Assembly (NCBI RefSeq): GCF_028471905.1
Contig: NZ_CP116902.1
Span: 1,710,501-1,774,500 of the forward strand
Length of the DNA stretch: 64,000 bases
Origin: Aneurinibacillus uraniidurans
GTDB taxonomy: Bacteria; Bacillota; Bacilli; Aneurinibacillales; Aneurinibacillaceae
Direction: 5' to 3'
In this document: in pieces, positions 1 to 64,000 of the stretch
Layout: each line of letters starts with the position of its first letter
How positions within the stretch are numbered: position 1 is the first letter of the stretch
Program-made: the position numbers and the translations under genes
Notes under the pieces: generated by a model
The model's input: only the letters and a program-made list of their open reading frames with translations
Databases searched by the model: none
What the model was told of the DNA's origin: nothing

Positions 1-2
1 GC

Positions 3-647
3 ATCGAATACTACATCACCAAACCGATCAACCGGATCGAAGTGTCGACGATCATTCGGAAAGTCATCGAACAAACGCGGGTCGAAAAATCCATACAAGA
101 CATTTACCGATCATTTAATACCATGCTGAAATTGGATAATTCCCAGGATCAGCCGAAAAAAACGTTCAACGAACAACAAATTCGAACGTCCGGTCAGTTT
201 CTGCTGGCGGAGTTAGGGATAGCGGGTGAAAAAGGGAGTAAAGATTTACTGGACATGCTAGATTATTTATACCAATACGAGCAAGAACAAACGTTAAAAA
301 ATGGAATCCCGGCCCTTAAAGAAATTTTTTTGAAGGTCGTTCAAAAAAGACTTGGAAAGAGAGCGGCAGAGTCAGAAATAAAAAAAGAGGTCAAGGCTTC
401 GGAACAGCGCGTTCGCCGCGCTATTTATCAGTCATTAAATCATTTCGCCTCCCTTGGGCTTACTGATTTTTCGAATTGGAAGTTTGAAAATTACGCATCG
501 AAGTTTTTTGATTTTGCAAGCGTACGGAAAAAGATGACAGAATTAGAGGAGGATTCAGCATCATCAACCACTCTTGCTGGCATCAATACAAAAAAATTCA
601 TTCAGGTTCTTTATTTTGAAGCAAAACGGGTACATTTGGAGTCGTAA
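3..647 (+). CDS. glnL: GlnL/YcbB-type response regulator, C-terminal part (cut by window edge)
   Basis: The reading frame is open from the first bases, so the gene starts left of the window; the GTG at 42 is internal. The first visible residues, IEYYITKPINRIE, look like the end of a response-regulator receiver domain, with its conserved Lys-Pro near the last strand. After a short linker comes an alpha-helical, charged region of about 150 residues resembling the YcbB domain of Bacillus GlnL, the regulator that pairs with GlnK to control glutamine uptake and glutaminase. That assignment is from family resemblance; the partner kinase would be outside the window. The gene ends at a strong hairpin. 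Confidence 0.72.
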   Translation: MEYYITKPINRIEVSTIIRKVIEQTRVEKSIQDIYRSFNTMLKLDNSQDQPKKTFNEQQIRTSGQFLLAELGIAGEKGSKDLLDMLDYLYQYEQEQTLKNGIPALKEIFLKVVQKRLGKRAAESEIKKEVKASEQRVRRAIYQSLNHFASLGLTDFSNWKFENYASKFFDFASVRKKMTELEEDSASSTTLAGINTKKFIQVLYFEAKRVHLES

Positions 648-650
648 TCA

Positions 651-696
651 AAAAAGCACCACCGCTGCCTTACTCCGGATAGCGATGGTGCTTTTT
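651..696. terminator. Bidirectional intrinsic terminator
   Basis: A long inverted repeat (AAAAAGCACCACCGCT pairing, with one mismatch, with AGCGATGGTGCTTTTT) lies between two convergent genes. A-rich and T-rich flanks suit termination in both directions. Confidence 0.85.
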
Positions 697-705
697 GGTG
701 TTCCT

Positions 706-1218
706 TTACACATTACGCATCATGCTTTTCAACATGGAAGGTACGATTAGCTTATGAACTCTTCCGACAATAAAAAAATACAGTCGCCCAAGCCAATTGT
801 GGTAATAAACCGTCGTGGATACAGTGGCACATTTCATTCCGTTCCTGTCCTCTAACAAGATGGACACACGAAAGTCTAAGTGACGATCATCTTCTCCCAT
901 TACGATCTCGTTAGCTGAGCGATTGATTACACGGAATATGCCGACCTGACTTCCCGGTTCAAATGTTATATGCTGCAAATCTGCTGGCTTAGATGTCTTT
1001 AGCCCAATCAAATTTACTAGTTTGTCTCGTATTTTCATTAAGCGGGCGACCCAGGAAGGGGAAGAAGCTAAAAACAGGCGCGAAATAGAATCTACATCGC
1101 AAACTAACTCGTTTGGCAACGTAACTTTGTAGGCATCTGCATAATGTATGTGCGAAAAAGCTTGTTCTACTAAGGATCTTTCGGGAAGGGCAACTTCTTC
1201 AATCGTGTATTTCTCCAT
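706..1218 (-). CDS. DUF2867-family protein
   Basis: 170 residues with no signal peptide. The sequence resembles DUF2867 proteins, a helix-grip-like fold often found alone or at the C-terminus of NAD-binding epimerases; the NAD-binding part is absent here. The conserved-looking core includes FEPGSQVGIFRVINR and a DFRVSILLED strand followed by a VSTTVYYHNWLGRLYF segment typical of the family's end. The start is supported by AAAGGAGC six bases upstream of ATG. Function is unknown. It converges with the glnL-like gene and shares its terminator. Confidence 0.7.
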   Translation of the reverse strand: MEKYTIEEVALPERSLVEQAFSHIHYADAYKVTLPNELVCDVDSISRLFLASSPSWVARLMKIRDKLVNLIGLKTSKPADLQHITFEPGSQVGIFRVINRSANEIVMGEDDRHLDFRVSILLEDRNGMKCATVSTTVYYHNWLGRLYFFIVGRVHKLIVPSMLKSMMRNV

Positions 1219-1427
1219 TAGTATGCTCCTTTGGCTTAGAACTTGAACTAACTCTAAATAATCAATAATTTTCTACGATTCACTCTCAGCGCTTTCTAAT
1301 TTTTGTATCGGTGATATATGAAAATGTTTATAGAACAAACCTATTCGTATGATAGAGAATATATATTTTCTTTATAGTGGTTGGAGTGATAAAAAGATAA
1401 TAAAAGATACTGGAAGGAGAAGGTAAT

Positions 1428-2006
1428 ATGGGAAAGCTTTTTTCAACGATACTCCCTGAGCATGAAGAATTTATTAGGAAGCAGCGAATATTTTTTGTTG
1501 GATCGGCTCCTTTAGGGGAAGAAGGTCACATCAATATTTCACCAAAGGGTTATGATGTGCTGCGTATATTTTCGCCGACAGAAGTGGCTTATCTGGATTT
1601 AACAGGCAGTGCGAATGAAACGAGTGCTCATGTAGAGGAAAATGGTCGAATTACCTTGATGTTCCTCTCTTTTGAAGAATCGCCGATGATTTTACGTCTA
1701 TATGGTAAGGGGCGTGTGATCCTGCCAGGTACACCTGAATGGGATGAACTACTTCCGCATTTTGAGCTTCTTCCAGGTGCGCGACAGGTGATTCACGTTA
1801 CGATACATACGATAAAAACCTCGTGTGGTTTTAGTGTCCCGCTCTTTTCCTACTCGGGTGAACGTAACACTCTGCAGCAATGGGCAATGAAGACCGGCGA
1901 GCAGGGGATTAAAGAGTATCATGAGAAGAAAAACTATGTAAGTATGGATGGACTGATTACTTCATTAGGTCAGCAAGAAATGAAACCGATTCTTCCTGAA
2001 GAATAA
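1428..2006 (+). CDS. Pyridoxamine 5'-phosphate oxidase-like FMN-binding protein
   Basis: 192 residues resembling the pyridoxamine-phosphate-oxidase-like split-barrel family. The N-terminus (LPEHEEFIRKQRIFFVGSAP, then HINISPKGYDVLRIF) matches the start of this barrel, and SANETSAHVEENGRITLMF is a typical FMN-site segment. These proteins bind flavin and often act as general stress proteins or F420/FMN reductases; the substrate cannot be told. ATG follows GGAAGGAGAAGG. Only 15 bases separate it from the deacetylase-like lipoprotein, so the two are probably co-transcribed. Confidence 0.75.
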   Translation: MGKLFSTILPEHEEFIRKQRIFFVGSAPLGEEGHINISPKGYDVLRIFSPTEVAYLDLTGSANETSAHVEENGRITLMFLSFEESPMILRLYGKGRVILPGTPEWDELLPHFELLPGARQVIHVTIHTIKTSCGFSVPLFSYSGERNTLQQWAMKTGEQGIKEYHEKKNYVSMDGLITSLGQQEMKPILPEE

Positions 2007-2021
2007 AAGGAGCTAATCCAG

Positions 2022-2888
2022 ATGATGAGATGGAGACTATTAAACATAACAACCCCGTTACTTTTATCCCTTCTTTTAACGTCTTGTGCAGCGAATAAAG
2101 ATCAAGTACAGCAACAAGGTGTGACTCCTGTATCACACAATACGCAAAAAGTTGAGGAACAAGGCGCTTCGCATGATCAAGCGGTAAAATCGTATCTGAT
2201 CAAAAAATATAGCAATCAAGCACCTACAGCATGGGGCGAATTTATTCCGGGTATCCATCGTCGATTACACACAAACGAAAAGGTGATTGCGTTAACTTTT
2301 GATGCATGTGGAGGTCCCCACGGCAGTGGGTATGATGTAGATATTATCAACTATTTACGGCAAATGAACATACCCGCGACTTTATTCATCAACAGTCGCT
2401 GGATTGATGCTAATCATGAGACCTTTATGACGCTGGCTAAGACGCCGCAATTTGAAATTGAAAACCATGGGTATCTTCATAAACCTCTTTCCGTAAATGG
2501 GCGCTCGGCATGGGGGATTAAAGGAACGGTAGGTGTAAGTCAGATTGTGGATGAAGTAGCCATGAATCATCGGAAAATTGAACAACTTACAGGGAGAGCT
2601 CCACAGTTTTTCCGTACAGGTACAGCGTTTTATGACGATATAGGCGTGAAGATTGTAGGGGAACTTGGAGAAAAGGCTGTAAACTATGATGTTTTAGGAG
2701 ATGCCGGAGCTACGTTTACCGCAACGCAAGTTAAGCATGCGTTATTATCTGCTAAACCAGGCTCTATCGTGATTTTACATATGAATCAACCGAAAGGAGA
2801 GACGGCAGAAGGTCTTAAACTTGCCGTTCCACAATTGATTCGGGAAGGCTATCACTTTTGTAGACTGAAGGATTTTCCACTCCAATAA
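2022..2888 (+). CDS. Polysaccharide deacetylase-like lipoprotein with unusual TFDACGG motif
   Basis: 288 residues. The N-terminus is a lipoprotein signal with lipobox LTSC (Cys22), so the protein should sit on the outer face of the membrane. After a Gln/Ser-rich linker a NodB-homology domain begins near residue 88. It has TFDACGG (92-98), where most family members have TFDDG, then an NHGYLH motif fitting the His-x-x-x-His metal site, RTGTAFYD, and ILHMNQP near the end. The second Asp of TFDD, normally a metal ligand, is absent, so metal binding may differ. Expected substrates are peptidoglycan or other cell-wall glycans. ATG at 2022 or 2025 follows AAAGGAG. Confidence 0.8.
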   Translation: MMRWRLLNITTPLLLSLLLTSCAANKDQVQQQGVTPVSHNTQKVEEQGASHDQAVKSYLIKKYSNQAPTAWGEFIPGIHRRLHTNEKVIALTFDACGGPHGSGYDVDIINYLRQMNIPATLFINSRWIDANHETFMTLAKTPQFEIENHGYLHKPLSVNGRSAWGIKGTVGVSQIVDEVAMNHRKIEQLTGRAPQFFRTGTAFYDDIGVKIVGELGEKAVNYDVLGDAGATFTATQVKHALLSAKPGSIVILHMNQPKGETAEGLKLAVPQLIREGYHFCRLKDFPLQ

Positions 2889-2931
2889 TAGTCCGTCAAG
2901 TACTTATAGACAATGAGTAGGAGGGCAATTT

Positions 2932-3390
2932 ATGAAAAAAATAAGTATAAAATATGTTGTAATTTTGGGGCTGTTACTGGCGGTATTAGCAGGTTCATCT
3001 ACCCCTGGACTTGCCGCGATAAACATATCACAATATTCGTCAGCCTCCAATAAATATGCGATTGCGGGTATCGAGCAACCGAAAAAGTTTGAAGCGTTTT
3101 TCGTGAAATTTCAAACCTTGGTGGCAGAAGGAGATAAAAAGGAGGTGGCTAACTATATGAAATACCCGGTCGTTGTTAATGGCAAGGAAACTGCGAATCA
3201 GACAAAAAAACAGTTCATAAAAAATTACGATAAAATTTTTACCCCCAAAGTAAAAAAAGCGTTAGCGAATCAAAAGGTGGAGAATTTGTTTGTGAATGCT
3301 CAAGGTGTTATGGTCGGAGACGGTGAAATTTGGTTTGGTGTTTCGACGCAGAAACCAGAACGGTATCAGGTAATCGACATCAACAAATAA
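2932..3390 (+). CDS. Secreted hypothetical protein
   Basis: 152 residues with a clear signal peptide (KK, hydrophobic stretch, then a likely cleavage after GLAA near residue 29). The mature part, about 120 residues, has a core (FEAFFVKFQTLVAEGDK, then YMKYPVVVNGK and GVMVGDGEIWF) reminiscent of small NTF2-like secreted proteins, but no catalytic motif is visible. AGGAGGGC precedes the ATG. The preceding lipoprotein ends 43 bases upstream, so it may belong to the same transcript. Function is not recognised. Confidence 0.7.
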   Translation: MKKISIKYVVILGLLLAVLAGSSTPGLAAINISQYSSASNKYAIAGIEQPKKFEAFFVKFQTLVAEGDKKEVANYMKYPVVVNGKETANQTKKQFIKNYDKIFTPKVKKALANQKVENLFVNAQGVMVGDGEIWFGVSTQKPERYQVIDINK

Positions 3391-3500
3391 GTGCAAACGG
3401 ATAAATTCATCATGTAAGAAGCTATCAAGGGGCTGGTTGAAACACCTGCCCTTAAATTAGAAATAATATGGTCTGAATTTACAAAATAGTTTAATTTTTG

Positions 3501-3509
3501 TGTTATAAT
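3501..3509 (+). promoter_or_regulatory. Extended -10 promoter of the methyltransferase gene
   Basis: TGTTATAAT is an extended -10 element; no good -35 lies at 17 bp. It places transcription start near 3516, which rules out the in-frame ATG at 3512 as the translation start and supports ATG 3545. Confidence 0.55.
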
Positions 3510-3544
3510 GTATGAGAATACTGCGCATAAGGAGGAGAAACAAA

Positions 3545-4261
3545 ATGAAAAGCTGGAAAGAAGAACAGGTTGTTCAGGCGTTTATGGATGTCCGTCCGGG
3601 CATTCCATACGGGGCGGATCAGATGAAGATTATGGTACAGCTTGTAGCAGAGTTACATGATAAACCAGCATCTATTCTTGACCTTGGATGCGGAGATGGA
3701 ATTACCGGTGAAGTACTGTTGCAGCTGTATCCGGAAGCGTCCGGTGATTTCATCGACCAGTCAGAGCCGATGCTTGCCAAAGCAGAAGAGCGGCTGGCTG
3801 CGTATCCAAGCATTCGAATCATACAGGCAGACCTGGAGACAGAGAAGCTGTCAGATATAACAAACCGGACATATGACTGTATTGTATCCTCATATGCGCT
3901 GCATCACCTGACACATCCACGTAAGCGCAGTATATATGAAGAAATCTATCAGGCGTTGAATCCCGGTGGAGTGTTCCTGAATGTGGAACATGTAGCCTCA
4001 CGGAGTGAACGAATGGAGGCGATCTGGGATCGTACGCTTGTCAATCATATTTATGAGCATCGCCGCACTGTTGAGCCAGCTGTAACGGAGCGGGATGTAT
4101 GGAATGCTTATATAAACCGAGCAGATCGATTTGATAACATTTTGGCTCCAGCAGAAGACCAATGTAACTGGCTTCGAGAGTGTGGATTTGCAGATGTTGA
4201 TATTTATTTCAAATATTTTGAGCTCGCTGTATTTGGTGGACGAAAAAATGGCGTCCGTTAA
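3545..4261 (+). CDS. Class I SAM-dependent methyltransferase
   Basis: 238 residues from the ATG at 3545, which follows AAGGAGGAG; an in-frame ATG 33 bases earlier is too close to the -10 box. Motif I ILDLGCGDG is near residues 41-49, an acidic residue after the next strand (DFIDQSEPML) should hold the SAM ribose, and IVSSYALHHL is the post-II region. The fold resembles YqeM/UbiE-like small-molecule methyltransferases; the substrate is unknown. It is monocistronic: its stop codon lies in the loop of the hairpin shared with the convergent lrgB-like gene. Confidence 0.82.
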   Translation: MKSWKEEQVVQAFMDVRPGIPYGADQMKIMVQLVAELHDKPASILDLGCGDGITGEVLLQLYPEASGDFIDQSEPMLAKAEERLAAYPSIRIIQADLETEKLSDITNRTYDCIVSSYALHHLTHPRKRSIYEEIYQALNPGGVFLNVEHVASRSERMEAIWDRTLVNHIYEHRRTVEPAVTERDVWNAYINRADRFDNILAPAEDQCNWLRECGFADVDIYFKYFELAVFGGRKNGVR

Positions 4262-4273
4262 CGAACGCCATTT
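4246..4273. terminator. Compact bidirectional hairpin spanning two gene ends
   Basis: AAATGGCGT pairs with ACGCCATTT across a 10-base loop that contains the stop codon of the methyltransferase. The stem also ends just before the stop of the convergent lrgB-like gene. Confidence 0.6.
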
Positions 4274-4277
4274 CTGA

Positions 4278-4964
4278 TTATAGGATATGAGGTATAAGGG
4301 TCGGCAAAATAATAGAAGTAACAATAGCTGTCAGCCCCATGGCTACTCCGGCAACGGCTCCGGCCAGCTCGTTTTCTGTGGCGGCCTGGGCCGTTCCTTG
4401 TCCGTGTGAGACAACTCCCATAGCGAGTCCATAGGCGAATGAACTTGTGATGCCTGAACGCTTCAACAGCCACGGTCCGATCATTGTGCCGAGTGTTCCG
4501 GTTAGTACAACGAACGCCGCGCTTAGCGTAGGATTGCCTCCGATCAAAGCGGTAATCTCCAGAGCAATCGGCACCGTGACTGACTTCACGCCAAGGGATG
4601 CGACTACATCATGGGGTAGACGGAATAAGAGACCGATCAGCACGGCTGATAATGTTGTAGCCAGTGCACCTATTACGATGCCTGCGGCTGCAGGGATACT
4701 GTATGTGACGACAAGCTGGCGATTTTTGTACAGAGGTACGGCAAGTGCTACCGTAGCAGGGCCGAGGAAAAAGGTCATAATCTCTTTCCCAGGTTTGTAT
4801 TGTTCAAATGACAGACCGAGTATCAATAAGACAGTGATAATAAGTGCGGTGCTGAAAAATACAGGAGTCGTAAAGGGTGACGGATATTTCCGGGCTACGA
4901 GGCGACTGAGCATGTAAGCACCGACCGTAAGCAGAATGCTACATAGTGTTACGAATGTGCTCAT
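4278..4964 (-). CDS. lrgB: LrgB/CidB-family membrane protein
   Basis: 228 residues from the ATG at 4964, which is preceded by AAAGGAG; an upstream ATG at 5006 lacks a ribosome site. About six or seven hydrophobic segments fill the protein. The motif KSVTVPIALEI followed by GGNPTLSAAFVVLTGTLG, and a second GMVSHGQGTA-like stretch (VVSHGQGTAQA), are hallmarks of LrgB/YohK proteins. Members act with LrgA/CidA proteins in murein hydrolase control, programmed lysis or pyruvate transport. It overlaps the upstream lrgA-like gene by 26 bases, implying translational coupling. Confidence 0.9.
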   Translation of the reverse strand: MSTFVTLCSILLTVGAYMLSRLVARKYPSPFTTPVFFSTALIITVLLILGLSFEQYKPGKEIMTFFLGPATVALAVPLYKNRQLVVTYSIPAAAGIVIGALATTLSAVLIGLLFRLPHDVVASLGVKSVTVPIALEITALIGGNPTLSAAFVVLTGTLGTMIGPWLLKRSGITSSFAYGLAMGVVSHGQGTAQAATENELAGAVAGVAMGLTAIVTSIILPTLIPHIL

Positions 4965-5325
4965 TTGCTCGCTCCTTTCTGCGTTCAAGCAGCTGGGATA
5001 GTCCACTAGTGACGAGTAAACCGACCACAGCGCTTACAACGAGTGACGTCATAATCGCAACACCATTCATCACCAGAAGTCCACCAACTTCCATTAGTCC
5101 CACTGCGACGGGAATAAAGAAAAATGCGAGGTGTCGAATGAGAAAGGAAGCGGCGCTCTCGATCCAGGCAAGCTTAATGACACCGGTTACAAGCAGAATA
5201 AATAGCAGCAAAAGTCCCATTACATTGCCGGGAAACGGGAGATGGAGCCGTTCGGTAATAAAGTAGCCGAGCTCGTTAAGCACCCATAACCCGACTAGCT
5301 GACATACAAAAAATAACACTTTCAT
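4939..5325 (-). CDS. CidA/LrgA-family holin-like protein
   Basis: 128 residues, four predicted membrane segments and a basic, charged C-terminus (LLERRKERANEH), which is the size and topology of CidA/LrgA. The motif LPFPGNVMGLLLL is the family signature. ATG follows AAAGGACACATAACT. It is the first gene of the pair with the lrgB-like gene. Sequence does not decide between Cid and Lrg. A LysR or LytSR regulator is usually linked, but none is present in this window. Confidence 0.88.
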   Translation of the reverse strand: MKVLFFVCQLVGLWVLNELGYFITERLHLPFPGNVMGLLLLFILLVTGVIKLAWIESAASFLIRHLAFFFIPVAVGLMEVGGLLVMNGVAIMTSLVVSAVVGLLVTSGLSQLLERRKERANEHIRNTM

Positions 5326-5453
5326 AGTTATGTGTCCTTTCTTCGATTTGGAATCATCTGATGATTGCTAATTTTATTTTACGGGAGATTGTTTAAAATA
5401 TCTATACCATTATGGGACTGAGCATTCGTCAGCGCACAGTAAGATACAGAAGC

Positions 5454-5500
5454 TTGTGTATCCGTCGACCGTTCTGTACAATAAATAAGTTACAGAACGG
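5454..5500 (+). promoter_or_regulatory. Promoter and palindromic operator of the nuclease gene
   Basis: TTGTGT (5454-5459), a 17-bp spacer and TACAAT (5477-5482) form a sigma-A-like promoter. A perfect 10-bp inverted repeat, CCGTTCTGTA-N12-TACAGAACGG (5469-5500), covers the -10 box and the start site, and its right arm abuts the Shine-Dalgarno. This suits a repressor operator better than an RNA hairpin, because most of the left arm is upstream of the predicted start. Confidence 0.5.
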
Positions 5501-5512
5501 AGGGTATGACAG

Positions 5513-6091
5513 ATGAGAGTAATGCGTATGAGATTTTTACTACTACTATGCAGTGCTGTGCTTCTGCTTGCAGCTTGTAATGGTCCGGCACCGAAGAGCG
5601 CTTCAGATGAGTGGAAGGCAATTGTTTCGACATCGGACAAAAAGCTGGAAAAAGCGACAGTGAAGCGGGTAGTAGACGGCGATACATTTGCGGTAGATGT
5701 GAATGGTAAGGAGAAGAAAGTACGCATGATTTTGATGGATACGCCAGAGTCAAAAGCGCCGAATCGTCCGCAAGGTTATCTCGGAGAAGAAGCGAAGCAA
5801 TATACGACGAAGCGACTCACAGGGCAGACCGTATGGCTGGAGCGTGATGTGAAAGCAACTGACCAGTATGGACGCTGGCTGCGGTATGTGTATCTGGATG
5901 TGGCAGGCGGAAAAGGTGAATTTTTCAATGGAACACTTGTCCGCAGTGGATATGCGCGGCTCGCAACGTTCCCGCCGAATGTGAAGTATGTAGATGATAT
6001 CCGAAAATGGCAGACTGAAGCACGAGAAGCAGGACGCGGCGTCTGGAAAAATATTAAAGACGCGTTTCCTGATCGAAAGGTTGAGCAATAA
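5513..6091 (+). CDS. Lipoprotein staphylococcal-type thermonuclease (SNase family)
   Basis: 192 residues. Lipobox LAAC gives lipidation at Cys22, so this is a membrane-anchored extracellular nuclease. The SNase domain runs from about residue 47 to 185. It has VVDGDTFAV, RMILMDTPES (Arg35- and Glu43-equivalents of S. aureus nuclease) and QYGRWLRYVY (Arg87-equivalent), so all three catalytic residues are present. The closest type is B. subtilis YncB/YhcR-like nucleases that degrade DNA and RNA with calcium. ATG follows GGAGGGTATGACAG. Single gene with its own promoter and terminator. Confidence 0.9.
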   Translation: MRVMRMRFLLLLCSAVLLLAACNGPAPKSASDEWKAIVSTSDKKLEKATVKRVVDGDTFAVDVNGKEKKVRMILMDTPESKAPNRPQGYLGEEAKQYTTKRLTGQTVWLERDVKATDQYGRWLRYVYLDVAGGKGEFFNGTLVRSGYARLATFPPNVKYVDDIRKWQTEAREAGRGVWKNIKDAFPDRKVEQ

Positions 6092-6092
6092 G

Positions 6093-6130
6093 AAAAAATC
6101 CCCTCTGCTACTAATGAGAGGGGATTTTTT
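6093..6130. terminator. Bidirectional intrinsic terminator
   Basis: AAAAAATCCCCTCT pairs with AGAGGGGATTTTTT across a short loop, between the nuclease gene and the convergent lipoprotein gene. Confidence 0.88.
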
Positions 6131-6137
6131 GTGTCTG

Positions 6138-6707
6138 CTATGATCCGAAGAATGTTTTAAGAAAGTCAGTATCCATTGTAGAGATTTTCCAACCGGATTC
6201 GGTTTTGGTCAACTTGATTGTTTGAGTAGTTGTGATCGTAGGAGCAGAAGGGTCTTTTATGCTGGCTTCTATTTTTTCTAATACCTTATGTTCCGCTTGC
6301 GTATCGTCATTCATTTGGCCTGACATCGCTTCAGATACGATGCCTTTGGCTGCTGCTCCAGAAATCTTTAGCATATTAGGGACGGTAATTTTCACAGAGA
6401 TCGTGGCCTCATCTCCCTTGATATCATACGAACCGGTTTCATATGTTAGCTTCTGCAAGAATAGTTTGGCTACCTTTTCGCCTTCTGGATCAGCTGAAAG
6501 CTCACGCAAATCTTGATCGTCTTTCTTCAGGAAAGAAGCAGCTTGCTGGAATTCTCCCCTTTGCAATGAACCAAAGAAATTCTTCACAATGATATCAGGA
6601 GAATCGTTATTTGCTGGTGCAGCAGTTTTTTCACTTGAACAACCTGTAGCCAGTATCAATCCACCTAATAGCATGATAGCAACGAGTAAATACTTGTGTA
6701 GATTCAT
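6138..6707 (-). CDS. DUF4878-like lipoprotein
   Basis: 189 residues with a lipoprotein signal (lipobox ATGC near residue 23). The mature part starts with a short SPDIIVKNFFGSLQRGEFQQAASFL segment typical of the NTF2-like DUF4878 fold, followed by strands containing TISVKITVPN, and ends with KLTKTESGWKISTMD, the usual closing strand. Likely a cell-surface lipoprotein of unknown role. ATG follows a GGAGGT-type site. Monocistronic. Confidence 0.65.
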   Translation of the reverse strand: MNLHKYLLVAIMLLGGLILATGCSSEKTAAPANNDSPDIIVKNFFGSLQRGEFQQAASFLKKDDQDLRELSADPEGEKVAKLFLQKLTYETGSYDIKGDEATISVKITVPNMLKISGAAAKGIVSEAMSGQMNDDTQAEHKVLEKIEASIKDPSAPTITTTQTIKLTKTESGWKISTMDTDFLKTFFGS

Positions 6708-7148
6708 CTATAAACCTCCAGTATTATTTTGATATACTAAAAATGTAACATAATCCCATTACATTTGTTACCACCTGGAGGATGAACACATCTACTTCCT
6801 AGGACTGATTTTTTTCTTCATAAGTATGAGCTAGGGAATGGCTCACCATTTATTTCGGCATATAAATAAGGAAGGGGCTGTCTCAAAGGCTGTAATACAG
6901 TGATTGAGGTAGCCCCTTTTTGTAGAATCGACAATGTTTGGTGAGAGGGAGTGGGCGCGTACAGGAGCTCCTCCACCACACGGCCGTGAAAAATCGCTTA
7001 TTCGTGTTAGGTGGCTATGCTAGCTGTTTATATTCGAAGGTCTGATGCTCTCTACGTCTGAGGTCGTAGATGAAATTCAAGCGGAGGTTCGTTATGAGAA
7101 CCGTAGAAATTCGGTACCATGAATAACAAGAAGGGAGGAACAAATCAT
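6708..7148. other. Intergenic region with terminator-like hairpin and possible Lia control site
   Basis: No convincing gene is seen. Short open frames in 6930-7118 lack ribosome sites and may be decayed coding sequence. Two copies of GTCTGA lie 16 bp apart (about 7039 and 7055), and CTACG/CGTAG arms flank the second copy. These could be the LiaR-like control site of the downstream operon, but spacing and sequence do not give a clear match to known LiaR boxes. Confidence 0.4.
6874..6921 (+). terminator. Orphan intrinsic terminator-like hairpin
   Basis: GGGGCTGTCTCAA pairs (with gaps) with TTGAGGTAGCCCC and is followed by five Ts. It ends no recognised gene on the + strand. The GCTGTCTC core recurs in terminators at 50682 and 62839. 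Confidence 0.6.
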
Positions 7149-7493
7149 ATGAAAAAATTTGGTCTGTTACTAGCAGGAGGGGTTGCAGCAATCGTAGCTA
7201 TTGCTAACTTCGGCCCGATGATCGGTCTTGCGATTAGTGCCGCTATTTTATACTACGCGGTAAAAGGATTCCTGCTTGCGGATTCCACATGCAAAAAAAT
7301 CCTCTGGGTGTTGATCGGGCTTGCGGCATTAAGTGCAACTCTATCCAACATGCCAGCACTGTTCGGTGTAGTTGCCATCGGAATCCTGTACCTTGTGTAC
7401 AAAAAGTGGAACGAACAGCCGTCGCATACAAAAACGCCAGAAGATCCATTCACGAATTTTGAGAAACAATGGGACGCACTGCGCCAATCTTAA
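7149..7493 (+). CDS. Small membrane protein of lmo0954/LiaI type
   Basis: 114 residues from ATG 7149, chosen because GGGAGG lies just upstream; an in-frame ATG at 7119 has no ribosome site. Three hydrophobic segments fill residues 5-85, followed by a hydrophilic tail (PEDPFTNFEKQWDALRQ). This matches the membrane proteins encoded just before PspA/LiaH proteins in Listeria (lmo0954) and other Bacillales, which probably anchor the PspA-like protein to the membrane. First gene of the envelope-stress operon, 22 bases before liaH. Confidence 0.75.
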   Translation: MKKFGLLLAGGVAAIVAIANFGPMIGLAISAAILYYAVKGFLLADSTCKKILWVLIGLAALSATLSNMPALFGVVAIGILYLVYKKWNEQPSHTKTPEDPFTNFEKQWDALRQS

Positions 7494-7515
7494 TCAACCA
7501 TAAGGAGAGAATACG

Positions 7516-8163
7516 ATGAAAAACTTATTTGCTCGCATTAAACATTCCATTGCCGCTGATTTTCATGAAGCACTTGATAAGAAAGAACAGAAAAATCCAA
7601 TCGCGCTCCTAAATCAGTACTTGCGCGAATGTGAGCAGGAAGTAGAAAAAGTTCGGATGCTAGTTGAGCGTCAATACCGTCTTAACGAAGAGTTCACACG
7701 GGAATACAGCCACGCGCACAGTATGGCAGAGAAGCGCAAGCATCAGGCAGAAGTAGCGCTTGGGGCTGGGGAAACGGAATTGTATGATTTTGCGCTCCAA
7801 GAGCAAGCGCAGTACGAAGAACGGGCTATTCGATTGCAGGAATCACAGCAGCAGGCGGCTCACCAGCTTGCCGAGCTTGAACGTCGTTATGAGGAAATGA
7901 GACATAAGTTAAAAGACATGTATATTAAGCGAATGGAACTGATGGGTCGAGAAAATGTGGCGCGTGCCCAGCACCGCATCAGCCGTGTGCTCGAACCAGG
8001 CGGACACATGGGGACGCCATTTACACGCTTTGAAGAAATGGAACACTACTTAGATCGCATCGAACGTCAGGTGAACATGTCCTATAACCACCATACGATT
8101 GATGCGAGAATTGCACAGTTAGAAAAACTGGCAAAAAAAGATGAGGTTTCGTCCGTTTCGTAA
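7516..8163 (+). CDS. liaH: PspA/IM30-family phage-shock protein (LiaH-like)
   Basis: 215 residues, almost entirely alpha-helical coiled coil with high Glu/Gln/Arg content, as in PspA, Vipp1 and LiaH. The N-terminus (KNLFARIKHSIAADFHEALDKKEQKNPIALLNQYLRE, shown here in part) has the family's amphipathic first helix and the dimerising helical hairpin. Such proteins assemble on stressed membranes and protect them. The order small membrane protein - liaH - liaF - liaS - liaR supports the Lia assignment. ATG follows AAGGAGAG. A hairpin after the stop may reduce read-through into liaF. Confidence 0.88.
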   Translation: MKNLFARIKHSIAADFHEALDKKEQKNPIALLNQYLRECEQEVEKVRMLVERQYRLNEEFTREYSHAHSMAEKRKHQAEVALGAGETELYDFALQEQAQYEERAIRLQESQQQAAHQLAELERRYEEMRHKLKDMYIKRMELMGRENVARAQHRISRVLEPGGHMGTPFTRFEEMEHYLDRIERQVNMSYNHHTIDARIAQLEKLAKKDEVSSVS

Positions 8164-8181
8164 TATAATCAGGGTAGCTTA

Positions 8182-8211
8182 AAAAAAGGCGCAGGAAGTT
8201 GCGCCTTTTTT
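8182..8211 (+). terminator. Terminator or attenuator between liaH and liaF
   Basis: AAAAAGGCGCA pairs with TGCGCCTTTTT. It sits inside the operon, so it probably lets the effector genes be made in excess of the LiaFSR regulators. Confidence 0.82.
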
Positions 8212-8255
8212 CTCATCATGATAGATGCTTCTGCCCGAGAAAGGAAGGGACCGCT

Positions 8256-8990
8256 ATGCCGCATCGCAGTAAGACGGATTTTATAAACTGGGCGATTTTT
8301 ATCAGCCTGATTATGCTGTTGCTGGAACTTTCATTTTCTGGAGGCGGTGCGATTTTCTTTGTAGGTAGTATGATTGGGTGTATATACATTGGACATAAAC
8401 GTTTGCCGCGCCTGACAGGGAAGCTATTTTTCTGGTTTGGTGTCGTAAACCTTGGGATTGCGGTGCTCAATACGGTCGCGTTTCGCTTCTGGGCGTTTAT
8501 TCTGATTGCTTATATAGTCGTACAGTTCGCACAGTCCAAAAAAAACCCGCATCTCATTCACCCGATACTAGGTCGGTCGCAGCCGATCATAAACGAGGAG
8601 ACACTCGTTGTTCGGACTCCTATGTTTCGCAACATATGGCTCGGCCCGAGACAGACACCGGAACACGCTTATGAGTGGAATGATATCATTGTGCAGACTG
8701 GCATCGGAGACACGGTGATTGATCTAAGCTCAACAGTGCTTCCCAAACAGGAAAATGTCATTGTCATTCGCAACCTGGTCGGGAATGTGCAGGTGTTAAT
8801 TCCGTATGATGTAGGCGTAAGCGTGCATCATTCTGCTGTCGCGGGAGCGGCTACAGTATTCGAATATCAGGAGCCAACTGCGTTTAACCGTGTGCTCCAT
8901 ATCGAGACGCCAGGCTATGGACAGGCCGGTCAAAAGGTGAAAATTATGACAGTCATGCTGGTGGGCGATCTGGAGGTGAAGCGCATATGA
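8256..8990 (+). CDS. liaF: LiaF-type negative regulator of the Lia stress response
   Basis: 244 residues from ATG 8256, after GAAAGGAAGGGA; an earlier in-frame start lies within the preceding hairpin. Four membrane segments occupy about residues 8-95, followed by a soluble beta-rich domain (VIDLSSTVLPKQENVIVIRN, GNVQVLIPYDVGVSVHHSAV) that is the LiaF/DUF2154-type C-terminal domain. LiaF keeps the LiaS kinase off until cell-wall antibiotics act. Its stop overlaps the liaS start (ATGA), showing translational coupling. Confidence 0.85.
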   Translation: MPHRSKTDFINWAIFISLIMLLLELSFSGGGAIFFVGSMIGCIYIGHKRLPRLTGKLFFWFGVVNLGIAVLNTVAFRFWAFILIAYIVVQFAQSKKNPHLIHPILGRSQPIINEETLVVRTPMFRNIWLGPRQTPEHAYEWNDIIVQTGIGDTVIDLSSTVLPKQENVIVIRNLVGNVQVLIPYDVGVSVHHSAVAGAATVFEYQEPTAFNRVLHIETPGYGQAGQKVKIMTVMLVGDLEVKRI

Positions 8991-10033
8991 ATGCACTTCA
9001 GCGCCAGCTTGCCCTTAGTATCGGTCTGGCTTGTCTGTCGGCGGTTATTACGGGTCTGCTGACTTTTCTTGTCTATCCTCTTCCCGATTGGTCTCATCTG
9101 TGGACGACAGAACTATTCGGATTTCCGTTTGTTCTCGCTGCATTAGGGATTATCATGGGGATTGGCATTGGTTTTGGACTGGTATACGGTCTATTCTGGC
9201 AGCGGCAGTTCCAGACAATAGAGGGCGTGCTGCATGAGCTTGAACAAGGTCGGCGTATCGAAGCGCAGCCAGGCAGTGGTGTGCAGGAAGTAGATCGGAT
9301 TGGAATACGGATTGAGAAGCTTCAGCAGCAGATGGGAGAGCAGGTGAAGTTGTCCCGTAAGCTGGCGATGGAAAAAGCGGAAGATCAGGAGAAGCGGATG
9401 CAGGAAATCATATCGCAAGAGCGTCATCGGCTCGCCCGTGAACTGCACGATTCAGTTAGCCAGCAGTTGTTTGCTGCTTCCATGCTTATGTCAGCGATTG
9501 CCGAAACCCCGTCAACACGTAATGAACGGGAAACGAAGCAGTTACGTATGGTAGAGACGATGATTCATCAGTCACAATTGGAGATGCGTGCGCTTTTGCT
9601 TCATCTTCGTCCGTTTGCGCTTGCAGGGAAATCGCTTCAGGAAGGAATGGAAGAACTGCTGGTCGAGTTGTCGCAAAAAGTTCCGCTTGCGATTGAATGG
9701 AAAATCGAGCCGATGCAGCTCGATAAAGGTGTGGAAGATCACCTGTTTCGTATTTTACAGGAGGCGATCTCAAACACACTGCGTCATGCCAAGGCCTCTC
9801 GCTTGGATGTGCTGCTCATTGAGCGTGACAACTTGATTATCATGCGAATTGTCGATGATGGCGTTGGATTTGATGTGGAGTCTGCGAAGGCAGGCTCATA
9901 CGGGCTGCAGAATATGCGGGAGAGAGCGATGGAGTTGGGTGGATATAGTAAAATTATTAGTCTGCCGGGGCAGGGAACGAGTCTGGAAGTACGAATACCA
10001 AGGATGATGACAGGAGGGGAATCAGATGATTAG
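8987..10033 (+). CDS. liaS: LiaS-type sensor histidine kinase
   Basis: 348 residues. Two membrane segments (about 8-30 and 43-68) flank a very short extracellular loop, the intramembrane-sensing layout of LiaS/VraS. A coiled linker leads to a HisKA_3 domain with [18 protein letters not shown], where His is the phosphoacceptor. A HATPase_c domain follows, with the N box in [12 protein letters not shown] and a GVGFD motif, then [10 protein letters not shown]. The partner is the LiaR protein encoded next, overlapping by 8 bases. Confidence 0.9.
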
Positions 10034-10658
10034 CGTACTGTTTGTCGACGATCATGAAATGGTGCGAATTGGTGTCACGTCCTATTTGTCCGCTCAGCCT
10101 GATATGGAAGTGGTTGGGGAAGCCGAAAATGGAAAACAGGCGGTAGAGCTTGCGCTCCGCTTACGTCCAGATATTATTCTAATGGATCTCGTCATGCAGG
10201 AGATGGACGGCATCGAGGCAACAAAGCAAATTATGGAGCAGTGGCCGGATGCAAGGATTATCATTGTAACGAGTTTCCTAGATGACGAGAAAGTATACCC
10301 TGCGCTCGAAGCCGGAGCGACGAGCTATCTTTTGAAGACATCAAGGGCGAGCGACATCGCAGACGCAGTCCGGGCCACTTATCATGGGCAGTCCGTGCTA
10401 GAGCCAGAAGTGACAGGAAAAGTCATGACTCGTATGCGTCAGAGGCAGGAACGTCTGCCGCACGAAGAGTTAACCGGACGAGAGATGGAAATTCTGCTGC
10501 AGATCGCGCAGGGCAAGTCCAATCAAGAAATTGCTGATGAATTATTTATTGCGTTGAAAACGGTCAAAACGCATGTCAGCAGCATCCTGAGCAAGCTTGG
10601 CGTGCAAGACCGTACTCAGGCCGTTATTTATGCATTTAAACATGGATTGACTACATAA
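10026..10658 (+). CDS. liaR: LiaR-type NarL/FixJ response regulator
   Basis: 210 residues. Receiver domain 1-120: acidic pocket VDDHE, phosphoacceptor Asp in [12 protein letters not shown], Thr/Ser in VTSFLD and Lys in YLLKTS. LuxR-type HTH about 143-205: [35 protein letters not shown] in total, a classic match. Completes the LiaFSR three-component system; expected to activate the promoter of this same operon. Start overlaps liaS. Confidence 0.92.
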
Positions 10659-10668
10659 TGAGTAGCTA

Positions 10669-10694
10669 GCATCCTTATTTGAGGGTGCTTTTTT
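10669..10694 (+). terminator. Terminator of the lia operon
   Basis: AGCATCC pairs with GGGTGCT (one G-U pair) followed by six Ts. Confidence 0.7.
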
Positions 10695-10727
10695 ACTTGG
10701 GATTCGAAAGGAGGGTTTTATTTTCTT

Positions 10728-12257
10728 TTGTCGAAATTTTTATTTCATAATATAGGAAGTGCGCACAGTAAAGGCGGATCGGTTGTAGGAGGAGCGGTTT
10801 TGGCAAATAAAATCGAAGAAATGTGCAGGGATGAACAACTACTTGAACCGGTAGTAGTTGGAGTCGGGATTTTTTATGAAGATGAGTATGTATATGTAAA
10901 CCCTAGTTTTGCTTCTATATTTGGCTATGCAAGAGAAGAAATCATACATAAAGCTAGATTAGTTGATCTCGTACATCCAAATGATCGTGATTTTGTAGCA
11001 GATCAGATCAGACAGCGGTTGTCTGGTGAGGCGGCGAGTGCGCGGTATCGGGCACGTGGTGTTCGGAAAGATGGAGTTGTGATTGACCTTGAATTATGTG
11101 GAGCCAGAACCGTGTATCAGGGAAAATCAGCGGTTATCACAATGATACTCGATATGACAGAACAGGTTCAGATCGCACAGGCATTACGGGAAAGTGATGA
11201 ACGGTTCCGCAAGGCATTTGATTATTCTTCAATTGGTATGGCGCTCATATCAATTGAAGGTCAGTTTCTTAAGGTAAATGCGGCGCTATGCACAATGACA
11301 GGTTACATAGAAGAGGAACTGCTTACGAAGACGTATCGGATGATTACGCATGTGGATGATAGAATGGAAGACAGGGAAGTGGTTGAGCAGTTAGTAGACG
11401 GGAAAATCAATCACGTATCGTATGAAAAACGATATATCCATAAATACGGTCGGATTATCTGGATTCTGATTAATGTGTCAATTATTCGGGATGAGTGTAA
11501 TGTTCCCCTTTATTTCATTGCACAGATTCAAGATATTACGGAGCGTAAGCAAACGGAGGAAATGCTCCGCAAGTCAGAAAGGTTGAATGCAGTCGGACAG
11601 CTTGCAGCAGGTGTAGCCCATGAAGTTCGGAACCCGCTGACGGTACTCAAAGGCTTTATTCAGCTTATGCAGGCACAGCGTGCAGATGAACAACAGGAGC
11701 ACCTAGCGCTGATGCTGTCAGAGGTGGAGCGTATTGAAGCGATTATTACGGAATTCCTTGTGTTGGCCAAGCCACAAACCATTCGTTTTCGCACGAACAA
11801 TCTTGCGGCGATCATTTCACATGTAGCTGCGCTGATTAGCACAAAAGCGGTAATGAACAACATTCAGATTAGCACAAGAATCGCTGCAGACCTTCCACAC
11901 ATTGAATGTGATGAAAATCAGATTAAACAAGTATTTGTCAATATGCTGCAAAATGCAGTCGAATCAATGCCAGAAGGCGGGTTGATTATGGTTACAGCAG
12001 CTCGGCTTGGCACTGATCGCGTGATGATTCGTTTTATCGATGAAGGGTGTGGGATTGCCAAAGAACGCATTCCACATCTTGGTGAGCCATTTTACAGCAA
12101 CAAGGAGAAAGGAACCGGGCTTGGCCTGATGATCAGTTATAAAATCATCGAGAATCATAAAGGAACAATAAAAGTGGAGAGCAGAGTAGGTAAGGGAAGC
12201 GTATTTACGATTATTTTGCCATTATCGCAGTGTGTTGAAAAACCTTACGAATCATAG
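10728..12257 (+). CDS. Soluble two-PAS histidine kinase (sporulation-kinase-like)
   Basis: 509 residues starting at TTG 10728, which follows AAAGGAGGG. No membrane segment. PAS 1 covers about 40-145 (FGYAREEIIHKARLVDLVHP), PAS 2 about 165-285 (MTGYIEEELLTKTYRMI), then HisKA with the phosphoacceptor in GVAHEVRNPLTVLKGFIQLM near residue 305, and HATPase_c with DENQIKQVFVNMLQNAVESM and the G boxes DEGCGI and GTGLGL. The layout and HisKA sequence resemble KinA/KinE-type sporulation kinases and related orphans. No response regulator is adjacent, so it probably feeds a phosphorelay elsewhere. Confidence 0.85.
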   Translation: MSKFLFHNIGSAHSKGGSVVGGAVLANKIEEMCRDEQLLEPVVVGVGIFYEDEYVYVNPSFASIFGYAREEIIHKARLVDLVHPNDRDFVADQIRQRLSGEAASARYRARGVRKDGVVIDLELCGARTVYQGKSAVITMILDMTEQVQIAQALRESDERFRKAFDYSSIGMALISIEGQFLKVNAALCTMTGYIEEELLTKTYRMITHVDDRMEDREVVEQLVDGKINHVSYEKRYIHKYGRIIWILINVSIIRDECNVPLYFIAQIQDITERKQTEEMLRKSERLNAVGQLAAGVAHEVRNPLTVLKGFIQLMQAQRADEQQEHLALMLSEVERIEAIITEFLVLAKPQTIRFRTNNLAAIISHVAALISTKAVMNNIQISTRIAADLPHIECDENQIKQVFVNMLQNAVESMPEGGLIMVTAARLGTDRVMIRFIDEGCGIAKERIPHLGEPFYSNKEKGTGLGLMISYKIIENHKGTIKVESRVGKGSVFTIILPLSQCVEKPYES

Positions 12258-12321
12258 TATCGTATGCTTTTCTCCGCGCATACCATGAGGGAGCGAGCCA
12301 TTCAGGAGGAGAGAAAAGCAT

Positions 12322-13059
12322 ATGTATGATTTGGATATGTGGATAAACCGTATGCCCGAGCCAGCAAGGCCGTTCATTGTACTGGATACGGCGATTGGGG
12401 ATGTGAATGGGGATCGCGTGCCAGATCGTGTCTTTTTGGTCGGAACAAAACCATATGGAGCAAGCAGTCCACTGGTCGCTGATATTACGGTTGTCGTGGA
12501 GGACGGGCGAACGAAACAACGCTATCGCATTCCACTCGAACAAAATCAAGGCTATGGCCCGACGCTTTTTCTCGGTGACTTTACCGGGGATAAGGTGGCG
12601 GATATTATGGTCAATATGAGCTCTGGCGGCTCTGGCGGGATCACCTATAACTATGTGTATTCGTTTCTGAATAACCAGCCGCGCAAGCTGTTTGACTCCG
12701 AGCAGTTCAACCGCACGCATACAGGTACAGTAACGTATGAGGATTATTATAAAGTGCGCGTCGTAACGGAAAATCCGCACAATGTGTACATCCTCGATAT
12801 ACGCTATAAAGGTACGGATTATCTGAATGAAATCTATGATCCAAACGGAAAGTTGAAAGCTCCGTTAAGTGGTGACATTAATGGATTGGGTGGATTATAT
12901 CCGGTTGATTTTGATTATGATGGAGTGTATGAATTGATGGCGTTCCAGCGCATTATTGGTCGCTATAATGCAGATGGTCTTGGTCTAGTTATGAACGTAC
13001 AAAAATGGAAAGGTGACCGGTTTACCCCATTTAATCAATGGATTGCGATCAATGGATAA
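12322..13059 (+). CDS. FG-GAP/VCBS-repeat-like protein
   Basis: 245 residues, no signal peptide. Three Asp-rich calcium-binding-like loops are visible: DVNGDRVPD (about 30-38), DFTGDKVADI (about 87-96) and DFDYDGVYEL (about 197-206). These are the DxNxDxxxD loops of FG-GAP/VCBS beta-propeller repeats. Similar short proteins are common in spore-forming Bacillales, sometimes with coat or cortex-lytic genes, but the role here is not known. ATG follows AGGAGGAGAG. Stands 64 bases after the PAS kinase with no obvious promoter. Confidence 0.7.
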   Translation: MYDLDMWINRMPEPARPFIVLDTAIGDVNGDRVPDRVFLVGTKPYGASSPLVADITVVVEDGRTKQRYRIPLEQNQGYGPTLFLGDFTGDKVADIMVNMSSGGSGGITYNYVYSFLNNQPRKLFDSEQFNRTHTGTVTYEDYYKVRVVTENPHNVYILDIRYKGTDYLNEIYDPNGKLKAPLSGDINGLGGLYPVDFDYDGVYELMAFQRIIGRYNADGLGLVMNVQKWKGDRFTPFNQWIAING

Positions 13060-13130
13060 GCTGCCGCGAGAAAATAAGCGTTGCCGAGATGGGATCAGGC
13101 AGCGCTATTTGCTTTGGATTGTGCGATTAG

Positions 13131-13159
13131 TTGACGTTTTATGGGATCCGTTGTATTCT
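13131..13159 (+). promoter_or_regulatory. Sigma-A-type promoter of the padR gene
   Basis: TTGACG, 17-bp spacer, TATTCT. It lies about 60 bases upstream of the padR start. Confidence 0.5.
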
Positions 13160-13220
13160 CCTTACAGATAGATGAAGAAACTTGAATTGATTTACATGCA
13201 AAAAAGAGGCGATTTTACGA

Positions 13221-13742
13221 ATGGAAGAGCGAATTTTACTATTGCTTGGATTATTAAAAGTGCAGAGCCAGCACGGCTATCAAATTAATGAATTTATTGA
13301 GCGTAATTTAAGTCGCATTACGGATATGAAGAAAGCGACCGCTTATGCCACATTGAATCGGCTGCATCAGGACGGCTATATTTCGGTACAAACAGAACAG
13401 GAAGAAAATCGGCCACCACGCAAGGTATACTCGATCACAGAAAAAGGCGAGGGACGATTTTGGGAGCTGCTTCGGACAAGTCTAGCAGAAGCGGGACAGA
13501 TGACGCTTCCAGGGGATATTGGCCTTATGTTTCTCGATCACCTACCATGTGAGGAAGCACTGTCGTATTTAAAGATCCGGCTTGTAAAGCTAGAGGAACA
13601 AATCGAGATGTATGCTAACATACCGCATCATGGCCAGCAATCGAGCATTGACCTAACTGTGGACCGTCGTCTGCGCTTACTGCAGAGCGATCGCGATTGG
13701 CTTATGGAAACGATCGAGAGACTATCGCAATCTAAAACATAA
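13221..13742 (+). CDS. PadR-family transcriptional regulator
   Basis: 173 residues. The N-terminal winged helix (about 1-90) has ILLLLGLLKVQSQHGYQI, then KKATAYATLNRLHQDGYI, and KVYSITEKGEGRFWELL, a close match to PadR. The C-terminal helices (about 95-170) mediate dimerisation, as in the longer PadR subfamily (Vir_act_alpha_C). The ligand is unknown. It is monocistronic with its own promoter and terminator, so its targets, other than perhaps itself, are not adjacent. No good SD precedes ATG 13221 (AGAGGCG is weak). Confidence 0.88.
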   Translation: MEERILLLLGLLKVQSQHGYQINEFIERNLSRITDMKKATAYATLNRLHQDGYISVQTEQEENRPPRKVYSITEKGEGRFWELLRTSLAEAGQMTLPGDIGLMFLDHLPCEEALSYLKIRLVKLEEQIEMYANIPHHGQQSSIDLTVDRRLRLLQSDRDWLMETIERLSQSKT

Positions 13743-13781
13743 AAAACAGCCTGGTAGCCATGACGGCACAGGCTGTTTTTT
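13741..13781. terminator. Bidirectional intrinsic terminator
   Basis: AAAAAACAGCCTG pairs with CAGGCTGTTTTTT, between padR and the convergent PQQ-propeller gene. Confidence 0.88.
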
Positions 13782-13795
13782 ATGTGAATCATGCA

Positions 13796-15451
13796 TTACT
13801 GAATGTGAATGCCGTATATGTACGGCTCACGGGTGGCGATTACCGCCGTGCCATTAAACACAGCAGGTGTTGCTTCGATATTTGCATTAAGTGACAGACG
13901 GGTACGTTCCGTACCGTTTGCTCCGTCCAGCAGGCGCAGCATACCCGCAGAATCTCCTTGAAGAATGTACATGTTTCCCGCTGCATCATAGAGGTCGACA
14001 GGAGAGGACCAGGCGTACGCGGGTGTTAGCTGCCGCCATATCTCATGTCCATCTTTTTTATCGAGTGCTACGATTAATCCACTGTTGAATTCATGGTAGC
14101 GAGCAAGCGTGAAGATGACACGATCGGCTGCTTTTTGTTTGCCGACAATATTGGTGGCTAGTACACCGCCGTTTACTGGACGTGAACCTTTCAGAGAGAA
14201 ACACGGGTACGTTTTTTCCCAGAGCACTTTTCCAGTGAGGCCGTCGAGCTTACGGATGAAAGCTGTGCCGGTTGTTCCCTGTTTATCTACCTCGCAGCCT
14301 GTATAAACCACCGGACGTCCCTGTTCTTCTTCGACGGTTAAGGTTGCATCCGTATCATCCCGCCCAGGTGCCATCCAGACAGGCTTCATCGTGGTAATAT
14401 CGAGGCATTGAATGGTCCCACTATTATCTGCGAAATATACGTAGTTTTTGTAGGCAGAAAGTGAATTTTCTGTCCCGATTTCTTTTTGATCGGCCACCTT
14501 GTAGCGATAACGGGTTATCGTTGGCTTCACGGTAATCGATGGAGTAGTCCGGTTGAAAGTAGTATTGAGCTTAATGTTGTAGATAAGGCCATTTTCTCCA
14601 CCGAGAATCATCGTATCCGTATCGCCGTGAATAAGCGGGGCTCCATCGAATGCACCCCATTTTCGTGTGGCAAGCTGGTCTTTCCCGTCAAGAAAATACA
14701 GGAGGGACTGGTCGATGAGGCTAAAAATACGATAGCCGATTTTCCCGGTCTCCGGAATCCCTTGTCCGACATATAGCAATGGGTACCCACGTGGATCAAG
14801 TGTCACACTTCCTTTGATCGGATTGCGAATGAGAATAGGTGGTCGAGATGGCTTGCCGGTAGCCAGATCAAGAAAATAGATGCGTCCGTCAAGCGAGGCG
14901 TAGATCACCTCGGTAAAATTCGGACGGTTTTTGAATTCTGCATACAGATTCATCATATCTCGCGTCCGATCTGGCCAACGGACAATGGCCGGTTGCCCGG
15001 TCCAGCCGGCACCACCGCCCCAGCTGCTGCGAGACGTTTGTGCCTGCCAGAGTTGGGTGAGGGAGGTAGCTGATTCGATGGTACCAAAAGAAGGCATCGT
15101 CCGCTGCGCGTTTCCGCGAAACGTGAGGATACCCTCTATAGTAGGTACATCTTGTGGGGCAAAGACAGGCAGTGGATCGGCATGAAAAGCTGCCAGTGGG
15201 TGACTGCCGGAAAACAGTGCATAAGATAGCCCGGGTATGGGAGCGGTAGCACCCGCAAGTGGGGCAGGTGGACGCCCGTCCGGCGACTGCGCAGCAGCGG
15301 GCTTTGCGACTGCTTCTACAGCCTGTGTAGCCGATTCTGGCATAGGAACTTGCAGATGTGCCAGATAAAGCAGGGTGGCGACTCCTCCGATCACCAGCGT
15401 ACTGGTGCCAAGGAGCGCAAACATAAGGCGAAACATGCGTCTACGATTCAC
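13796..15451 (-). CDS. Membrane-anchored PQQ-like beta-propeller protein
   Basis: 551 residues starting at GTG 15451 after AAAGGGAG. One N-terminal membrane anchor (about 8-30, LMFALLGTSTLVIGGVATLL) is followed by an Ala/Pro-rich linker and then a repeat domain of about 430 residues. Its blades repeat motifs such as VIYASLDGRIYFLDLATGKP, VYFADNSGTIQCLDITTMKP, GLTGKVLWEKTY and LIVALDKKDGHEIW. These are PQQ/quinoprotein-type propeller repeats. No dehydrogenase active-site motif is obvious, so it is more likely a scaffold or binding protein exposed on the cell surface. Monocistronic. Confidence 0.8.
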   Translation of the reverse strand: MNRRRMFRLMFALLGTSTLVIGGVATLLYLAHLQVPMPESATQAVEAVAKPAAAQSPDGRPPAPLAGATAPIPGLSYALFSGSHPLAAFHADPLPVFAPQDVPTIEGILTFRGNAQRTMPSFGTIESATSLTQLWQAQTSRSSWGGGAGWTGQPAIVRWPDRTRDMMNLYAEFKNRPNFTEVIYASLDGRIYFLDLATGKPSRPPILIRNPIKGSVTLDPRGYPLLYVGQGIPETGKIGYRIFSLIDQSLLYFLDGKDQLATRKWGAFDGAPLIHGDTDTMILGGENGLIYNIKLNTTFNRTTPSITVKPTITRYRYKVADQKEIGTENSLSAYKNYVYFADNSGTIQCLDITTMKPVWMAPGRDDTDATLTVEEEQGRPVVYTGCEVDKQGTTGTAFIRKLDGLTGKVLWEKTYPCFSLKGSRPVNGGVLATNIVGKQKAADRVIFTLARYHEFNSGLIVALDKKDGHEIWRQLTPAYAWSSPVDLYDAAGNMYILQGDSAGMLRLLDGANGTERTRLSLNANIEATPAVFNGTAVIATREPYIYGIHIQ

Positions 15452-15548
15452 AACGTAACTCCCTTTTTCTTAGTTCAAATGGGTTACTTTTTATCGTAGC
15501 ACCTTTTTTGACCGCACAAAAGAGGGAAGTATACGTATGTGAAGCGGA

Positions 15549-15650
15549 TTACAGAACATCTTTGTTTTTTTTATAAAAAATCCATATTGCGCCGAAAAAA
15601 ACGATAAAGCCGAGGTGGGGAATTACAATCAATAACATTGTGCCGTTCAT
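15549..15650 (-). CDS. Possible single-span small membrane peptide
   Basis: 33 residues: a Met-Asn-Gly start, a hydrophobic stretch of about 20 residues (LLIVIPHLGFIVFFGAIWIF) and a basic tail (YKKNKDVL). The composition looks like a genuine one-pass peptide, but AAAGGA lies about 14 bases from the ATG, further than ideal. The frame continues upstream, so the start is uncertain. It lies opposite the mocR-type gene and may be its divergent target. Confidence 0.35.
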   Translation of the reverse strand: MNGTMLLIVIPHLGFIVFFGAIWIFYKKNKDVL

Positions 15651-15747
15651 AATGGTCAGTTCATTCCTTTGATAAGAGATTTTTAGCCTGTATATAGAAT
15701 ACATGCTTGTGAGGCGGATGAACCCATCCACTTTATATTTTTATAGG

Positions 15748-15808
15748 CCATCCACCAGGTTTTTAGCAGATATTGAGTAGGATAAAACCAACCAGTCAGG
15801 TTATTTTT
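15748..15808. promoter_or_regulatory. Two direct repeats, candidate MocR/GntR operator
   Basis: CCATCCACCAGGTTTTT (15748) and CCAACCAGTCAGGTTATTTT (15788) share CCAnCCA...CAGGTT and begin 40 bp apart, close to four helical turns. The second copy covers the expected -35 region of the downstream regulator. This spacing suits a MocR dimer that regulates its own gene. Confidence 0.45.
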
Positions 15809-15854
15809 TGGATGAAGTGATTTATAATAGAGCGTAAAGAGAAGGAGGGGCAGC

Positions 15855-17300
15855 ATGGAGTGGAAGCTGGATCGTTCAAGCCATACACCGATGTATCGAC
15901 AAATTATCAAGTATGTAGAGTACCGGATTTCAAACGGTGAATATCCACCGGGGAGTTTATTGCCGTCTGAACGTGCGTTGGCTAAGGAATTAGGAGTTAA
16001 TCGAAGTACGGTTGTGACGGCTTATGAGGAATTGCGTGCGTCAGGACTTGTTACGAGTAAGAAGGGGAGCGGAACGAGGGTCGGTTTGTTTGGGCAGGAG
16101 GCAGGATACAATCAGCTTCCTGACTGGGATCAGTATGTAATCGGGGGCTCACTTTTGCCGAATGTACCACTCATGCGCCGCATTTTTAAAGAAGCCCGAA
16201 ATGAAAAAGTAATGGATTTAGCTACCGGGGAACTATCGCCCGATTTATTTCCCCGAGCGCAGGTTGAAGAGAGGATGAGGACGGCGCATTTTACGTTTCA
16301 ATCCGGATATGAACATCAGCAGGGAAATTTACAGCTGCGTGAAACGATTGCCAGCCAGTTAAAACGAGATCGGAATATTGATACCGCTTCTTCCTCGGTT
16401 TTGATTACGTCCGGTGCTCAGCAGGCGCTCTATCTTATTATTCAATGTCTGCTTAAACCCGGTGATACGGTTGTTATTGAGGACCCGTCCTATTGCTATT
16501 CGCTGCCTTTGTTTAAATCGATGGGCATTAAAACATGCTTGCTTACAGCGGATAAGCATGGGATTAATCCGGATGATATTGTGATGTTCCATCAGAAAAA
16601 TAAAATTCGGATGATATTTTTAAACCCGACGTTTCAAAATCCAACCGGAATCAGCCTGCATCCAAAACGAAGAAAAAAGCTGCTTGAAATCGCAGTTGAA
16701 TACGGGATCCCCATCATTGAGGACGATCCGTATACGTTAACGGCGTTTGATACAGAAGCGCCTCCGACGTTGAAATCAATGGATGACTATGGTGTTGTTC
16801 TCTATATTAGTTCGTTGTCTAAAATCGTGTCGTCTGGCTTGCGCATTGGGTGGATGGTCGGTCCACAGCCGGTCATTAGCCGATTGGCCGATGTAAAGCA
16901 GCAAATTGATTTCGGGCAGAGTATTTTCTCACAGTGGATGGCGAATGAAGTTTTGACTTCTCCTAATTTTGATGAACACATTCAGGAGCTTGGCTTAACG
17001 CTGCATAGGCGAAGAGATGTGATGATACAGGCTTTAGCTAAGTATCTTCCGAATGAAGTGGAATTCTCGGTGCCGAAAGGGGGCATCCATCTATGGTGCA
17101 AACTAAAAAAACATGTGAGTGAAGGGAGATTGCTGGAGCAGGCAATTGAGAATGGGATGATTTTTATGCCAGGAAGTGCGCTTGGGTCAACAGAGGGATA
17201 TGTCAGATTTACGTTCGGTCGCACGGACGAGATGTACATAGAAGAGGCGATTGCCCGATTTGCACGTGCGCTGCTTTGTAATGGGATCGACAACGTGTAG
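15855..17300 (+). CDS. MocR-family (GntR HTH + aminotransferase-fold) transcriptional regulator
   Basis: 481 residues. The GntR winged helix is at about 10-78 (PMYRQIIKYVEYRI, PPGSLLPSERALAKELGVNRSTV, GLVTSKKGSGTRV). A long linker leads to a class I aminotransferase-like domain at about 110-475. It has the PLP-binding Lys in SSLSKIVSSGLRIGW, the Asp in IIEDDPY, and ITSGAQQALYLI. MocR proteins such as PdxR, GabR and YdfD bind PLP as an effector. The metabolic target is not evident from neighbours. ATG follows GAAGGAGGGG. Confidence 0.9.
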   Translation: MEWKLDRSSHTPMYRQIIKYVEYRISNGEYPPGSLLPSERALAKELGVNRSTVVTAYEELRASGLVTSKKGSGTRVGLFGQEAGYNQLPDWDQYVIGGSLLPNVPLMRRIFKEARNEKVMDLATGELSPDLFPRAQVEERMRTAHFTFQSGYEHQQGNLQLRETIASQLKRDRNIDTASSSVLITSGAQQALYLIIQCLLKPGDTVVIEDPSYCYSLPLFKSMGIKTCLLTADKHGINPDDIVMFHQKNKIRMIFLNPTFQNPTGISLHPKRRKKLLEIAVEYGIPIIEDDPYTLTAFDTEAPPTLKSMDDYGVVLYISSLSKIVSSGLRIGWMVGPQPVISRLADVKQQIDFGQSIFSQWMANEVLTSPNFDEHIQELGLTLHRRRDVMIQALAKYLPNEVEFSVPKGGIHLWCKLKKHVSEGRLLEQAIENGMIFMPGSALGSTEGYVRFTFGRTDEMYIEEAIARFARALLCNGIDNV

Positions 17301-17429
17301 GAGTGAGGAGTGGAAAAGGGGAGGGGGCTGTAACTGACCGCTTCTTAGCGAGCGTACTGAAGTGACGATGTCTCTCGCCCGATCCCACTCCTTCACAACA
17401 TGTTGACATAACACCCATGCCGATGCAAT

Positions 17430-18725
17430 TTATTCTTCTTGTGATTCCTCAGGTTCAAGGAACAGTAGCTTTGTCGCTTCTTCATAAGCAAATAATTCTG
17501 CATAACGTCCCCAATCAATCGTGATATCTAATTGATGTTCAGCTTCTTCTGTACCAAAGTGCTGTTTATAAATCTCATTGAAAAATTCTCTCGGCATTTT
17601 ATTGTTAGACTTTGATTGGAGGGTCCATAAAATCTTTTCCATCATAGGTACATGTTCAAGTACCTGCCGTTTAAAAATATCTTTCCGTTCTAATACGTTT
17701 GCCTCTGCAAACTGATGACCGATAGGGGTCAAATCAATATCCCCCTGCTGCACATTTGCCAACCCCAGTAACCTTGTCGCTTCAACAATATGTAAAAAGT
17801 CTTCTAGGTTTAAACTGAATTGATCGGCCAATTTATACAGATCAGCTGTATTTCCTAAGTCATCCAATAACTCGATAAATCCGGTAAGCGCGCCAGAGGG
17901 AGCTTCAGGGATCGGCTGCAGTTTCTTTTTCTGCGTGTCAGAAACAATGACGGGCTTAGTCTCTCTGTGTGTTAAGATCGAATAAATTTTATCAACTAAT
18001 TCGGTAAAGTGTGGATCTTGCTTTTCTCGCCAATGACTTAATGTAATTGGGATATCCGCAATGATTCGTGCAGGATCACGAGATAGTACGACAGCTCGAT
18101 CGGACATATATACAGCTTCCTCAATACTATGAGTCACCATGATAATGGATTTGGTTGGAATTTTTTTCTCCATCCAAAGTTCGAGCAAATCCCGTTTCAA
18201 ATTTTCCGCCGTCAATACATCCAGAGCTGAGAAAGGTTCATCCATGAGTAAAATATCTGGTTCCATCGCCAAAGCGCGCCCGATCCCAACCCTCTGTCTC
18301 ATCCCACCGGACAACTCCTTCGGATAAGCACCCTTAAAGCCATCTAGTCCCACCATATCAATGATTTCTAGCGCCCTTCGTTCTTTTTCTTCGTCAAGTA
18401 GAGATTTATGTTCGAGCCCTACTTTTACATTCTCTAATACAGTCAACCACGGAAAAAGAGCAAATGACTGGAATACCATGCTAACGCCTGGATTTGTTCC
18501 TTGAATTGGTACACCATTGTAAGAAACAGAGCCTTGTGTCGGAGCAATCAATCCAGCAATGATTCGAAGTAAGGTTGACTTTCCTGAACCAGACGGTCCA
18601 AGAATGGATACAAATTCACCTTCAGCAATTTTAAGATTGATATTTTCTAAGATCGTTACATTTGCTGTGTTAGATACATCATATTTTTTTGTCACTTGAT
18701 TTACATCAACCAATATATTTTTCAT
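17430..18725 (-). CDS. ABC transporter ATP-binding protein with AAA-associated C-terminal domain
   Basis: 431 residues from ATG 18725, after ATAGGGTGA; an earlier in-frame ATG at 18743 overlaps the permease gene end. The N-terminal nucleotide-binding domain (about 1-235) is of the nitrate/sulfonate/taurine type, with Walker A GPSGSGKST, signature LSGGMRQR and Walker B ILLMDEPF. The C-terminal 150 residues (GFIELLDDLGNTADLYKLADQ onward) match the 'AAA-associated' domain found in ATPases that pair with duplicated permeases. It works with the permease encoded upstream. No substrate-binding protein gene is adjacent. Confidence 0.85.
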   Translation of the reverse strand: MKNILVDVNQVTKKYDVSNTANVTILENINLKIAEGEFVSILGPSGSGKSTLLRIIAGLIAPTQGSVSYNGVPIQGTNPGVSMVFQSFALFPWLTVLENVKVGLEHKSLLDEEKERRALEIIDMVGLDGFKGAYPKELSGGMRQRVGIGRALAMEPDILLMDEPFSALDVLTAENLKRDLLELWMEKKIPTKSIIMVTHSIEEAVYMSDRAVVLSRDPARIIADIPITLSHWREKQDPHFTELVDKIYSILTHRETKPVIVSDTQKKKLQPIPEAPSGALTGFIELLDDLGNTADLYKLADQFSLNLEDFLHIVEATRLLGLANVQQGDIDLTPIGHQFAEANVLERKDIFKRQVLEHVPMMEKILWTLQSKSNNKMPREFFNEIYKQHFGTEEAEHQLDITIDWGRYAELFAYEEATKLLFLEPEESQEE

Positions 18726-18735
18726 GTGCTTCACC

Positions 18736-20463
18736 CTATCCAATGTGATATTTCTTTTCGGCTAGCGTATAAAGTTTTCTCCAGAAAAGACGGTTTATCA
18801 CTACAACCAAAATGGCCATCACCATAATTCCCCAGATGATTTGTGGCCAATTTCCGTTCGTTGTAGCCTGAGTGATAAAGGAGCCTAAACCGGTTGCTTG
18901 TAAAGTGTGATCTTTCCATGAAACCATTTCTGAAACAATACTTGCATTCCATGCTCCACCGCTTGCTGTAATTCCTCCTGTAATTAAATAAGGGAATACG
19001 CCGGGAAGAATCAGTTTTTTCCATGTTTGCAGTCGTGTTAGTCGTAAAACTTTCCCAGCTTCACGTAGATCGGATGGAATTGCCATAGCCCCTGCAATAA
19101 CATTAAACAAAATGTACCATTGGGTTCCGAGCATCATCAGCGGAATCGCGCCTATTTCCATATTGATTCCATATTTGATATAGAGAATTGTCAAAAATGG
19201 AAATGTCATATTGGCCGGGAAAGAAGCTAAAATCTGCACAATGGGTTGGGCGATCCGTGCGAGCTTCGGATGAAAGCCAATCATGACACCTACAGGCAAG
19301 GTCCATAAGATTCCTAACAGAGTTGCAACGAACACACGGCCTGCTGTTAATAGTCCGAACCATATAACTTTTAGAAGCTCCGATACAGATAGCTTACTGA
19401 TTTCCAAGATTCCTTCGTACACGTACTTTGCAATAAAAATGCCCACTACGATTCCAATTAGCCATTTGATCATTGGTGTAAGCTTTGAAAATTGTTTTTG
19501 CTGCTGCTTTACTTTGTTTGTTTTTGCTGTAATTCGGACAATCCAGTTATGAATATACGATTTACACGTACGCATGATATATTGTAAAAATCGCGCACGG
19601 CGGATGATGTTATATAACCAGGAAGTTGTAATGTCATTTGCTTCTGTTTGTTCGTTTTTAAATTTTTGCGACCAGGCTACGAGCGGACGCCAGAATAGTT
19701 GATCAACTACGAGAATCATGATGACCATGGTGAGGATCGCATAAAAAATTGCAAAAATATTCCCCTGATCGACCGCAGTTGCCATATAGGATCCGATTCC
19801 TGGGAGATGAATATCTTGATTCAGGACGGTGATCGATTCGCTAGCAGCGAGGAAAAACCATCCTCCTCCAAATGACATCATGCTGTTCCAAACAAGTCCA
19901 ATCATCGAATAAGGAACTTCCAGCTTGGTGAAGCGAGCCCAGCTCCCCAATTTATTTATTTTGGCTGCTTCTTGCAGATCATGAGGAATCGTAGATAATG
20001 AATGATAAAAGCTAAACGTCATATTCCAAACTTGCCCAGTAAATATCGCAAAGATAGAAGCGCATTCTACACCTAATAAACTGCCGGGAAAGAGCGACAT
20101 AAACCCGATCACGGTCACAGATAAGAAACCAAGTACCGGTACGGACTGCAAAATATCAATCGCAGGAATCATAATTTTTTCAGCCGTTCGGTTGAATGCT
20201 GCAATCCGTCCATAAATGAACGTAAACAATAAAGAAGCTGCAAAGGCGATAAACATGCGAAGCAATGATCTGCCTGCATAATAGGGCAGATAACTCGGGT
20301 CTAAATTAATTTTAGGATGTTGTATGGTTGAGAAAGGGACACGCATTCCGGCCCCCAATTTTAAAATAGAAAACAGAACAGAAAAAATAGAAATAATAAC
20401 AAATAAATCCGCCCAACCGAACTTTTTATTTTCTTCAAATGAAGAGAATAAATTTATTTTCAT
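18736..20463 (-). CDS. Duplicated (fused) ABC transporter permease
   Basis: 575 residues from ATG 20463, directly after AGGAGGGAG. Two binding-protein-dependent transport permease halves are fused: the first has the EAA loop DLQEAAKINKLGSWARFTKLEVPY (here split for length) near residue 190, the second AIPSDLREAGKVLRLTRLQTW near 500. Each half has about five or six membrane spans, separated by a charged linker (residues about 280-330). This is the duplicated 'anion transport' permease class. The gene is read from a long leader with an M-box, so magnesium or another divalent ion is a possible substrate or regulator (inference). Confidence 0.85.
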   Translation of the reverse strand: MKINLFSSFEENKKFGWADLFVIISIFSVLFSILKLGAGMRVPFSTIQHPKINLDPSYLPYYAGRSLLRMFIAFAASLLFTFIYGRIAAFNRTAEKIMIPAIDILQSVPVLGFLSVTVIGFMSLFPGSLLGVECASIFAIFTGQVWNMTFSFYHSLSTIPHDLQEAAKINKLGSWARFTKLEVPYSMIGLVWNSMMSFGGGWFFLAASESITVLNQDIHLPGIGSYMATAVDQGNIFAIFYAILTMVIMILVVDQLFWRPLVAWSQKFKNEQTEANDITTSWLYNIIRRARFLQYIMRTCKSYIHNWIVRITAKTNKVKQQQKQFSKLTPMIKWLIGIVVGIFIAKYVYEGILEISKLSVSELLKVIWFGLLTAGRVFVATLLGILWTLPVGVMIGFHPKLARIAQPIVQILASFPANMTFPFLTILYIKYGINMEIGAIPLMMLGTQWYILFNVIAGAMAIPSDLREAGKVLRLTRLQTWKKLILPGVFPYLITGGITASGGAWNASIVSEMVSWKDHTLQATGLGSFITQATTNGNWPQIIWGIMVMAILVVVINRLFWRKLYTLAEKKYHIG

Positions 20464-20492
20464 AATAACTCCCTCCTGTCTATACACAGCAT

Positions 20493-20522
20493 AAAAAAGC
20501 TCTCCTGATGATAGGAGAGCTT
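20493..20522 (-). terminator. Leader terminator just before the permease ribosome site
   Basis: On the minus strand AAGCTCTCCT pairs with AGGAGAGCTT and is followed by seven Ts, 30 bases before the permease ATG. As it sits inside the leader it is a candidate regulated terminator. Confidence 0.75.
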
Positions 20523-20534
20523 GAATAAAACAGA

Positions 20535-20622
20535 CTTCTGATTTTTACCTTTTCACACGAATGTAGCCACTACCATATCCCGCCCTACAGGTGAACATGG
20601 AAATAGTGGCAAAAAACAGAAG
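20535..20622 (-). promoter_or_regulatory. Structured leader RNA with possible pseudoknot, class not recognised
   Basis: On the minus strand CTTCTG-TTTTT pairs with AAAAA-CAGAAG. Inside it GCCACTA pairs with TAGTGGC, and CCAT with ATGG. The inner loop carries TTCAC, which can pair with GTGAA in the 3' joining strand. An alternative pairing, TTCAC/TGTAG with CTACA/GTGAA, excludes the GCCACTA stem. The geometry suggests a switch; no known riboswitch consensus was matched. Confidence 0.45.
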
Positions 20623-20716
20623 CGTGAAGAGAGGATAGAAATCTTGCTTTCCCATTACATAAGATATGTATACTAGGCTTTACTTGTTCAAATACAAGTC
20701 GACTACTACTATCCAT
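20585..20716 (-). CDS. 43-codon leader ORF between M-box terminator and permease
   Basis: ATG 20716 follows a very strong ribosome site, AAGGGGGG, at 9-base spacing. The 43-residue product is not hydrophobic. Its last 13 residues, HASVFCHYFHVHL, hold four His and one Cys, and the stop codon lies inside the loop of the leader hairpin. This looks like a regulatory leader peptide whose translation could choose between alternative hairpins before the 20493-20522 terminator. It could also be a real small protein or a chance ORF over structured RNA. Confidence 0.45.
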   Translation of the reverse strand: MDSSSRLVFEQVKPSIHILCNGKARFLSSLHASVFCHYFHVHL

Positions 20717-20741
20717 TTCCAGTATCCCCCCTTAAAAAATA

Positions 20742-20768
20742 AAAAACCCTGCTCAGTATGAGAGGGTA
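20742..20768 (-). terminator. M-box expression-platform terminator
   Basis: On the minus strand ACCCTCTCA and TGAGCAGGGT form an imperfect stem followed by a run of Ts, right after the M-box aptamer. A second inverted repeat, AACAATAC/GTATTGTT (20777-20798), lies between. Confidence 0.75.
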
Positions 20769-20798
20769 GCATAAATAACAATACATATACGTATTGTT

Positions 20799-20959
20799 GC
20801 TCCCCCTAGTAAAGCTTTGGCACTATACAACGTAGAGAAATGTGGTTCTCAGCCACCTTAAAGAACGCCTTAAGCCGACGATCCCTGTTCTACCGATTGG
20901 CATCTTTCGATGTTTCCCGGCAGTGGCCTATGTTTGTATAGGAACCTCACCTAACGAGG
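20799..20959 (-). ncRNA. M-box (ykoK leader) magnesium riboswitch
   Basis: Reading the minus strand, the conserved M-box segments occur in order: CGTTAGGTGAGGTTCC, a P2-like CACTGCC, ATCGAAAGATGCCAAT, a GGCTTAAGGCG segment, and AGTGCCAAAGCTTTAC near the 3' end. These match the known ykoK/mgtE leader consensus closely. The element is followed by a terminator, so high magnesium should stop transcription. It lies downstream of the adh gene on the same strand, but has its own promoter-like TATAAT. The regulated genes are the 43-codon ORF and the ABC permease/ATPase pair. Confidence 0.92.
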
Positions 20960-20961
20960 AC

Positions 20962-20990
20962 ATTATATCCATTCACAAATATACTCCTAA
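20962..20990 (-). promoter_or_regulatory. Promoter of the M-box leader
   Basis: On the minus strand TTAGGA, 17-bp spacer, TATAAT; transcription would start just before the M-box. Confidence 0.5.
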
Positions 20991-21019
20991 AACAGAATGC
21001 TGTAAAGAATCTCTTTACA

Positions 21020-22219
21020 TTAGTATGCTGCTTTGAAAATATGTAGTACATCCTCAGTCGTAAGGTCACGCGTGCCCGGAATGAATGAACGTCCGCGGCC
21101 GTTTATACGAACCGTTTCGTCGGCCATCATCGCCAGATCGCTTTCCTTAATCTTCATATCAGCGAGCGTACCGTATACCCCAAGTTCTTTATACCAGGCA
21201 ATGAGTGCCTCGATTCCAAGCTGGGCGGCACATTCATCATTTTGTTCGGTGATGCGGAATACGTTGCGTGCCAGACGGGCCAGGCGATGCGGCCGGTCTT
21301 TTTTGATGACATGCTCAAAATAGGCAGGAGTAATAATCGCCAGCCCGCGTCCATGGGAAATATCGTAGTGAGCCGAAAGGGTATGCTCCATGGCATGCAC
21401 CGGGAAAGAACCACCGCGCCCCGCATTAGCAATGCCAATGAGCGCTAGTGTGCTCGTCCAGAGCAGATGGGAGCGAGCTTCATAGTCGGTTGGCTCATCA
21501 ATCGCTTTTTTCGCATACATGATTGTATTGCGCAGTAAACCTTCTGTAATTTCATCCTGTACGTTGGCATGCTCATCTCCGGTGAGATACGCTTCATACA
21601 GATGAGTGAAGATATCCGCCGCACCGTCTGCTGTATAGGAGGCAGGCACTGTGTAGGTTAGCTCCGGGTCAAGAATGGCCGCTTTTGGGAACAGACCAGG
21701 TCCGCCGATGCCGGACTTTTCTTTTGTATCCCAGTGGGTGAGAACGGCGCTAGAATTTGCTTCCGATCCGGTAGCGGCCAGTGTTGGGATGGTAATGAGC
21801 GGCAGCGCTTCTTTGATAGGCAAAAGCTCGCTTGCTGTGCCAGCAGGATTGCCGCGCATGTAATCATAAATGGGACGGTTAGAAAGTGCTGTTGTTGCAA
21901 TGGCTTTAGCCGCATCCATTGTAGAGCCGCCGCCTAACGCCACAATCAGGTCGCAGTTTTCTTCACGAGCAATGCGAGCACCCTCATCGACTGTCGTCGT
22001 GCGTGGATTTGGTTCAATGCGATCAAATAGCACATATGCAAGCTTTGCTTGTGTGAACGACGCGATTACTCGATCAAGTGCGCCGGTTTTTTTCGTGGAA
22101 GAGCGACCTGTGACGAGCAATGCTTTTGTGCCATGCTGACACGCTACTTCTCCTGCTTTTTCGACTTCTCCTTTGCCAAAGTGAATACGCGTTGGCATAT
22201 GAACAGTAAAATTTAACAA
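21020..22219 (-). CDS. Iron-containing alcohol dehydrogenase
   Basis: 399 residues. Family III Fe-ADH. The NAD(P)-binding segment ALGGGSTMDAAKAIA is near residue 95. Metal ligands are in DGAADIFTHLYEAYL (Asp and His) and in the HAMEHTLSAHYDISHGRGLA stretch. The sequence is closest in style to YugJ/BdhA-type butanol dehydrogenases. Cytoplasmic reduction of aldehydes with NAD(P)H is likely; the physiological substrate is not clear. ATG follows AAAGGAGGAACG. Confidence 0.92.
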   Translation of the reverse strand: MLNFTVHMPTRIHFGKGEVEKAGEVACQHGTKALLVTGRSSTKKTGALDRVIASFTQAKLAYVLFDRIEPNPRTTTVDEGARIAREENCDLIVALGGGSTMDAAKAIATTALSNRPIYDYMRGNPAGTASELLPIKEALPLITIPTLAATGSEANSSAVLTHWDTKEKSGIGGPGLFPKAAILDPELTYTVPASYTADGAADIFTHLYEAYLTGDEHANVQDEITEGLLRNTIMYAKKAIDEPTDYEARSHLLWTSTLALIGIANAGRGGSFPVHAMEHTLSAHYDISHGRGLAIITPAYFEHVIKKDRPHRLARLARNVFRITEQNDECAAQLGIEALIAWYKELGVYGTLADMKIKESDLAMMADETVRINGRGRSFIPGTRDLTTEDVLHIFKAAY

Positions 22220-22358
22220 GATACGTTCCTCCTTTTGGGATGCATATATTCTCTATACTACCTAACAGTCCTTTTTATAAGCAAGTAAGCATGTATGATC
22301 TAATAGTTGTCTGAAAATTCTGCGCGTGATACGATAGAAAGAAAAGGGGAAAGGCACC

Positions 22359-22817
22359 ATGAGATGGACAATGCCCATTCACGTAAGCGGAATCCTGCTA
22401 TCCGTCTTTATCGGACTGGTCGTAGGGCTTTTTATGTATGATAAACCAGTCGAGAATACGATGCACCTCGGAACACCAAGCGGTAGCTTTCTGATTGAAT
22501 CAGATCAGCTCGTACGTGGCCCGCAGATGGAGATTGAAGCAGCGCTGCGCACGTACATGCTGTCTAACTTCGGGATGCCGCGCATGCGAGCCTCATGGTT
22601 TGAGAAGATTGAGGAATATCGCGCCGAAATTCATGAGAAGTCTGTTACCCTTAAAGTCATGATGCTTGATTCTGCTTCACGGGAAGACGTACAGGCGGTA
22701 TATAATGCTGTGCAGGGCTTTGCCAAAACACGCTTGCCAGAGTCGCTGCAGCCAGCCTATGTCGTTGTGACCGATACATACAAAAAGGAGCGGCGTGATG
22801 CCACTCCACTTAGATAA
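22359..22817 (+). CDS. Membrane-anchored hypothetical protein
   Basis: 152 residues: one N-terminal membrane span (about 6-25) and an extracytoplasmic domain with a long helix (QMEIEAALRTYMLSNFGMPRMRASWFEK, given here as a description of residues 55-82) and a beta-alpha segment ending in PAYVVVTDTYKKERRD. Not recognised. ATG follows AAAGGGGAAAGG. Its last 8 bases overlap the end of the convergent ilvA gene. Confidence 0.6.
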   Translation: MRWTMPIHVSGILLSVFIGLVVGLFMYDKPVENTMHLGTPSGSFLIESDQLVRGPQMEIEAALRTYMLSNFGMPRMRASWFEKIEEYRAEIHEKSVTLKVMMLDSASREDVQAVYNAVQGFAKTRLPESLQPAYVVVTDTYKKERRDATPLR

Positions 22818-24018
22818 AAGGATTCACCTCATAGCCTTCCCGGGCAAGCCGCTGCTCAATGCGGGTAATGTGTGCCTGATTGTTCGTCTCAAGGGACAGT
22901 TCTACTTCCGCTTGCCCCGGTACAATACGTGGGCTGATCCGGTTATGATTGATTGCAATCACATTGGCACGTTCCTCGGCGAGAATGCTGAGCAGCCGAT
23001 TCAGATAGCCCGGCTTATCCCGAATGGTGGTAAAGAAGCGAACATAGCGGCCGGATTCGATGAGACCGTGCTCAATAATACGGGACATGAAAGTTACGTC
23101 CACATTGCCGCCGCTTAAAAGTACGGCAATTTTTTTCCCGGTGATCGGAATCCGCTTATAAAGCAGAGGAGCAAGTGAGGACGCTCCTGAACCTTCAACA
23201 AGCAGCTTGCTTCGTTCCAGCAAGTACAGCATCGTACGGGAAATCTCAATATCTTCTACGAGAAAAAGATCGTCAACGTACTGCTGTACGAGGTCAAAGG
23301 TGAGCGCTCCCGGCTTTTTAACTGCGATGCCGTCTGCAATTGTTCCAGTACTTGCTACAGCTGTGACGGCACCCGCACTGCGTGAGGCATGCATGCCTGC
23401 GCAGGCTGCTGCCTGCACACCGTATATTTTCACATCGGGGCGGACGGCTTTTACGGCTGCTGCGACCCCGGCAATGAGACCACCGCCGCCAATCGGACAG
23501 AAAATGGCATCCACATCGGGCAGCTGTTCGAGAATTTCAAGGCCGATGGTTCCCTGACCTTCGATGATGCGTTCATCATCAAACGGATGGATAAACGTAG
23601 CCCCGGTTTCCTGCTGTACCACATAGGCATGTGCCAGCGCTTCATCGAAGGACTGTCCGTGAAAAATAATGTTTGCACCGTATGACTCTGTTGCCTGTGC
23701 CTTGCTGAGTGCTGCTCCTTCTGGCATCACAATCGTACAGGCAATGCCAGCCTGTGCGCTGCTGAAGGCTACACCCTGTGCATGATTGCCAGCGGAAGCA
23801 GCCACGACCCCGTTTGCTTTTTCTTCTGGTGTAAGTGAGGTGATTTTATTATAAGCACCTCGCACTTTGAAGGAACCGGTTTTTTGCAGGTTCTCAAGCT
23901 TTAAATACAAGTCATTGCCTGCGATGCGGCTGAACGTAGTGGAATAATCAAGCGGTGTACAGTGGACAACCCCACTGAGCCGAGCTCGGGCCGCCCGAAT
24001 ACTATCAATCGTAACCAT
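22810..24018 (-). CDS. ilvA: Threonine ammonia-lyase with C-terminal ACT domain
   Basis: 402 residues, the length of the short biosynthetic/catabolic threonine dehydratases. The PLP lysine is Lys51 in TGSFKVRGAYNK, and the phosphate-binding glycine loop is PIGGGGLIAGVA. Residues about 330-402 form one ACT-like domain (RYVRFFTTIRDKPGYLNRLLSIL). The enzyme converts threonine to 2-oxobutanoate and ammonia, toward isoleucine. It starts 11 bases after the aromatic acid exporter-like gene and is likely co-transcribed with it. ATG follows AAGGAGGG. Confidence 0.92.
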   Translation of the reverse strand: MVTIDSIRAARARLSGVVHCTPLDYSTTFSRIAGNDLYLKLENLQKTGSFKVRGAYNKITSLTPEEKANGVVAASAGNHAQGVAFSSAQAGIACTIVMPEGAALSKAQATESYGANIIFHGQSFDEALAHAYVVQQETGATFIHPFDDERIIEGQGTIGLEILEQLPDVDAIFCPIGGGGLIAGVAAAVKAVRPDVKIYGVQAAACAGMHASRSAGAVTAVASTGTIADGIAVKKPGALTFDLVQQYVDDLFLVEDIEISRTMLYLLERSKLLVEGSGASSLAPLLYKRIPITGKKIAVLLSGGNVDVTFMSRIIEHGLIESGRYVRFFTTIRDKPGYLNRLLSILAEERANVIAINHNRISPRIVPGQAEVELSLETNNQAHITRIEQRLAREGYEVNPFI

Positions 24019-24029
24019 ACAATCCCTCC

Positions 24030-25004
24030 TTATGGTATAGATTTCCCCTGTGCTTTAGAATCAGCCACGATATATTCATCTTTAATCAGCAAGTAGCGCT
24101 CCATTTCCTGTAGAAAATAAAACAGGTTGGCTCGGATTTCGAATTCTTCCCGACTTTTTGGTAGCTCCGTTTGTTCAAACTCGCGCTTTAACTGCTGGAT
24201 CTGAGCGAGAAATATATAAGCAGTATTGCCTGAATGAATATGGTCGCTTACATCATCGAGGAAGTCTGCTATTTTTTCCCCCTGTGATACAGAATATAGC
24301 AGGGTTGAGATAAGAGGAACCATTCGTTCGAGCAAGTAAAACTGTTGTTCCCGCATATGAAAATAATGGTAATAATGATCCTGTTTACGGAAAAGATGAT
24401 TTTCGACATTTCGAATGGCTAGGCTTTTGGCGGTGTTTATGAGTTCTGGTGTTTCGAGCAGCTCATGTCCATCCCAGGAACTTTCATGATTACGTAAATA
24501 AACGACCAGTTCCTTCATGATTACCCGAAAGTTCGCTTCTATTTTTTGCTGATACTTTTTCAACTCGATTTCCATGCTTGGCATGTAAATATTCATGAGA
24601 AGTCCAATCCCAAGCCCAATGCTCATAATAGCTAGCTCATTTGTAAAAAAGGCAACGGATACTTTTTGGGTGGTGTATAGATGAAATAAAATAACGCAGG
24701 CCGTTACGAATCCCTCTTGAATGCGCAACCGGACTAGCAGCGGTATGAGACATAACAATAAAATAAAAATGGTAACGGGATGATAGCCAAGAAGAGAAAA
24801 CAGCACCAAGCCAAATAGCAATCCGAGTACGCAGGAAAAAAAGCGGGCAAACGCATTTTTGATGGAGCGTTTTTTCGTCACTTGTACGCTCAGGATGGTT
24901 AGAATACCGGCAGAAGCGGCAAATTGCAGACCGAGCCATTGGGCGAGAAAAATGGAAAGGGATGTTCCGACTGCGGTTTTAAGTGTGCGATAGCCAATTT
25001 TCAT
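24030..25004 (-). CDS. Aromatic acid exporter family protein (ArAE, DUF939 type)
   Basis: 324 residues from ATG 25004, behind AAGGAGGAT; a longer in-frame start at 25022 has no ribosome site. The N-terminal part has six or so membrane spans (about 10-140) starting with KIGYRTLKTAVGTSLSIFLA, typical of the ArAE_1 family of which B. subtilis YqjA is a member. The C-terminal half is cytoplasmic, helical and charged. Likely an efflux protein; the substrate is unknown. First gene of a two-gene unit with ilvA. Confidence 0.82.
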   Translation of the reverse strand: MKIGYRTLKTAVGTSLSIFLAQWLGLQFAASAGILTILSVQVTKKRSIKNAFARFFSCVLGLLFGLVLFSLLGYHPVTIFILLLCLIPLLVRLRIQEGFVTACVILFHLYTTQKVSVAFFTNELAIMSIGLGIGLLMNIYMPSMEIELKKYQQKIEANFRVIMKELVVYLRNHESSWDGHELLETPELINTAKSLAIRNVENHLFRKQDHYYHYFHMREQQFYLLERMVPLISTLLYSVSQGEKIADFLDDVSDHIHSGNTAYIFLAQIQQLKREFEQTELPKSREEFEIRANLFYFLQEMERYLLIKDEYIVADSKAQGKSIP

Positions 25005-25030
25005 AAAATCCTCCTTGTGCACATGTACGC

Positions 25031-25061
25031 AAAAAAAAGGAGGAAGTACTCCTCCTTTTTA
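25031..25061. terminator. Palindromic intrinsic terminator
   Basis: AAAAAGGAGGA pairs with TCCTCCTTTTT. It ends the 25125-25424 gene on the minus strand, just ahead of the ArAE gene. Confidence 0.82.
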
Positions 25062-25124
25062 CAAAGTTGTTCCTGATACAGTACTACATTTTAGTGTGAG
25101 AAAAAAGGTCTATCTTTATTTTTA

Positions 25125-25424
25125 TTATATTTGGCCAACATCATGCTGACCGATGATGAGTGTGACTGGCTCTAAATGAACAGAAGCAGGGCGATCTGGT
25201 TCTGTTAAATCCATACTAACCTGAACTACCTGGAACTGCACTTTTTCATTCTGCCTGCGATCGTATACGACGACGAATTCTTTTAAGCCGAGGGCATGCG
25301 TTGTAACGACACAAGATGGCGTTACGACAGGAAGATCAAACTCTCCATGATAAAAATCTGCTTCACTCAGCAATTCGTTGTTGAAATCCACAATTTTAAC
25401 CGTCTGATAAATGTCATATTTCAT
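25125..25424 (-). CDS. Hypothetical protein
   Basis: 99 residues from ATG 25424, after TAGGAGGGG. Soluble, acidic and beta-rich (YQTVKIVDFNNELLSEADFY, CVVTTHALGLKEFVVVYDRR), with no Cys pair or catalytic motif. Not recognised. Monocistronic between a terminator and the divergent sulfur operon. Confidence 0.6.
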   Translation of the reverse strand: MKYDIYQTVKIVDFNNELLSEADFYHGEFDLPVVTPSCVVTTHALGLKEFVVVYDRRQNEKVQFQVVQVSMDLTEPDRPASVHLEPVTLIIGQHDVGQI

Positions 25425-25617
25425 AAATAATCCCCTCCTATACATAACATTGTAAACAAAAGGGATAAATGGTTCTAGAAGGAATTATGTAAGTGGAGAA
25501 AATGGAGTTATAGCTACATACAACATGACGTACCTTAATTAAATAGTAGCCACGAGCCAGAGGACGTATTTGTACCTCATCCGGTTTGACGCGCTGCTTT
25601 TTATTTTTTATGGGGGA

Positions 25618-25676
25618 TTGACGAGTTAAAGTATCGGATGTAATATACCTATAATGGTATATACCTTACCGGGTAT
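25618..25676 (+). promoter_or_regulatory. Promoter with two abutting CstR/CsoR-like operators (sulfur operon)
   Basis: TTGACG (25618), 17-bp spacer, TAATAT (25641) form the promoter. Two 16-bp imperfect palindromes follow without a gap: ATACC-TATAAT-GGTAT (25645-25660) and ATACC-TTACCG-GGTAT (25661-25676). They match the ATACC...GGTAT pattern bound by persulfide-sensing CstR of the CsoR family and overlap the -10 and start site. No cstR gene is seen in the window. Confidence 0.75.
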
Positions 25677-25701
25677 AAAATAATTAGAGGAGGAATCAAT
25701 C

Positions 25702-26835
25702 GTGGCGGTGTCAGCAATACGTGCGAAAGAACTTCATGACAAAATGAATAGTGGAAAACCAGTATTTATTTTGGATGTGCGAAATTCAGATGATTACAAT
25801 GACTGGAAGATTGAGCATCGTAATCTGGTGGATGTTAACATTCCGTATTTCGACTTTCTGGATGACAATGAAGACATTTATCAGCCGCTTCCGAAAGATA
25901 CAGAGATTGTGGTCGTGTGTGCTAAAGGTGGAAGCGCCAAAATGGTGGCCGAGATGGCAGATGAGCGTGGCTATATCACGAGCTATCTCGAAGAAGGGAT
26001 GCTGGAGTGGAGTCAGTTTTACCACGCCGCTACAGTAGTGGATGAACCGGATGTGAAAATTATCCAGATCAACAGACTTGCCAAAGGGTGCCTTTCGTAC
26101 ATGGTGATGTCTAATGGAAGGGCGATGATCGTTGATCCGGGACGTCACTATGAAGAGTATGTGAAGCTAGCGGAGCAGGAGCATGTTCAAATCACGCATA
26201 TTATGGATACACACCTGCATGCTGATCACATCTCAGGTGCACCGGAACTAGCGAAGCAAACAGGAGCGAGCTATCATATTTCGCGCAGTGAGATGCAAGG
26301 ATCAAATATCATTCCGTATCAGGCACTCGAATACGAACAAGTATTTCGGGTTGGAGATGTCGAAGTAAAAGTAATGGCCATTCCAACACCGGGACATACC
26401 CCTGGGAGTGTGTCGTTCCTTGTACAGGATCGTTATCTGTTATCAGGTGACACCATTTTTGTCGGTGGACTCGGGCGCCCGGACTTAGGTGGGAAGGCGC
26501 GTGAATGGGCGCAATCCCTGTATGATACTGTATTTACGCATATTGCGAACATGAATGACGACACGCTTGTGCTTCCAACGCACTATGCAGATCTCCGCGA
26601 AGTGAATGAGCAAGGGCTCGTTTGTGCGAAGCTCGGGGAGATTCGGGCGAAAAATGAAGTGATGCGCACGAAAGACCGGGAACTGTTTACCGAGATAGTT
26701 GCAGGTACATCGGGTGCGACACCACCAAACTATGGCGAAATCCTTAAAATTAACCGTGGTGATGTACAGGTTCCGCTTGATGTAGCAACGGAACTTGAGA
26801 TTGGTCCAAACCGCTGCGCGATTCATCATTCATAA
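25702..26835 (+). CDS. Rhodanese-metallo-beta-lactamase fusion, persulfide dioxygenase type (YrkH-like)
   Basis: 377 residues starting at GTG 25702 after AGAGGAGGAATCAATC. The N-terminal rhodanese domain (about 1-115) has VCAKGGSAKM with a catalytic Cys near 74. The C-terminal MBL-fold domain (about 120-375) has THLHADHISG, TPGHTPGS and LSGDTIFVGGLGRPDL, typical of ETHE1-like persulfide dioxygenases that oxidise glutathione or coenzyme A-type persulfides to sulfite. The order is the reverse of staphylococcal CstB. It heads a four-gene sulfane-sulfur operon resembling B. subtilis yrkEFHI. Confidence 0.88.
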   Translation: MAVSAIRAKELHDKMNSGKPVFILDVRNSDDYNDWKIEHRNLVDVNIPYFDFLDDNEDIYQPLPKDTEIVVVCAKGGSAKMVAEMADERGYITSYLEEGMLEWSQFYHAATVVDEPDVKIIQINRLAKGCLSYMVMSNGRAMIVDPGRHYEEYVKLAEQEHVQITHIMDTHLHADHISGAPELAKQTGASYHISRSEMQGSNIIPYQALEYEQVFRVGDVEVKVMAIPTPGHTPGSVSFLVQDRYLLSGDTIFVGGLGRPDLGGKAREWAQSLYDTVFTHIANMNDDTLVLPTHYADLREVNEQGLVCAKLGEIRAKNEVMRTKDRELFTEIVAGTSGATPPNYGEILKINRGDVQVPLDVATELEIGPNRCAIHHS

Positions 26836-26887
26836 GCGAAGAGATTAGCAAAAACTTATTAACAGAAAGAGAATCACGCATAATAAT

Positions 26888-26919
26888 ATACCTACAAGGG
26901 TATATGCCTATTGGGGTAA
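26888..26919 (+). promoter_or_regulatory. Internal pair of CstR-like operators
   Basis: ATACC-TACAAG-GGTAT (26888-26903) is followed directly by the weaker ATGCC-TATTGG-GGTAA (26904-26919). The arrangement of two abutting 16-bp sites repeats that of the operon promoter. TAATAT at 26884 may be a -10. Confidence 0.68.
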
Positions 26920-26944
26920 AAGATTAAGAAAGGTGAGATACAAA

Positions 26945-27340
26945 ATGACAAAACGTGTAGCTATTATCGCAAGTAACGGAGGTATGTTTGACGCATACAA
27001 GGTGTTTAACATCGCAACCGCATCCGCAGCAACAGATGCAGAAGTGGCAGTCTTCTTCACATTTGAAGGATTGAACTTGATTCATAAGCAAGGTCACCAG
27101 CAGCTTCCGATGCCAGCAGGCAAAGAGCATTTTGCGGAAGGATTCAAGGAGGCGAATGTGCCAAGTATCCCGGAACTTGTAAGTATGGCACAGGAGATGG
27201 GTGTGAAGTTTATTGCCTGTCAAATGACAATGGATGTCATGAACTTGAAAAAAGAAGATTTTGTAGATGGGGTTGAGGTAGGCGGTGCGGTAACGTTCCT
27301 TGATTTTGCCTACGATGCAGATATATCGCTGACATTCTAA
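26945..27340 (+). CDS. DsrE/DsrF-family sulfur relay protein (YrkE-like)
   Basis: 131 residues from ATG 26945 (AGGTG upstream); an in-frame GTG at 26933 is less likely. The fold is DsrE-like: RVAIIASNGGMFDAYKVFN with an early Rossmann-like strand, then AVFFTFEGLNLIHK, and KFIACQMTMDVM holding the single conserved Cys. Members carry or transfer sulfane sulfur with TusA and rhodanese partners, here encoded just downstream. Confidence 0.85.
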   Translation: MTKRVAIIASNGGMFDAYKVFNIATASAATDAEVAVFFTFEGLNLIHKQGHQQLPMPAGKEHFAEGFKEANVPSIPELVSMAQEMGVKFIACQMTMDVMNLKKEDFVDGVEVGGAVTFLDFAYDADISLTF

Positions 27341-27364
27341 GCGACGGTAGAGGAGGAGACACAG

Positions 27365-27934
27365 ATGGGTGCATATACCGTTGATAAGTCAATTGATTGT
27401 AAAGGATTATCCTGCCCGATGCCAATCGTTCGCACAAAAAAAGCGGTTGAAGACATTCAGGCAGGAGAAGTGCTAGAAGTAGTTGCTACTGACCCAGGAT
27501 CGGTCGCAGATGTGAAAAGCTGGGCGACGCGTACCGGCCATCAGTTTCTTGGAACAATAGAAGAGGAAGGCACATTCAAGCATTACATCCGAAAGTCTGG
27601 AGTAAATGAAGTGAAGGTGGAAACAAGCTACCCACATGTTATGACAAATGAAGAGCTGGTGGAGAAGCTTGCAGAAAAGCCGATCATTCTTGATGTGCGT
27701 GAGCCAATGGAATATGCATTTGGTCACATTCCGGGTGCCGTGCTTGTACCGTTTGGTCAACTGGAAGAATGCCTTACTGAACTCGAATCTCATAAGGATC
27801 AAGATGTATACGTTGTATGTCGCATGGGTAATCGCAGCGATATGGCCTGCCAGCTTCTGGCGGATAAAGGGTTTACCCGCGTGAAAAATGTTGTACCGGG
27901 CATGTCCGGCTGGAGCGGCCCGGTAGAAAAATAG
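27365..27934 (+). CDS. TusA-rhodanese fusion (YrkF-like)
   Basis: 189 residues. An N-terminal TusA domain (about 5-78) has KGLSCPMPIVRTKKAV with the sulfur-carrying Cys near 17. A C-terminal rhodanese domain (about 90-187) has VVCRMGNRSDMA with its active-site Cys. It should relay persulfide sulfur within the operon. ATG follows AGAGGAGGAG. Downstream TusA begins 13 bases after its stop. Confidence 0.9.
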   Translation: MGAYTVDKSIDCKGLSCPMPIVRTKKAVEDIQAGEVLEVVATDPGSVADVKSWATRTGHQFLGTIEEEGTFKHYIRKSGVNEVKVETSYPHVMTNEELVEKLAEKPIILDVREPMEYAFGHIPGAVLVPFGQLEECLTELESHKDQDVYVVCRMGNRSDMACQLLADKGFTRVKNVVPGMSGWSGPVEK

Positions 27935-27947
27935 GAGGAAATAAACG

Positions 27948-28175
27948 ATGAATGCAGATGTTAAAGTAGACGCAAAAGGCCTTTCTTGCCCGATGCCGAT
28001 TGTGCGGGCGAAAAAAGCAATGGATATGCTGGAAAGTGGCCAAATCTTGGAATTGGAGACAACTGATAAAGGATCAATGAATGATTTCCGAGGCTGGGTG
28101 AAACAGACCAATCATGAGTTGATTAGCACTGAAGAAGAGAACGGGATCTATCGCTTTTTTGTAAAAAAAGTATAA
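27948..28175 (+). CDS. TusA-family sulfur carrier protein (YrkI-like)
   Basis: 75 residues, a single TusA domain with KGLSCPMPIVRAKKAMDML (active Cys near 14). It is closely similar to the TusA half of the preceding fusion, which suggests a local duplication. ATG follows TAGGAGGAAATAAACG. Last gene of the sulfur operon. A membrane sulfur transporter (YrkJ-type) is absent. Confidence 0.92.
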   Translation: MNADVKVDAKGLSCPMPIVRAKKAMDMLESGQILELETTDKGSMNDFRGWVKQTNHELISTEEENGIYRFFVKKV

Positions 28176-28182
28176 GGGAATA

Positions 28183-28226
28183 AAAAGAGAGAAGCTGCCT
28201 GAATGTGGGCAGCTTCTCTCTTTTTA
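28183..28226 (+). terminator. Terminator of the sulfur operon
   Basis: AAAGAGAGAAGCTGCC pairs with GGCAGCTTCTCTCTTT and is followed by Ts. Confidence 0.9.
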
Positions 28227-28325
28227 GCGCAAAGAAATTTCAATTGGAACCGCTCACCACGATTCAAACGTTTTTGTTATAATCAAGGCAGATAGCGTGT
28301 TTAGAAAAGACAGGGAGATACATAC

Positions 28326-30545
28326 GTGAAAGTAATACTTGCGGAAAAACCGGATCAGGGAGCAAAACTAGCTGCTCCATTTACTACAAAAAAAGGGCAG
28401 GGGTATATCGAAATCAAGCCGCACCCGCTGTTTCCAGACGGTGCGATCGTCACTTGGGCAGTCGGGCATTTGTGTGAGCTGGTACCACCAGAAGAATACG
28501 ATCCGTCGTATAAAAAGTGGTCGCTGTCAACGCTGCCGATCTTACCGAATCAGTTCCGTCATAAGGTAACGCCGTCCAAATATAAGCAGTTTACGATTGT
28601 CAAATCACTTCTCAAACGTCCCGATGTAACCGAGATTATTATGGCAGGTGATGCCGGGCGAGAGGGAGAATATATTACACGCATCATCATTCAACTGGCT
28701 GGGGTACGCAAGCCGCTTAAGCGGTTGTGGATTTCATCATTAACGGAAAAAGCGGTGCTGAATGGGTTTGCGGCCCTAAAGGATGAGAGTGCTACACGAC
28801 CGTTGTACGATGAAGCGCTTAGCCGCTCTTGTGCGGACTGGTTGATTGGCATGAATGGCTCGCGTGTTTACTCGCTGTTATTTCAGAAGCGAGGCATTCG
28901 GGAAGTGTTCTCGACCGGGCGCGTTCAGACACCAACATTGTCGCTGATCGTTAAGCGAGAGAAAGAAATTGAATCATTCGTCTCGGAGCCGTTCTGGGAA
29001 GTGCTGGCTACTTTTGATATGAGCGGCATGCAGTATGTGGGAAAATGGTTCAAAGATGAGGAAACACGTCTTACAAATCCGGAGATGGCGCATAAAATCG
29101 CGGCGTTTTGTCATGGGAAGTCCGCGCGTGTCGAAGATGTACAGACGGAACGGAAAGAAACGCCGCCGCCGCTTTTGTTCAACTTATCAGCCCTTCAGTC
29201 AGCGGCGAATAAGGCGTTCAAGTTTTCTCCGAAAAAGACATTGGATGTGACCCAGCAGCTGTATGTAAAAGGCTTCGTCTCGTATCCACGATCAGATTCG
29301 CAGCATGTTACAGCAGAAGAAGCGGCGTTATTTCCGGACATTCTCACGAAGCTTGGGCAGCAGTCTTTGTACCAGGCGTACATACCGACCCCAGTGTCGT
29401 CACTTTTGCATAATCGGCGTTACGTCGATCCGAAAAAAGTAACCGATCATTACGCGATCATTCCTACCGAACAAGTGCCAGACATGGAGAAATTGTCTGC
29501 AGATGAGCGGAAAATGTATGAGTTGATTGCGAAGCGCTTGATCGCTGCCCATTATGAAGCGGCGATTTTTGACCATACGACGATTGTGACAAAAGTGGAT
29601 GGGCGAGCCACCTTCCGTACGAAAGGAAAGCGTGAAGTACAGGAAGGTTGGCGACGTGTGCTGTTTGACGGTAAAAAGAAGAAGCAGAAAGCGGAGAAAA
29701 ACGATGAGGAAGACGTGCTGCTGCCAGATGTACATATGGGAGCAGATGGGACGGTTGTATCTGCTGACGTAAAAGAAAGTAAAACCCAGCCGCCTAAACG
29801 GTATACGGAAGGTGATCTGATTACGGTTATGAAAACAGCCGGTAAGCATATGGATGATGCTGAACTGGAAAAAGTCATGCACCGTGTGGAAGGGCTAGGT
29901 ACAGAAGCGACGCGAGCCGGGATTATCACAGTGCTAAAAGACCGGGGTTACATCGAAGTGTCCAAAAATCTTGTGTATGCGACAGATAAAGGTCGCATGT
30001 TAGTAGAAGCGGTGGGGGCGAGCATTTTGTCGTCTGCGGAGATGACGGCGAAGTGGGAACAGCGTCTGCATGAGATCGGGCAGGGAAAGGCCGCATCCAC
30101 TCCGTTCATGGAGCAGGCACGTAAGCTGGCGACTCATCTTGTAGACGAAGCGATCAAGCAAGCTGAAACATGGAATTTCACCGGGATTGATGAGGAAGCA
30201 CTCAAGGCAGCTTCTGCCGAGAAGCGCGGCCGGGGCAAGCAGAAGGGAGCGCCCGTAAAAGTAGGAGTGTGTAAAAAATGCGGTGGCGATATGCTGGATC
30301 GCAGCACATTTTACGGATGCGCCCGTTATCAGGAGACGAAGTGCGATTTTACGCTGCCGAAAAAAATGCTCAGCAAAACGATTTCACAGACCAATGTCCG
30401 CAAGCTGCTTGCAGGTCAGGAAACGGATACAATTAAAGGATTTAAAAAGGGAGAGAAAACATTTGATGCCCGTTTGAAATGGGATGAAGTAGCCGGAAAG
30501 ATTGCCTTTATTTTTCCACCACGTCAGGCGGAAAATGGAGGATAG
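28326..30545 (+). CDS. topB: DNA topoisomerase III (type IA)
   Basis: 739 residues starting at GTG 28326 after GGGAG. The Toprim domain (about 1-140) starts KVILAEKPDQGAKLA and has GDAGREGEYI (the DxDxE-type acidic site in variant form). The catalytic Tyr is in KGFVSYPRSDSQH near residue 320. The C-terminus carries one topoisomerase zinc-ribbon-like segment (CKKCGGDMLDRSTFYGCARY) and a short repeat ending FIFPPRQ. The enzyme decatenates and relaxes negatively supercoiled DNA. The length matches chromosomal TopB of Bacillales. Single gene. Confidence 0.93.
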   Translation: MKVILAEKPDQGAKLAAPFTTKKGQGYIEIKPHPLFPDGAIVTWAVGHLCELVPPEEYDPSYKKWSLSTLPILPNQFRHKVTPSKYKQFTIVKSLLKRPDVTEIIMAGDAGREGEYITRIIIQLAGVRKPLKRLWISSLTEKAVLNGFAALKDESATRPLYDEALSRSCADWLIGMNGSRVYSLLFQKRGIREVFSTGRVQTPTLSLIVKREKEIESFVSEPFWEVLATFDMSGMQYVGKWFKDEETRLTNPEMAHKIAAFCHGKSARVEDVQTERKETPPPLLFNLSALQSAANKAFKFSPKKTLDVTQQLYVKGFVSYPRSDSQHVTAEEAALFPDILTKLGQQSLYQAYIPTPVSSLLHNRRYVDPKKVTDHYAIIPTEQVPDMEKLSADERKMYELIAKRLIAAHYEAAIFDHTTIVTKVDGRATFRTKGKREVQEGWRRVLFDGKKKKQKAEKNDEEDVLLPDVHMGADGTVVSADVKESKTQPPKRYTEGDLITVMKTAGKHMDDAELEKVMHRVEGLGTEATRAGIITVLKDRGYIEVSKNLVYATDKGRMLVEAVGASILSSAEMTAKWEQRLHEIGQGKAASTPFMEQARKLATHLVDEAIKQAETWNFTGIDEEALKAASAEKRGRGKQKGAPVKVGVCKKCGGDMLDRSTFYGCARYQETKCDFTLPKKMLSKTISQTNVRKLLAGQETDTIKGFKKGEKTFDARLKWDEVAGKIAFIFPPRQAENGG

Positions 30546-30587
30546 AAGATATCAAACGAGTATGGAATCAGTAGGGGAGAGGATACG

Positions 30588-31652
30588 ATGCGTAAACCGA
30601 TACAGCCGATCGTAATCATTGGTGGGGGCGTAGCTGGATTAATGGCAGCCCGTGTATTGATGGAGGCGGGGGAAGAAGTTGTTGTACTGGATAAGGGTCG
30701 CAGTGGAGGAGGACGCATGGCAACGCGTCGCATTGGGGAAGCGACGCTTGATCACGGAGCGCAATATTTTACCGTGCGCTCACCAGAGTTTGCAAAAGAA
30801 GTAGCCAAATGGGAAGAAGAAGGATGGGTTACGCCATGGTTTGGTACCCAACATGTACGTTATCGTGCCTGCGGTGGGATGAATCGTTTGACGAAGCACC
30901 TGGCGGAGCCGCTTGATATTGGTGTGCGTGTTCGGGTAACCGCTGTACATCCAGACCCGGCCGGCTGGAAGCTTGACTGGGTGTCTGAAGAGCAAGATTT
31001 TGTGCCGCAAATGTATGATGAAGTGATGCCAGAAGACGTGTATGACCCAGGTGCGAAAGCAAGTGTCAAAGCGCGTGCTGTCATTTTGACAGCACCTGTC
31101 AAGCAGGCGCTCTACATTTTACGTGCGGGTGAAACAGAATTACCCGCACCACTGCTTGATGAGCTGCAGGCAGTAGACTATTTGCCGTGTCTCGCGGCGC
31201 TTGTTGTGCTAGACGGTCCATCAGCAGTACCGGAACCTGGCCTGTGGCGGGCGGATCATCCGGACTCGCCGGTCCAACTCGTAGTGGATAACAGTATGAA
31301 AGGGGTATCGGCTCGCACGGCGCTTACGGTATATGCATGTGGACGCTGGTCGAAAGAGCACTTTAATGAACCGGACGAGGAAATTATGCGCCGTCTGCTT
31401 GCGGATGCAGCCCCGTGGTTCAATAAGGTAAATATTGTAGAAGCGCAGCTGAAGCGCTGGCGTTTCTCACTTGTGGATAAACCGTATCCAGGGTTGTTTG
31501 CGGATGCGGGGCTGCAGGCGCCGCTTATATTAGCTGGGGATGCGTTTATTTCTCCTGATGATTCCGCACAGAGTGGGCGAGTGGAAAGTGCGGCGTTATC
31601 TGGAATGGCAGCTGCCCATCATTTGCTGCAGGTGCTCCCAGCGGTAGAGTAA
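30588..31652 (+). CDS. Renalase-like FAD-dependent oxidoreductase
   Basis: 354 residues. Dinucleotide-binding motif PIVIIGGGVAGLMAARVL at the N-terminus, then GRSGGGRMATRR and LDHGAQYFTVR, the signature of bacterial renalase/COG3380 proteins. A C-terminal ALILAGDAFISPDDSAQSGRVE-like segment (30s of residues before the end) closes the FAD site. Members oxidise dihydro-NAD(P)H isomers or amines. ATG follows AGGGGAGAGG. A short gap of 42 bases after topB suggests the two may be co-transcribed, though they need not be related. Confidence 0.85.
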   Translation: MRKPIQPIVIIGGGVAGLMAARVLMEAGEEVVVLDKGRSGGGRMATRRIGEATLDHGAQYFTVRSPEFAKEVAKWEEEGWVTPWFGTQHVRYRACGGMNRLTKHLAEPLDIGVRVRVTAVHPDPAGWKLDWVSEEQDFVPQMYDEVMPEDVYDPGAKASVKARAVILTAPVKQALYILRAGETELPAPLLDELQAVDYLPCLAALVVLDGPSAVPEPGLWRADHPDSPVQLVVDNSMKGVSARTALTVYACGRWSKEHFNEPDEEIMRRLLADAAPWFNKVNIVEAQLKRWRFSLVDKPYPGLFADAGLQAPLILAGDAFISPDDSAQSGRVESAALSGMAAAHHLLQVLPAVE

Positions 31653-31672
31653 GTGAATAAAAGCAGGACAAA

Positions 31673-31708
31673 AGCAGGCATTCTGTTCGCACAGAAGCCT
31701 GTTTTTTT
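31673..31708 (+). terminator. Intrinsic terminator
   Basis: GCAGGC...CTG pairs with CAG...GCCTGT, followed by seven Ts. Confidence 0.75.
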
Positions 31709-31828
31709 ATAGGGGGAGAAAGCTACAGGTAGACGAAAAAAGAAATTTTCAGTAAAATAATTTATGACAATATAACTAAAAATTACAAAAAAGTCGTTAT
31801 GAAACAGCCGGAAAAGGTGGTAAAGCCC

Positions 31829-33523
31829 GTGCAGAAAGATCGAAATGGAGCGGAAGAACAGCAAGATTTGCACCGAAAAATAGAAGAGTGTCGTACCTTG
31901 CTAGAGAGTCTTCACAACGTGGTTTATAAAGTTCAGCGTAAACCGGACGGCAGATATGTGTATACGTTTTTTTCGGGCAGACTGGCAAAGCACTGGGGAC
32001 TGACCACTGAAACTACACAGGGAAAAACCCCTCATGAAATTTTTTCATCGGAAGTGGCGGATTATTTGGTGAAGCAGTATGATCAGGCTGCCTGTGGTCA
32101 GTCAACGGTGCACAAGCTTGTACATGAGCGGGAAACCGTTTATGTATCGTTGGTGGATGGACAGTGTGAAGAGGAATTGATCGGATGTTCACTTGATATG
32201 ATGTTGTGCAGACAGGCATGGAAAAAAATAAATGATCTGCAGTATTATGATGCTTTGACGGGGCTTCCGAACCGGGTGAAATTTGATATGGTTTTGCAGA
32301 AAGCTGTGGAGGAAGCAGAGCAGAATGGAACCGAATTTGCGATTATACTAATTGACCTTGACAAATTTAAGATGATGCATGCTTCTGTGGGACGGACGAT
32401 TAGCGAGACTGTATTGTCGCGTATCGCGCGGGACTTGGCAAATACGCTTCCGGAAAACGATGTACTGGCTCGCGTTAATAAAGATGATTTTGTCATGCTT
32501 ATACGCGACATCAAGCGAGTGGAGGATGTGCACAGACGGGCGAATGAGATGTTAGCGATGCTTATGCTTCCGTTTGATGTGAACGGCAATGAGATGAATG
32601 TCACCGCCAGTCTGGGGATCAGTATGTACCCAACAGATGGTGTAAAGGGCGAGGAGATCATCAAAAAAGCGGAAACAGCCATGTACCGTGCCAAGGAGTG
32701 CGGCGGCAACTGTTATTTTATTTACTCGGAAGACTTAACCCGCATTCATAAGCAGTGGACACTGCGCAGTGAGCTGCGCCATGTTGTGCCGCGTAAGCAG
32801 CTGCTTTTGCACTATCAGCCACGGTTTAATGTGCGGACGAATCGTATGGTTGGTATGGAAGCGCTTGTTCGCTGGCGCCATCCAGAGAATGGACTACTAT
32901 CGCCGGGGCGCTTTATTGATCTAGCGGAAAAGACGGGCGTAATTGTCGACATTGATCGCTGGGTGTTGGAGGAAGCATGTCGTCAGGTTCGGGCCTGGCA
33001 GCTTGCCGGTTATCCGAATGTGTCGGTTTCCGTGAATTTATCGTCTCTTCACTTTAAAGATATACGTTGTGTCGAGATGATTCAGGAGGCGCTAGCGGCA
33101 ACTGAACTCCCACCGGCTTGTCTGGAAATTGAGTTGACAGAAAGTGGTTTTATTGAAGAAGCAGATGCAGCTGTAGAAATTATGCATCAGCTCAAGGAGC
33201 TTGGTGTAAGCATTGCCGTTGATGATTTTGGCACCGGGTATTCTGCTTTGCATTATTTAAAAAAATTCCCGCTCGATACTTTAAAAATTGACCGTTCTTT
33301 TATTCAGAATGTAACGTGCTCACAAGCAGACGAAGTCATTCTTCAGGCGATGATTGATATGGCCAAGAAACTTCAGTTAAAAGTTGTGGTCGAAGGTGTG
33401 GAGACGGAAGCGCAGCTTGCATATTTGCGTGAGCAGGAATGTGATGAGGTACAAGGATACCTGTTAAGTCGTCCGATTCCGGTACAGGAGCTTGAAACAT
33501 TTTTAAGTGAACGTTCGACATGA
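31829..33523 (+). CDS. PAS-GGDEF-EAL protein with degenerate GGDEF; probable c-di-GMP phosphodiesterase
   Basis: 564 residues from GTG 31829, which has AGGTGG at good spacing; ATG 31799 is possible but lacks a ribosome site. A PAS-like region covers about 20-130. In the GGDEF domain (about 145-305) the active motif is NKDDF (in LARVNKDDFVML), so cyclase activity is unlikely. The EAL domain (about 320-560) keeps GMEALVRWRHP, VSVNLSSLHF, ELTES, VDDFGTGYSAL, LKIDRSF and EGVETEAQ, the residues needed for catalysis. No membrane span, so cytoplasmic. Single gene. Confidence 0.9.
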   Translation: MQKDRNGAEEQQDLHRKIEECRTLLESLHNVVYKVQRKPDGRYVYTFFSGRLAKHWGLTTETTQGKTPHEIFSSEVADYLVKQYDQAACGQSTVHKLVHERETVYVSLVDGQCEEELIGCSLDMMLCRQAWKKINDLQYYDALTGLPNRVKFDMVLQKAVEEAEQNGTEFAIILIDLDKFKMMHASVGRTISETVLSRIARDLANTLPENDVLARVNKDDFVMLIRDIKRVEDVHRRANEMLAMLMLPFDVNGNEMNVTASLGISMYPTDGVKGEEIIKKAETAMYRAKECGGNCYFIYSEDLTRIHKQWTLRSELRHVVPRKQLLLHYQPRFNVRTNRMVGMEALVRWRHPENGLLSPGRFIDLAEKTGVIVDIDRWVLEEACRQVRAWQLAGYPNVSVSVNLSSLHFKDIRCVEMIQEALAATELPPACLEIELTESGFIEEADAAVEIMHQLKELGVSIAVDDFGTGYSALHYLKKFPLDTLKIDRSFIQNVTCSQADEVILQAMIDMAKKLQLKVVVEGVETEAQLAYLREQECDEVQGYLLSRPIPVQELETFLSERST

Positions 33524-33536
33524 GAATAAGTAACCT

Positions 33537-33573
33537 AAAAGAGCAGATCTATTATAGGTCAGCTCTTTTTTAG
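33537..33573 (+). terminator. Intrinsic terminator
   Basis: AAAAGAGC pairs with GCTCTTTT around a 20-base loop with further partial pairing. Confidence 0.7.
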
Positions 33574-33605
33574 TTTCAGTAAAAAATTTATCGCAAAGCT
33601 TATCA

Positions 33606-33658
33606 TTGACAATGATTATCAATCATACTAATATAAATAAATATGAAAATCATTATCA
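33606..33658 (+). promoter_or_regulatory. Promoter flanked by two Fur boxes
   Basis: TTGACA (33606), 17-bp spacer, TAATAT (33629). Fur-type 7-1-7 repeats lie over the -35 (TGACAATGATTATCA, 33607-33621) and downstream of the -10 (TGAAAATCATTATCA, 33644-33658). The downstream gene should be repressed by iron-loaded Fur. Confidence 0.88.
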
Positions 33659-33682
33659 ATTAAAAATAAAAGGGGTTATTTT

Positions 33683-34801
33683 ATGCGGAAAGCAATAGGA
33701 AAGATTCATTTGGCTCTAAGCTTGCTAGCGGGAATATTTATTGTCCTAATTTCGCTCACTGGTAGCTTGCTTGTATTCGAGAACGAAATAAAACGGTTGT
33801 TTCAGCCAGAGCTTTATCACGTAAGCGCTGGTCCAGTTGTTTCGTATGAAAAAGCACTGATAGCCGTAAAAGAAGCACATCCGAAGGCAGATGTACAACG
33901 TGTGTACACACCGGATGAGGCGAGTACGGAAGGCGTGTATATTTTTCGGATAAAGGATGGGAAGTCAAGTTTTAGTGTGTATGTTGATCCAGGCACAGGT
34001 CAGCTTAACGGAGAAGAGGGAGACAAATCATTTTTTAACTGGGTTTTAGAGCTGCACCGCTATTTGCTGCTTAAAGATTTTAATGGTGCGGAGATTACGG
34101 GCATCATCGGCTTTTTGTTATTTTTTATTGCGGTATCAGGCATTTACTTATGGTGGCCGGGCATTCGGAACTGGATGCGTGGTTTTACATTTCGTCGTTC
34201 GCCCAACACGTTTGCGAAGCATTACAATTGGCATAAGGTGCTGGGGATCTGGTCTGTTCCGTTTTTACTCGTGGTCTCCCTGACAGGAGCCCTGTTTGAG
34301 TATGACGAAGCGATCTTTGGCTGGTTCGGGACAAAACCGTCTAAAAGTCCAGCGAAACAGATACTCGTATCGGTCCCGCTACCAGAAGGAAAAAAGCCGC
34401 TTGATGCGTTAATGCGCAGTGCGGAGCAGGCTGTGCCGGATGCGAAGGTGATTCAGGTTCGCATGCCAGCGAAGCCGAAAAAAGACCAGCCGGAAGGAGC
34501 GGTTGAAGTTCGGATGACACACGGGTATGATCCGGGTAACGGAAATGTGCGTGTCTGGCTTGATGCATACAGCGGACGAGTAATTGCGAAGCTTGATGAG
34601 AAGGTGGATAGTGGACTTACATACCAGACCTGGCATTTTCCTCTTCATACAGGTACATTTGGTGGTATCGTAACAAAAGTACTCTATGCAAGCGGTGGAC
34701 TGATTTTGCCAGTGCTTGCGGTAACAGGTACATATATGTGGTGGTTTAAGCGCCGCAAGCGCAAGCAGAAACGAGAAAAAACAGAGCCGCAGGCAGCCTA
34801 G
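33683..34801 (+). CDS. PepSY-associated membrane protein, iron-regulated
   Basis: 372 residues, four membrane spans: about 10-32, 138-160, 188-210 and 335-357. Extracytoplasmic PepSY-like domains lie in the first and last long loops. The first span has KIHLALSLLAGIFIVLISLTGS, followed by LELHRYLLL, the family motif. Basic C-terminus. PepSY_TM proteins are linked to iron-siderophore or heme reduction and uptake. The double Fur box supports an iron role; the exact reaction is not known. ATG follows AAAAGGGG. Monocistronic. Confidence 0.87.
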   Translation: MRKAIGKIHLALSLLAGIFIVLISLTGSLLVFENEIKRLFQPELYHVSAGPVVSYEKALIAVKEAHPKADVQRVYTPDEASTEGVYIFRIKDGKSSFSVYVDPGTGQLNGEEGDKSFFNWVLELHRYLLLKDFNGAEITGIIGFLLFFIAVSGIYLWWPGIRNWMRGFTFRRSPNTFAKHYNWHKVLGIWSVPFLLVVSLTGALFEYDEAIFGWFGTKPSKSPAKQILVSVPLPEGKKPLDALMRSAEQAVPDAKVIQVRMPAKPKKDQPEGAVEVRMTHGYDPGNGNVRVWLDAYSGRVIAKLDEKVDSGLTYQTWHFPLHTGTFGGIVTKVLYASGGLILPVLAVTGTYMWWFKRRKRKQKREKTEPQAA

Positions 34802-34806
34802 CCGTG

Positions 34807-34842
34807 AGAGATGGGAAGCGTTAAAAAGTTTCCCATCTCTTT
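34807..34842 (+). terminator. Intrinsic terminator
   Basis: AGAGATGGGAA pairs with TTCCCATCTCT, followed by Ts. Confidence 0.85.
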
Positions 34843-34931
34843 ACGATTTGTCTGCTGGAATTCCCCTTGTTGATCAGGTATGATGAAGGGATGAACAACG
34901 AACTAGAAAAACAGGGGGAGACCGTAAGAAC

Positions 34932-36485
34932 ATGAGTGTACTAACCGTTGAAGGATTAAGTCATACGTTCGGAGATCGAACGTTATTTAAAGATGTATCA
35001 TTCCGTCTGCTGCCAGGCGAGCATGTAGGGCTTGTCGGTGCGAATGGCGTGGGGAAATCGACGTTGATGAATATTTTGACCGGGCAGATCGTGCGCGATG
35101 GCGGGAAGGTAGAATGGATGCCAAAAGTGCGCTATGGATATCTCGACCAGCACACCGTGCTGACGCCGGGCAAAACAATTCGTGACGTGTTAAAAGATGC
35201 ATTCCTGCCGTTGTTAGAGCTTGAGCAAGAGTTGATGGTGATCTCCGAGAAGATGGCGGATGCGTCGCCGGAAGAACTTGAGAAGCTGCTTGAAGACATG
35301 GGAGACATTCAGGATCAGCTGGATGCGAGTGGATTTTATACGCTTGATGTAAAAGTGGACGAGATGGCGAATGGTCTAGGCTTAAACGCAATCGGACTGG
35401 ATCGGGACGTTGCGGCACTTTCTGGTGGACAGCGGACGAAAGTGTTACTCGCAAAGCTTCTGCTTGAGAAGCCGACCGTACTTTTGCTGGATGAGCCGAC
35501 GAACTATCTCGACGAAGAGCATATTGATTGGTTGAAAGGGTACCTTAAAGAATATCCGTTTGCGTTCATGTTAATCTCGCATGATACGGAATTTATGAAT
35601 GATGTAGTCAATGTAATCTACCATCTTGAATTCTCGAAGCTGACGCGCTACAGCGCAACGTATGAGAAGTTTCTCGATATGGCTGATATGGCGAAGTCGC
35701 AGCATTTGAATGCGTATGAGAAGCAGCAGGAATACATTAAGAAAACAGAAGACTTTATTCAGCGCAATAAGGCACGCTATTCGACATCGGGACGTGCGAA
35801 AAGTCGTCAGAAGCAGCTTGAGCGACTCGATGTAATCGATCGCCCGGAAACAGCAATGAAGCCGACGTTTGCCTTCAAGGAATCGCGGGCGAGCGGCAAA
35901 GTTGTGTTTGAAGGCAAGGATCTTCAGATCGGGTATTCTCATGCTCTTCTACCGAGCCCGCTGAATATGACGATTGAGCGCGGGGAGAAAATTGCGATTG
36001 TCGGCTGCAACGGCGTCGGTAAATCCACGCTTTTAAAAACAATTCTCGGTAAGATAAAGCCATATAGTGGAACTGCGTATCAAGGTGACTTCCTGCACCC
36101 ATCCTATTTTGAACAGGAAGTCAAGGCGGGCAATGTAACCGCGCTTGATGATGTGTGGAATTCCTTCCCAAGCATGAATCAGCATGAAGTGCGGGGGGCG
36201 CTTGCTCGCTGTGGACTGAAAAACGAACATATCAATCGTCCACTTAACATGTTGAGTGGGGGCGAGCAGGCAAAGGTCCGTCTGTGCAAGCTTTTGATGG
36301 ATGAAAGCAACTGGCTTTTGTTTGACGAGCCGACGAATCACCTTGATGTGGTGGCGAAGGAAGAATTGAAGCGTGCACTTACTGAATACAAAGGCACGGT
36401 GCTGCTTGTTTGTCACGAGCCAGAGTTTTATAACGACTGGGTTACGAGAGTATGGAATGTGGAAGAATGGGCGCATCAAGCCTAG
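34932..36485 (+). CDS. ABC-F family ATPase (YfmM-like)
   Basis: 517 residues, two nucleotide-binding domains without membrane spans. NBD1 has Walker A GANGVGKST, signature LSGGQRTK and Walker B LLLDEPTNYLD. A linker (about 240-300, YEKQQEYIKKTEDFIQRNKA) is the ABC-F P-site tRNA-interaction motif. NBD2 has GCNGVGKST, LSGGEQAK and LLFDEPTNHLD. Sequence and length fit B. subtilis YfmM, which acts on ribosomes. Role in antibiotic protection is possible but unproven. No attenuator-type leader is obvious. Confidence 0.9.
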   Translation: MSVLTVEGLSHTFGDRTLFKDVSFRLLPGEHVGLVGANGVGKSTLMNILTGQIVRDGGKVEWMPKVRYGYLDQHTVLTPGKTIRDVLKDAFLPLLELEQELMVISEKMADASPEELEKLLEDMGDIQDQLDASGFYTLDVKVDEMANGLGLNAIGLDRDVAALSGGQRTKVLLAKLLLEKPTVLLLDEPTNYLDEEHIDWLKGYLKEYPFAFMLISHDTEFMNDVVNVIYHLEFSKLTRYSATYEKFLDMADMAKSQHLNAYEKQQEYIKKTEDFIQRNKARYSTSGRAKSRQKQLERLDVIDRPETAMKPTFAFKESRASGKVVFEGKDLQIGYSHALLPSPLNMTIERGEKIAIVGCNGVGKSTLLKTILGKIKPYSGTAYQGDFLHPSYFEQEVKAGNVTALDDVWNSFPSMNQHEVRGALARCGLKNEHINRPLNMLSGGEQAKVRLCKLLMDESNWLLFDEPTNHLDVVAKEELKRALTEYKGTVLLVCHEPEFYNDWVTRVWNVEEWAHQA

Positions 36486-36491
36486 TAAATC

Positions 36492-36518
36492 AGCCGGGGG
36501 AAATCTCCCGGCTTTTGT
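36492..36518 (+). terminator. Intrinsic terminator
   Basis: AGCCGGG pairs with CCCGGCT followed by TTTTG. Confidence 0.65.
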
Positions 36519-36544
36519 AACAGGGCAAGAAAGGGAGATGGGTA

Positions 36545-36763
36545 ATGGTGGATACGTGCCTTGCATGCGGCAGACCACTTGATACGGATCGATTCGCTGT
36601 GTATCATGGCGAGGGAAATAAGACAGCCAGAGCAGAGAACGAAGAGATTGCTGGTCATTTATGCACTACCTGCGCGAAAAAGCACAAAATGAAGCCAGTG
36701 CGCAACGAGCATCCATTTTCAAAGCTGGCGCAATTTATGGCTAAAAGTGAAGGAAACGTTTGA
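36545..36763 (+). CDS. Small Zn-ribbon-like protein
   Basis: 72 residues with two Cys pairs, CLAC near the start and CTTC near residue 42, spaced as in a zinc ribbon. Basic C-terminal half. ATG follows AAAGGGAGATGGGTA. Not recognised. Confidence 0.6.
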   Translation: MVDTCLACGRPLDTDRFAVYHGEGNKTARAENEEIAGHLCTTCAKKHKMKPVRNEHPFSKLAQFMAKSEGNV

Positions 36764-36848
36764 AAGAAGCGGTGTGAAAATGGTAAAATGCACTGTAAGC
36801 TAATTTAGGGCGTGTTCGACAATGCCGTGTTCTTTAGGAGGTCTTGTG

Positions 36849-37487
36849 GTGGAAATCACAGTAAAAGTAAACCGATACGTAGATTCCTTGAAAGAAGTGA
36901 CATATTATCTTGTATCCGTGAATGCACGGGAAGGATTATTACGGAATGATGCAATTGAAAAGGTTCTTGGCACAAGCTATCGTGATGTAGCGCTTGCACA
37001 TGGCGGCTTTATCGAGAATGGAAATGAAGTATATTTCAACACCCGCGAGGAAGCGGAAGTCGTGCGCGATATTCTTAAAGATATGCTGCGTGAGAAATAC
37101 AGTCAGGAGATTGCTGTACAACTGTTCGAGCAGTTTGAAGATTGGAACGTCCTAGAAGCAAAAGAAGGCGTCGCAGTTATGGCGAAAGACATGCCTAACG
37201 AGGATGAACAGCCGATCATGACGGTTATCTCACTTGATGGCGTGTATCTGCTACAAGTTCCAGGAACAGAAGGCGAGTATGTAACCCTTACTAGCTTCAA
37301 GGAGAATCCGGAGCAGTACGGGGATGTGTCATTGAAACATGGCATCATGCATCTGTCCAATAAAGGTATTGTGACAGTGGCAGATGATGCTGATGAGATC
37401 ATGACGTGGGATACGATCGAGGATCTTTCGGATATTTACAAGCAGTTCCATAAGGTATGTAAAGAACATCTCCGTGTCATTGTATAA
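36849..37487 (+). CDS. Hypothetical cytoplasmic protein
   Basis: 212 residues if GTG 36849 is used; AGGAGG lies 7 bases upstream, while ATG is not available in register near it. Acidic, mixed alpha/beta (VEITVKVNRYVDSLKEVTYYL, ALAHGGFIENGNEVYF, PIMTVISLDGVYLLQVPG). No known motif. Its own terminator follows. Confidence 0.55.
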   Translation: MEITVKVNRYVDSLKEVTYYLVSVNAREGLLRNDAIEKVLGTSYRDVALAHGGFIENGNEVYFNTREEAEVVRDILKDMLREKYSQEIAVQLFEQFEDWNVLEAKEGVAVMAKDMPNEDEQPIMTVISLDGVYLLQVPGTEGEYVTLTSFKENPEQYGDVSLKHGIMHLSNKGIVTVADDADEIMTWDTIEDLSDIYKQFHKVCKEHLRVIV

Positions 37488-37503
37488 TGAGACCAAATAT
37501 ACA

Positions 37504-37532
37504 ACAAAATCCCGCCGTACCAGGCGGGATTT
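37504..37532 (+). terminator. Intrinsic terminator
   Basis: AAAATCCCGCC pairs with GGCGGGATTTT. Confidence 0.87.
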
Positions 37533-37562
37533 TTGTACATTTATATGGAAGGGGCAGTAAAT

Positions 37563-38234
37563 ATGAACGTGCGAATTCAATGGAACTATCGATCTCTTGT
37601 AGGTAAAAAGCGGACGCTGTTTACATCTGATCCTGTTTCTGCGCAAGATGCGCTTATTTTCGCAGCAGACATTGAGAAAACAGGCCGGGCTGTACAGCCA
37701 CCTGAATTTGTTGCAGATAATGGGGATATATGGACACGCAAGGAATTAGAAAAGCTTTTGAAGAAAGTAGAAACCGAACCGCACGACATTATAGCCTATT
37801 TCGATGGGGGATATGATCGGGCACGTCGCATGGCCGGACTCGGGGTCGTGATTTATTTTGAGCAAGATGGGAGTAAGTACCGCATTCGCAAAAATGAGGC
37901 GGTGCCTTCGATTGACTCGAACAATGAAGCGGAATATGCGGCGCTTTGGCTTTTATTGCGGGAGCTTGAGCTGCTTGGCGCACATCATACCTCGGTCATC
38001 ATTCGGGGAGATTCTCAAGTTGTATTTAACCAGTTAACGGGCGACTGGCCGGTGTATGAGGAAGAAGAAAATCGCTGGCTTGATCGAATTGAAGCGAAGC
38101 TCTCTGAACTGGATCTAACACCTAAATACGAACCGCTGCCGCGTACAGAAAATAAGGAAGCGGATATGCTTGCGGGGCAGGCGCTTGCCGGGGAGTGTAT
38201 TCAAAGCCGAAAGCGGCTTGATATACATGAATGA
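37563..38234 (+). CDS. RNase H-like (RVT_3) protein with N-terminal extension
   Basis: 223 residues from ATG 37563, after GGAAGGGG. The N-terminal 75 residues (KKRTLFTSDPVSAQDALIFA) are unlike RNase H and may bind nucleic acid. The RNase H domain starts near 80. It shows all four acidic positions: Asp in AYFDGGYD, Glu in SNNEAEYAAL, Asp in IRGDSQVV, and Asp in NKEADMLAG. It resembles B. subtilis YpdQ/YpeP-type proteins, so it may be an active RNase HI on RNA-DNA hybrids. Confidence 0.8.
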   Translation: MNVRIQWNYRSLVGKKRTLFTSDPVSAQDALIFAADIEKTGRAVQPPEFVADNGDIWTRKELEKLLKKVETEPHDIIAYFDGGYDRARRMAGLGVVIYFEQDGSKYRIRKNEAVPSIDSNNEAEYAALWLLLRELELLGAHHTSVIIRGDSQVVFNQLTGDWPVYEEEENRWLDRIEAKLSELDLTPKYEPLPRTENKEADMLAGQALAGECIQSRKRLDIHE

Positions 38235-38295
38235 TCAGGTATAATAGTGAGTATTCCGAAAATAGATACGACACATGTGGATGGGGGATCAAGAG

Positions 38296-39690
38296 ATGAA
38301 GGTAGCAAAATTTGGTGGGACATCATTGGCGAGTGCCGAACAGATTAAGAAAGTATGCAGCATTGTGCTTGCGGACGATACGCGTAAGCTGATTGTGGCA
38401 TCGGCACCCGGAAAGCGCCATAAAGAAGATACAAAAGTAACAGATTTGTTAATTGCGCTTGCTGAGCGCTGCCTCGCCGGTGAAGCAGTAGAAGCCGCAC
38501 TGGGAGCAGTTGTAGCCCGTTATCGCGAAATTGCAGATGGACTCGGTCTCGATGACGAAATTGTCAATATAATTGAACAAGACTTGCGTGCGCGTATGGC
38601 GCTTGATACCGGGAACCCTGAGATGTTTATGGATGCATTGAAAGCAAGCGGAGAAGATAATAATGCCAAAATTATTGCCCGCTATTTACAGAGCCAAGGT
38701 GTGAATGCAAGCTATGTGAATCCGAAAGACGCTGGTCTTCTCGTGAGTGATGAACATGGCAACGCTCAGGTGCTGCCGGAATCATACAACAATTTGTTGG
38801 CATTGCGTGACCGCGATGACGTTATGATTTTCCCAGGATTTTTTGGTTATGCGCCATCCGGTGAGATCGTAACATTTTCACGCGGTGGATCTGACATTAC
38901 AGGTTCCATTTTGGCAGCTGCTGTAAAAGCGGATTTGTACGAGAACTTTACAGATGTCGATTCGGTATTTGCGGCAAATCCAAATCTAGTCGAGAACCCG
39001 GAAGCGATTCAAGACCTGACCTATCGAGAAATGCGTGAATTATCATACGCAGGTTTTTCCGTGTTCCATGATGAGGCTTTGATTCCGGCATTCCGTGCTG
39101 GCATTCCTGTTTGCATCAAAAATACAAATAATCCGTCTGCACCAGGCACGATGATTGTGTTTGAGCGTAAAGGAAATGGCAATCCGGTTGTTGGGATTGC
39201 AAGTGCGGATGGATTTTGCAGCATTTATGTAAGCAAATATTTAATGAACCGGGAGATTGGCTTTGGGCGCCGTCTGCTGCACATTCTTGAAGATGAAGGG
39301 CTGTCTTATGAGCATATCCCGTCAGGTATTGATGACATTACCGTTATCCTGAAAGACGCAGGTTTTGAAGGGGAGAAAGAAGCGCGGATTGTGAAGCGCA
39401 TTAAAGAGGAATTGGTCGTGGATGATATTGTAATCGAACACGATCTGTCGATGATTATGATTGTTGGTGAAGGAATGCGCCATAATGTTGGGACGACAGC
39501 GCGTGCAGCGGGAGCACTTGCTCGTGCTCATGTCAACATTGAGATGATTAACCAAGGTTCTTCTGAAGTAAGCATGATGTTCGGAGTGAAAGCAGTTGAG
39601 GAACAAAAAGCTGTACAGGCAATTTATGATGAATTTTTCAAAAACGATAAAGTTGTGCCAAAAGAAGTAGTAAGCCACGCACGCGTGTAA
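38296..39690 (+). CDS. Aspartate kinase (class III-like)
   Basis: 464 residues from ATG 38296, after GGGGGATC; an in-frame start at 38275 is possible. KVAKFGGTSLASAEQIKKV begins the amino-acid kinase domain, SRGGSDITGSILAAAV and FTDVDSVFAANPN hold substrate-binding residues. Two ACT domains follow (about 310-460; VSKYLMNREIGF, ISMIMIVGEG). It phosphorylates aspartate for the lysine, threonine, methionine and diaminopimelate pathways. The type (YclM/LysC III) is usually feedback-regulated by lysine or threonine. No riboswitch is visible upstream, in contrast to lysP in this window. Confidence 0.9.
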   Translation: MKVAKFGGTSLASAEQIKKVCSIVLADDTRKLIVASAPGKRHKEDTKVTDLLIALAERCLAGEAVEAALGAVVARYREIADGLGLDDEIVNIIEQDLRARMALDTGNPEMFMDALKASGEDNNAKIIARYLQSQGVNASYVNPKDAGLLVSDEHGNAQVLPESYNNLLALRDRDDVMIFPGFFGYAPSGEIVTFSRGGSDITGSILAAAVKADLYENFTDVDSVFAANPNLVENPEAIQDLTYREMRELSYAGFSVFHDEALIPAFRAGIPVCIKNTNNPSAPGTMIVFERKGNGNPVVGIASADGFCSIYVSKYLMNREIGFGRRLLHILEDEGLSYEHIPSGIDDITVILKDAGFEGEKEARIVKRIKEELVVDDIVIEHDLSMIMIVGEGMRHNVGTTARAAGALARAHVNIEMINQGSSEVSMMFGVKAVEEQKAVQAIYDEFFKNDKVVPKEVVSHARV

Positions 39691-39759
39691 TAGAGAATAT
39701 GTCCCCCTTCGCATATCTGTCAATTGGATGGGTACAATACAGAGCAAGGAGGGGGACGT

Positions 39760-39981
39760 ATGATCGAGGTTACACTTCAATCGGGATGTTCGAATAGCTT
39801 GTATTTTGATGCCGTGCCCCGGGGGCTTGCTGCGTTTTCTGTGCAAGAAGATCGTTTAATTGGGCAAATGTCGCCGGATCAATTCGCTGACTTCTTGAAG
39901 GATAATAACTTAATTACGTATCGTGATTCCTTGAAAAGTTATGAAAGCGGCGAGAAAATTGGTGAGTTTACACCATTATAG
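39760..39981 (+). CDS. Small hypothetical protein
   Basis: 73 residues from ATG 39760, after GCAAGGAGGGGG. Contains QSGCSNSLYFDAVPRGLAAFSV and a short helix (SPDQFADFLKDNN). Not recognised. A terminator follows. Confidence 0.6.
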   Translation: MIEVTLQSGCSNSLYFDAVPRGLAAFSVQEDRLIGQMSPDQFADFLKDNNLITYRDSLKSYESGEKIGEFTPL

Positions 39982-39991
39982 ACGTCATGCC

Positions 39992-40020
39992 AGAGTCCTT
40001 ATTATGGGGCTCTTTTTTTA
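39992..40020 (+). terminator. Intrinsic terminator
   Basis: AGAGTCC pairs with GGGCTCT (one G-U) followed by seven Ts. Confidence 0.68.
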
Positions 40021-40153
40021 TGTAAAAAGTAGTGGATCAATATAGCCGATACCATGTAATATAGTCTTATAGTTATGGTTGAAGAATGAGAATAAATGGG
40101 AACAAAGATAGAGGAATGTGTATTTTGAGAGGAAGAACAGAAACGGAGTGGGC

Positions 40154-40483
40154 ATGATGGCATCGTCGTATGTTGATTTTTTCAAGGACAAACGTGGCAA
40201 GGTCGTGTCCTGTATCGTGAATACATACACGAATAGTGGAGTAACGCGATCCGTAACGATTGAGCTCGGGCGTAAATATGTAATTGATCCAATTAATTTG
40301 CTAAAGAAGAAGCACCGAGGCCGTACTTGTATGGTCATTGGCTTTATCACGGATGAGCAGGGTACACCTTCTGATGTGCGGGTTAAATTTTTGGATACAA
40401 GTCGAACGGGGCGGATTAGTATTCGGGATATTGTGCCGGTGGATGTTGCGAAAAACAGATCTGATCGATTTTTTAATCCGTAG
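40154..40483 (+). CDS. Hypothetical beta-rich protein
   Basis: 109 residues starting at ATG 40154 (or 40157), with GGAG upstream. Basic, beta-strand rich (KVVSCIVNTYTNSGVTRSV, GRTCMVIGFITDEQGTPSDVRVKFLD), perhaps a small SH3-like barrel. Not recognised. It precedes the DUF3050 gene by 80 bases. Confidence 0.55.
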   Translation: MMASSYVDFFKDKRGKVVSCIVNTYTNSGVTRSVTIELGRKYVIDPINLLKKKHRGRTCMVIGFITDEQGTPSDVRVKFLDTSRTGRISIRDIVPVDVAKNRSDRFFNP

Positions 40484-40563
40484 AAACTTGATGTATGACA
40501 GAAGAAGTCATAAGATAAGAGTCGGGTGTGAAACGTTGGCAAAGATAAGCAGGAGGGAATGAA

Positions 40564-41334
40564 ATGCAGCAAACAGAAGCTATTAGACAGTTGCATGCCG
40601 TACGGGATGAACTTCTCGCACACGAGGTGTATGGACAGATGACTACACCAGATCGGGTGCGGATTATGATGAAGCATCATGTATTTGCGGTATGGGACTT
40701 CATGAGTCTACTGAAGCGACTACAGCAGGGAGTCACATCAGTAACGGTGCCTTGGATGCCATATCCGAACCCGGAATATACGCGGTTTGTTAATGAAATC
40801 GTACTGGGGGAAGAATCGGATGAGGATGGACAAGGCGGCTATATTAGCCACTTTGAACTGTACTTGCAGGCGATGGAAGAGGCAGGAGCAGATCAAGGAC
40901 CTATTCAAGCGTTTCTAGAAGAGCTTACAGCTGGAAAGCCGTATGAAGAGGCACTGCGCCATCCGTCTGTTCCGAAGACGGCACGTGAGTTTGTTGCATT
41001 CAACCTACGCGTGGCGCTGACTGGAGAGCTGCATGAAGTGGCGGCTGTATTCTTCTATGGACGTGAAGGGCTAATTCCTGATATGTTCCGCTTGCTTCTT
41101 GCGTCATTAGAGAAAAAAGGTGCTTCTTCTAAATGGCTGGATTATTACTTACGTCGTCACATTGAGCTTGACGAAGATGAACACGGCCCACTCGCGGAGC
41201 GTTTGCTTGTGAGTCTATGTGGAAACGATCCGAAAAAGCTGGAAGAAGCGTATACAATCGCTCAGACGGCCCTGCAGATGCGTGGGCGGCTGTGGGATGG
41301 CGTAGTAGAGGAAATCGAAAAACAAGGCTTGTGA
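40564..41334 (+). CDS. DUF3050-family protein, heme-oxygenase-like fold
   Basis: 256 residues. Family-defining stretches are MMKHHVFAVWDFMSLLKRLQ near residue 35, VNEIVLGEESD near 75, YISHFELYLQAM near 95 and RRHIELDEDEHGPLAERLL near 205. The several His and Glu could bind iron in a heme-oxygenase-like helical bundle, but the reaction is not established. ATG follows GCAGGAGGG. Single gene with terminator. Confidence 0.85.
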   Translation: MQQTEAIRQLHAVRDELLAHEVYGQMTTPDRVRIMMKHHVFAVWDFMSLLKRLQQGVTSVTVPWMPYPNPEYTRFVNEIVLGEESDEDGQGGYISHFELYLQAMEEAGADQGPIQAFLEELTAGKPYEEALRHPSVPKTAREFVAFNLRVALTGELHEVAAVFFYGREGLIPDMFRLLLASLEKKGASSKWLDYYLRRHIELDEDEHGPLAERLLVSLCGNDPKKLEEAYTIAQTALQMRGRLWDGVVEEIEKQGL

Positions 41335-41352
41335 AGGTAAAAGCAAGAAAAG

Positions 41353-41383
41353 AAAGCCGTTCCGGCAGAAGGGAACGGCTTTT
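41353..41383. terminator. Intrinsic terminator
   Basis: AAAGCCGTTCC pairs with GGGAACGGCTTT; serves both convergent genes. Confidence 0.8.
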
Positions 41384-41392
41384 GTTATGCAA

Positions 41393-42166
41393 TTATTTGG
41401 AGAAGTACAGACCTTGTACTTTCTCGACTACATCTGCAAGTGTGTTGGGAACTTGCACGATGGAATAGCCCATGAGGTAAGGGGAGCCCGGCGCTCGTAA
41501 AATAATTTTGGCAATGAGTCTGTCCTCGAATTGATAGAAAAAAATATTGAAGCTTTTATACGTAGTATTCATGACATTGAGGATAAAATGAACGGCAATC
41601 TGGATATAGTTCGAAAACTCATCTAGTTTTGTCCGGTCTGTCAATATGACATTAAACTCCGTAAATCCAGCGCGTGGGAATGTGGAAAGATTCAGTTCTA
41701 CACCAGGCTGCTGATCGACGATGAGCCCCATAAACTGCCTGGCTTCTACGTGCTCCCGGTAATCGACATCTGTAAGCCCTACAAATTGCATATGCGGATG
41801 GTAAATCGAGCCTCCAGAATGCACCCCATGATTTTTGAAAAAAATAACGGATCGGAATTTTCCACTCGCTTCAAATGCCTCCCAGTTTGCGAGAGCGAAG
41901 CGGAACAGCCGATATAAATAGTCCGGTGCGTACATAGATAAATCGCCGTGATTGCAAGCTTCTGTCTCAATCAGAACCATCTGATAGGCGCGGTCAAGTG
42001 TTTGGAACTTGTTTTCCACAATCAAAAACGGGTCCTCTTTTGCCAGGATAACGCCTTCCTTATAAAGGGTGTCCCGGTCACAAAATGGACAGGCCGTCTC
42101 ACTGTTGTGCAAAGTAGACGGCTTTTGGCGGGCCACATTTGTAATAAATGTCATATATGTATTCAT
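41393..42166 (-). CDS. DUF4931/GalT-like (HIT superfamily) protein
   Basis: 257 residues from ATG 42166, after AGAGGATGC. It contains a CPFC zinc-type pair near residue 27 and KNHGVHSGGSIYHPHMQFVGL near 120, which is the HPHxQ motif of galactose-1-phosphate uridylyltransferases with its nucleophilic His. The rest resembles DUF4931 proteins. It may be a nucleotide transferase or hydrolase; the substrate is unknown. Divergent from the DUF3900 gene. Confidence 0.75.
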   Translation of the reverse strand: MNTYMTFITNVARQKPSTLHNSETACPFCDRDTLYKEGVILAKEDPFLIVENKFQTLDRAYQMVLIETEACNHGDLSMYAPDYLYRLFRFALANWEAFEASGKFRSVIFFKNHGVHSGGSIYHPHMQFVGLTDVDYREHVEARQFMGLIVDQQPGVELNLSTFPRAGFTEFNVILTDRTKLDEFSNYIQIAVHFILNVMNTTYKSFNIFFYQFEDRLIAKIILRAPGSPYLMGYSIVQVPNTLADVVEKVQGLYFSK

Positions 42167-42293
42167 TATACGCATCCTCTTTTTTAACGCTTTCTCTAAT
42201 TATACAATATACGCACGTGTCCGACAAAACGAAAACGTTTTTGTGGTACAATAGATGAACTGAGCCATAAAGAGGAAACAAAGGGAGAACGAG

Positions 42294-43409
42294 ATGGAAT
42301 TCAGTGTACAGTATGTTTCATTTTTTGTTGTGCGCGGCGAAGGGGAGTCGTCGGATCGTTCGTATAAACATTTTCAGACGCTTGACGCAGAAGTGTATAC
42401 GCACAGTCCGCTCGCTGCGTTTCTTGATGGGGAATTCGTTCGCATCGCCAAACGAAAAGTCGAGCGCCATCCAAAAAGCGATCAGGTGCCAACAAAGCTG
42501 GGATATTTTATCGTAGAGCCAGGGCATGATCTAACGAGTAATCCGAATTATAATTTGTTCGCAAGGCTTCGAAAAGCAGATACGGTAGAACAGTTCCGCT
42601 CCTATAGCGATGAACTTGTGCAGATGTATATGAACACGAGCGCTGTACGTGGCGGGGCCCTCATTGTGGCGCGTGCCGGACTTCCCAAATATTTTGATGA
42701 CCCGTTTGTATTTGTGCTCAAGTGTGATTTTGAGCCAAAGGTCGCTTCGATTACGGATGAGCGCAGTCTGATCCGCAATGTAGAGATGGCGATTACGGCG
42801 AAAAATATGAAGTCGATTCAGTATCCGCATATGCCGGAGACGGGAATGGTAGAAGAAAGTGAAATAAAAATTCACCAATCGTCACATGCCCGCTATTTTG
42901 AAGACTTTCTTAAATTTGTTGCTTATGAGCAGTCGCTGCCGGAAGTGATGAATACGCAGATGATGGGGCTTGTGCAGCAATATATTGAGACAGTGTATGA
43001 CGAGGAGAGTGAGGAACGGCAGCGCGAGGAAGAAGCAATGGAAATCTGGGCGGCTAGTGAGAAGCGGGAACTGCAAGAAAAGTGGGCCCCGGAGCAGGTG
43101 GTCGAAGCCGCTGCGTATTTGGTAGAGCAGAAGCCAGATCTGGAACTGCGGCTAAAGCTCGATCATATGACGGTCAAAGCGATGTTGTCTGACTTTGGTC
43201 ATTCGGTACATATCGCGCGGTTCGGTGGACGTTATGTGGTTGTGCTTGAAGGGGATGCCTTTGAATTTGAGAAGGGTGTGTCGCCGATTGAATTGCTGCG
43301 CCCGGATGAATTAGAAGATGTGCTGGAGCGTATTCGGGAAAAACAGCCTGGAGTTTCCGAGGCTGACTTATCAGCCGACGTAGAAGAAGATGACGCCCCG
43401 CCGTTTTAG
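42294..43409 (+). CDS. DUF3900-family protein
   Basis: 371 residues. Typical family segments are EFSVQYVSFFVVRGEGE at the start, KRKVERHPKSDQVPTKLG, then VEPGHDLTSNPNYNLF, DPFVFVLKCDFEPKVASI and KNMKSIQYPHMPE. The C-terminus is acidic. Found widely in Bacillus-type genomes without known function; no transmembrane segment. ATG follows AAAGGGAGAACGAG. Confidence 0.85.
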   Translation: MEFSVQYVSFFVVRGEGESSDRSYKHFQTLDAEVYTHSPLAAFLDGEFVRIAKRKVERHPKSDQVPTKLGYFIVEPGHDLTSNPNYNLFARLRKADTVEQFRSYSDELVQMYMNTSAVRGGALIVARAGLPKYFDDPFVFVLKCDFEPKVASITDERSLIRNVEMAITAKNMKSIQYPHMPETGMVEESEIKIHQSSHARYFEDFLKFVAYEQSLPEVMNTQMMGLVQQYIETVYDEESEERQREEEAMEIWAASEKRELQEKWAPEQVVEAAAYLVEQKPDLELRLKLDHMTVKAMLSDFGHSVHIARFGGRYVVVLEGDAFEFEKGVSPIELLRPDELEDVLERIREKQPGVSEADLSADVEEDDAPPF

Positions 43410-43440
43410 ACGAGCAGGCTGATATTATAATGATTAAATG

Positions 43441-43478
43441 AGGAGGGGCACATAGTGGTGTGCCGTATAACGACATAG
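43441..43478 (+). promoter_or_regulatory. fabH translation-initiation region with hairpin and 7-codon mini-ORF
   Basis: The strong SD AGGAGGGG (43441-43448) is 30 bases from the fabH ATG, too far to act directly. Directly after it GGCACA pairs with TGTGCC (43447-43464). GTG at 43456 starts a 7-codon frame whose stop TAG touches the fabH ATG. fabH translation could be coupled to the mini-ORF or be controlled by the hairpin. Confidence 0.4.
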
Positions 43479-44414
43479 ATGAGACAAGTAGGAATTACGG
43501 GAGTCGGCTGTTTTGTGCCGTCCCAAATTGTAACGAATTATGATTTGGAGAAAAAACTGGATACGTCACATGAGTGGATTTTTACCCGGACCGGGATTGA
43601 AGAGCGGCGTATTGCACCGGAAGGAATGACTACGGCCGATATGGCAGTTGCAGCTGCGCGCAAGGCGCTTGAATCGGCGAATCTTGTGCCGCATGATATT
43701 GATCTGATTCTGGTAGCGACATCAACGCCGGATCAAGTATTTCCATCTGTGGCCTGTGCGGTACAGCAAGAGCTGGGCTGCCGCCCTGTAGGCGCAATGG
43801 ATATTAGTGCGGCTTGTTCAGGGTTTTTATATGGCTTGGTAACTGCTAAGCAGTTTATTGAGACAGGCGCCTGCAAGCATGTACTGGTGATTGGAGCTGA
43901 AATATTCTCCCGTATTGTCGACTGGAAAGATCGGGGAACGGCCGTATTGTTTGGTGACGGGGCAGGTGCGGTTGTGCTGAGTCCGGTATCGGAAGGACGC
44001 GGGATTTTGTCGTATGAGCTTGGATCAAACGGAGCGGGCGGCCAGCATTTGTATGTGGATGGAACGGTTGCGATGAATGGCCGGGAAGTGTTCAAGTTTG
44101 CCGTGCGCCAAATTAATGAATCGGTGCGCAATGTCATGGAGCGTGCCGGCCTTGGGGTTGCTGATATTGATCGCATTGTACCTCATCAGGCGAATGTGCG
44201 CATTTTGGAGAAAGCGGGCGATTTGCTGGGGATTCCACACGAGAAAATATCGGTTAGTGTGAACAAATATGGCAATACGTCGGCAGCATCTGTGCCACTT
44301 TCTTTGCTGCAGGAGCTTGAAGCCGGTCAGGTACGCGATGGAGATGTCGTTGTATTTGTCGGATTTGGCGGCGGTCTTACATGGGGAGCGCTTGCGGTTA
44401 AGTGGGGCAAGTAA
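43479..44414 (+). CDS. fabH: Beta-ketoacyl-ACP synthase III (FabH)
   Basis: 311 residues, normal FabH length. Catalytic triad: Cys in [12 protein letters not shown] (about 112), His in [10 protein letters not shown] (about 238), Asn in [11 protein letters not shown] (about 268). N-terminal [19 protein letters not shown] and [13 protein letters not shown] are typical. The enzyme condenses acetyl-CoA or branched acyl-CoA with malonyl-ACP to start fatty acid synthesis. No other fab gene is adjacent and no FapR box is visible, so this may be a second copy. An in-frame TAG directly before ATG fixes the start. Confidence 0.93.
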
Positions 44415-44523
44415 TCAAATAAACTGCGGATTTTTTGCGGTACAGACTATTTTGTGGCAACAAAACCAGCCCATCTGCTTACGATAGCTAATAAGCGTTC
44501 ATGCAGGCAAGGAGTTGGTAGGT

Positions 44524-44579
44524 ATGGAGCATTTCAGTATCGGGGACTGGGTTACTTTTCCTTATAATGATAAAGGTAA
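44524..44579 (+). pseudogene. 5' part of an IDEAL-domain gene interrupted by the recombinase element
   Basis: ATG 44524 follows AAGGAGTTGGTAGGT and codes for MEHFSIGDWVTFPYNDKGK, the start of an IDEAL-domain protein. The frame then runs five codons into the element and stops at 44593-44595. At AAAGGTAA the same codon phase as in the 3' part (48977-49245) is kept, so precise excision would restore a 104-residue protein. The interruption is thus potentially reversible. Confidence 0.85.
44570..44579. repeat. Left attachment core (attL)
   Basis: ATAAAGGTAA, identical to the right core. Its A lies at the second position of codon 16 of the split gene. Confidence 0.85.
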
Positions 44580-44617
44580 GCTATCGTGTTCATAACTGAT
44601 AAGCGAAAGGAATGGGG

Positions 44618-44775
44618 ATGAACTCTTTCCTTCGCCTATCAGGAGGGAATACAAGTGTTTATCTTGGCGAAGAAATTTCCAAATAGAACCGAATGATTTG
44701 TACCAGCTAGGAGCACTACTACCCATTTATTCAGATGAATTCAGAAATAACTTAGATGAGAAGTTTAGTCACTAG
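44618..44775 (+). pseudogene. Possible frameshifted small gene in the element
   Basis: ATG 44618 opens a frame that stops at 44686. A frame shifted by one base near 44675-44680 continues with FQIEPNDLYQLGALLPIYSD and ends at 44773-44775, immediately before a terminator. Together they would give about 52 residues. The coding-like texture and terminator suggest a decayed gene; no homologue was recognised. Confidence 0.35.
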
Positions 44776-44782
44776 AATAGAA

Positions 44783-44812
44783 GAAGGACTCCGTTTGGGA
44801 GTCCTTCGTTTT
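44783..44812. terminator. Bidirectional intrinsic terminator
   Basis: GAAGGACTCC pairs with GGAGTCCTTC with a GTTT-type loop. It ends the 44815-45405 gene on the minus strand. Confidence 0.85.
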
Positions 44813-44814
44813 AC

Positions 44815-45405
44815 TTATCGTGTCTTAGTTGCACTTCCACTATTAATGATAACATATGCACTGTGCTTCCCATTTTTCAATTGGTATCCAGTTACTTTTA
44901 GTACCAAATCCATGTATTTTCCGTTATAAGAAATCGTTACCGGATATTCCCCATTTTTGGTAGCTGTGATGATGCCTTTTTTATCTACAGAGATAGGCGT
45001 TCCTTTTTTGATTTCCCATGTTACTTTGTCGGTGATGTCAACAGAATGACCACCTATAATTTGAGATTTGCCACTAGTTATATAATCAGCATAAACAGTG
45101 ATCTTATTTTGCACGACATTATCTTTCCCAAAACTTCTTTCAATTGGAGCAGGATACAATTTAAAATCAGCATTTTCCGTTTTCGTATCATCTTTCGGCG
45201 GAGTAGTCGGAGTCGATGGTGTAGATGGAGTAGTAGGAACGGCCGACTCTGTGATAACAAGTTGTCCTCTCGTCTCCTGAACTGTGTATCCAGATTCTTG
45301 TGCCAGAGCCTTTAATTCTGCGAGTGAGTATGACTTTGCAAAAGCAGCAACGGGAAATGCTAATAGAGTAGCGGCTACTGTAGTAACAGCAATAAACTTT
45401 TTCAT
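44815..45405 (-). CDS. Secreted protein with one Ig-like (Big_2-type) repeat, element cargo
   Basis: 196 residues. Signal peptide with cleavage near AFA-KS (about residue 23), then a short helix SLAELKALAQESGYTVQETR, a Thr/Pro-rich linker (about 55-75) and one Ig-like beta domain with WEIKKGTPISVDKKGIITAT and YPVTISYNGKYMDLVLKVTGY. It is a paralogue of 45790-46656, with the same N-terminal helix and domain type. ATG follows AAAAGGGAGAGGAAAAA. Likely exported; binding partner unknown. Confidence 0.75.
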   Translation of the reverse strand: MKKFIAVTTVAATLLAFPVAAFAKSYSLAELKALAQESGYTVQETRGQLVITESAVPTTPSTPSTPTTPPKDDTKTENADFKLYPAPIERSFGKDNVVQNKITVYADYITSGKSQIIGGHSVDITDKVTWEIKKGTPISVDKKGIITATKNGEYPVTISYNGKYMDLVLKVTGYQLKNGKHSAYVIINSGSATKTR

Positions 45406-45734
45406 TTTTTCCTCTCCCTTTTATATGTTTGTATTAGGGGTGATATAAACTATCGACTTTCGTTTCTCAAGAATTCGATCATGTCGTTTGCAACTTTATC
45501 AATTGAGACTTTATGAGCATATCTGTTGTAAATTATTATATCAAAGAACTTATTTGTTTAAAGAAAAATTTTACAGTTTTACGTTGTGTTAGGGATCATT
45601 TTCCATATATTCATAGATTGAAATACATTAAAATCAGAGCAGTTGTATCAGCAAGTAGCGGACAGAGGATGCATACTTGCTGTGTTTAATATTGAAATAA
45701 GAGAAGATCGAAAATTACAGATAAATATAATAAA
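45406..45734. other. Non-coding spacer in the element
   Basis: AT-rich; should contain the promoter for the 44815-45405 gene, but no clear boxes or other features were recognised. Confidence 0.4.
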
Positions 45735-45775
45735 ACCCCAATATAAGGAATGTGTACAATTCCTTATATTGGGGT
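45735..45775. terminator. Long symmetrical terminator
   Basis: ACCCCAATATAAGGAAT pairs perfectly (17 bp) with ATTCCTTATATTGGGGT around a 7-base loop. It ends the 45790-46656 gene. Confidence 0.88.
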
Positions 45776-45789
45776 ATCTTTTGGATTTT

Positions 45790-46656
45790 TTATTTAAGAA
45801 CAACTGTACAACTAGGAACGCCGTTTATTTTTTGAAAATCTTTTATCTCAATAACATATGAGCGCTTTAAATATTTATATTGTACGAAAACCGATGATTG
45901 ACCATTTTTTGTAGGAATAATCTTATTTCCTTTTCCTAAGGTAAAAGGAGCATCAGAGTCCACTTCCCAGGTCGCTTCATCAGTTACAGTATATGTGTTT
46001 TTCCCGTCTTTACTCGTTGAATAGGTAGCGTCGAGTAAAAGTTTATACTCTTTAACCCCTGTTTTACTTTCAGTTTTTTCAAGCTGTGGATGGAGCTCGA
46101 AACTCTCAAAGTAATCTCTATTATCGTTAAACCATCTTTGCGTATCAGATGCTTTAACGGAGTAAGTAGGTTGTTTATTTACCACTTCATAATTTGTTAC
46201 AGTAAGAGTCACGCGTATTTTTTTTCCATCGTATTCGATAAATACGTTACCAGCCCCATTTTTTGTAGCGATAATTGTTCCGTCTCTTTGGATGGTAAAG
46301 GGTGCTCCCTTTTCAATAGTCCATTTTGCATTTTGAGTAATATTAAAAGTATCTTTTGAGTTTTGGTTTGAAGAAAAAACCCCGATAATTGCAAGTTTAT
46401 TTTTTGTTATATTGTTAACTGTGTAATCCTGTACTTCGGCATATATCCGTGATGCTTTGCCTTGAGGTTTTTGCGCGGTATTTGGTTTCGTAGGAGTAGT
46501 TGGCTTCGTAATGGTAATCTGCGTACTTGTTTCTGTAACTTTCAAGCCTTCTTTCGCCGCTAATGCTTTAATCTCAGCGATGCTATCAGCAAATACGGAA
46601 ACAGGAGCTAATACTAGGGTGGATGCGGCAATTGTGGTACCAATAAACTTTTTCAC
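45790..46656 (-). CDS. Secreted protein with two Ig-like repeats, element cargo
   Basis: 288 residues from GTG 46656 after GGGGAGAGGAAA; the ATG 21 bases earlier is less well placed. Signal peptide cleaved near VFA-DS. The helix SIAEIKALAAKEGLKVTETS is shared with the paralogue at 44815-45405. A Thr/Lys/Pro linker precedes two Ig-like repeats: WTIEKGAPFTIQRDGTIIAT...YDGKKIRVTLTV and WEVDSDAPFTLGKGNKIIPT...YLKRSYVIEI. Each repeat ends with an 'ATKNG' or 'PTKNG'-like turn. Surface or extracellular role; function unknown. Confidence 0.75.
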   Translation of the reverse strand: MKKFIGTTIAASTLVLAPVSVFADSIAEIKALAAKEGLKVTETSTQITITKPTTPTKPNTAQKPQGKASRIYAEVQDYTVNNITKNKLAIIGVFSSNQNSKDTFNITQNAKWTIEKGAPFTIQRDGTIIATKNGAGNVFIEYDGKKIRVTLTVTNYEVVNKQPTYSVKASDTQRWFNDNRDYFESFELHPQLEKTESKTGVKEYKLLLDATYSTSKDGKNTYTVTDEATWEVDSDAPFTLGKGNKIIPTKNGQSSVFVQYKYLKRSYVIEIKDFQKINGVPSCTVVLK

Positions 46657-47025
46657 TTTCCTCTCCCCTTTTTCCAAGATATGTTTTTATTGGTACTATT
46701 GTATCCCTTGATTGAGAGGTTTGTCATTTGTTTTTTATACAGTTTTTACCTTGGCCTGGATGTTCTAGGCTTTTTTATATGTCCTAAAAGTCGGTTGCCT
46801 GGGCATTTTGATCAATCGCTCGTACGACCATTAGGATACGTCATATCGTGTTTGCGCTCGGTAGTTTATCGTGATCAGCGCACAGATAGCTGATCGTATT
46901 GTGCTATACACTCCTGGCTTTTATATGGGGGAAGGGAAGAGGCTAAGAATAGAAATACTGCGTAATAGGATAGCATACAGGTAGGAATTAATGTAAAATG
47001 TAGGGGAAATAAAGAGGGGCAAGCT
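46657..47025. other. Non-coding spacer in the element
   Basis: No gene supported. It contains an inverted repeat, GATCAGC/GCTGATC, at about 46873-46895, which could be a regulator site. The upstream promoter for the 45790-46656 gene should lie here. Confidence 0.4.
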
Positions 47026-47085
47026 ATGGATATAGCAGCGATTGTTGTAACTATTTTAGTAATTAAATATGAATATATGGAATAG
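47026..47085 (+). CDS. Possible 19-residue hydrophobic peptide
   Basis: ATG 47026 follows AAAGAGGGGCAAGCT, and the frame codes for a hydrophobic peptide (MDIAAIVVTILVIKYEYME) directly followed by a terminator. The layout resembles mRNAs for small membrane peptides such as type I toxins. Length is short and no homologue is recognised. Confidence 0.3.
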   Translation: MDIAAIVVTILVIKYEYME

Positions 47086-47110
47086 CTACTCGTTTTGGGT
47101 GGCTTTTTTC
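47085..47110 (+). terminator. Terminator after the 19-residue ORF
   Basis: GCTACTC pairs (with G-U and a mismatch) with GGGTGGC, then six Ts. A closely related GGGTGGCT stem recurs at 47359. Confidence 0.6.
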
Positions 47111-47210
47111 TTTTCTTGAATAAATTTGTCTTTCGGCTGAAATTTAAGCAAAGCGTAGTAAATAGTACAATCCCGCTACCACATAAGGTAGTAATGAGGT
47201 GATGCTAACG

Positions 47211-47351
47211 ATGATCGTGCTCAAAGAAGAGTTTGGAGAAAAAAGCATTTACGACTGGCTGGCCTATCGTCTTGTCCAGTTGCACAAAGAAACATATGGG
47301 GATGATAACGTACAGATTATCTGGAAGGAGAAAGAAGAGGTACAGATATAG
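47211..47351 (+). CDS. Small acidic protein next to the recombinase; candidate excision factor
   Basis: 46 residues from ATG 47211, with GAGGTGATG upstream. Sequence contains EEFGEKSIYDWLAYRLVQLH and a Lys/Glu-rich tail. It lies 53 bases before the recombinase gene and on the same strand, as do recombination directionality factors in some serine-integrase elements. This role is inferred from position only. No homologue was recognised. Confidence 0.55.
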   Translation: MIVLKEEFGEKSIYDWLAYRLVQLHKETYGDDNVQIIWKEKEEVQI

Positions 47352-47358
47352 AAACTTT

Positions 47359-47387
47359 AGCCATCCGCTTTGGGTGGCTCTCTTTTT
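47359..47387 (+). terminator. Terminator between small ORF and recombinase
   Basis: AGCCATCC pairs with GGGTGGCT (one G-U) followed by TCTCTTTTT. Read-through or a separate promoter must serve the recombinase. Confidence 0.65.
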
Positions 47388-47404
47388 ACTGGGGGTGAGA
47401 ACGG

Positions 47405-48958
47405 ATGGAGAAGATACCGGTTGCCATGTATGCGCGTGTATCAACGGGGAAAATCGAGCAAAGTGAATCGACAGAACATCAAATTAGCCAGCTTATGGCG
47501 CATTTAAAGAGTATGGGGGAACAATATTACACCGCTTCTGAACTTCACTACATAGATGAAGCGTTTAGCGGATACTATACGAAAATGGAAGAACGCCCTG
47601 CCTTTAAGCAGATGATTGAAGACGCAAAGGTAGGGAAGTTTAACATGCTTTTGCTCCGTGAAATCTCGCGGGTTGGCAGGGACGATGAAGAAAATTTACG
47701 GTTCGTCAATCGCTTCCGAGCGCTTGGTGTTCGTATCAAGTCGCTACATGACGGGTTTGATTCAGATGTTCCAGGATCAGAGCTTGGTTTTAAAGTGAAG
47801 AATATGATTGCTCAGATTGAAAGTGAGCGGATTAGCGCACGGGTAAGTGCCGGAATGCGTGAAAAAGCTAAAAAAGGAACATGGATGGGGTCAATGGTTC
47901 CGATCGGGTATGTCCGGGACAAAAATACGCAAAAGCTTGTCATTGATGAATCGTATGCTCCTATCATACGCGACATTTTCCACATGTATGTGTTCGAAAG
48001 ACTCGGTACAACAAAAATTTGCGATATTTTAAATGAGCGAGGGGATCGGACAAAGAGCGGTAAGCTGTTCCTTCGCTCTCATCTTCGCCAGATCATCCAA
48101 AATCCTGTTTACATCGGGCAAGTCACGTACGGGAGAACAAGGGCGCAGCTTAACAGAGAATATGATGACAGCGGCAATTTGTCACAAAAAAATATGAAGC
48201 TGATCAAAACGAATGATCCTGTCGTTGTAGAAGATGCTCACCAGGCTATTATCGATAAACTCACCTTCTGTAAAGCACAAGAAATTATGAAGGAACGTGG
48301 TGGAATCATCGACAGGCGGACACCACGACATGCTAAGTATCCGCTGGTAGGCATTGCAAAATGTGGACTTTGCGGGGCCGGGATGCTTACATCAAAAGCA
48401 TTGAAGTCAAAGAAGAGTAGGATTTATTTGCGTTATTATCGATGCGGTAATTGGCATAAGGGAGGGAAAGTGGCGTGTTCTGGTATCTCGATTCGTGCAG
48501 ATAAGCTGGAAGGTGAAATTTTTAATCGGTTGTTTAAACATTTACAAAAACTCGATATGCAGCGTATTGCATCGAAGGGAGCTGCTGAAACAAAAAGGTT
48601 AGAAGATAAACTTATGAAAATGGGGCAGGAGAAAAAAAAGCTGATAAATAAGCAAACAGAAATTGCTTTACGTTCTGATTTATTTTCTAGCGATGCTTTT
48701 GCAAACACGATGAATATCATCAAACGCCAGATCGAAAATGTTACAGAGCAGAGTGACATCATTGAACGTCAGCTCACCGAGATTCGGGGTAAGGACGCGA
48801 ATGTGCTTATAATGTCCCAACTTCTTGAAAGAATGAAGAAAACCAGTCTAAACGACATGTTGGAATTACGAGCGATTTTTCAGGAATTGATCGAGAAGGT
48901 AATTGTAGAGGATGCTAATACAGTAAGTTTGATCTTATATAAGTACACATTCAAATAA
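47405..48958 (+). CDS. Large serine recombinase (SpoIVCA-like)
   Basis: 517 residues. The N-terminal resolvase domain (about 1-150) has the nucleophile Ser13 in VAMYARVSTGK and LLLREISRVGRDDEENLRFV. The recombinase domain (about 165-290) follows with the WMGSMVPIGYVRD and VYIGQVTYGRTR segments. A zinc ribbon has CGLCGAGM and further Cys near 330-365. A coiled-coil tail (about 390-510) is typical of large serine integrases. It should catalyse integration and excision between attB and attP, possibly in a developmental programme as in sigK. GGGGTGAG precedes ATG. Confidence 0.93.
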   Translation: MEKIPVAMYARVSTGKIEQSESTEHQISQLMAHLKSMGEQYYTASELHYIDEAFSGYYTKMEERPAFKQMIEDAKVGKFNMLLLREISRVGRDDEENLRFVNRFRALGVRIKSLHDGFDSDVPGSELGFKVKNMIAQIESERISARVSAGMREKAKKGTWMGSMVPIGYVRDKNTQKLVIDESYAPIIRDIFHMYVFERLGTTKICDILNERGDRTKSGKLFLRSHLRQIIQNPVYIGQVTYGRTRAQLNREYDDSGNLSQKNMKLIKTNDPVVVEDAHQAIIDKLTFCKAQEIMKERGGIIDRRTPRHAKYPLVGIAKCGLCGAGMLTSKALKSKKSRIYLRYYRCGNWHKGGKVACSGISIRADKLEGEIFNRLFKHLQKLDMQRIASKGAAETKRLEDKLMKMGQEKKKLINKQTEIALRSDLFSSDAFANTMNIIKRQIENVTEQSDIIERQLTEIRGKDANVLIMSQLLERMKKTSLNDMLELRAIFQELIEKVIVEDANTVSLILYKYTFK

Positions 48959-48976
48959 AAACCTTTTATTATGCAC

Positions 48977-48986
48977 ATAAAGGTAA
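48977..48986. repeat. Right attachment core (attR)
   Basis: ATAAAGGTAA, second copy, at the same codon phase as attL. It lies 18 bases after the recombinase stop. Confidence 0.85.
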
Positions 48987-49245
48987 AACATTGCTTCTTA
49001 CCGGCTATGTCAAAGAAATGAACAAAGCGCAGTTGATGATGACGGTATTCGTGCCCACAGTACGGGACTCAGCAGCGGCTGCCGCCGTACGCAGCGGTCA
49101 TTTCCGTGTTCCGTTGGATGTCGCAGAATGCATAAGTGACATGCAGTTGAAGCGGGAAGATTTTGATACGCTTATCGATATGGCACTCGATAGTAGGGAT
49201 CAGAACTGGTTTGAAGAGCTGGCGAATAGACGGACACAAGTGTAG
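48977..49245 (+). pseudogene. 3' part of the interrupted IDEAL-domain gene
   Basis: The frame is open from 48943 through the core and codes for KGKTLLLTGYVKEMNKAQLM, then a linker, and ends in KREDFDTLIDMALDSRDQNW, an IDEAL domain. No ribosome site precedes it, so it is probably untranslated unless the element is excised. A TTG at 48991 could only make a shorter product. Joined to 44524-44579 it yields one 104-residue protein. Confidence 0.85.
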
Positions 49246-49272
49246 CGGTCGAGAGGCCGCTACACTTTTATT
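49240..49272 (+). terminator. Terminator of the split gene
   Basis: GTGTAGCGG pairs with CCGCTACAC, followed by TTTTATTTTA; overlaps the stop codon. Confidence 0.82.
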
Positions 49273-49495
49273 TTATCGTTCGAACGAACAATCGCTCAAG
49301 TTGGGAGGTATACGCAATGAAAGCCGTGTGAGACAGCATACCGAGCTGGTAGTAGCGGCATAACTCCTCAAACTCAGGACTATGGTACATTCGCCGCCAT
49401 GACAGGCGCGGGATATGCCCACGAACAAGCCGGGCCAGATGGCGTTTTAAAAGGGGAAGTGGGATATTGGCATGAGGGAAGGAATCGTGCAGCAT
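49268..49495 (-). CDS. Hypothetical protein
   Basis: 75 residues; ATG 49495 follows GGAGGTTTTCCC. Basic N-terminal half (LLKRHLARLVRGHIPRLSWRR) and helical C-terminal half (FEELCRYYQLGMLSHTAFIAYTSQLERLF). Not recognised. It converges with the split IDEAL gene. Confidence 0.5.
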   Translation of the reverse strand: MLHDSFPHANIPLPLLKRHLARLVRGHIPRLSWRRMYHSPEFEELCRYYQLGMLSHTAFIAYTSQLERLFVRTIK

Positions 49496-49627
49496 GGGAA
49501 AACCTCCGTAGCTATGTAAGATGTTTCCCAGTTTGTCCGATTTGGTACTTGTTCATACGATTGGGTCCACTACATAAAACCCGCAAGACCGGAAGGTGGC
49601 TTGCGGGCAGGCTGAGAGACACATCAG

Positions 49628-49834
49628 CTACTTTGCTTTGAAATGAACAACTGCAGTGTACAGCGGGCGGCCAGTTTCCGGTTGGAACGCAACCTGATGG
49701 GTAACAGAATGTACGCCAAGCAGAAGTACTTTGTTATTTTCGATTTGCTCTTCGATTTTTCTCTCAAGCGTGCGCAGGTCACCTGCTTCGAAAAATTCGA
49801 TTTTATCTTCAATACGTTCAAGAGTAAGCTTCAT
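49628..49834 (-). CDS. DUF2536 (YrzA-like) protein
   Basis: 68 residues from ATG 49834, behind AAGGAGTCCC. Matches the DUF2536 pattern: ERIEDKIEFFEAGDLRTLER, then QIENNKVLLLGVHSVTHQV and LYTAVVHFKAK. Small conserved Bacillus-type protein of unknown function. Confidence 0.85.
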   Translation of the reverse strand: MKLTLERIEDKIEFFEAGDLRTLERKIEEQIENNKVLLLGVHSVTHQVAFQPETGRPLYTAVVHFKAK

Positions 49835-49960
49835 ATGGATGGGACTCCTTCTATCTACCAAGTTTCTTTTCGTTTATTATAAAAAACATGAAACTTTTGT
49901 ACAACCTGTCCGTATTGAATAGTATAACTCATCAAGAATAGTAGAGAGGGGAACAAAGAC

Positions 49961-50389
49961 ATGAAGAAAGTAATGACAATGCTGCTGGCTGTTGCAGTAA
50001 TGTTTGGAGCAGGCGGCTTTGTGACGGTTGATCATGCCTACGCGAAAGGGTATAAGTCAGGCAAAAGTTCGTTCCAGCCAAGCAAGAGTTCGACGCCGCA
50101 GACGAATCAATCACAGTTCAAAAATTCTACTAATACAAGCACACCAACAAAAAATACAGCCCCAGCAGCAACACCGAGTAAGGGTGGCTTTATGAAAGGT
50201 CTCATTGCGGGTGGCCTGGCAGGAATGCTTTTTGGTAGCCTGCTTGGAAACATGGGCGCACTTGGTTCTATTCTCGGTCTACTGGTGAATGTTCTGGCGA
50301 TTATGCTGATTGTTGGGATTGTACGTAAGCTGTATATGGCATACAAAGAACGTAAACGCGAGAAGGAAGCGAACGTATGGAGACAATAA
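49961..50389 (+). CDS. Exported Gly-rich membrane protein, Tim44-like N-terminus
   Basis: 142 residues. Signal-like N-terminus (to about AYA, residue 28), Ser/Thr/Asn/Pro-rich linker (30-70), then Gly-rich spans (GGFMKGLIAGGLAGMLFGSLLG and LLVNVLAIMLIVGIVRKLYM) and a basic tail. This layout matches short 'Tim44-like' bacterial proteins without the C-terminal Tim44 domain. Function unknown. The downstream DUF2653 gene overlaps its 3' end by 13 bases, so the two are translated together. Confidence 0.7.
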   Translation: MKKVMTMLLAVAVMFGAGGFVTVDHAYAKGYKSGKSSFQPSKSSTPQTNQSQFKNSTNTSTPTKNTAPAATPSKGGFMKGLIAGGLAGMLFGSLLGNMGALGSILGLLVNVLAIMLIVGIVRKLYMAYKERKREKEANVWRQ

Positions 50390-50676
50390 CTTTGTACGAG
50401 CAAGATTTAGTTAATGCGCTCTGCTTGCTAGAAGCAGAAAAAAAGCAAAAAGATCCATCCTCATTTGAAGTGGAGTTAATGTGGGATGAAGAGTATGGAT
50501 TTTCGGCGGAAGTTACAGAAGGCGACCGCAGTCGTATCTTAATTGAGGCCAATCTGATTGAAGCGGTACGTTTTTGGCTTCGCTATCAGCATGGACGTGA
50601 TCCATTTTCGGCCCGTCTGGAATTGAAGCTTGAAGAAGAGCACGGCATTGTCGCCTATGCCACATACGGTGCGTAA
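50377..50676 (+). CDS. DUF2653 (YxcD-like) protein
   Basis: 99 residues. METITLYEQDLVNALCLLEA, then EVELMWDEEYGFSAEV and DPFSARLELKLEEEHGIVAY match DUF2653/YxcD. Cytoplasmic, acidic. Function unknown; overlaps the preceding gene and ends the operon. Confidence 0.82.
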   Translation: METITLYEQDLVNALCLLEAEKKQKDPSSFEVELMWDEEYGFSAEVTEGDRSRILIEANLIEAVRFWLRYQHGRDPFSARLELKLEEEHGIVAYATYGA

Positions 50677-50681
50677 ATAAA

Positions 50682-50727
50682 GAAGAGGCTGTCTCGCTAG
50701 TCATTTGACTTTGAGACAGCCTCTTTC
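50682..50727. terminator. Bidirectional intrinsic terminator
   Basis: AAGAGGCTGTCTC pairs with GAGACAGCCTCTT, between convergent genes. Confidence 0.88.
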
Positions 50728-50750
50728 TGTTTTTATCAGGTTATTGATAG

Positions 50751-51920
50751 TTAAGCCTGTGTTTGTGTCTGTGTATCGCGTCCAGCGTATACACGGTACA
50801 AAATAAACGCCACAATTGTCAGCAGTGCACCAGACATATACGGCAGGCCGATCTGAATGGAGTACAAGGCACCACCGATAGGCGGGCCAGCAATACGGCC
50901 TAATGAATCGACAGATGACAGCAGACCGGACGCACTGCCCTGACCGACTGTTGTCCGTTTCGTAACAAGTGCAGATACGCTCGGACGAATAACGCCGTTA
51001 CCGAGTGCAAAGATTGTCAAATACAGTGCTGCTGTTGCAAAGCTGTGCGTAAGCAAAATAAGACCGAAGCCAATCGCGGATACGACAAGCCCCATCTGAA
51101 TGACGGTACCTTCTCCGTATTTCTTCGTTAGTCTACCAATAAGCCCGCCCTGCACAAGTGCTCCGGCGAAGCCCATAATCATAAAAATGTAGCCGAGATG
51201 TTTCGAATCAATGCCTGCCTGCTTCGCTGCGAAATACGCAAACGTTGTTTCCAAACCCGCCATGGAAAATGTGATAAAAAACTGTAGCGCATACAGCATT
51301 GTAAGCGGACCGCTAAACGCTTTCCAAACGGATTCTTTTTTGGCGGCCTGATTGGTGCGTTTCTCCGGTGGAAGCGACTCTTTGAGAGCGACTCCTACAA
51401 AGAGCATCGTAGCGGCAGACACGCAGCCTGCGATGAGAAACGGCATGCTTAGGCTGTGGCTTGAGAAGATGCCGCCGATTGCCGGACCGAAAATAAAGCC
51501 AAGTCCGACAGCCGCCCCTACTACGCCCATGCCCTTGCTTCGGTTCTCAGGCGTCGTTACATCTGCAACGTAGGCTGTAACTGTTGGCATGTTCGCAGAC
51601 GAGAGCATACCGGCCAGAATACGTGCGGCAAACAGCATCCATAATTGAGACGAGAATGCGAACAGAAAGAACGATAGAGAGAGTCCAGCAATCCCGACCA
51701 GCATAACCGGCTTACGTCCAATTCGGTCGGATAGGCGTCCCCACATCGGAGCAAATAAAAACTGCATGATGGAGTATACCGCCATGAGCCAGCCAAGCTG
51801 TCCTGGTGTGGCCCCAAGTTTTTCCGCATAAAACGGAAGAACCGGAATAATGATGCCGAAGCCGACCATGACAAGAAACATGACGGCAAATAAAATCGGC
51901 AGAGCTTTTTTATTTTCCAT
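50751..51920 (-). CDS. MFS drug-exporter-like transporter (DHA1, TetA/Bmr type)
   Basis: 389 residues, 12 membrane spans. Motif A after span 2 is GRLSDRIGRKPVML; motif C in span 5 is GAAVGLGFIFGPAIGG. LPILFAVMFLVMVGFGIIIPVLPFYA is the TetA/Bmr-type start. Probably an efflux pump for drugs or metabolites. Gln/Thr-rich C-terminus. ATG region has AGGTGT upstream. Single gene. Confidence 0.9.
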   Translation of the reverse strand: MENKKALPILFAVMFLVMVGFGIIIPVLPFYAEKLGATPGQLGWLMAVYSIMQFLFAPMWGRLSDRIGRKPVMLVGIAGLSLSFFLFAFSSQLWMLFAARILAGMLSSANMPTVTAYVADVTTPENRSKGMGVVGAAVGLGFIFGPAIGGIFSSHSLSMPFLIAGCVSAATMLFVGVALKESLPPEKRTNQAAKKESVWKAFSGPLTMLYALQFFITFSMAGLETTFAYFAAKQAGIDSKHLGYIFMIMGFAGALVQGGLIGRLTKKYGEGTVIQMGLVVSAIGFGLILLTHSFATAALYLTIFALGNGVIRPSVSALVTKRTTVGQGSASGLLSSVDSLGRIAGPPIGGALYSIQIGLPYMSGALLTIVAFILYRVYAGRDTQTQTQA

Positions 51921-52100
51921 ACGTACACCTCATTTATGAAAACATTAATCCATGTTGAGTAGTCTGTGACTGATTATAGTTCTGTGAAAACATCGAGTCA
52001 AGCGAGAAAGTGTCTAAAGACGGCTAACAAAAAAGGAATGACCAGGATTTCCCCGAATACATTCTTGTGAGAGAACAAGAGAAGACAGGAGCAGGGGAAA

Positions 52101-53291
52101 ATGGGGGAACTTCGGAAAAAAATGGTGATCAGTCTTGGTGTGATGTTGCTGATCGCTTTTAACATTGGCATGTGGAGTTATCTGGCTCGGGAATACCGTA
52201 CGTATGATACCATGCAGGATTCTGGCGTTGTAATGGCGGCAGAGACTGAATCGTCCGCTGCGGCAGACAGTTATGTCACTGTGCCAAAGCCAGCCACGGC
52301 AGAGACGAAGAAAGGTGAACAGACATCACCTGTGCGCTCTGATGATGTTCGCATTGTCGTCAGTGCGGCTGGAGATGTGACGCTTGGCACAGATGAATCG
52401 TTTTCGTATGCCGGAAGCTTTCCACAGGAAGTGCAGCGAAGCGGCTATGATCATTTTGTGAAGAACATCCGCCCGATTTTTACGAAAGATGACCTAACCA
52501 TGGTCAATCTTGAAGGAACGCTTACGAATGCGACAGCCAAAGCGCAAAAAACATTTCGATTTAAAGGGAGTCCTGACTATGCCGCGATTCTCGTCCGAGG
52601 TGGGATAGATGCGGTCAATGTTGCAAATAACCATAGTCATGATTATTTGCAGCGTGGATTCAATGATACGCTTGCTGCCTTGCAAAAGTCCGGGGTTGGC
52701 TATTTTGGTTACACAAAAGCGTACACCAAAACAATCAAAGGCGTTACAGTGGGCGTACTTGGCTATGAAGGATGGAAAAGTGACCAAGGGCTACGTGACC
52801 AGATTAAGCGCGATATTATTGCGCTGCGCAAACAAGGTGTGAAAATCGTTGTTGTTAACTTCCATTGGGGGATAGAGCGGAGTTATGCTCCTAATGTGAC
52901 ACAGCAAGCACTTGGCAAGTGGGCGATTGATGCAGGCGCTGATTTAGTCGTAGGTCATCACCCGCATGTCGTGCAGGGCATTCAGGAATACAAAGGAAAG
53001 TACATTGTATACAGCCTGGGTAATTTTATCTTTGGTGGTAACCGAAATCCATCAGATAAAGATACCTTTATTTTTCAGCAGGCGTTTCATCTGATAGATG
53101 GAAATCTTACTACGCAAAAAGAAATCGCGATCATTCCGATGTCTACGTCATCGGTGGCGGTGCGCAATAATTATCAGCCAACACGTTTGTCTGGTAAAGA
53201 AGCTATGCGCGTATGGAATAAAATACAGACATCAAGTAAGCCGTTCGGTTCGCTTGACTGGAAACAGATTCAGCAAGCACAGCTTCCTTAG
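52101..53291 (+). CDS. CapA-family (PGA_cap) membrane-anchored protein
   Basis: 396 residues. One N-terminal span (about 8-28), a Ser/Ala/Thr linker to about 88, then a metallophosphatase-like CapA domain: SAAGDVTLGTDES, MVNLEGTLTNAT, VNVANNHSHDY, VNFHWGIERSY and VVGHHPHVVQG. These hold the metal ligands. Proteins of this kind take part in poly-gamma-glutamate capsule synthesis or cleavage, but no cap/pgs operon is adjacent, so another polymer is possible. ATG follows AGGAGCAGGGGAAA. Confidence 0.9.
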   Translation: MGELRKKMVISLGVMLLIAFNIGMWSYLAREYRTYDTMQDSGVVMAAETESSAAADSYVTVPKPATAETKKGEQTSPVRSDDVRIVVSAAGDVTLGTDESFSYAGSFPQEVQRSGYDHFVKNIRPIFTKDDLTMVNLEGTLTNATAKAQKTFRFKGSPDYAAILVRGGIDAVNVANNHSHDYLQRGFNDTLAALQKSGVGYFGYTKAYTKTIKGVTVGVLGYEGWKSDQGLRDQIKRDIIALRKQGVKIVVVNFHWGIERSYAPNVTQQALGKWAIDAGADLVVGHHPHVVQGIQEYKGKYIVYSLGNFIFGGNRNPSDKDTFIFQQAFHLIDGNLTTQKEIAIIPMSTSSVAVRNNYQPTRLSGKEAMRVWNKIQTSSKPFGSLDWKQIQQAQLP

Positions 53292-53306
53292 TAAGATACG
53301 ATAAAC

Positions 53307-53353
53307 GAATACAAAAGCCGCCTTTCTTCATAGAAAGTGCGGCTTTTGTATTC
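53307..53353 (+). terminator. Intrinsic terminator
   Basis: AATACAAAAGCCGC pairs with GCGGCTTTTGTATT; loop includes a second partial stem. Confidence 0.85.
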
Positions 53354-53442
53354 CATTTTTGGCGGGCAGTGCTATACTACAGATTGGAACCAACTGGAAC
53401 TAAGCGTTCCGTACATAACTACATAGACAGGAGGAGAGAAAA

Positions 53443-55182
53443 GTGGGGATCGGGAATTGTTTATCTCGCCTGAACCAGCTGGCGTGGAGTTTATGCTTAT
53501 TGGTTGTGCTGCTGGCTGTCGGCAGCGGTGACGCGCGAGCTGCATCGTCCGAGTCGTATGAAGCATACATATGGAAAGATATACCATATTATGCTGCACC
53601 GCTTCCATCTGGGCCCGCGGTGCAGCCAGCTAAGGCACAACCTGCCGCATTACCCGTACAGCCGCTCGGGATTGTCAAACAAAAACCGGGAGCGTATCCG
53701 ATACTAGATCGGCAAGGCGAATGGCTCAAACTGCAGATCCGTGAAGGAACGGAAGAGAAGGAAGGCTGGGTGCGAATCCAGCAAGATGCTCTTTATATTC
53801 GTACCCTTCCAGCTAAGTCCGGGGACGATCAGACACCTCTGCAAGTATACAAGTTTCTTCAGCATCCAGTTACGGTATACAAGGAAGCCGATTCGCGTCT
53901 GGGGAAATTGATGGAGATTTTGCCACAGCGTATTCAGGTGCTAAAGCAAAATAATGGCTGGTATCAAATTCGGACTGATGTAGGCCCAGGCTGGCTGTAT
54001 GCCGGATCGGACTATGTAACAGACAAGCTTGGTGTCCATAAAATTACTGTTGTGAAACCAGCTGCGCTGTATCCGTATGCGGCTACATTTTGGCCGTCGA
54101 CTGGAAAGGTAACAGAAGTTCCATTTGAGACGGTGGCTTATGCGAGTTTTGGAAAATGGTATTTAATTGATTACAAAGGTGTGAATCAGTGGCTGTACGC
54201 ACCGAATGGGGAAGTAACATCTGCCCAGGCCGAGTTTACGAATCGGAAAACAGAGGCGAATGGCTATGTGGGGAATACGACGTTTATGACGGACCCAAAA
54301 ACGACGCGTCCGGCTGATTTGCTGCACCGGATGACGGTTGAGTTTGAAGGAAAGCAACAGCCATTTCTTGAAACGTTCATTGTGCGTCCGGCTGGGCAGG
54401 CAGAACGTGGATTTACATTCGAGACGTATAATGCAGCTGACCCTGATGGACAGGCTAAGCTGACTGCGTATGCTGCCGATTTATTTGCTCCGGGAGACCA
54501 GATGGATCAACTGGAGAAGGCGGCGATGAAAGCACGTATCTTACTGAATGATCCTAACTATAAAGTGAATGTGATTATCGGTCTGCCAAATCCGGTTGGC
54601 AATGGCGTTGATACAGCCGCTCGGTTACGCATGGTCCGAGTATTTGAAGATACGCTTCTAAAGCAGTGGAATAAAGCGAATCCACAGGCACTTCACTTTG
54701 TCGGATTTTACTGGACACATGAGATGGTAGCCGATGCGGACCGCAAGTTTGTGCAGGAAGTGGCTGCTTCTATTCATGAGAAGGGATATAAGTTTTACTG
54801 GGCGCCGTATTATCAGGCGGCCAATGCGGAGCAGTGGAAGTCCCTTGGCTTTGACTTTGCCTGGCTGCAGCCGAATCATTATTTTGCCAGCGAAAAGCAT
54901 CCGGGTGAAGACTTACTCGGTGAAACATACAATCTGTCGCGTCAGACTGGAGCGGGCACAATGCTTGAGTGGAACTGGGCGTTTTTGAGTACTCCGGAAA
55001 ATGTAAGCTCGCTGAATGCGTATCTTGATCGAGGACGGCTCATTGGTGCGCATCGGACAAGTTTGCTTTTGTATGATGGAGAAGGAGCGATTGATGCGTT
55101 TTTTAGCAGCTATAACAAATCGCTTGATGGAATTCGGAAGAAGTTTTTCACCTATATGTTAAATCCGAACGCTCCATACTAA
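53443..55182 (+). CDS. Secreted SH3-like/DUF4855-type protein
   Basis: 579 residues from GTG 53443 behind AGGAGGAGAG. Signal peptide ends near DARA-AS (about residue 34). Residues 40-260 hold SH3/GW-like repeats (ILDRQGEWLKLQIREGTEEK, QRIQVLKQNNGWYQIRTDVG). The C-terminal domain (about 270-575) resembles DUF4855, with NYKVNVIIGLPNPVGNG, HFVGFYWTHEMV, FAWLQPNHYF and GTMLEWNWAFL; this looks like a TIM-barrel glycosidase-like fold. Likely acts on the cell wall or extracellular polysaccharide. No catalytic residues assigned. Confidence 0.7.
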   Translation: MGIGNCLSRLNQLAWSLCLLVVLLAVGSGDARAASSESYEAYIWKDIPYYAAPLPSGPAVQPAKAQPAALPVQPLGIVKQKPGAYPILDRQGEWLKLQIREGTEEKEGWVRIQQDALYIRTLPAKSGDDQTPLQVYKFLQHPVTVYKEADSRLGKLMEILPQRIQVLKQNNGWYQIRTDVGPGWLYAGSDYVTDKLGVHKITVVKPAALYPYAATFWPSTGKVTEVPFETVAYASFGKWYLIDYKGVNQWLYAPNGEVTSAQAEFTNRKTEANGYVGNTTFMTDPKTTRPADLLHRMTVEFEGKQQPFLETFIVRPAGQAERGFTFETYNAADPDGQAKLTAYAADLFAPGDQMDQLEKAAMKARILLNDPNYKVNVIIGLPNPVGNGVDTAARLRMVRVFEDTLLKQWNKANPQALHFVGFYWTHEMVADADRKFVQEVAASIHEKGYKFYWAPYYQAANAEQWKSLGFDFAWLQPNHYFASEKHPGEDLLGETYNLSRQTGAGTMLEWNWAFLSTPENVSSLNAYLDRGRLIGAHRTSLLLYDGEGAIDAFFSSYNKSLDGIRKKFFTYMLNPNAPY

Positions 55183-55194
55183 ATAAAGCTAGCA

Positions 55195-55231
55195 AAAAAG
55201 CAGAGATGCACAGGCATCTCTGCTTTTTTAT
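55195..55231. terminator. Intrinsic terminator
   Basis: AAAAAGCAGAGATGC pairs with GCATCTCTGCTTTTT, between convergent genes. Confidence 0.88.
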
Positions 55232-55235
55232 ACGG

Positions 55236-56228
55236 TTATTTTGTTTTCTCGATCAATGTGCTATTAATTTCAATCGCATGATTGGCTGAGTTCAGTGACA
55301 GATCGCCAAGAATGCGATTGCCTTGTGATACGATCATTGTGACGCTCCAATTTCCGGATGCCGGGAATGTCAGTGTATCTGCACCAGATGTGTATGTACC
55401 ACTGTGCCAGTTATCGGCTATCACATGGTAGGTGATCGTTTCATCTTTGCCTAGAGTCGGCAGTGGGATCGTAAGCGTATGATCGCGCACGGTTGTCTGT
55501 TTGGCGATGCGGTATAACGTATCGGTCCAGTAGCCGGAATCACTTGTCGAATAGGCTGTTTTAGCCCGACGTAAGTTGTCCTGAATCGTCCCGATCTGGG
55601 TGCGGCGGTAACTATCAAGAGCTGGATGCGTGCCTTCGGTTTGTGGGCATGTACTGATCGTTCCGTCAAGCTTACGGTCCGCCATTCCTTTGAGCAGCTG
55701 GACGAATTCGACCCGACTGATTACGCTTCCTGCATCAAATCCTTCAATAGTTTTTTCTGTTTTACCCTGGGACAAGCCTTTTTCATAGAGAAAGGCAATG
55801 GCACTGTCTGTCTGATAGTTATATCCTTTGACAGCAGCAAGCAGACGAGCAGCCTGTCCACGTGTTAGCGATTTGGTATGGTCATTTGGACTGACTGCGA
55901 CTGGAAGATTGTAGCGTTTGGCCAGCTCGTATAGATGCTCTCCGGTTAGATCTTCGTTTTGTGTGTCGGTAAAGAAGTGGAACAACATATCGAGTGCTTC
56001 AGCTTCCGTAACGGCAGCAGCAGGGCGGATGGGCGTATCATCTGTGGCAGAACCAATAATATGAGCATCCAAAGCCCATGGAAGGGTGCCGTTTTTCCAG
56101 GCCCAGTGCTCAGCCGGCACATCAGATGGCCGAGTCGCTGCTAGTGTAGTAGAAGGAATGATACTGGCTGCTCCAATACTTAGACATGCAGCGAGCCAGA
56201 TTGGTTTCCAGTTAAAAGGTATATTCAT
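55236..56228 (-). CDS. Secreted SLH-like protein
   Basis: 330 residues. Signal peptide to about residue 31. SLH-like segments occur in 35-190: DVPAEHWAWKNGTLPWALDA and SVISRVEFVQLLKGMADRKL are typical of S-layer homology motifs, with one degenerate repeat between. The C-terminus (about 230-325) is beta-rich, with TITYHVIADNWHSGTYTSGA. It may attach to secondary cell-wall polymers. ATG lacks a clear close SD but AGGAGAG lies upstream. Single gene. Confidence 0.72.
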   Translation of the reverse strand: MNIPFNWKPIWLAACLSIGAASIIPSTTLAATRPSDVPAEHWAWKNGTLPWALDAHIIGSATDDTPIRPAAAVTEAEALDMLFHFFTDTQNEDLTGEHLYELAKRYNLPVAVSPNDHTKSLTRGQAARLLAAVKGYNYQTDSAIAFLYEKGLSQGKTEKTIEGFDAGSVISRVEFVQLLKGMADRKLDGTISTCPQTEGTHPALDSYRRTQIGTIQDNLRRAKTAYSTSDSGYWTDTLYRIAKQTTVRDHTLTIPLPTLGKDETITYHVIADNWHSGTYTSGADTLTFPASGNWSVTMIVSQGNRILGDLSLNSANHAIEINSTLIEKTK

Positions 56229-56353
56229 TGTTTATTCTCTCCTAAATAGTTTGCTAGTTTAATTGTACCGTTTCGTTAAAATTTTGTAAAAACATTCATG
56301 TAGATAAGTAAAAAGACTTATAATATGAAAAAAAAGAAAAAGGTGAGGCTTGT

Positions 56354-57769
56354 ATGCTGTCTGCTTTTTTAAAAAGGGATCGTCATCTAAATAATTATAC
56401 GAATAGTCATACTATGCAAATAAAGGAGATGGCCGAGAAAATTGACCAAGCTGTCGCCGGGAATTTAACCATTCGTCTATCGTTATCTGAACAGGATGAA
56501 TGGTATGAGATGGGGCAGGCTGTAGATCGACTTTTAGCAGCCTATGAAAAAACGATCATTGATCTTGCGCTCTCTCTTACAGATGTTGTGTCCACTAGCA
56601 TTGAAGAGAATAGCTTTGTAAATAAGATTTCGGGTGTGACCCGCGTGCTCCATGATGATATTACAAATGTGGTTGCTTCATCAGAAGAACTTGCTGCGTC
56701 AGTTACACATATCTCGGAATCTGCCGCGAGTGCGACCTCATTGCTTGAGGGAGCGGGGCAGAACATGACAGGTGGGCAGACACTGCTGAAGCGATCGCAT
56801 ACGGAAATGGAAGCGGTTGAATGTGGCTTTGAGTCCCTCCACAATCAGGTGGTTGCGTTACATGATCAAGTAGACGCAATTGGAGGCATGGTTGGGCTAA
56901 TTAGGGAAATCGCTGACCAGACGAACTTGCTAGCATTGAATGCTGCCATTGAGGCGGCACGTGCGGGAGAAAGTGGGCGTGGCTTTGGTGTGGTGGCTGA
57001 TGAGGTGCGCAAGTTGGCAGACCGTACCCAGCAGTCTGTACAAGGCATTACCGATAAGGTACAGGGCATCCAGCAGGAAACAAGGGCGACAGCAGCTCAT
57101 ATTGAAACATTGTCACGTTCCTCCGGAAGCGGCGTTCGATTGTCAGCAGAAGCGAACGAGATGCTCGAATGTATCATGGGCAGCATGACGAAAACAATTG
57201 ATGATATTACGGGCATTGTACCGGTCCTTGAAGAACAGTCCGCTACATTTGAGGAAGTAACAGCAACGATGGCACATATGAATCAGATTACGGCAGATAC
57301 AGCAAAAGGTGTCGAACAAAGTGCGGATAACTTGTACCATCTCGGTACTATCACCGAACAAATTCGGCAAAAGGTTGGCCAGTTTACGGCTGGATTTTTG
57401 CCAGGGCAATTGATTGAACTAGCCAAAACAGACCATCTATTATGGAAGTGGCGGCTGGAAAGCATGCTTGCTGGACGACTTACACTTGATAGTGAAACAG
57501 TTCGCAATCATCACATCTGCCGCCTTGGCAAATGGTATTTCGGTTCGGGGAGCGAAATGTTTGCTAACAATATAAACTTCCAACAGATTGATCGCCCGCA
57601 TGCGGCGTTTCATCAGGCGTGCAGCGAAGCGATCAAGAAGTTTAATAGTGGGGATATAAAGGGATCAGAGGAGTCATATCGACAAGTAGGAGCGCTGTCA
57701 CGTGAGGTGCTGCATGCGCTTGATAAGCTGCGGGACAGTGTGGATACACAGGTAAATGTTGTACGGTAA
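56354..57769 (+). CDS. Soluble methyl-accepting chemotaxis protein with C-terminal CZB domain
   Basis: 471 residues with no membrane span. The signalling domain (about 90-350) has the hairpin tip [20 protein letters not shown] and [18 protein letters not shown]. The C-terminal domain has [21 protein letters not shown] and PHAAFHQAC, matching chemoreceptor zinc-binding (CZB) ligands (His, Cys, His). Similar soluble receptors sense zinc or hypochlorous acid in the cytoplasm. No methyl-pentapeptide tail. ATG follows AAAAAGGTGAGG. Single gene. Confidence 0.88.
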
Positions 57770-57878
57770 GAATAGTAAATTGAATTATCTATAAATTAAA
57801 ACAACGCTGATTTGTCTTCCTTTTTTACGGTTTTACTGCTATGCTTTTGTGTAATAAAGAGTAAAGGGGAAGCGTTTC

Positions 57879-59219
57879 ATGCAGCAAGATTCGTTACAAA
57901 AAGGATTGCTTCCGCGCCATCTGCGGATGATGGCAATTGGCGGTATGATTGGGGCCGGGATGTTTAAGGGAAGTGCAGAAACGGTTGCACTTGCAGGCCC
58001 AGGCGTGGTGCTTGCGTATTTGTTCGGCGGGGCACTCATGCTAATTGTTATGGCTGCGCTGGCTGAGATGGCCGGAGTATTTCCAAAATCAGATATTCGT
58101 GACTTGATCGCACGTGCATTCGGTACGCGTGCCGCATTTATTGCCGGTTGGCTGTACTGGATCAACTGGGTGTTAGTCATGGCGGTTGAGATCGTGGCGG
58201 CAGGCGCATTTTTGCAGTTCTGGTTTACATCGACTCCACTTTGGGTACTCAGTTTGCTCGTTGCGCTCGTCATTATTTTTATTAATTTGCTACACGTAAA
58301 ATATTATGGGGAAATGGAATTCTGGCTGGCTAGCATGAAGGTTGCAACGCTGCTTGTTTTTATCGCATTAGGTGGCGCGATGATGTTTGGCGCTTTTTCA
58401 GCGGAACCAGCTCCGTACTTCACACACTATACGGCACACGGTGGATTTTTCCCGCGGGGGATAAGCGGTGTATTTGCTTCGCTACTTGTCGTTATATTTT
58501 CGTATGGTGGGGCTGAATTGCTCGGTCTTACGATTGCGGAGACAAAAGATGCAGATAAGGTGCTTCCAAGAGTGATCAAAGGAATCGTCGGGCGAGTGGT
58601 TGTTTTTTATACATTGCCGCTGCTTGTTATTTGTGGTTTGATGCCATGGAATGAGATTGCCCAAAAGGGAAGTCCGTTCGTGCAGGTGTTATCGAGTGTT
58701 GGCCTTTCAAGTGCTGCACACATTATGAATTTCATTATGCTCACGGCTGTATTTTCAGCGGCTAATTCGGGTATGTATGCAACGTCACGGATGCTGTACT
58801 CGCTTGCAAAAGGGAAAGTGGCCCCGCAAGCGTTTCTTACATTATCCAAAAATGGGGTACCGATTTTAGGGCTGATTGTAAGCGCATGTTCGCTTTTTAT
58901 TGGTGTATTTGTTGCGTATGCGGCACCGGAAAATGTGTTCAACTATTTGATGGGGATTCCAGGCTTTACCGTTATGCTTATCTGGATTAGTATTTGTGTG
59001 GCCCAGTTGAAACTACGTCCTTTATATCCGACACAGCCCAGTTTTAAAGTGGCACTGTTTCCATACACAACGTGGTTTGCGGTGCTGACGCTAGGTAGCA
59101 TTTTTATAAGCATTGTATGTAATCCAGATAATTTTATCAGTACACTTATTTGTATCAGCATAGTAGTTATTTTATTTATTGGCGCTCGGTTTGGCGTGGT
59201 GAATACCCCGTCACGCTAA
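57879..59219 (+). CDS. APC-superfamily amino acid permease
   Basis: 446 residues, 12 spans. RHLRMMAIGGMIGAGMFKGS in span 1 and YLFGGALMLIVMAALAEMAG match the AAT family. ATSRMLYSLAKGKVAPQAF in the later half is typical. The substrate is not assigned; it clusters with LysP and a GabP-like permease, but has no riboswitch. ATG follows AAAGGGGAAGCG. Separated from lysP by the lysine leader. Confidence 0.85.
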   Translation: MQQDSLQKGLLPRHLRMMAIGGMIGAGMFKGSAETVALAGPGVVLAYLFGGALMLIVMAALAEMAGVFPKSDIRDLIARAFGTRAAFIAGWLYWINWVLVMAVEIVAAGAFLQFWFTSTPLWVLSLLVALVIIFINLLHVKYYGEMEFWLASMKVATLLVFIALGGAMMFGAFSAEPAPYFTHYTAHGGFFPRGISGVFASLLVVIFSYGGAELLGLTIAETKDADKVLPRVIKGIVGRVVVFYTLPLLVICGLMPWNEIAQKGSPFVQVLSSVGLSSAAHIMNFIMLTAVFSAANSGMYATSRMLYSLAKGKVAPQAFLTLSKNGVPILGLIVSACSLFIGVFVAYAAPENVFNYLMGIPGFTVMLIWISICVAQLKLRPLYPTQPSFKVALFPYTTWFAVLTLGSIFISIVCNPDNFISTLICISIVVILFIGARFGVVNTPSR

Positions 59220-59268
59220 GTGTAGGATCGAAGGCAGCGTGATCATTGCAATTGGTATAAAAATAATA

Positions 59269-59297
59269 TTGTTTCAGATTGTTTATTTATGTATAAT
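59269..59297 (+). promoter_or_regulatory. Promoter of the lysP leader
   Basis: TTGTTT, 17-bp spacer, TATAAT. It starts transcription about 40-50 bases before the riboswitch aptamer. Confidence 0.65.
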
Positions 59298-59345
59298 ACA
59301 AAATATCTATAAAATAACTGAATTATAATAAATCCTCATCATCAT

Positions 59346-59535
59346 GGTGGGGTAGAGGTCGCGGCTTTTATGAGTAGGACAGACGAGATGGGAGAACATC
59401 GAAGACGCTGTGTGAAAGGAGAAGCTGCCGAAGTTTGCACGTGTATTCTCCAACGTGCGGATTGGGGCTGTTTCCGAATAGGGGCAGAACTGTCACCTTT
59501 TGCTGTCCGGCAAAAGGTGGGGTGCTATCTTCATG
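59346..59535 (+). ncRNA. Lysine riboswitch (L-box)
   Basis: Conserved L-box segments occur in order: GGTAGAGGTCGCG, TATGAGTA, GAAAGGAGAAGCTGCCGAAG, GGGGCAGAACTGTCACC, and GGTGGGGTGCTATC closing the first stem against GGTAGAGG. A terminator follows. High lysine should stop transcription of lysP. Confidence 0.92.
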
Positions 59536-59560
59536 GAAGGTATGATGCGGGGAATAACGG

Positions 59561-59592
59561 ATGCCGTAGGATATTTTCCTGCGGTATTTTTT
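59561..59592 (+). terminator. Lysine-riboswitch terminator
   Basis: ATGCCGTAGGA pairs (one G-U) with TCCTGCGGTAT, then TTTTT; precedes the lysP start by about 55 bases. Confidence 0.8.
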
Positions 59593-59647
59593 ATATCTCG
59601 TCCTTCTCGGCACATGGTAAACAATAGAGACACAAAAGGTGGGGTGC

Positions 59648-61093
59648 ATGATGCAAGAAAGTGGACAACAGAAAGAAGGCTTGCGCCGGGGACTAAAAGC
59701 GCGTCACATGACGATGATCTCACTTGGTGGATCAATCGGAACCGGTCTGTTCCTAGCGAGTGGTGGGGCGATTCATAGTGCTGGGCCAGGGGGAGCGCTT
59801 GCTGCGTATATCGCAATTGGAATCATGGTATATTTCCTGATGACAAGCCTTGGAGAGATGGCGGCTTTTATGCCGGTATCTGGCTCGTTTAGCACGTACG
59901 CGACAAAGTTTGTGGACCCGGCACTTGGCTTTGCGCTTGGGTGGAACTACTGGTATAACTGGGCTATTACGATTGCGGCCGAGCTGTCAGCGGCTACGCT
60001 GATCGTGAAATTCTGGCTTCCGGAAACGTCATCTTTGATGTGGAGTGCGTTATTTCTTCTTCTTATGTTTGGCTTTAACTACTTATCGGTTAAAGGGTAT
60101 GGGGAATCTGAATACTGGTTTGCCATTATTAAAGTCATAACGGTTATTGTCTTTATTATTATTGGTCTTCTGATGATTGTCGGAATTATCGGTGGAGAAG
60201 CGGTTGGGTTCCGCAATCTTACCATTGGCAATGCACCGTTTAACGGGGGCTTTATGGCGATGCTTGGCGTATTCATGGCCGCAGGTTTCTCGTTCCAGGG
60301 TACAGAGTTGTTAGGGATTGCAGCCGGTGAGAGCGAGGAGCCGGAGAAAAATGTACCGCTGGCGATTCGTCAAGTGTTCTGGCGTATTTTGCTGTTTTAT
60401 GTATTTGCGATTATTGTCATTGGTTTATTGATTCCATACACAACAGAGAGTCTGGCAAGTGATAGTGTTATGACTAGTCCATTTACGCTCGTATTTGAGA
60501 AAGCGGGCCTGGCATTTGCTGCGTCTGTAATGAATGCTGTTATCTTGTCATCTGTGCTATCAGCAGGTAACTCCGGGATGTATGCGTCAACCCGGATGCT
60601 ATGGGTGCTGGCGAAGGAAGGAAAAGCACCGAAGTTTCTGGCAAAGCTGGACAGTCGTGGCGTCCCGGTTGCGGCGCTGTGCGTAACAGCTGCTATTGGG
60701 ATCGTGGCGTTCTTTGCCTCCCTGTTTGGCGATGGGGTTGTATATGTATGGCTGTTGAATGCGTCCGGTATGTCTGGTTTTATTGCCTGGCTGGGTATTG
60801 CGATTAGTCATTATCGCTTCCGTCGTGCCTATATTGCGCAGGGCAGGAATCTGGCAGATTTGCCGTACCGGGCAAAATGGTTCCCGTTTGGACCGCTGTT
60901 TGCTTTTGTGATTTGTATGATTGTGATCATCGGTCAAAACTATGGAGCGGTGCTAGGCGATAAAATTGACTGGAACGGCATTATTGTAGCCTACATTGGG
61001 ATTCCGTTGTTCCTTGCTCTGTGGTTTGGGTACAAACGGAAATATCGTACTAAAGTTGTTCCGCTTAAAGAGTGTGATTTTGAACGTGAATAA
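59648..61093 (+). CDS. lysP: Lysine-specific permease LysP
   Basis: 481 residues from ATG 59648 (or 59651), with AAAGGTGGGG upstream. Twelve spans. LKARHMTMISLGGSIGTGLF, MTSLGEMAAFMPVSGSF, GWNYWYNWAITIAAELSAA, and FSFQGTELLGIAAGESEEPE follow E. coli LysP segment by segment, as do SGFIAWLGIAISHYRFRRAY and the end. It imports lysine with protons. The lysine riboswitch upstream confirms the substrate. Confidence 0.95.
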   Translation: MMQESGQQKEGLRRGLKARHMTMISLGGSIGTGLFLASGGAIHSAGPGGALAAYIAIGIMVYFLMTSLGEMAAFMPVSGSFSTYATKFVDPALGFALGWNYWYNWAITIAAELSAATLIVKFWLPETSSLMWSALFLLLMFGFNYLSVKGYGESEYWFAIIKVITVIVFIIIGLLMIVGIIGGEAVGFRNLTIGNAPFNGGFMAMLGVFMAAGFSFQGTELLGIAAGESEEPEKNVPLAIRQVFWRILLFYVFAIIVIGLLIPYTTESLASDSVMTSPFTLVFEKAGLAFAASVMNAVILSSVLSAGNSGMYASTRMLWVLAKEGKAPKFLAKLDSRGVPVAALCVTAAIGIVAFFASLFGDGVVYVWLLNASGMSGFIAWLGIAISHYRFRRAYIAQGRNLADLPYRAKWFPFGPLFAFVICMIVIIGQNYGAVLGDKIDWNGIIVAYIGIPLFLALWFGYKRKYRTKVVPLKECDFERE

Positions 61094-61105
61094 ATAAAAA
61101 ATAAG

Positions 61106-61153
61106 GGGGAGCCCTCTCCATCATTCGTAGGATGATGGAGAGGGCTCCTTTTT
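61106..61153 (+). terminator. Terminator of lysP
   Basis: GGAGCCCTCTCCATCAT pairs perfectly with ATGATGGAGAGGGCTCC, followed by five Ts. Confidence 0.92.
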
Positions 61154-61345
61154 GCTTTGTGTATTATATTCGTAATTTTTCTGTAAAAACGATGCAAAAA
61201 TGCATTTGTAGATGTTTGTCCGCATTGTAGTATCGGATAGACTTTTCAGTGTTTTACGCTTTCATGTAAAAAAATGTACATGTCATTTTGCATTTTTATA
61301 TTCTAAATTACATTGTAAATACATTGTTTTTATTATAAAAATAAT

Positions 61346-61375
61346 TTGGCAAACAAATTGCAAGAAGATTATAAT
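61346..61375 (+). promoter_or_regulatory. Promoter of the GabP-like permease (sigma-A and/or sigma-54)
   Basis: TTGGCA (61346), 18-bp spacer, TATAAT (61370) fits sigma-A. The same bases also fit a -24/-12 sigma-54 promoter: TTGGCA-N-TTGCAA with GG at 61348-61349 and GC at 61360-61361, exactly 10 bp between. ATGCA-AAAA-TGCAT (61192-61205) upstream could be an activator site. Sequence does not decide between them. Confidence 0.5.
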
Positions 61376-61431
61376 GTTTAGAAAATAGACAAAACAGAAA
61401 AAAAGCAATTCGATTAGATTGGAGTGGTGGT

Positions 61432-62817
61432 ATGGCACAGCAAAATGGACTGCATGGAGGATTGAAAGCGCGTCACCTGAAAATGATTTCACTTGGTGGC
61501 GTTATTGGGGCAGGACTTTTCGTAGGAAGTGGAGCGGTTATCGGTTCGACCGGACCGGGGGCAATTGTATCGTATTCCCTGGCTGGCCTGATTGTTATTC
61601 TCGTTATGCGTATGCTAGGTGAGATGGCAACAGTTAAACAAGACAGCGGTTCTTTCGCAGCGTATGCACGTGATATGCTTGGACCGTGGGCTGGATTTAC
61701 AATTGGTTGGTTGTACTGGTTTTTCTGGGTGATTGTTATTGCGATTGAGGCTATTGCCGGAGCGGCGATTGTTCATCAGTGGATTCCATCCATTCCGGTA
61801 TGGGCGTTGAGTTTGATTCTCACAACTTTGTTAACGCTCACAAACTTATATTCGGTAAAATCATTTGGTGAATTTGAATACTGGTTCTCTTTAATTAAAG
61901 TAGTAACAATTGTTGTGTTCCTTGCAGTTGGTGCAGTTATTATCGCAGGTTTCTTCCCAGGAATCGAAGCACCGGGGATGAAAAACTTGACGCAAAACGG
62001 TGGTTTTATGCCGTTCGGTATTCAATCGATTCTTCTTGGTATCGTTATTGTTATTTTCTCTTTCTTTGGAACAGAGATTGCAGCGATCGCAGCAGGTGAG
62101 TCCGATAATCCTGAAAAAGGTGTTATGACGGCTATTAATAGTGTAGTATGGCGAATTCTTATGTTCTTTATCGGTTCCGTTGCGATTCTAGTAACACTTC
62201 TTCCGTGGAATTCAGCGAACTTATTGAAAAGCCCGTTTGTTACGGTGTTTGACATGATCGGTATCCCGGCAGCTGCACAAATTATGAATGTTGTTGTACT
62301 GACATCTGTTCTGTCTTGCTTGAATTCAGCGCTGTACACAAACTCTCGTATGTTGTATGCGCTCGCACAAAAAGGTGATGCACCGAAGTCTTTATTGAAG
62401 GTAAGCGCACGAGGAATTCCGGCTCGTGCTGTATGGGCAAGTACAGCGTTTGCATTTTTGGTTTCGTTCTTTAACTTTGTATCGCCGGACAAGCTGTTCC
62501 TGTTCCTTGTAAACGCATCCGGTGCGATTGCGCTGCTTGTTTACATTGTTATTGCATTCTCGCACATTAGTTTCCGTAAGCAGATGGAACGTGAAAATCC
62601 GAGCGGTTTGAAAATTAAAATGTGGCTCTTCCCGTATCTGTCTTATGCAACGATTGTTGTTCTGTTTGGCATTTTGATTTCAATGGCATTCATTGAATCG
62701 ATGCGTTCACAGTTTTATCTTACGATGCTCATTACAGGTTGTACATTAGTGTATTACTTCTTCTTTCATCGTAAAAAAGCACAGGCTGCTGATAAAGCTG
62801 CATCTGCGAAAATCTAG
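61432..62817 (+). CDS. GabP-like amino acid permease
   Basis: 461 residues, 12 spans. GGLKARHLKMISLGGVIGAG, LVMRMLGEMATVKQDSGSFA, GWLYWFFWVIVIAIEAIAGA, and LNSALYTNSRMLYALAQKGD resemble E. coli GabP more than other AAT permeases. The likely substrate is GABA or a related amino acid. ATG follows GGAGTGGTGG. Divergent from nothing; single gene with own promoter and terminator. Confidence 0.85.
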   Translation: MAQQNGLHGGLKARHLKMISLGGVIGAGLFVGSGAVIGSTGPGAIVSYSLAGLIVILVMRMLGEMATVKQDSGSFAAYARDMLGPWAGFTIGWLYWFFWVIVIAIEAIAGAAIVHQWIPSIPVWALSLILTTLLTLTNLYSVKSFGEFEYWFSLIKVVTIVVFLAVGAVIIAGFFPGIEAPGMKNLTQNGGFMPFGIQSILLGIVIVIFSFFGTEIAAIAAGESDNPEKGVMTAINSVVWRILMFFIGSVAILVTLLPWNSANLLKSPFVTVFDMIGIPAAAQIMNVVVLTSVLSCLNSALYTNSRMLYALAQKGDAPKSLLKVSARGIPARAVWASTAFAFLVSFFNFVSPDKLFLFLVNASGAIALLVYIVIAFSHISFRKQMERENPSGLKIKMWLFPYLSYATIVVLFGILISMAFIESMRSQFYLTMLITGCTLVYYFFFHRKKAQAADKAASAKI

Positions 62818-62838
62818 CTAAGACTAAAGAAGTTACTA

Positions 62839-62886
62839 AAAGAGGCTGACTCTCTTGCTATTTCATAGTGAGGAGACAGCCTCTTC
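62839..62886. terminator. Intrinsic terminator
   Basis: AAGAGGCTG...CTCTC pairs with GAG...CAGCCTCTT, between convergent genes. Confidence 0.78.
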
Positions 62887-62891
62887 TTTGT

Positions 62892-64000
62892 TTAATACGG
62901 TTCTATTTCTTGTCCGGTTTTTATGTCTCGTACATGTGTCCGTATCTGAGGGGTACCAATCGTGCCGCTTGCAGGTGGTTCCACCCCTTGTTCGATCCAT
63001 TCCACCAGCAGATCAAATGCTTGATGTGCATAGGGGAGCAGGGGCTGAAGCTCGTCGTTCACATCAATTCCCGGCGCCTGTACAAGACCGTCAATATGGT
63101 TCCCTTTTTCGATGAGATACATCCGATGCTGCTCGCTTTTTCCTGCCTTGCGAACAAGTTCGGCGTATGGCACAGCGTGAATGGATGGGAAGATCAAGGT
63201 ATCAAGTGATCCGGTCAAACTGATTAATGGAGCATGCAATTTGCCCGTATTTTCAATGCGCTGTACTTGATTTCGTACACTGGCTGGACGGGTAAAATAA
63301 TCATAGTCGGCAAAGATAGCATCGTGCGTCCGATCGCGTGTTAGGCCATTTAGTCGTAAATAATCCGACCAGTGCAAACGATGCGGGGCGTGAGGATCAA
63401 ATACATCCCGGTATATGTTCAGTGTGATAAACCAATAGTAGTCGTCATGAAACGGCCAGAGCATGTCTGAATGATGCGGCACTCCCGCTTGATAAAGTGC
63501 GGCTTGTGCCGCTTTTTGTGTTTCTCCTGTTGCAAAAATAGCATGTGTAGCGTGATTGATGACCGTGCTCAGCGAAGAGATCAAATTCGGTTCATCAGCC
63601 CGCCAAAGTACACCTTCCCAGTCAACACCCCCGTCAAAGAGCGCAGGTTCCCCGGTTTGCTCCGGGTGGTCATGTTCTAATGCGTAGCGCACGACGTAGC
63701 CTCCATTTGAGAGGCCAATCGCGTATGTGGGAATGCGGGTACGACGAGATTTCGTATCATTTGTGCACAAATAATGCTGGGCTGCTTTCGTTATCTCTCG
63801 AAAGCGCAGATGCCATTCCGCCAGGCCGTTGTCGCTTGTTATGAGTGCGTTTTTGGCGGAAGCGAATGGGTCGAGGGGATCGGGAGTCCCCGGCGTGCCT
63901 TTATCGGTTGCGGCGAATGCATAGCCTTTTTCTAGTACATAATCGCTGAATAATAGGTCGGTTGATGTTTCCCCGCGTGTTGCTGGTATGCCTGCCACCA
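62892..64000 (-). CDS. Alpha/beta hydrolase, tannase/feruloyl esterase-like, cut by window edge
   Basis: About 369 residues are visible and the frame is open to the right edge, so the N-terminus is missing; the GTG at 63998 is probably internal. [20 protein letters not shown] and [19 protein letters not shown] (Ser nucleophile in GLSNGG) match tannase-type esterases. A possible Asp is in TGSLDTLIF and His in [10 protein letters not shown] lid-like insertion lies between. Substrate not assigned. No other gene shares the strand in the window. Confidence 0.72.

Follow-up and report, generated by a model that had tools for sequence, protein, structure and literature searches.

A recurrent linkage of the M-box magnesium riboswitch to an ABC permease-ATPase pair in Bacillota, and leader ORFs that suggest a second checkpoint

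What does an ABC permease-ATPase pair do behind a magnesium riboswitch, and how is it controlled there? The question is raised by a locus in a 64,000 nucleotide stretch of the Aneurinibacillus uraniidurans genome (NZ_CP116902.1, positions 1,710,501 to 1,774,500 of the forward strand), which we call the window. The initial annotation, made from the sequence alone, had described an M-box on the minus strand that ends at a terminator and is followed by a duplicated permease and its ATPase, with no substrate-binding protein. These features were all recovered (Table 1). The M-box matches RF00380 over its full length (1-169), scoring 149.6 bits where the gathering cut-off is 44 (E 4.6e-34), and the permease contains two BPD_transp_1 stretches. 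The ATPase gene (18725-17430) lies beyond the interval originally annotated. The pair adjoins no binding-protein gene in the window, its neighbours being of other families, and the locus is flanked by genes for an iron-type alcohol dehydrogenase and a MocR-type regulator. We re-set gene starts with a heuristic.

Table 1. Features of the M-box/ABC transporter locus, in window coordinates
Feature	Position	Strand	Basis or remark
Promoter-like site before the M-box	20978..21006	-	TTTACA and TATATT, 17 nt apart; agrees with the consensus only, no more than chance would give in this region
M-box magnesium riboswitch aptamer (RF00380)	20795..20965	-	149.6 bits, full length
T1, M-box expression-platform terminator, hairpin and T-run	20735..20767	-	hairpin z -1.5
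Shine-Dalgarno AAGGGGGG of the leader ORF	20733-20726	-	sequence
Leader ORF, 43 codons and stop, start MDSSSRLVFEQ	20585..20716	-	sequence; ribosome-binding site
Segment B, leader-ORF end, can pair with the ORF start region	20586..20624	-	approximate ends; -20.7 kcal/mol
T2, second intrinsic terminator, just 5' of the permease ribosome-binding site	20491..20522	-	hairpin z -4.5
Fused duplicated type I ABC permease, 575 aa, ATG at 20463	18736..20463	-	two BPD_transp_1 stretches
ABC ATPase	17430..18725	-	domain matches: ABC_tran and C-terminal AAA_assoc_C (PF09821)

Two elements between the M-box and the permease were missing from the initial annotation, namely the leader ORF and T2. Two intrinsic terminators separate the aptamer from the permease gene. 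T1 (hairpin 20767-20746, with its T-run) is modest and absent from the list produced by the terminator scan. T2 (hairpin 20522-20497) is strong, and its stem pairs are each kept in 6-8 of 9 aligned leaders. On the minus strand between M-box and permease we found no promoter, with a scan that yields about as many sites as shuffled sequence does. A second known RNA family in the spacer was considered and rejected, as matches were sub-threshold only (for example Phe_leader, 34.7 bits versus 55). RNAalifold on nine Bacilli leaders gave a weak consensus in which net covariation support was absent (covariation term +0.31). Elsewhere the window holds a lysine riboswitch (59345-59535, plus strand, 113.4 bits), and the source genome has a second M-box in front of CorA, whose leader, judged by eye, contains no acidic leader ORF.

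The permease and ATPase have the features of a type I ABC importer of the NitT/TauT-like kind: BPD_transp_1 twice, an ABC_tran partner and a CmpB/NrtB fold. The nearest solved chains by sequence are NrtB and CmpB, from nitrate and bicarbonate importers. The fused permease alone was folded and compared (mean pLDDT of the predicted model 83.7). The fold matches listed for it are led by the nitrate/bicarbonate importer group, with CmpB (9ua1_B) the best (Z 21.2, rmsd 2.8, 236 aligned), and both halves match the fused ferric importer permease 9j4r_A (Z 20.4, rmsd 4.6, 419 aligned). The predicted fold says that this is an importer-type ABC permease; it does not tell the cargo. The NCBIfam equivalog cut-offs for nitrate, taurine and sulfonate transport were not reached, the best being ntrB with 82.2 bits versus 209.05. 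We take the window permease to be COG4986. Conserved acidic residues were considered as a clue to the substrate and set aside: three are invariant in the permease (D103, E209 and E512), but Glu residues of this sort are general to the permease class.

The source genome has one match to the permease. Around 83 loci of the family, a clustering of 743 neighbouring ORFs gave large clusters for the permease and the ATPase only. A conserved third gene was rejected: the largest other cluster covers 7/83 loci and consists mostly of antisense ORFs, and five clusters of 4 follow. A substrate-binding protein was thus found in the operon neither among the window neighbours nor as a recurrent cluster in this survey, which worked by clustering and not by a gene-by-gene search for binding-protein domains; one may be encoded elsewhere in the genome. 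In nine M-box-linked members with permeases 38-40% identical to that of the window, the next ORF has 249-258 residues, and the one that was tested is an ABC ATPase without AAA_assoc_C.

The linkage of M-box and permease recurs widely. Of 299 genomes sampled evenly across the phylum, 18 contain the permease family (E <= 1e-60), and the M-box search of the same sample gave 114 match rows in 104 genomes, under the stricter filters used for searches over more than 40 genomes, by which weak matches can be lost. In 13 of the 18 members, the source genome included, the aligned permease stretch begins 146-332 nt behind an M-box of the same strand. The linked members include ones that are just 38-40% identical in the permease; in the more distant members the first 40-60 residues or so fall outside the alignment, which makes the real gap shorter. 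Among the five unlinked members, two have an M-box elsewhere (G245, G172), two have no M-box match (G204, G222) and one has its permease at a contig edge (G305). Each of the 12 linked genomes besides the source has, among the matches listed, no M-box other than the one before the ABC pair (12/12). Rfam scans, which covered 39 of 82 loci (L004, L005 and 37 of another 80), place an M-box upstream of the permease in 18 of 31 Bacillota loci, and Neobacillus, Gordonibacillus, Paenibacillus, Sporolactobacillus, Pelosinus, Propionispira, Lucifera and Pectinatus are among the linked genera. We presume the assignment of genera to Bacillota to be right. As none of the eight loci outside Bacillota had an M-box in these scans, the M-box may be a lineage-specific graft onto the family.

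This recurrence bears on the simplest objection, that the linkage is accidental, the M-box being that of a lost gene and T2 an independent terminator. The genes upstream vary, and in some close relatives (L033, L040, L041) no M-box reaches the gathering score, as an accident would have it. Yet 13 of the 18 members in the phylum sample, and 18 of the 31 Bacillota loci scanned, carry an M-box close by on the same strand, which makes this reading highly improbable, and we reject it in the main. The initial annotation had proposed to look for the same arrangement in other genomes, and the outcome it named as refuting, a linkage found only here, did not occur. One of the close relatives, L033 (Ectobacillus panaciterrae), has a permease 92% identical to that of the window and has no M-box at gathering score; the start of the leader ORF is gone and T2 is kept. 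This is perhaps a natural loss of the switch.

What usually stands behind an M-box was examined in the DNA downstream of 110 of the 114 match rows, the other four being the source genome's two and two fragmentary matches. Classed by BLAST against four references, the first gene is MgtE in 60 cases, CorA in 18, the ABC permease in 12, MgtA in 8 and unmatched in 12. The ABC permease is the third commonest recognised M-box target, after MgtE and CorA. One unmatched case is an Nramp gene (G172), and in six more a matched magnesium gene is second in line (L138, L183, L216, L217, L219, L235). That the ABC pair belongs to the magnesium response, as initially proposed, is well supported by the 13/18 linkage and by its position in a slot held elsewhere by MgtE, CorA or MgtA. 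Some further M-box loci are worth recording. In L275 and L293, of the window's genus, a gene whose start looks RodA/FtsW-like by eye lies some 0.3-0.4 kb behind the M-box, and L295 (G455:C3:349678-350100) has tandem M-boxes on one strand, about 100 nt apart.

From sequence evidence, the ABC pair likely imports Mg2+. A rival possibility is that it imports another cargo useful when Mg2+ is scarce, such as a polyamine, an organic anion or another metal. Importers of nitrate, bicarbonate, taurine and sulfonate are relatives of the permease family, the fused ferric-ion permease 9j4r_A is among the fold matches, and M-boxes also precede genes of unknown function, for example those of two DUF1003 proteins (L288, L294). 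Set against this are the 86 of 110 first genes behind M-boxes that match MgtE, CorA or MgtA, and the linked genome G079, in which none of CorA, MgtE and MgtA exceeds the cut-off. We therefore regard a cargo other than Mg2+ as rather unlikely. Among 20 permease-bearing genomes, G222 likewise has none of the three over cut-off. G079 is 92% complete and has its M-box linked to the permease, while G222 is 97% complete and has no M-box match; Nramp-family matches exceed the cut-off in both (74.7 and 199.8 bits). Since 12 of the 13 linked genomes also have CorA, the pair is rarely the sole route: it could be the main importer in a few genomes and an addition in most.

Magnesium genes also occur near a few other copies of the permease, though this evidence is thin. 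They are CorA at L037, MgtA at L063 and MgtC at L092 and, as identified by BLAST, at L085, so that among the 83 loci four have a CorA, MgtA or MgtC neighbour; two more have an Nramp neighbour, and three weaker P-type ATPase matches (23-27% identical) were not counted. At L063 (Fischerella thermalis) the permease is followed after about 1 kb by MgtA (1302.8 bits), and no ATPase ORF was found there.

The leader ORF of the window is not an isolated case. In relatives, ORFs in the spacers before the ABC pair start MDSSSR, MDSDSS, MDCDGN and the like, and leader ORFs of similar design occur behind the M-boxes of MgtE, CorA and MgtA. For counting, the ORF of each spacer was picked by ribosome-binding energy, blind to its residues, with at least 8 codons and a penalty of 1 kcal for GTG or TTG starts; spacers were 90-480 nt long and candidates had -6 kcal/mol or better. 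An ORF passing this rule was found in 96 of 100 M-box spacers, versus a mean of 37.6 in 40 shuffled sets. At residue 2, 60 of the 96 have Asp and 69 have Asp or Glu (Asp in shuffles: 3% on average, 10.5% at most), counts to be read in the knowledge that visual reading of ABC spacers, and then of an all-class listing, had brought the Asp pattern to light before the rule was fixed. By target, Asp is at residue 2 in 17/20 ABC, 25/52 MgtE, 5/8 MgtA and 13/16 CorA leaders. When the ABC leaders are taken out, Asp stands at this residue in 43 of 76 and Asp or Glu in 52. With family labels transferred by hand, at least one such ORF is present in 29 of 40 families with a testable spacer and in the other 11 there is none.

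A second set was drawn from the window's class. It comprises 70 of 101 match rows, or 69 loci, one with two M-boxes; omitted are 24 unfetched rows and seven from the source genome, first-set genomes or ABC copies already used (G153, G258, G306, G009, one of G004). Two loci of the second set are from G004, whose ABC leader belongs to the first set. A target was recognised at 49 of the 69 loci, which gave 43 testable spacers and 36 ORFs under the same rule and limits. Asp is at residue 2 in 19 of the 36 and Asp or Glu in 25 (shuffles: mean 0.85 of 13.9), and when repeats of residues 2-7 are dropped the count is 19/30. At the 20 loci with no target recognised by the four references, five were tested further and gave three Nramp and two DUF1003 genes. 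Leaders of SAM riboswitches, used as a control with ORFs again chosen by ribosome-binding energy (30 spacers, shorter on the whole), have Asp at residue 2 in 0/13 ORFs and Asp or Glu in 1/13. Permeases without an M-box (48 loci) show the pattern in 3/29 ORFs, two of which (L040, L052) look like relics.

The acidic/proline-rich N-terminus is strong in M-box leaders as a group and weak in the window's ORF, which has a single acidic residue, Asp2, among residues 2-8. ABC leaders average 1.8 Asp, Glu or Pro residues in this stretch versus 3.1 in CorA leaders. Some ABC leaders lack such an ORF: in the clade with 38-40% identity the nine linked leaders, whose spacers measure 0-66 nt, contain none, and at the second-set M-box/ABC loci L247, L291 and L292, where one spacer alone is of testable length, we found no acidic leader ORF.

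The start region of the leader ORF (A) can pair with a segment near the ORF end (B); the analyses of this pairing prefer or require ORFs with Asp or Glu at residue 2. In 45 of 94 leaders no more than 5 of 100 shuffles equal the A:B pairing. When A was paired with the B segments of other leaders (83 leaders of the two sets whose acidic ORF stops ahead of the gene), its own B had a median rank of 8.5% and was in the best 5% in 36/83 (Wilcoxon p 1.6e-9, with leaders that are not independent). In the window the pairing is not significant taken alone, as 17 of 100 shuffles are as good and its rank is 14%, and L037 and L038 show the opposite, most foreign segments pairing better there than their own ORF-end segment. 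From ORF stop to gene start the median distance is 38 nt. We also considered a B:C antiterminator hairpin behind the ORF, with the same preference for acidic ORFs, and set it aside, since 5 or fewer of 100 shuffles are as good in just 13/53 leaders.

The ORF might be only a translation-coupling or RNA-structure device that senses nothing, with GAY after the start codon kept for pairing. The tendency of start regions to pair with ORF ends would put the start nucleotides under RNA constraint, and the window's own ORF is poorly acidic. What speaks against it is that the enrichment in Asp and Pro follows the reading frame. Over residues 2-8, Asp accounts for 19.5% in frame versus 3.3% and 1.5% in the other frames, and Pro 10.9% versus 3.0% and 6.4%. 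The codons are mixed (GAC 36, GAT 24; CCT 40, CCG 19, CCC 12, CCA 2) and the enrichment fades after residue 8. A purely structural role is a real possibility, if one that we doubt. The leader ORFs and the A:B pairing recall enterobacterial MgtL and MgtQ, and they suggest a second, translation-based checkpoint behind M-boxes.

We consider it probable, with some reservation, that the locus is a low-magnesium response operon in which an M-box and a leader-ORF screen control ABC import of Mg2+ or of a solute that carries or replaces it. From the sequence and from what the family is known for, the M-box would fold around Mg2+ so that T1 forms, and a fall in Mg2+ would allow read-through. The leader ORF, with its Asp codon 2 and its start-end pairing ahead of T2, might then screen the transcript again: by analogy with MgtL and MgtQ, early ribosome drop-off at low Mg2+ would leave the RNA in an 'on' fold. 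Finally, the permease and ATPase would act as a type I ABC importer with no binding protein in the operon, for Mg2+ or a Mg2+-bearing or Mg2+-replacing solute.

Parts of this scheme are familiar. Behind the M-box (ykoK, RF00380) of MgtE, CorA, MgtA and NrmT regulons there is the same aptamer and terminator logic with a transporter following; the window differs in its target, an ABC permease-ATPase pair. It is established for the family that the M-box acts on an intrinsic terminator, and M-box linkage led to the proof of Mg2+ transport by an Nramp relative; M-boxes before such Nramp genes are reported mostly from Clostridia and Deltaproteobacteria (PMC4072509). In our second set, three genomes of the window's class (L249, L261, L297) have an M-box directly before Nramp-family genes. 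MgtL works through a Rho-dependent terminator, and we know of no M-box in the mgtA leader. MgtL is described as a leader ORF of mgtA with an acidic/proline N-terminus, at which ribosome drop-off at low Mg2+ turns the gene on (PMC11282234); the likeness lies in a leader ORF upstream of a known or candidate Mg2+ transporter, with the acidic/proline start seen in M-box leaders as a group, while in the window the ORF has more codons and fewer acidic residues and is followed by an intrinsic terminator. In Salmonella mgtCBRU, mgtQ has Asp at codon 2, works through alternative RNA stems and controls a Mg2+ transporter, but it has 8 codons, lies between two genes and controls translation, in a PhoP-driven operon whose description in that source includes no M-box (PMC8092293). 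The M. tuberculosis pe20 leader resembles ours in short ORFs behind an M-box, with SD/anti-SD pairing; it differs in being a translational platform with Rho and a mycobacteria-specific uORF2 peptide, and the passages on it describe no acidic-residue mechanism (PMC12810186).

The link of M-box and ABC transporter itself has one precedent, in B. breve, which we take to belong to another phylum than the window's organism. The link is already published there, briefly: an M-box stands in the 5' UTR of Bbr_0406-07, an ABC transporter with a COG4986 permease, and the authors suggest metal-ion homeostasis (PMC5746004). The lines devoted to it contain no leader ORF, conservation or claim of Mg2+ import (PMC5746004). 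In the relevant passages of the open-licence literature, most subscription papers lying outside it, we saw the ABC link for B. breve only and no transport test, and no report of acidic leader ORFs behind Bacillota M-boxes.

It is quite possible, and we put it forward tentatively, that M-box leaders of Bacillota are commonly two-step magnesium sensors, an aptamer followed by an end-pairing ORF with an Asp/Pro start that senses ribosome stability at low Mg2+, and that the window's version guards a new ABC magnesium importer. The passage of a review that names the classes of Mg2+ transporters does not list ABC transporters among them, and the term 'ABC transporter' has no occurrence there (PMC9276622). 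Should the pair indeed carry Mg2+, the bacterial magnesium importers listed in PMC9276622 and PMC4072509 would gain an ABC class. And if the leader ORFs work in this way, the M-box, well studied as it is, would have a downstream partner sensor that follows the logic of MgtL and MgtQ.
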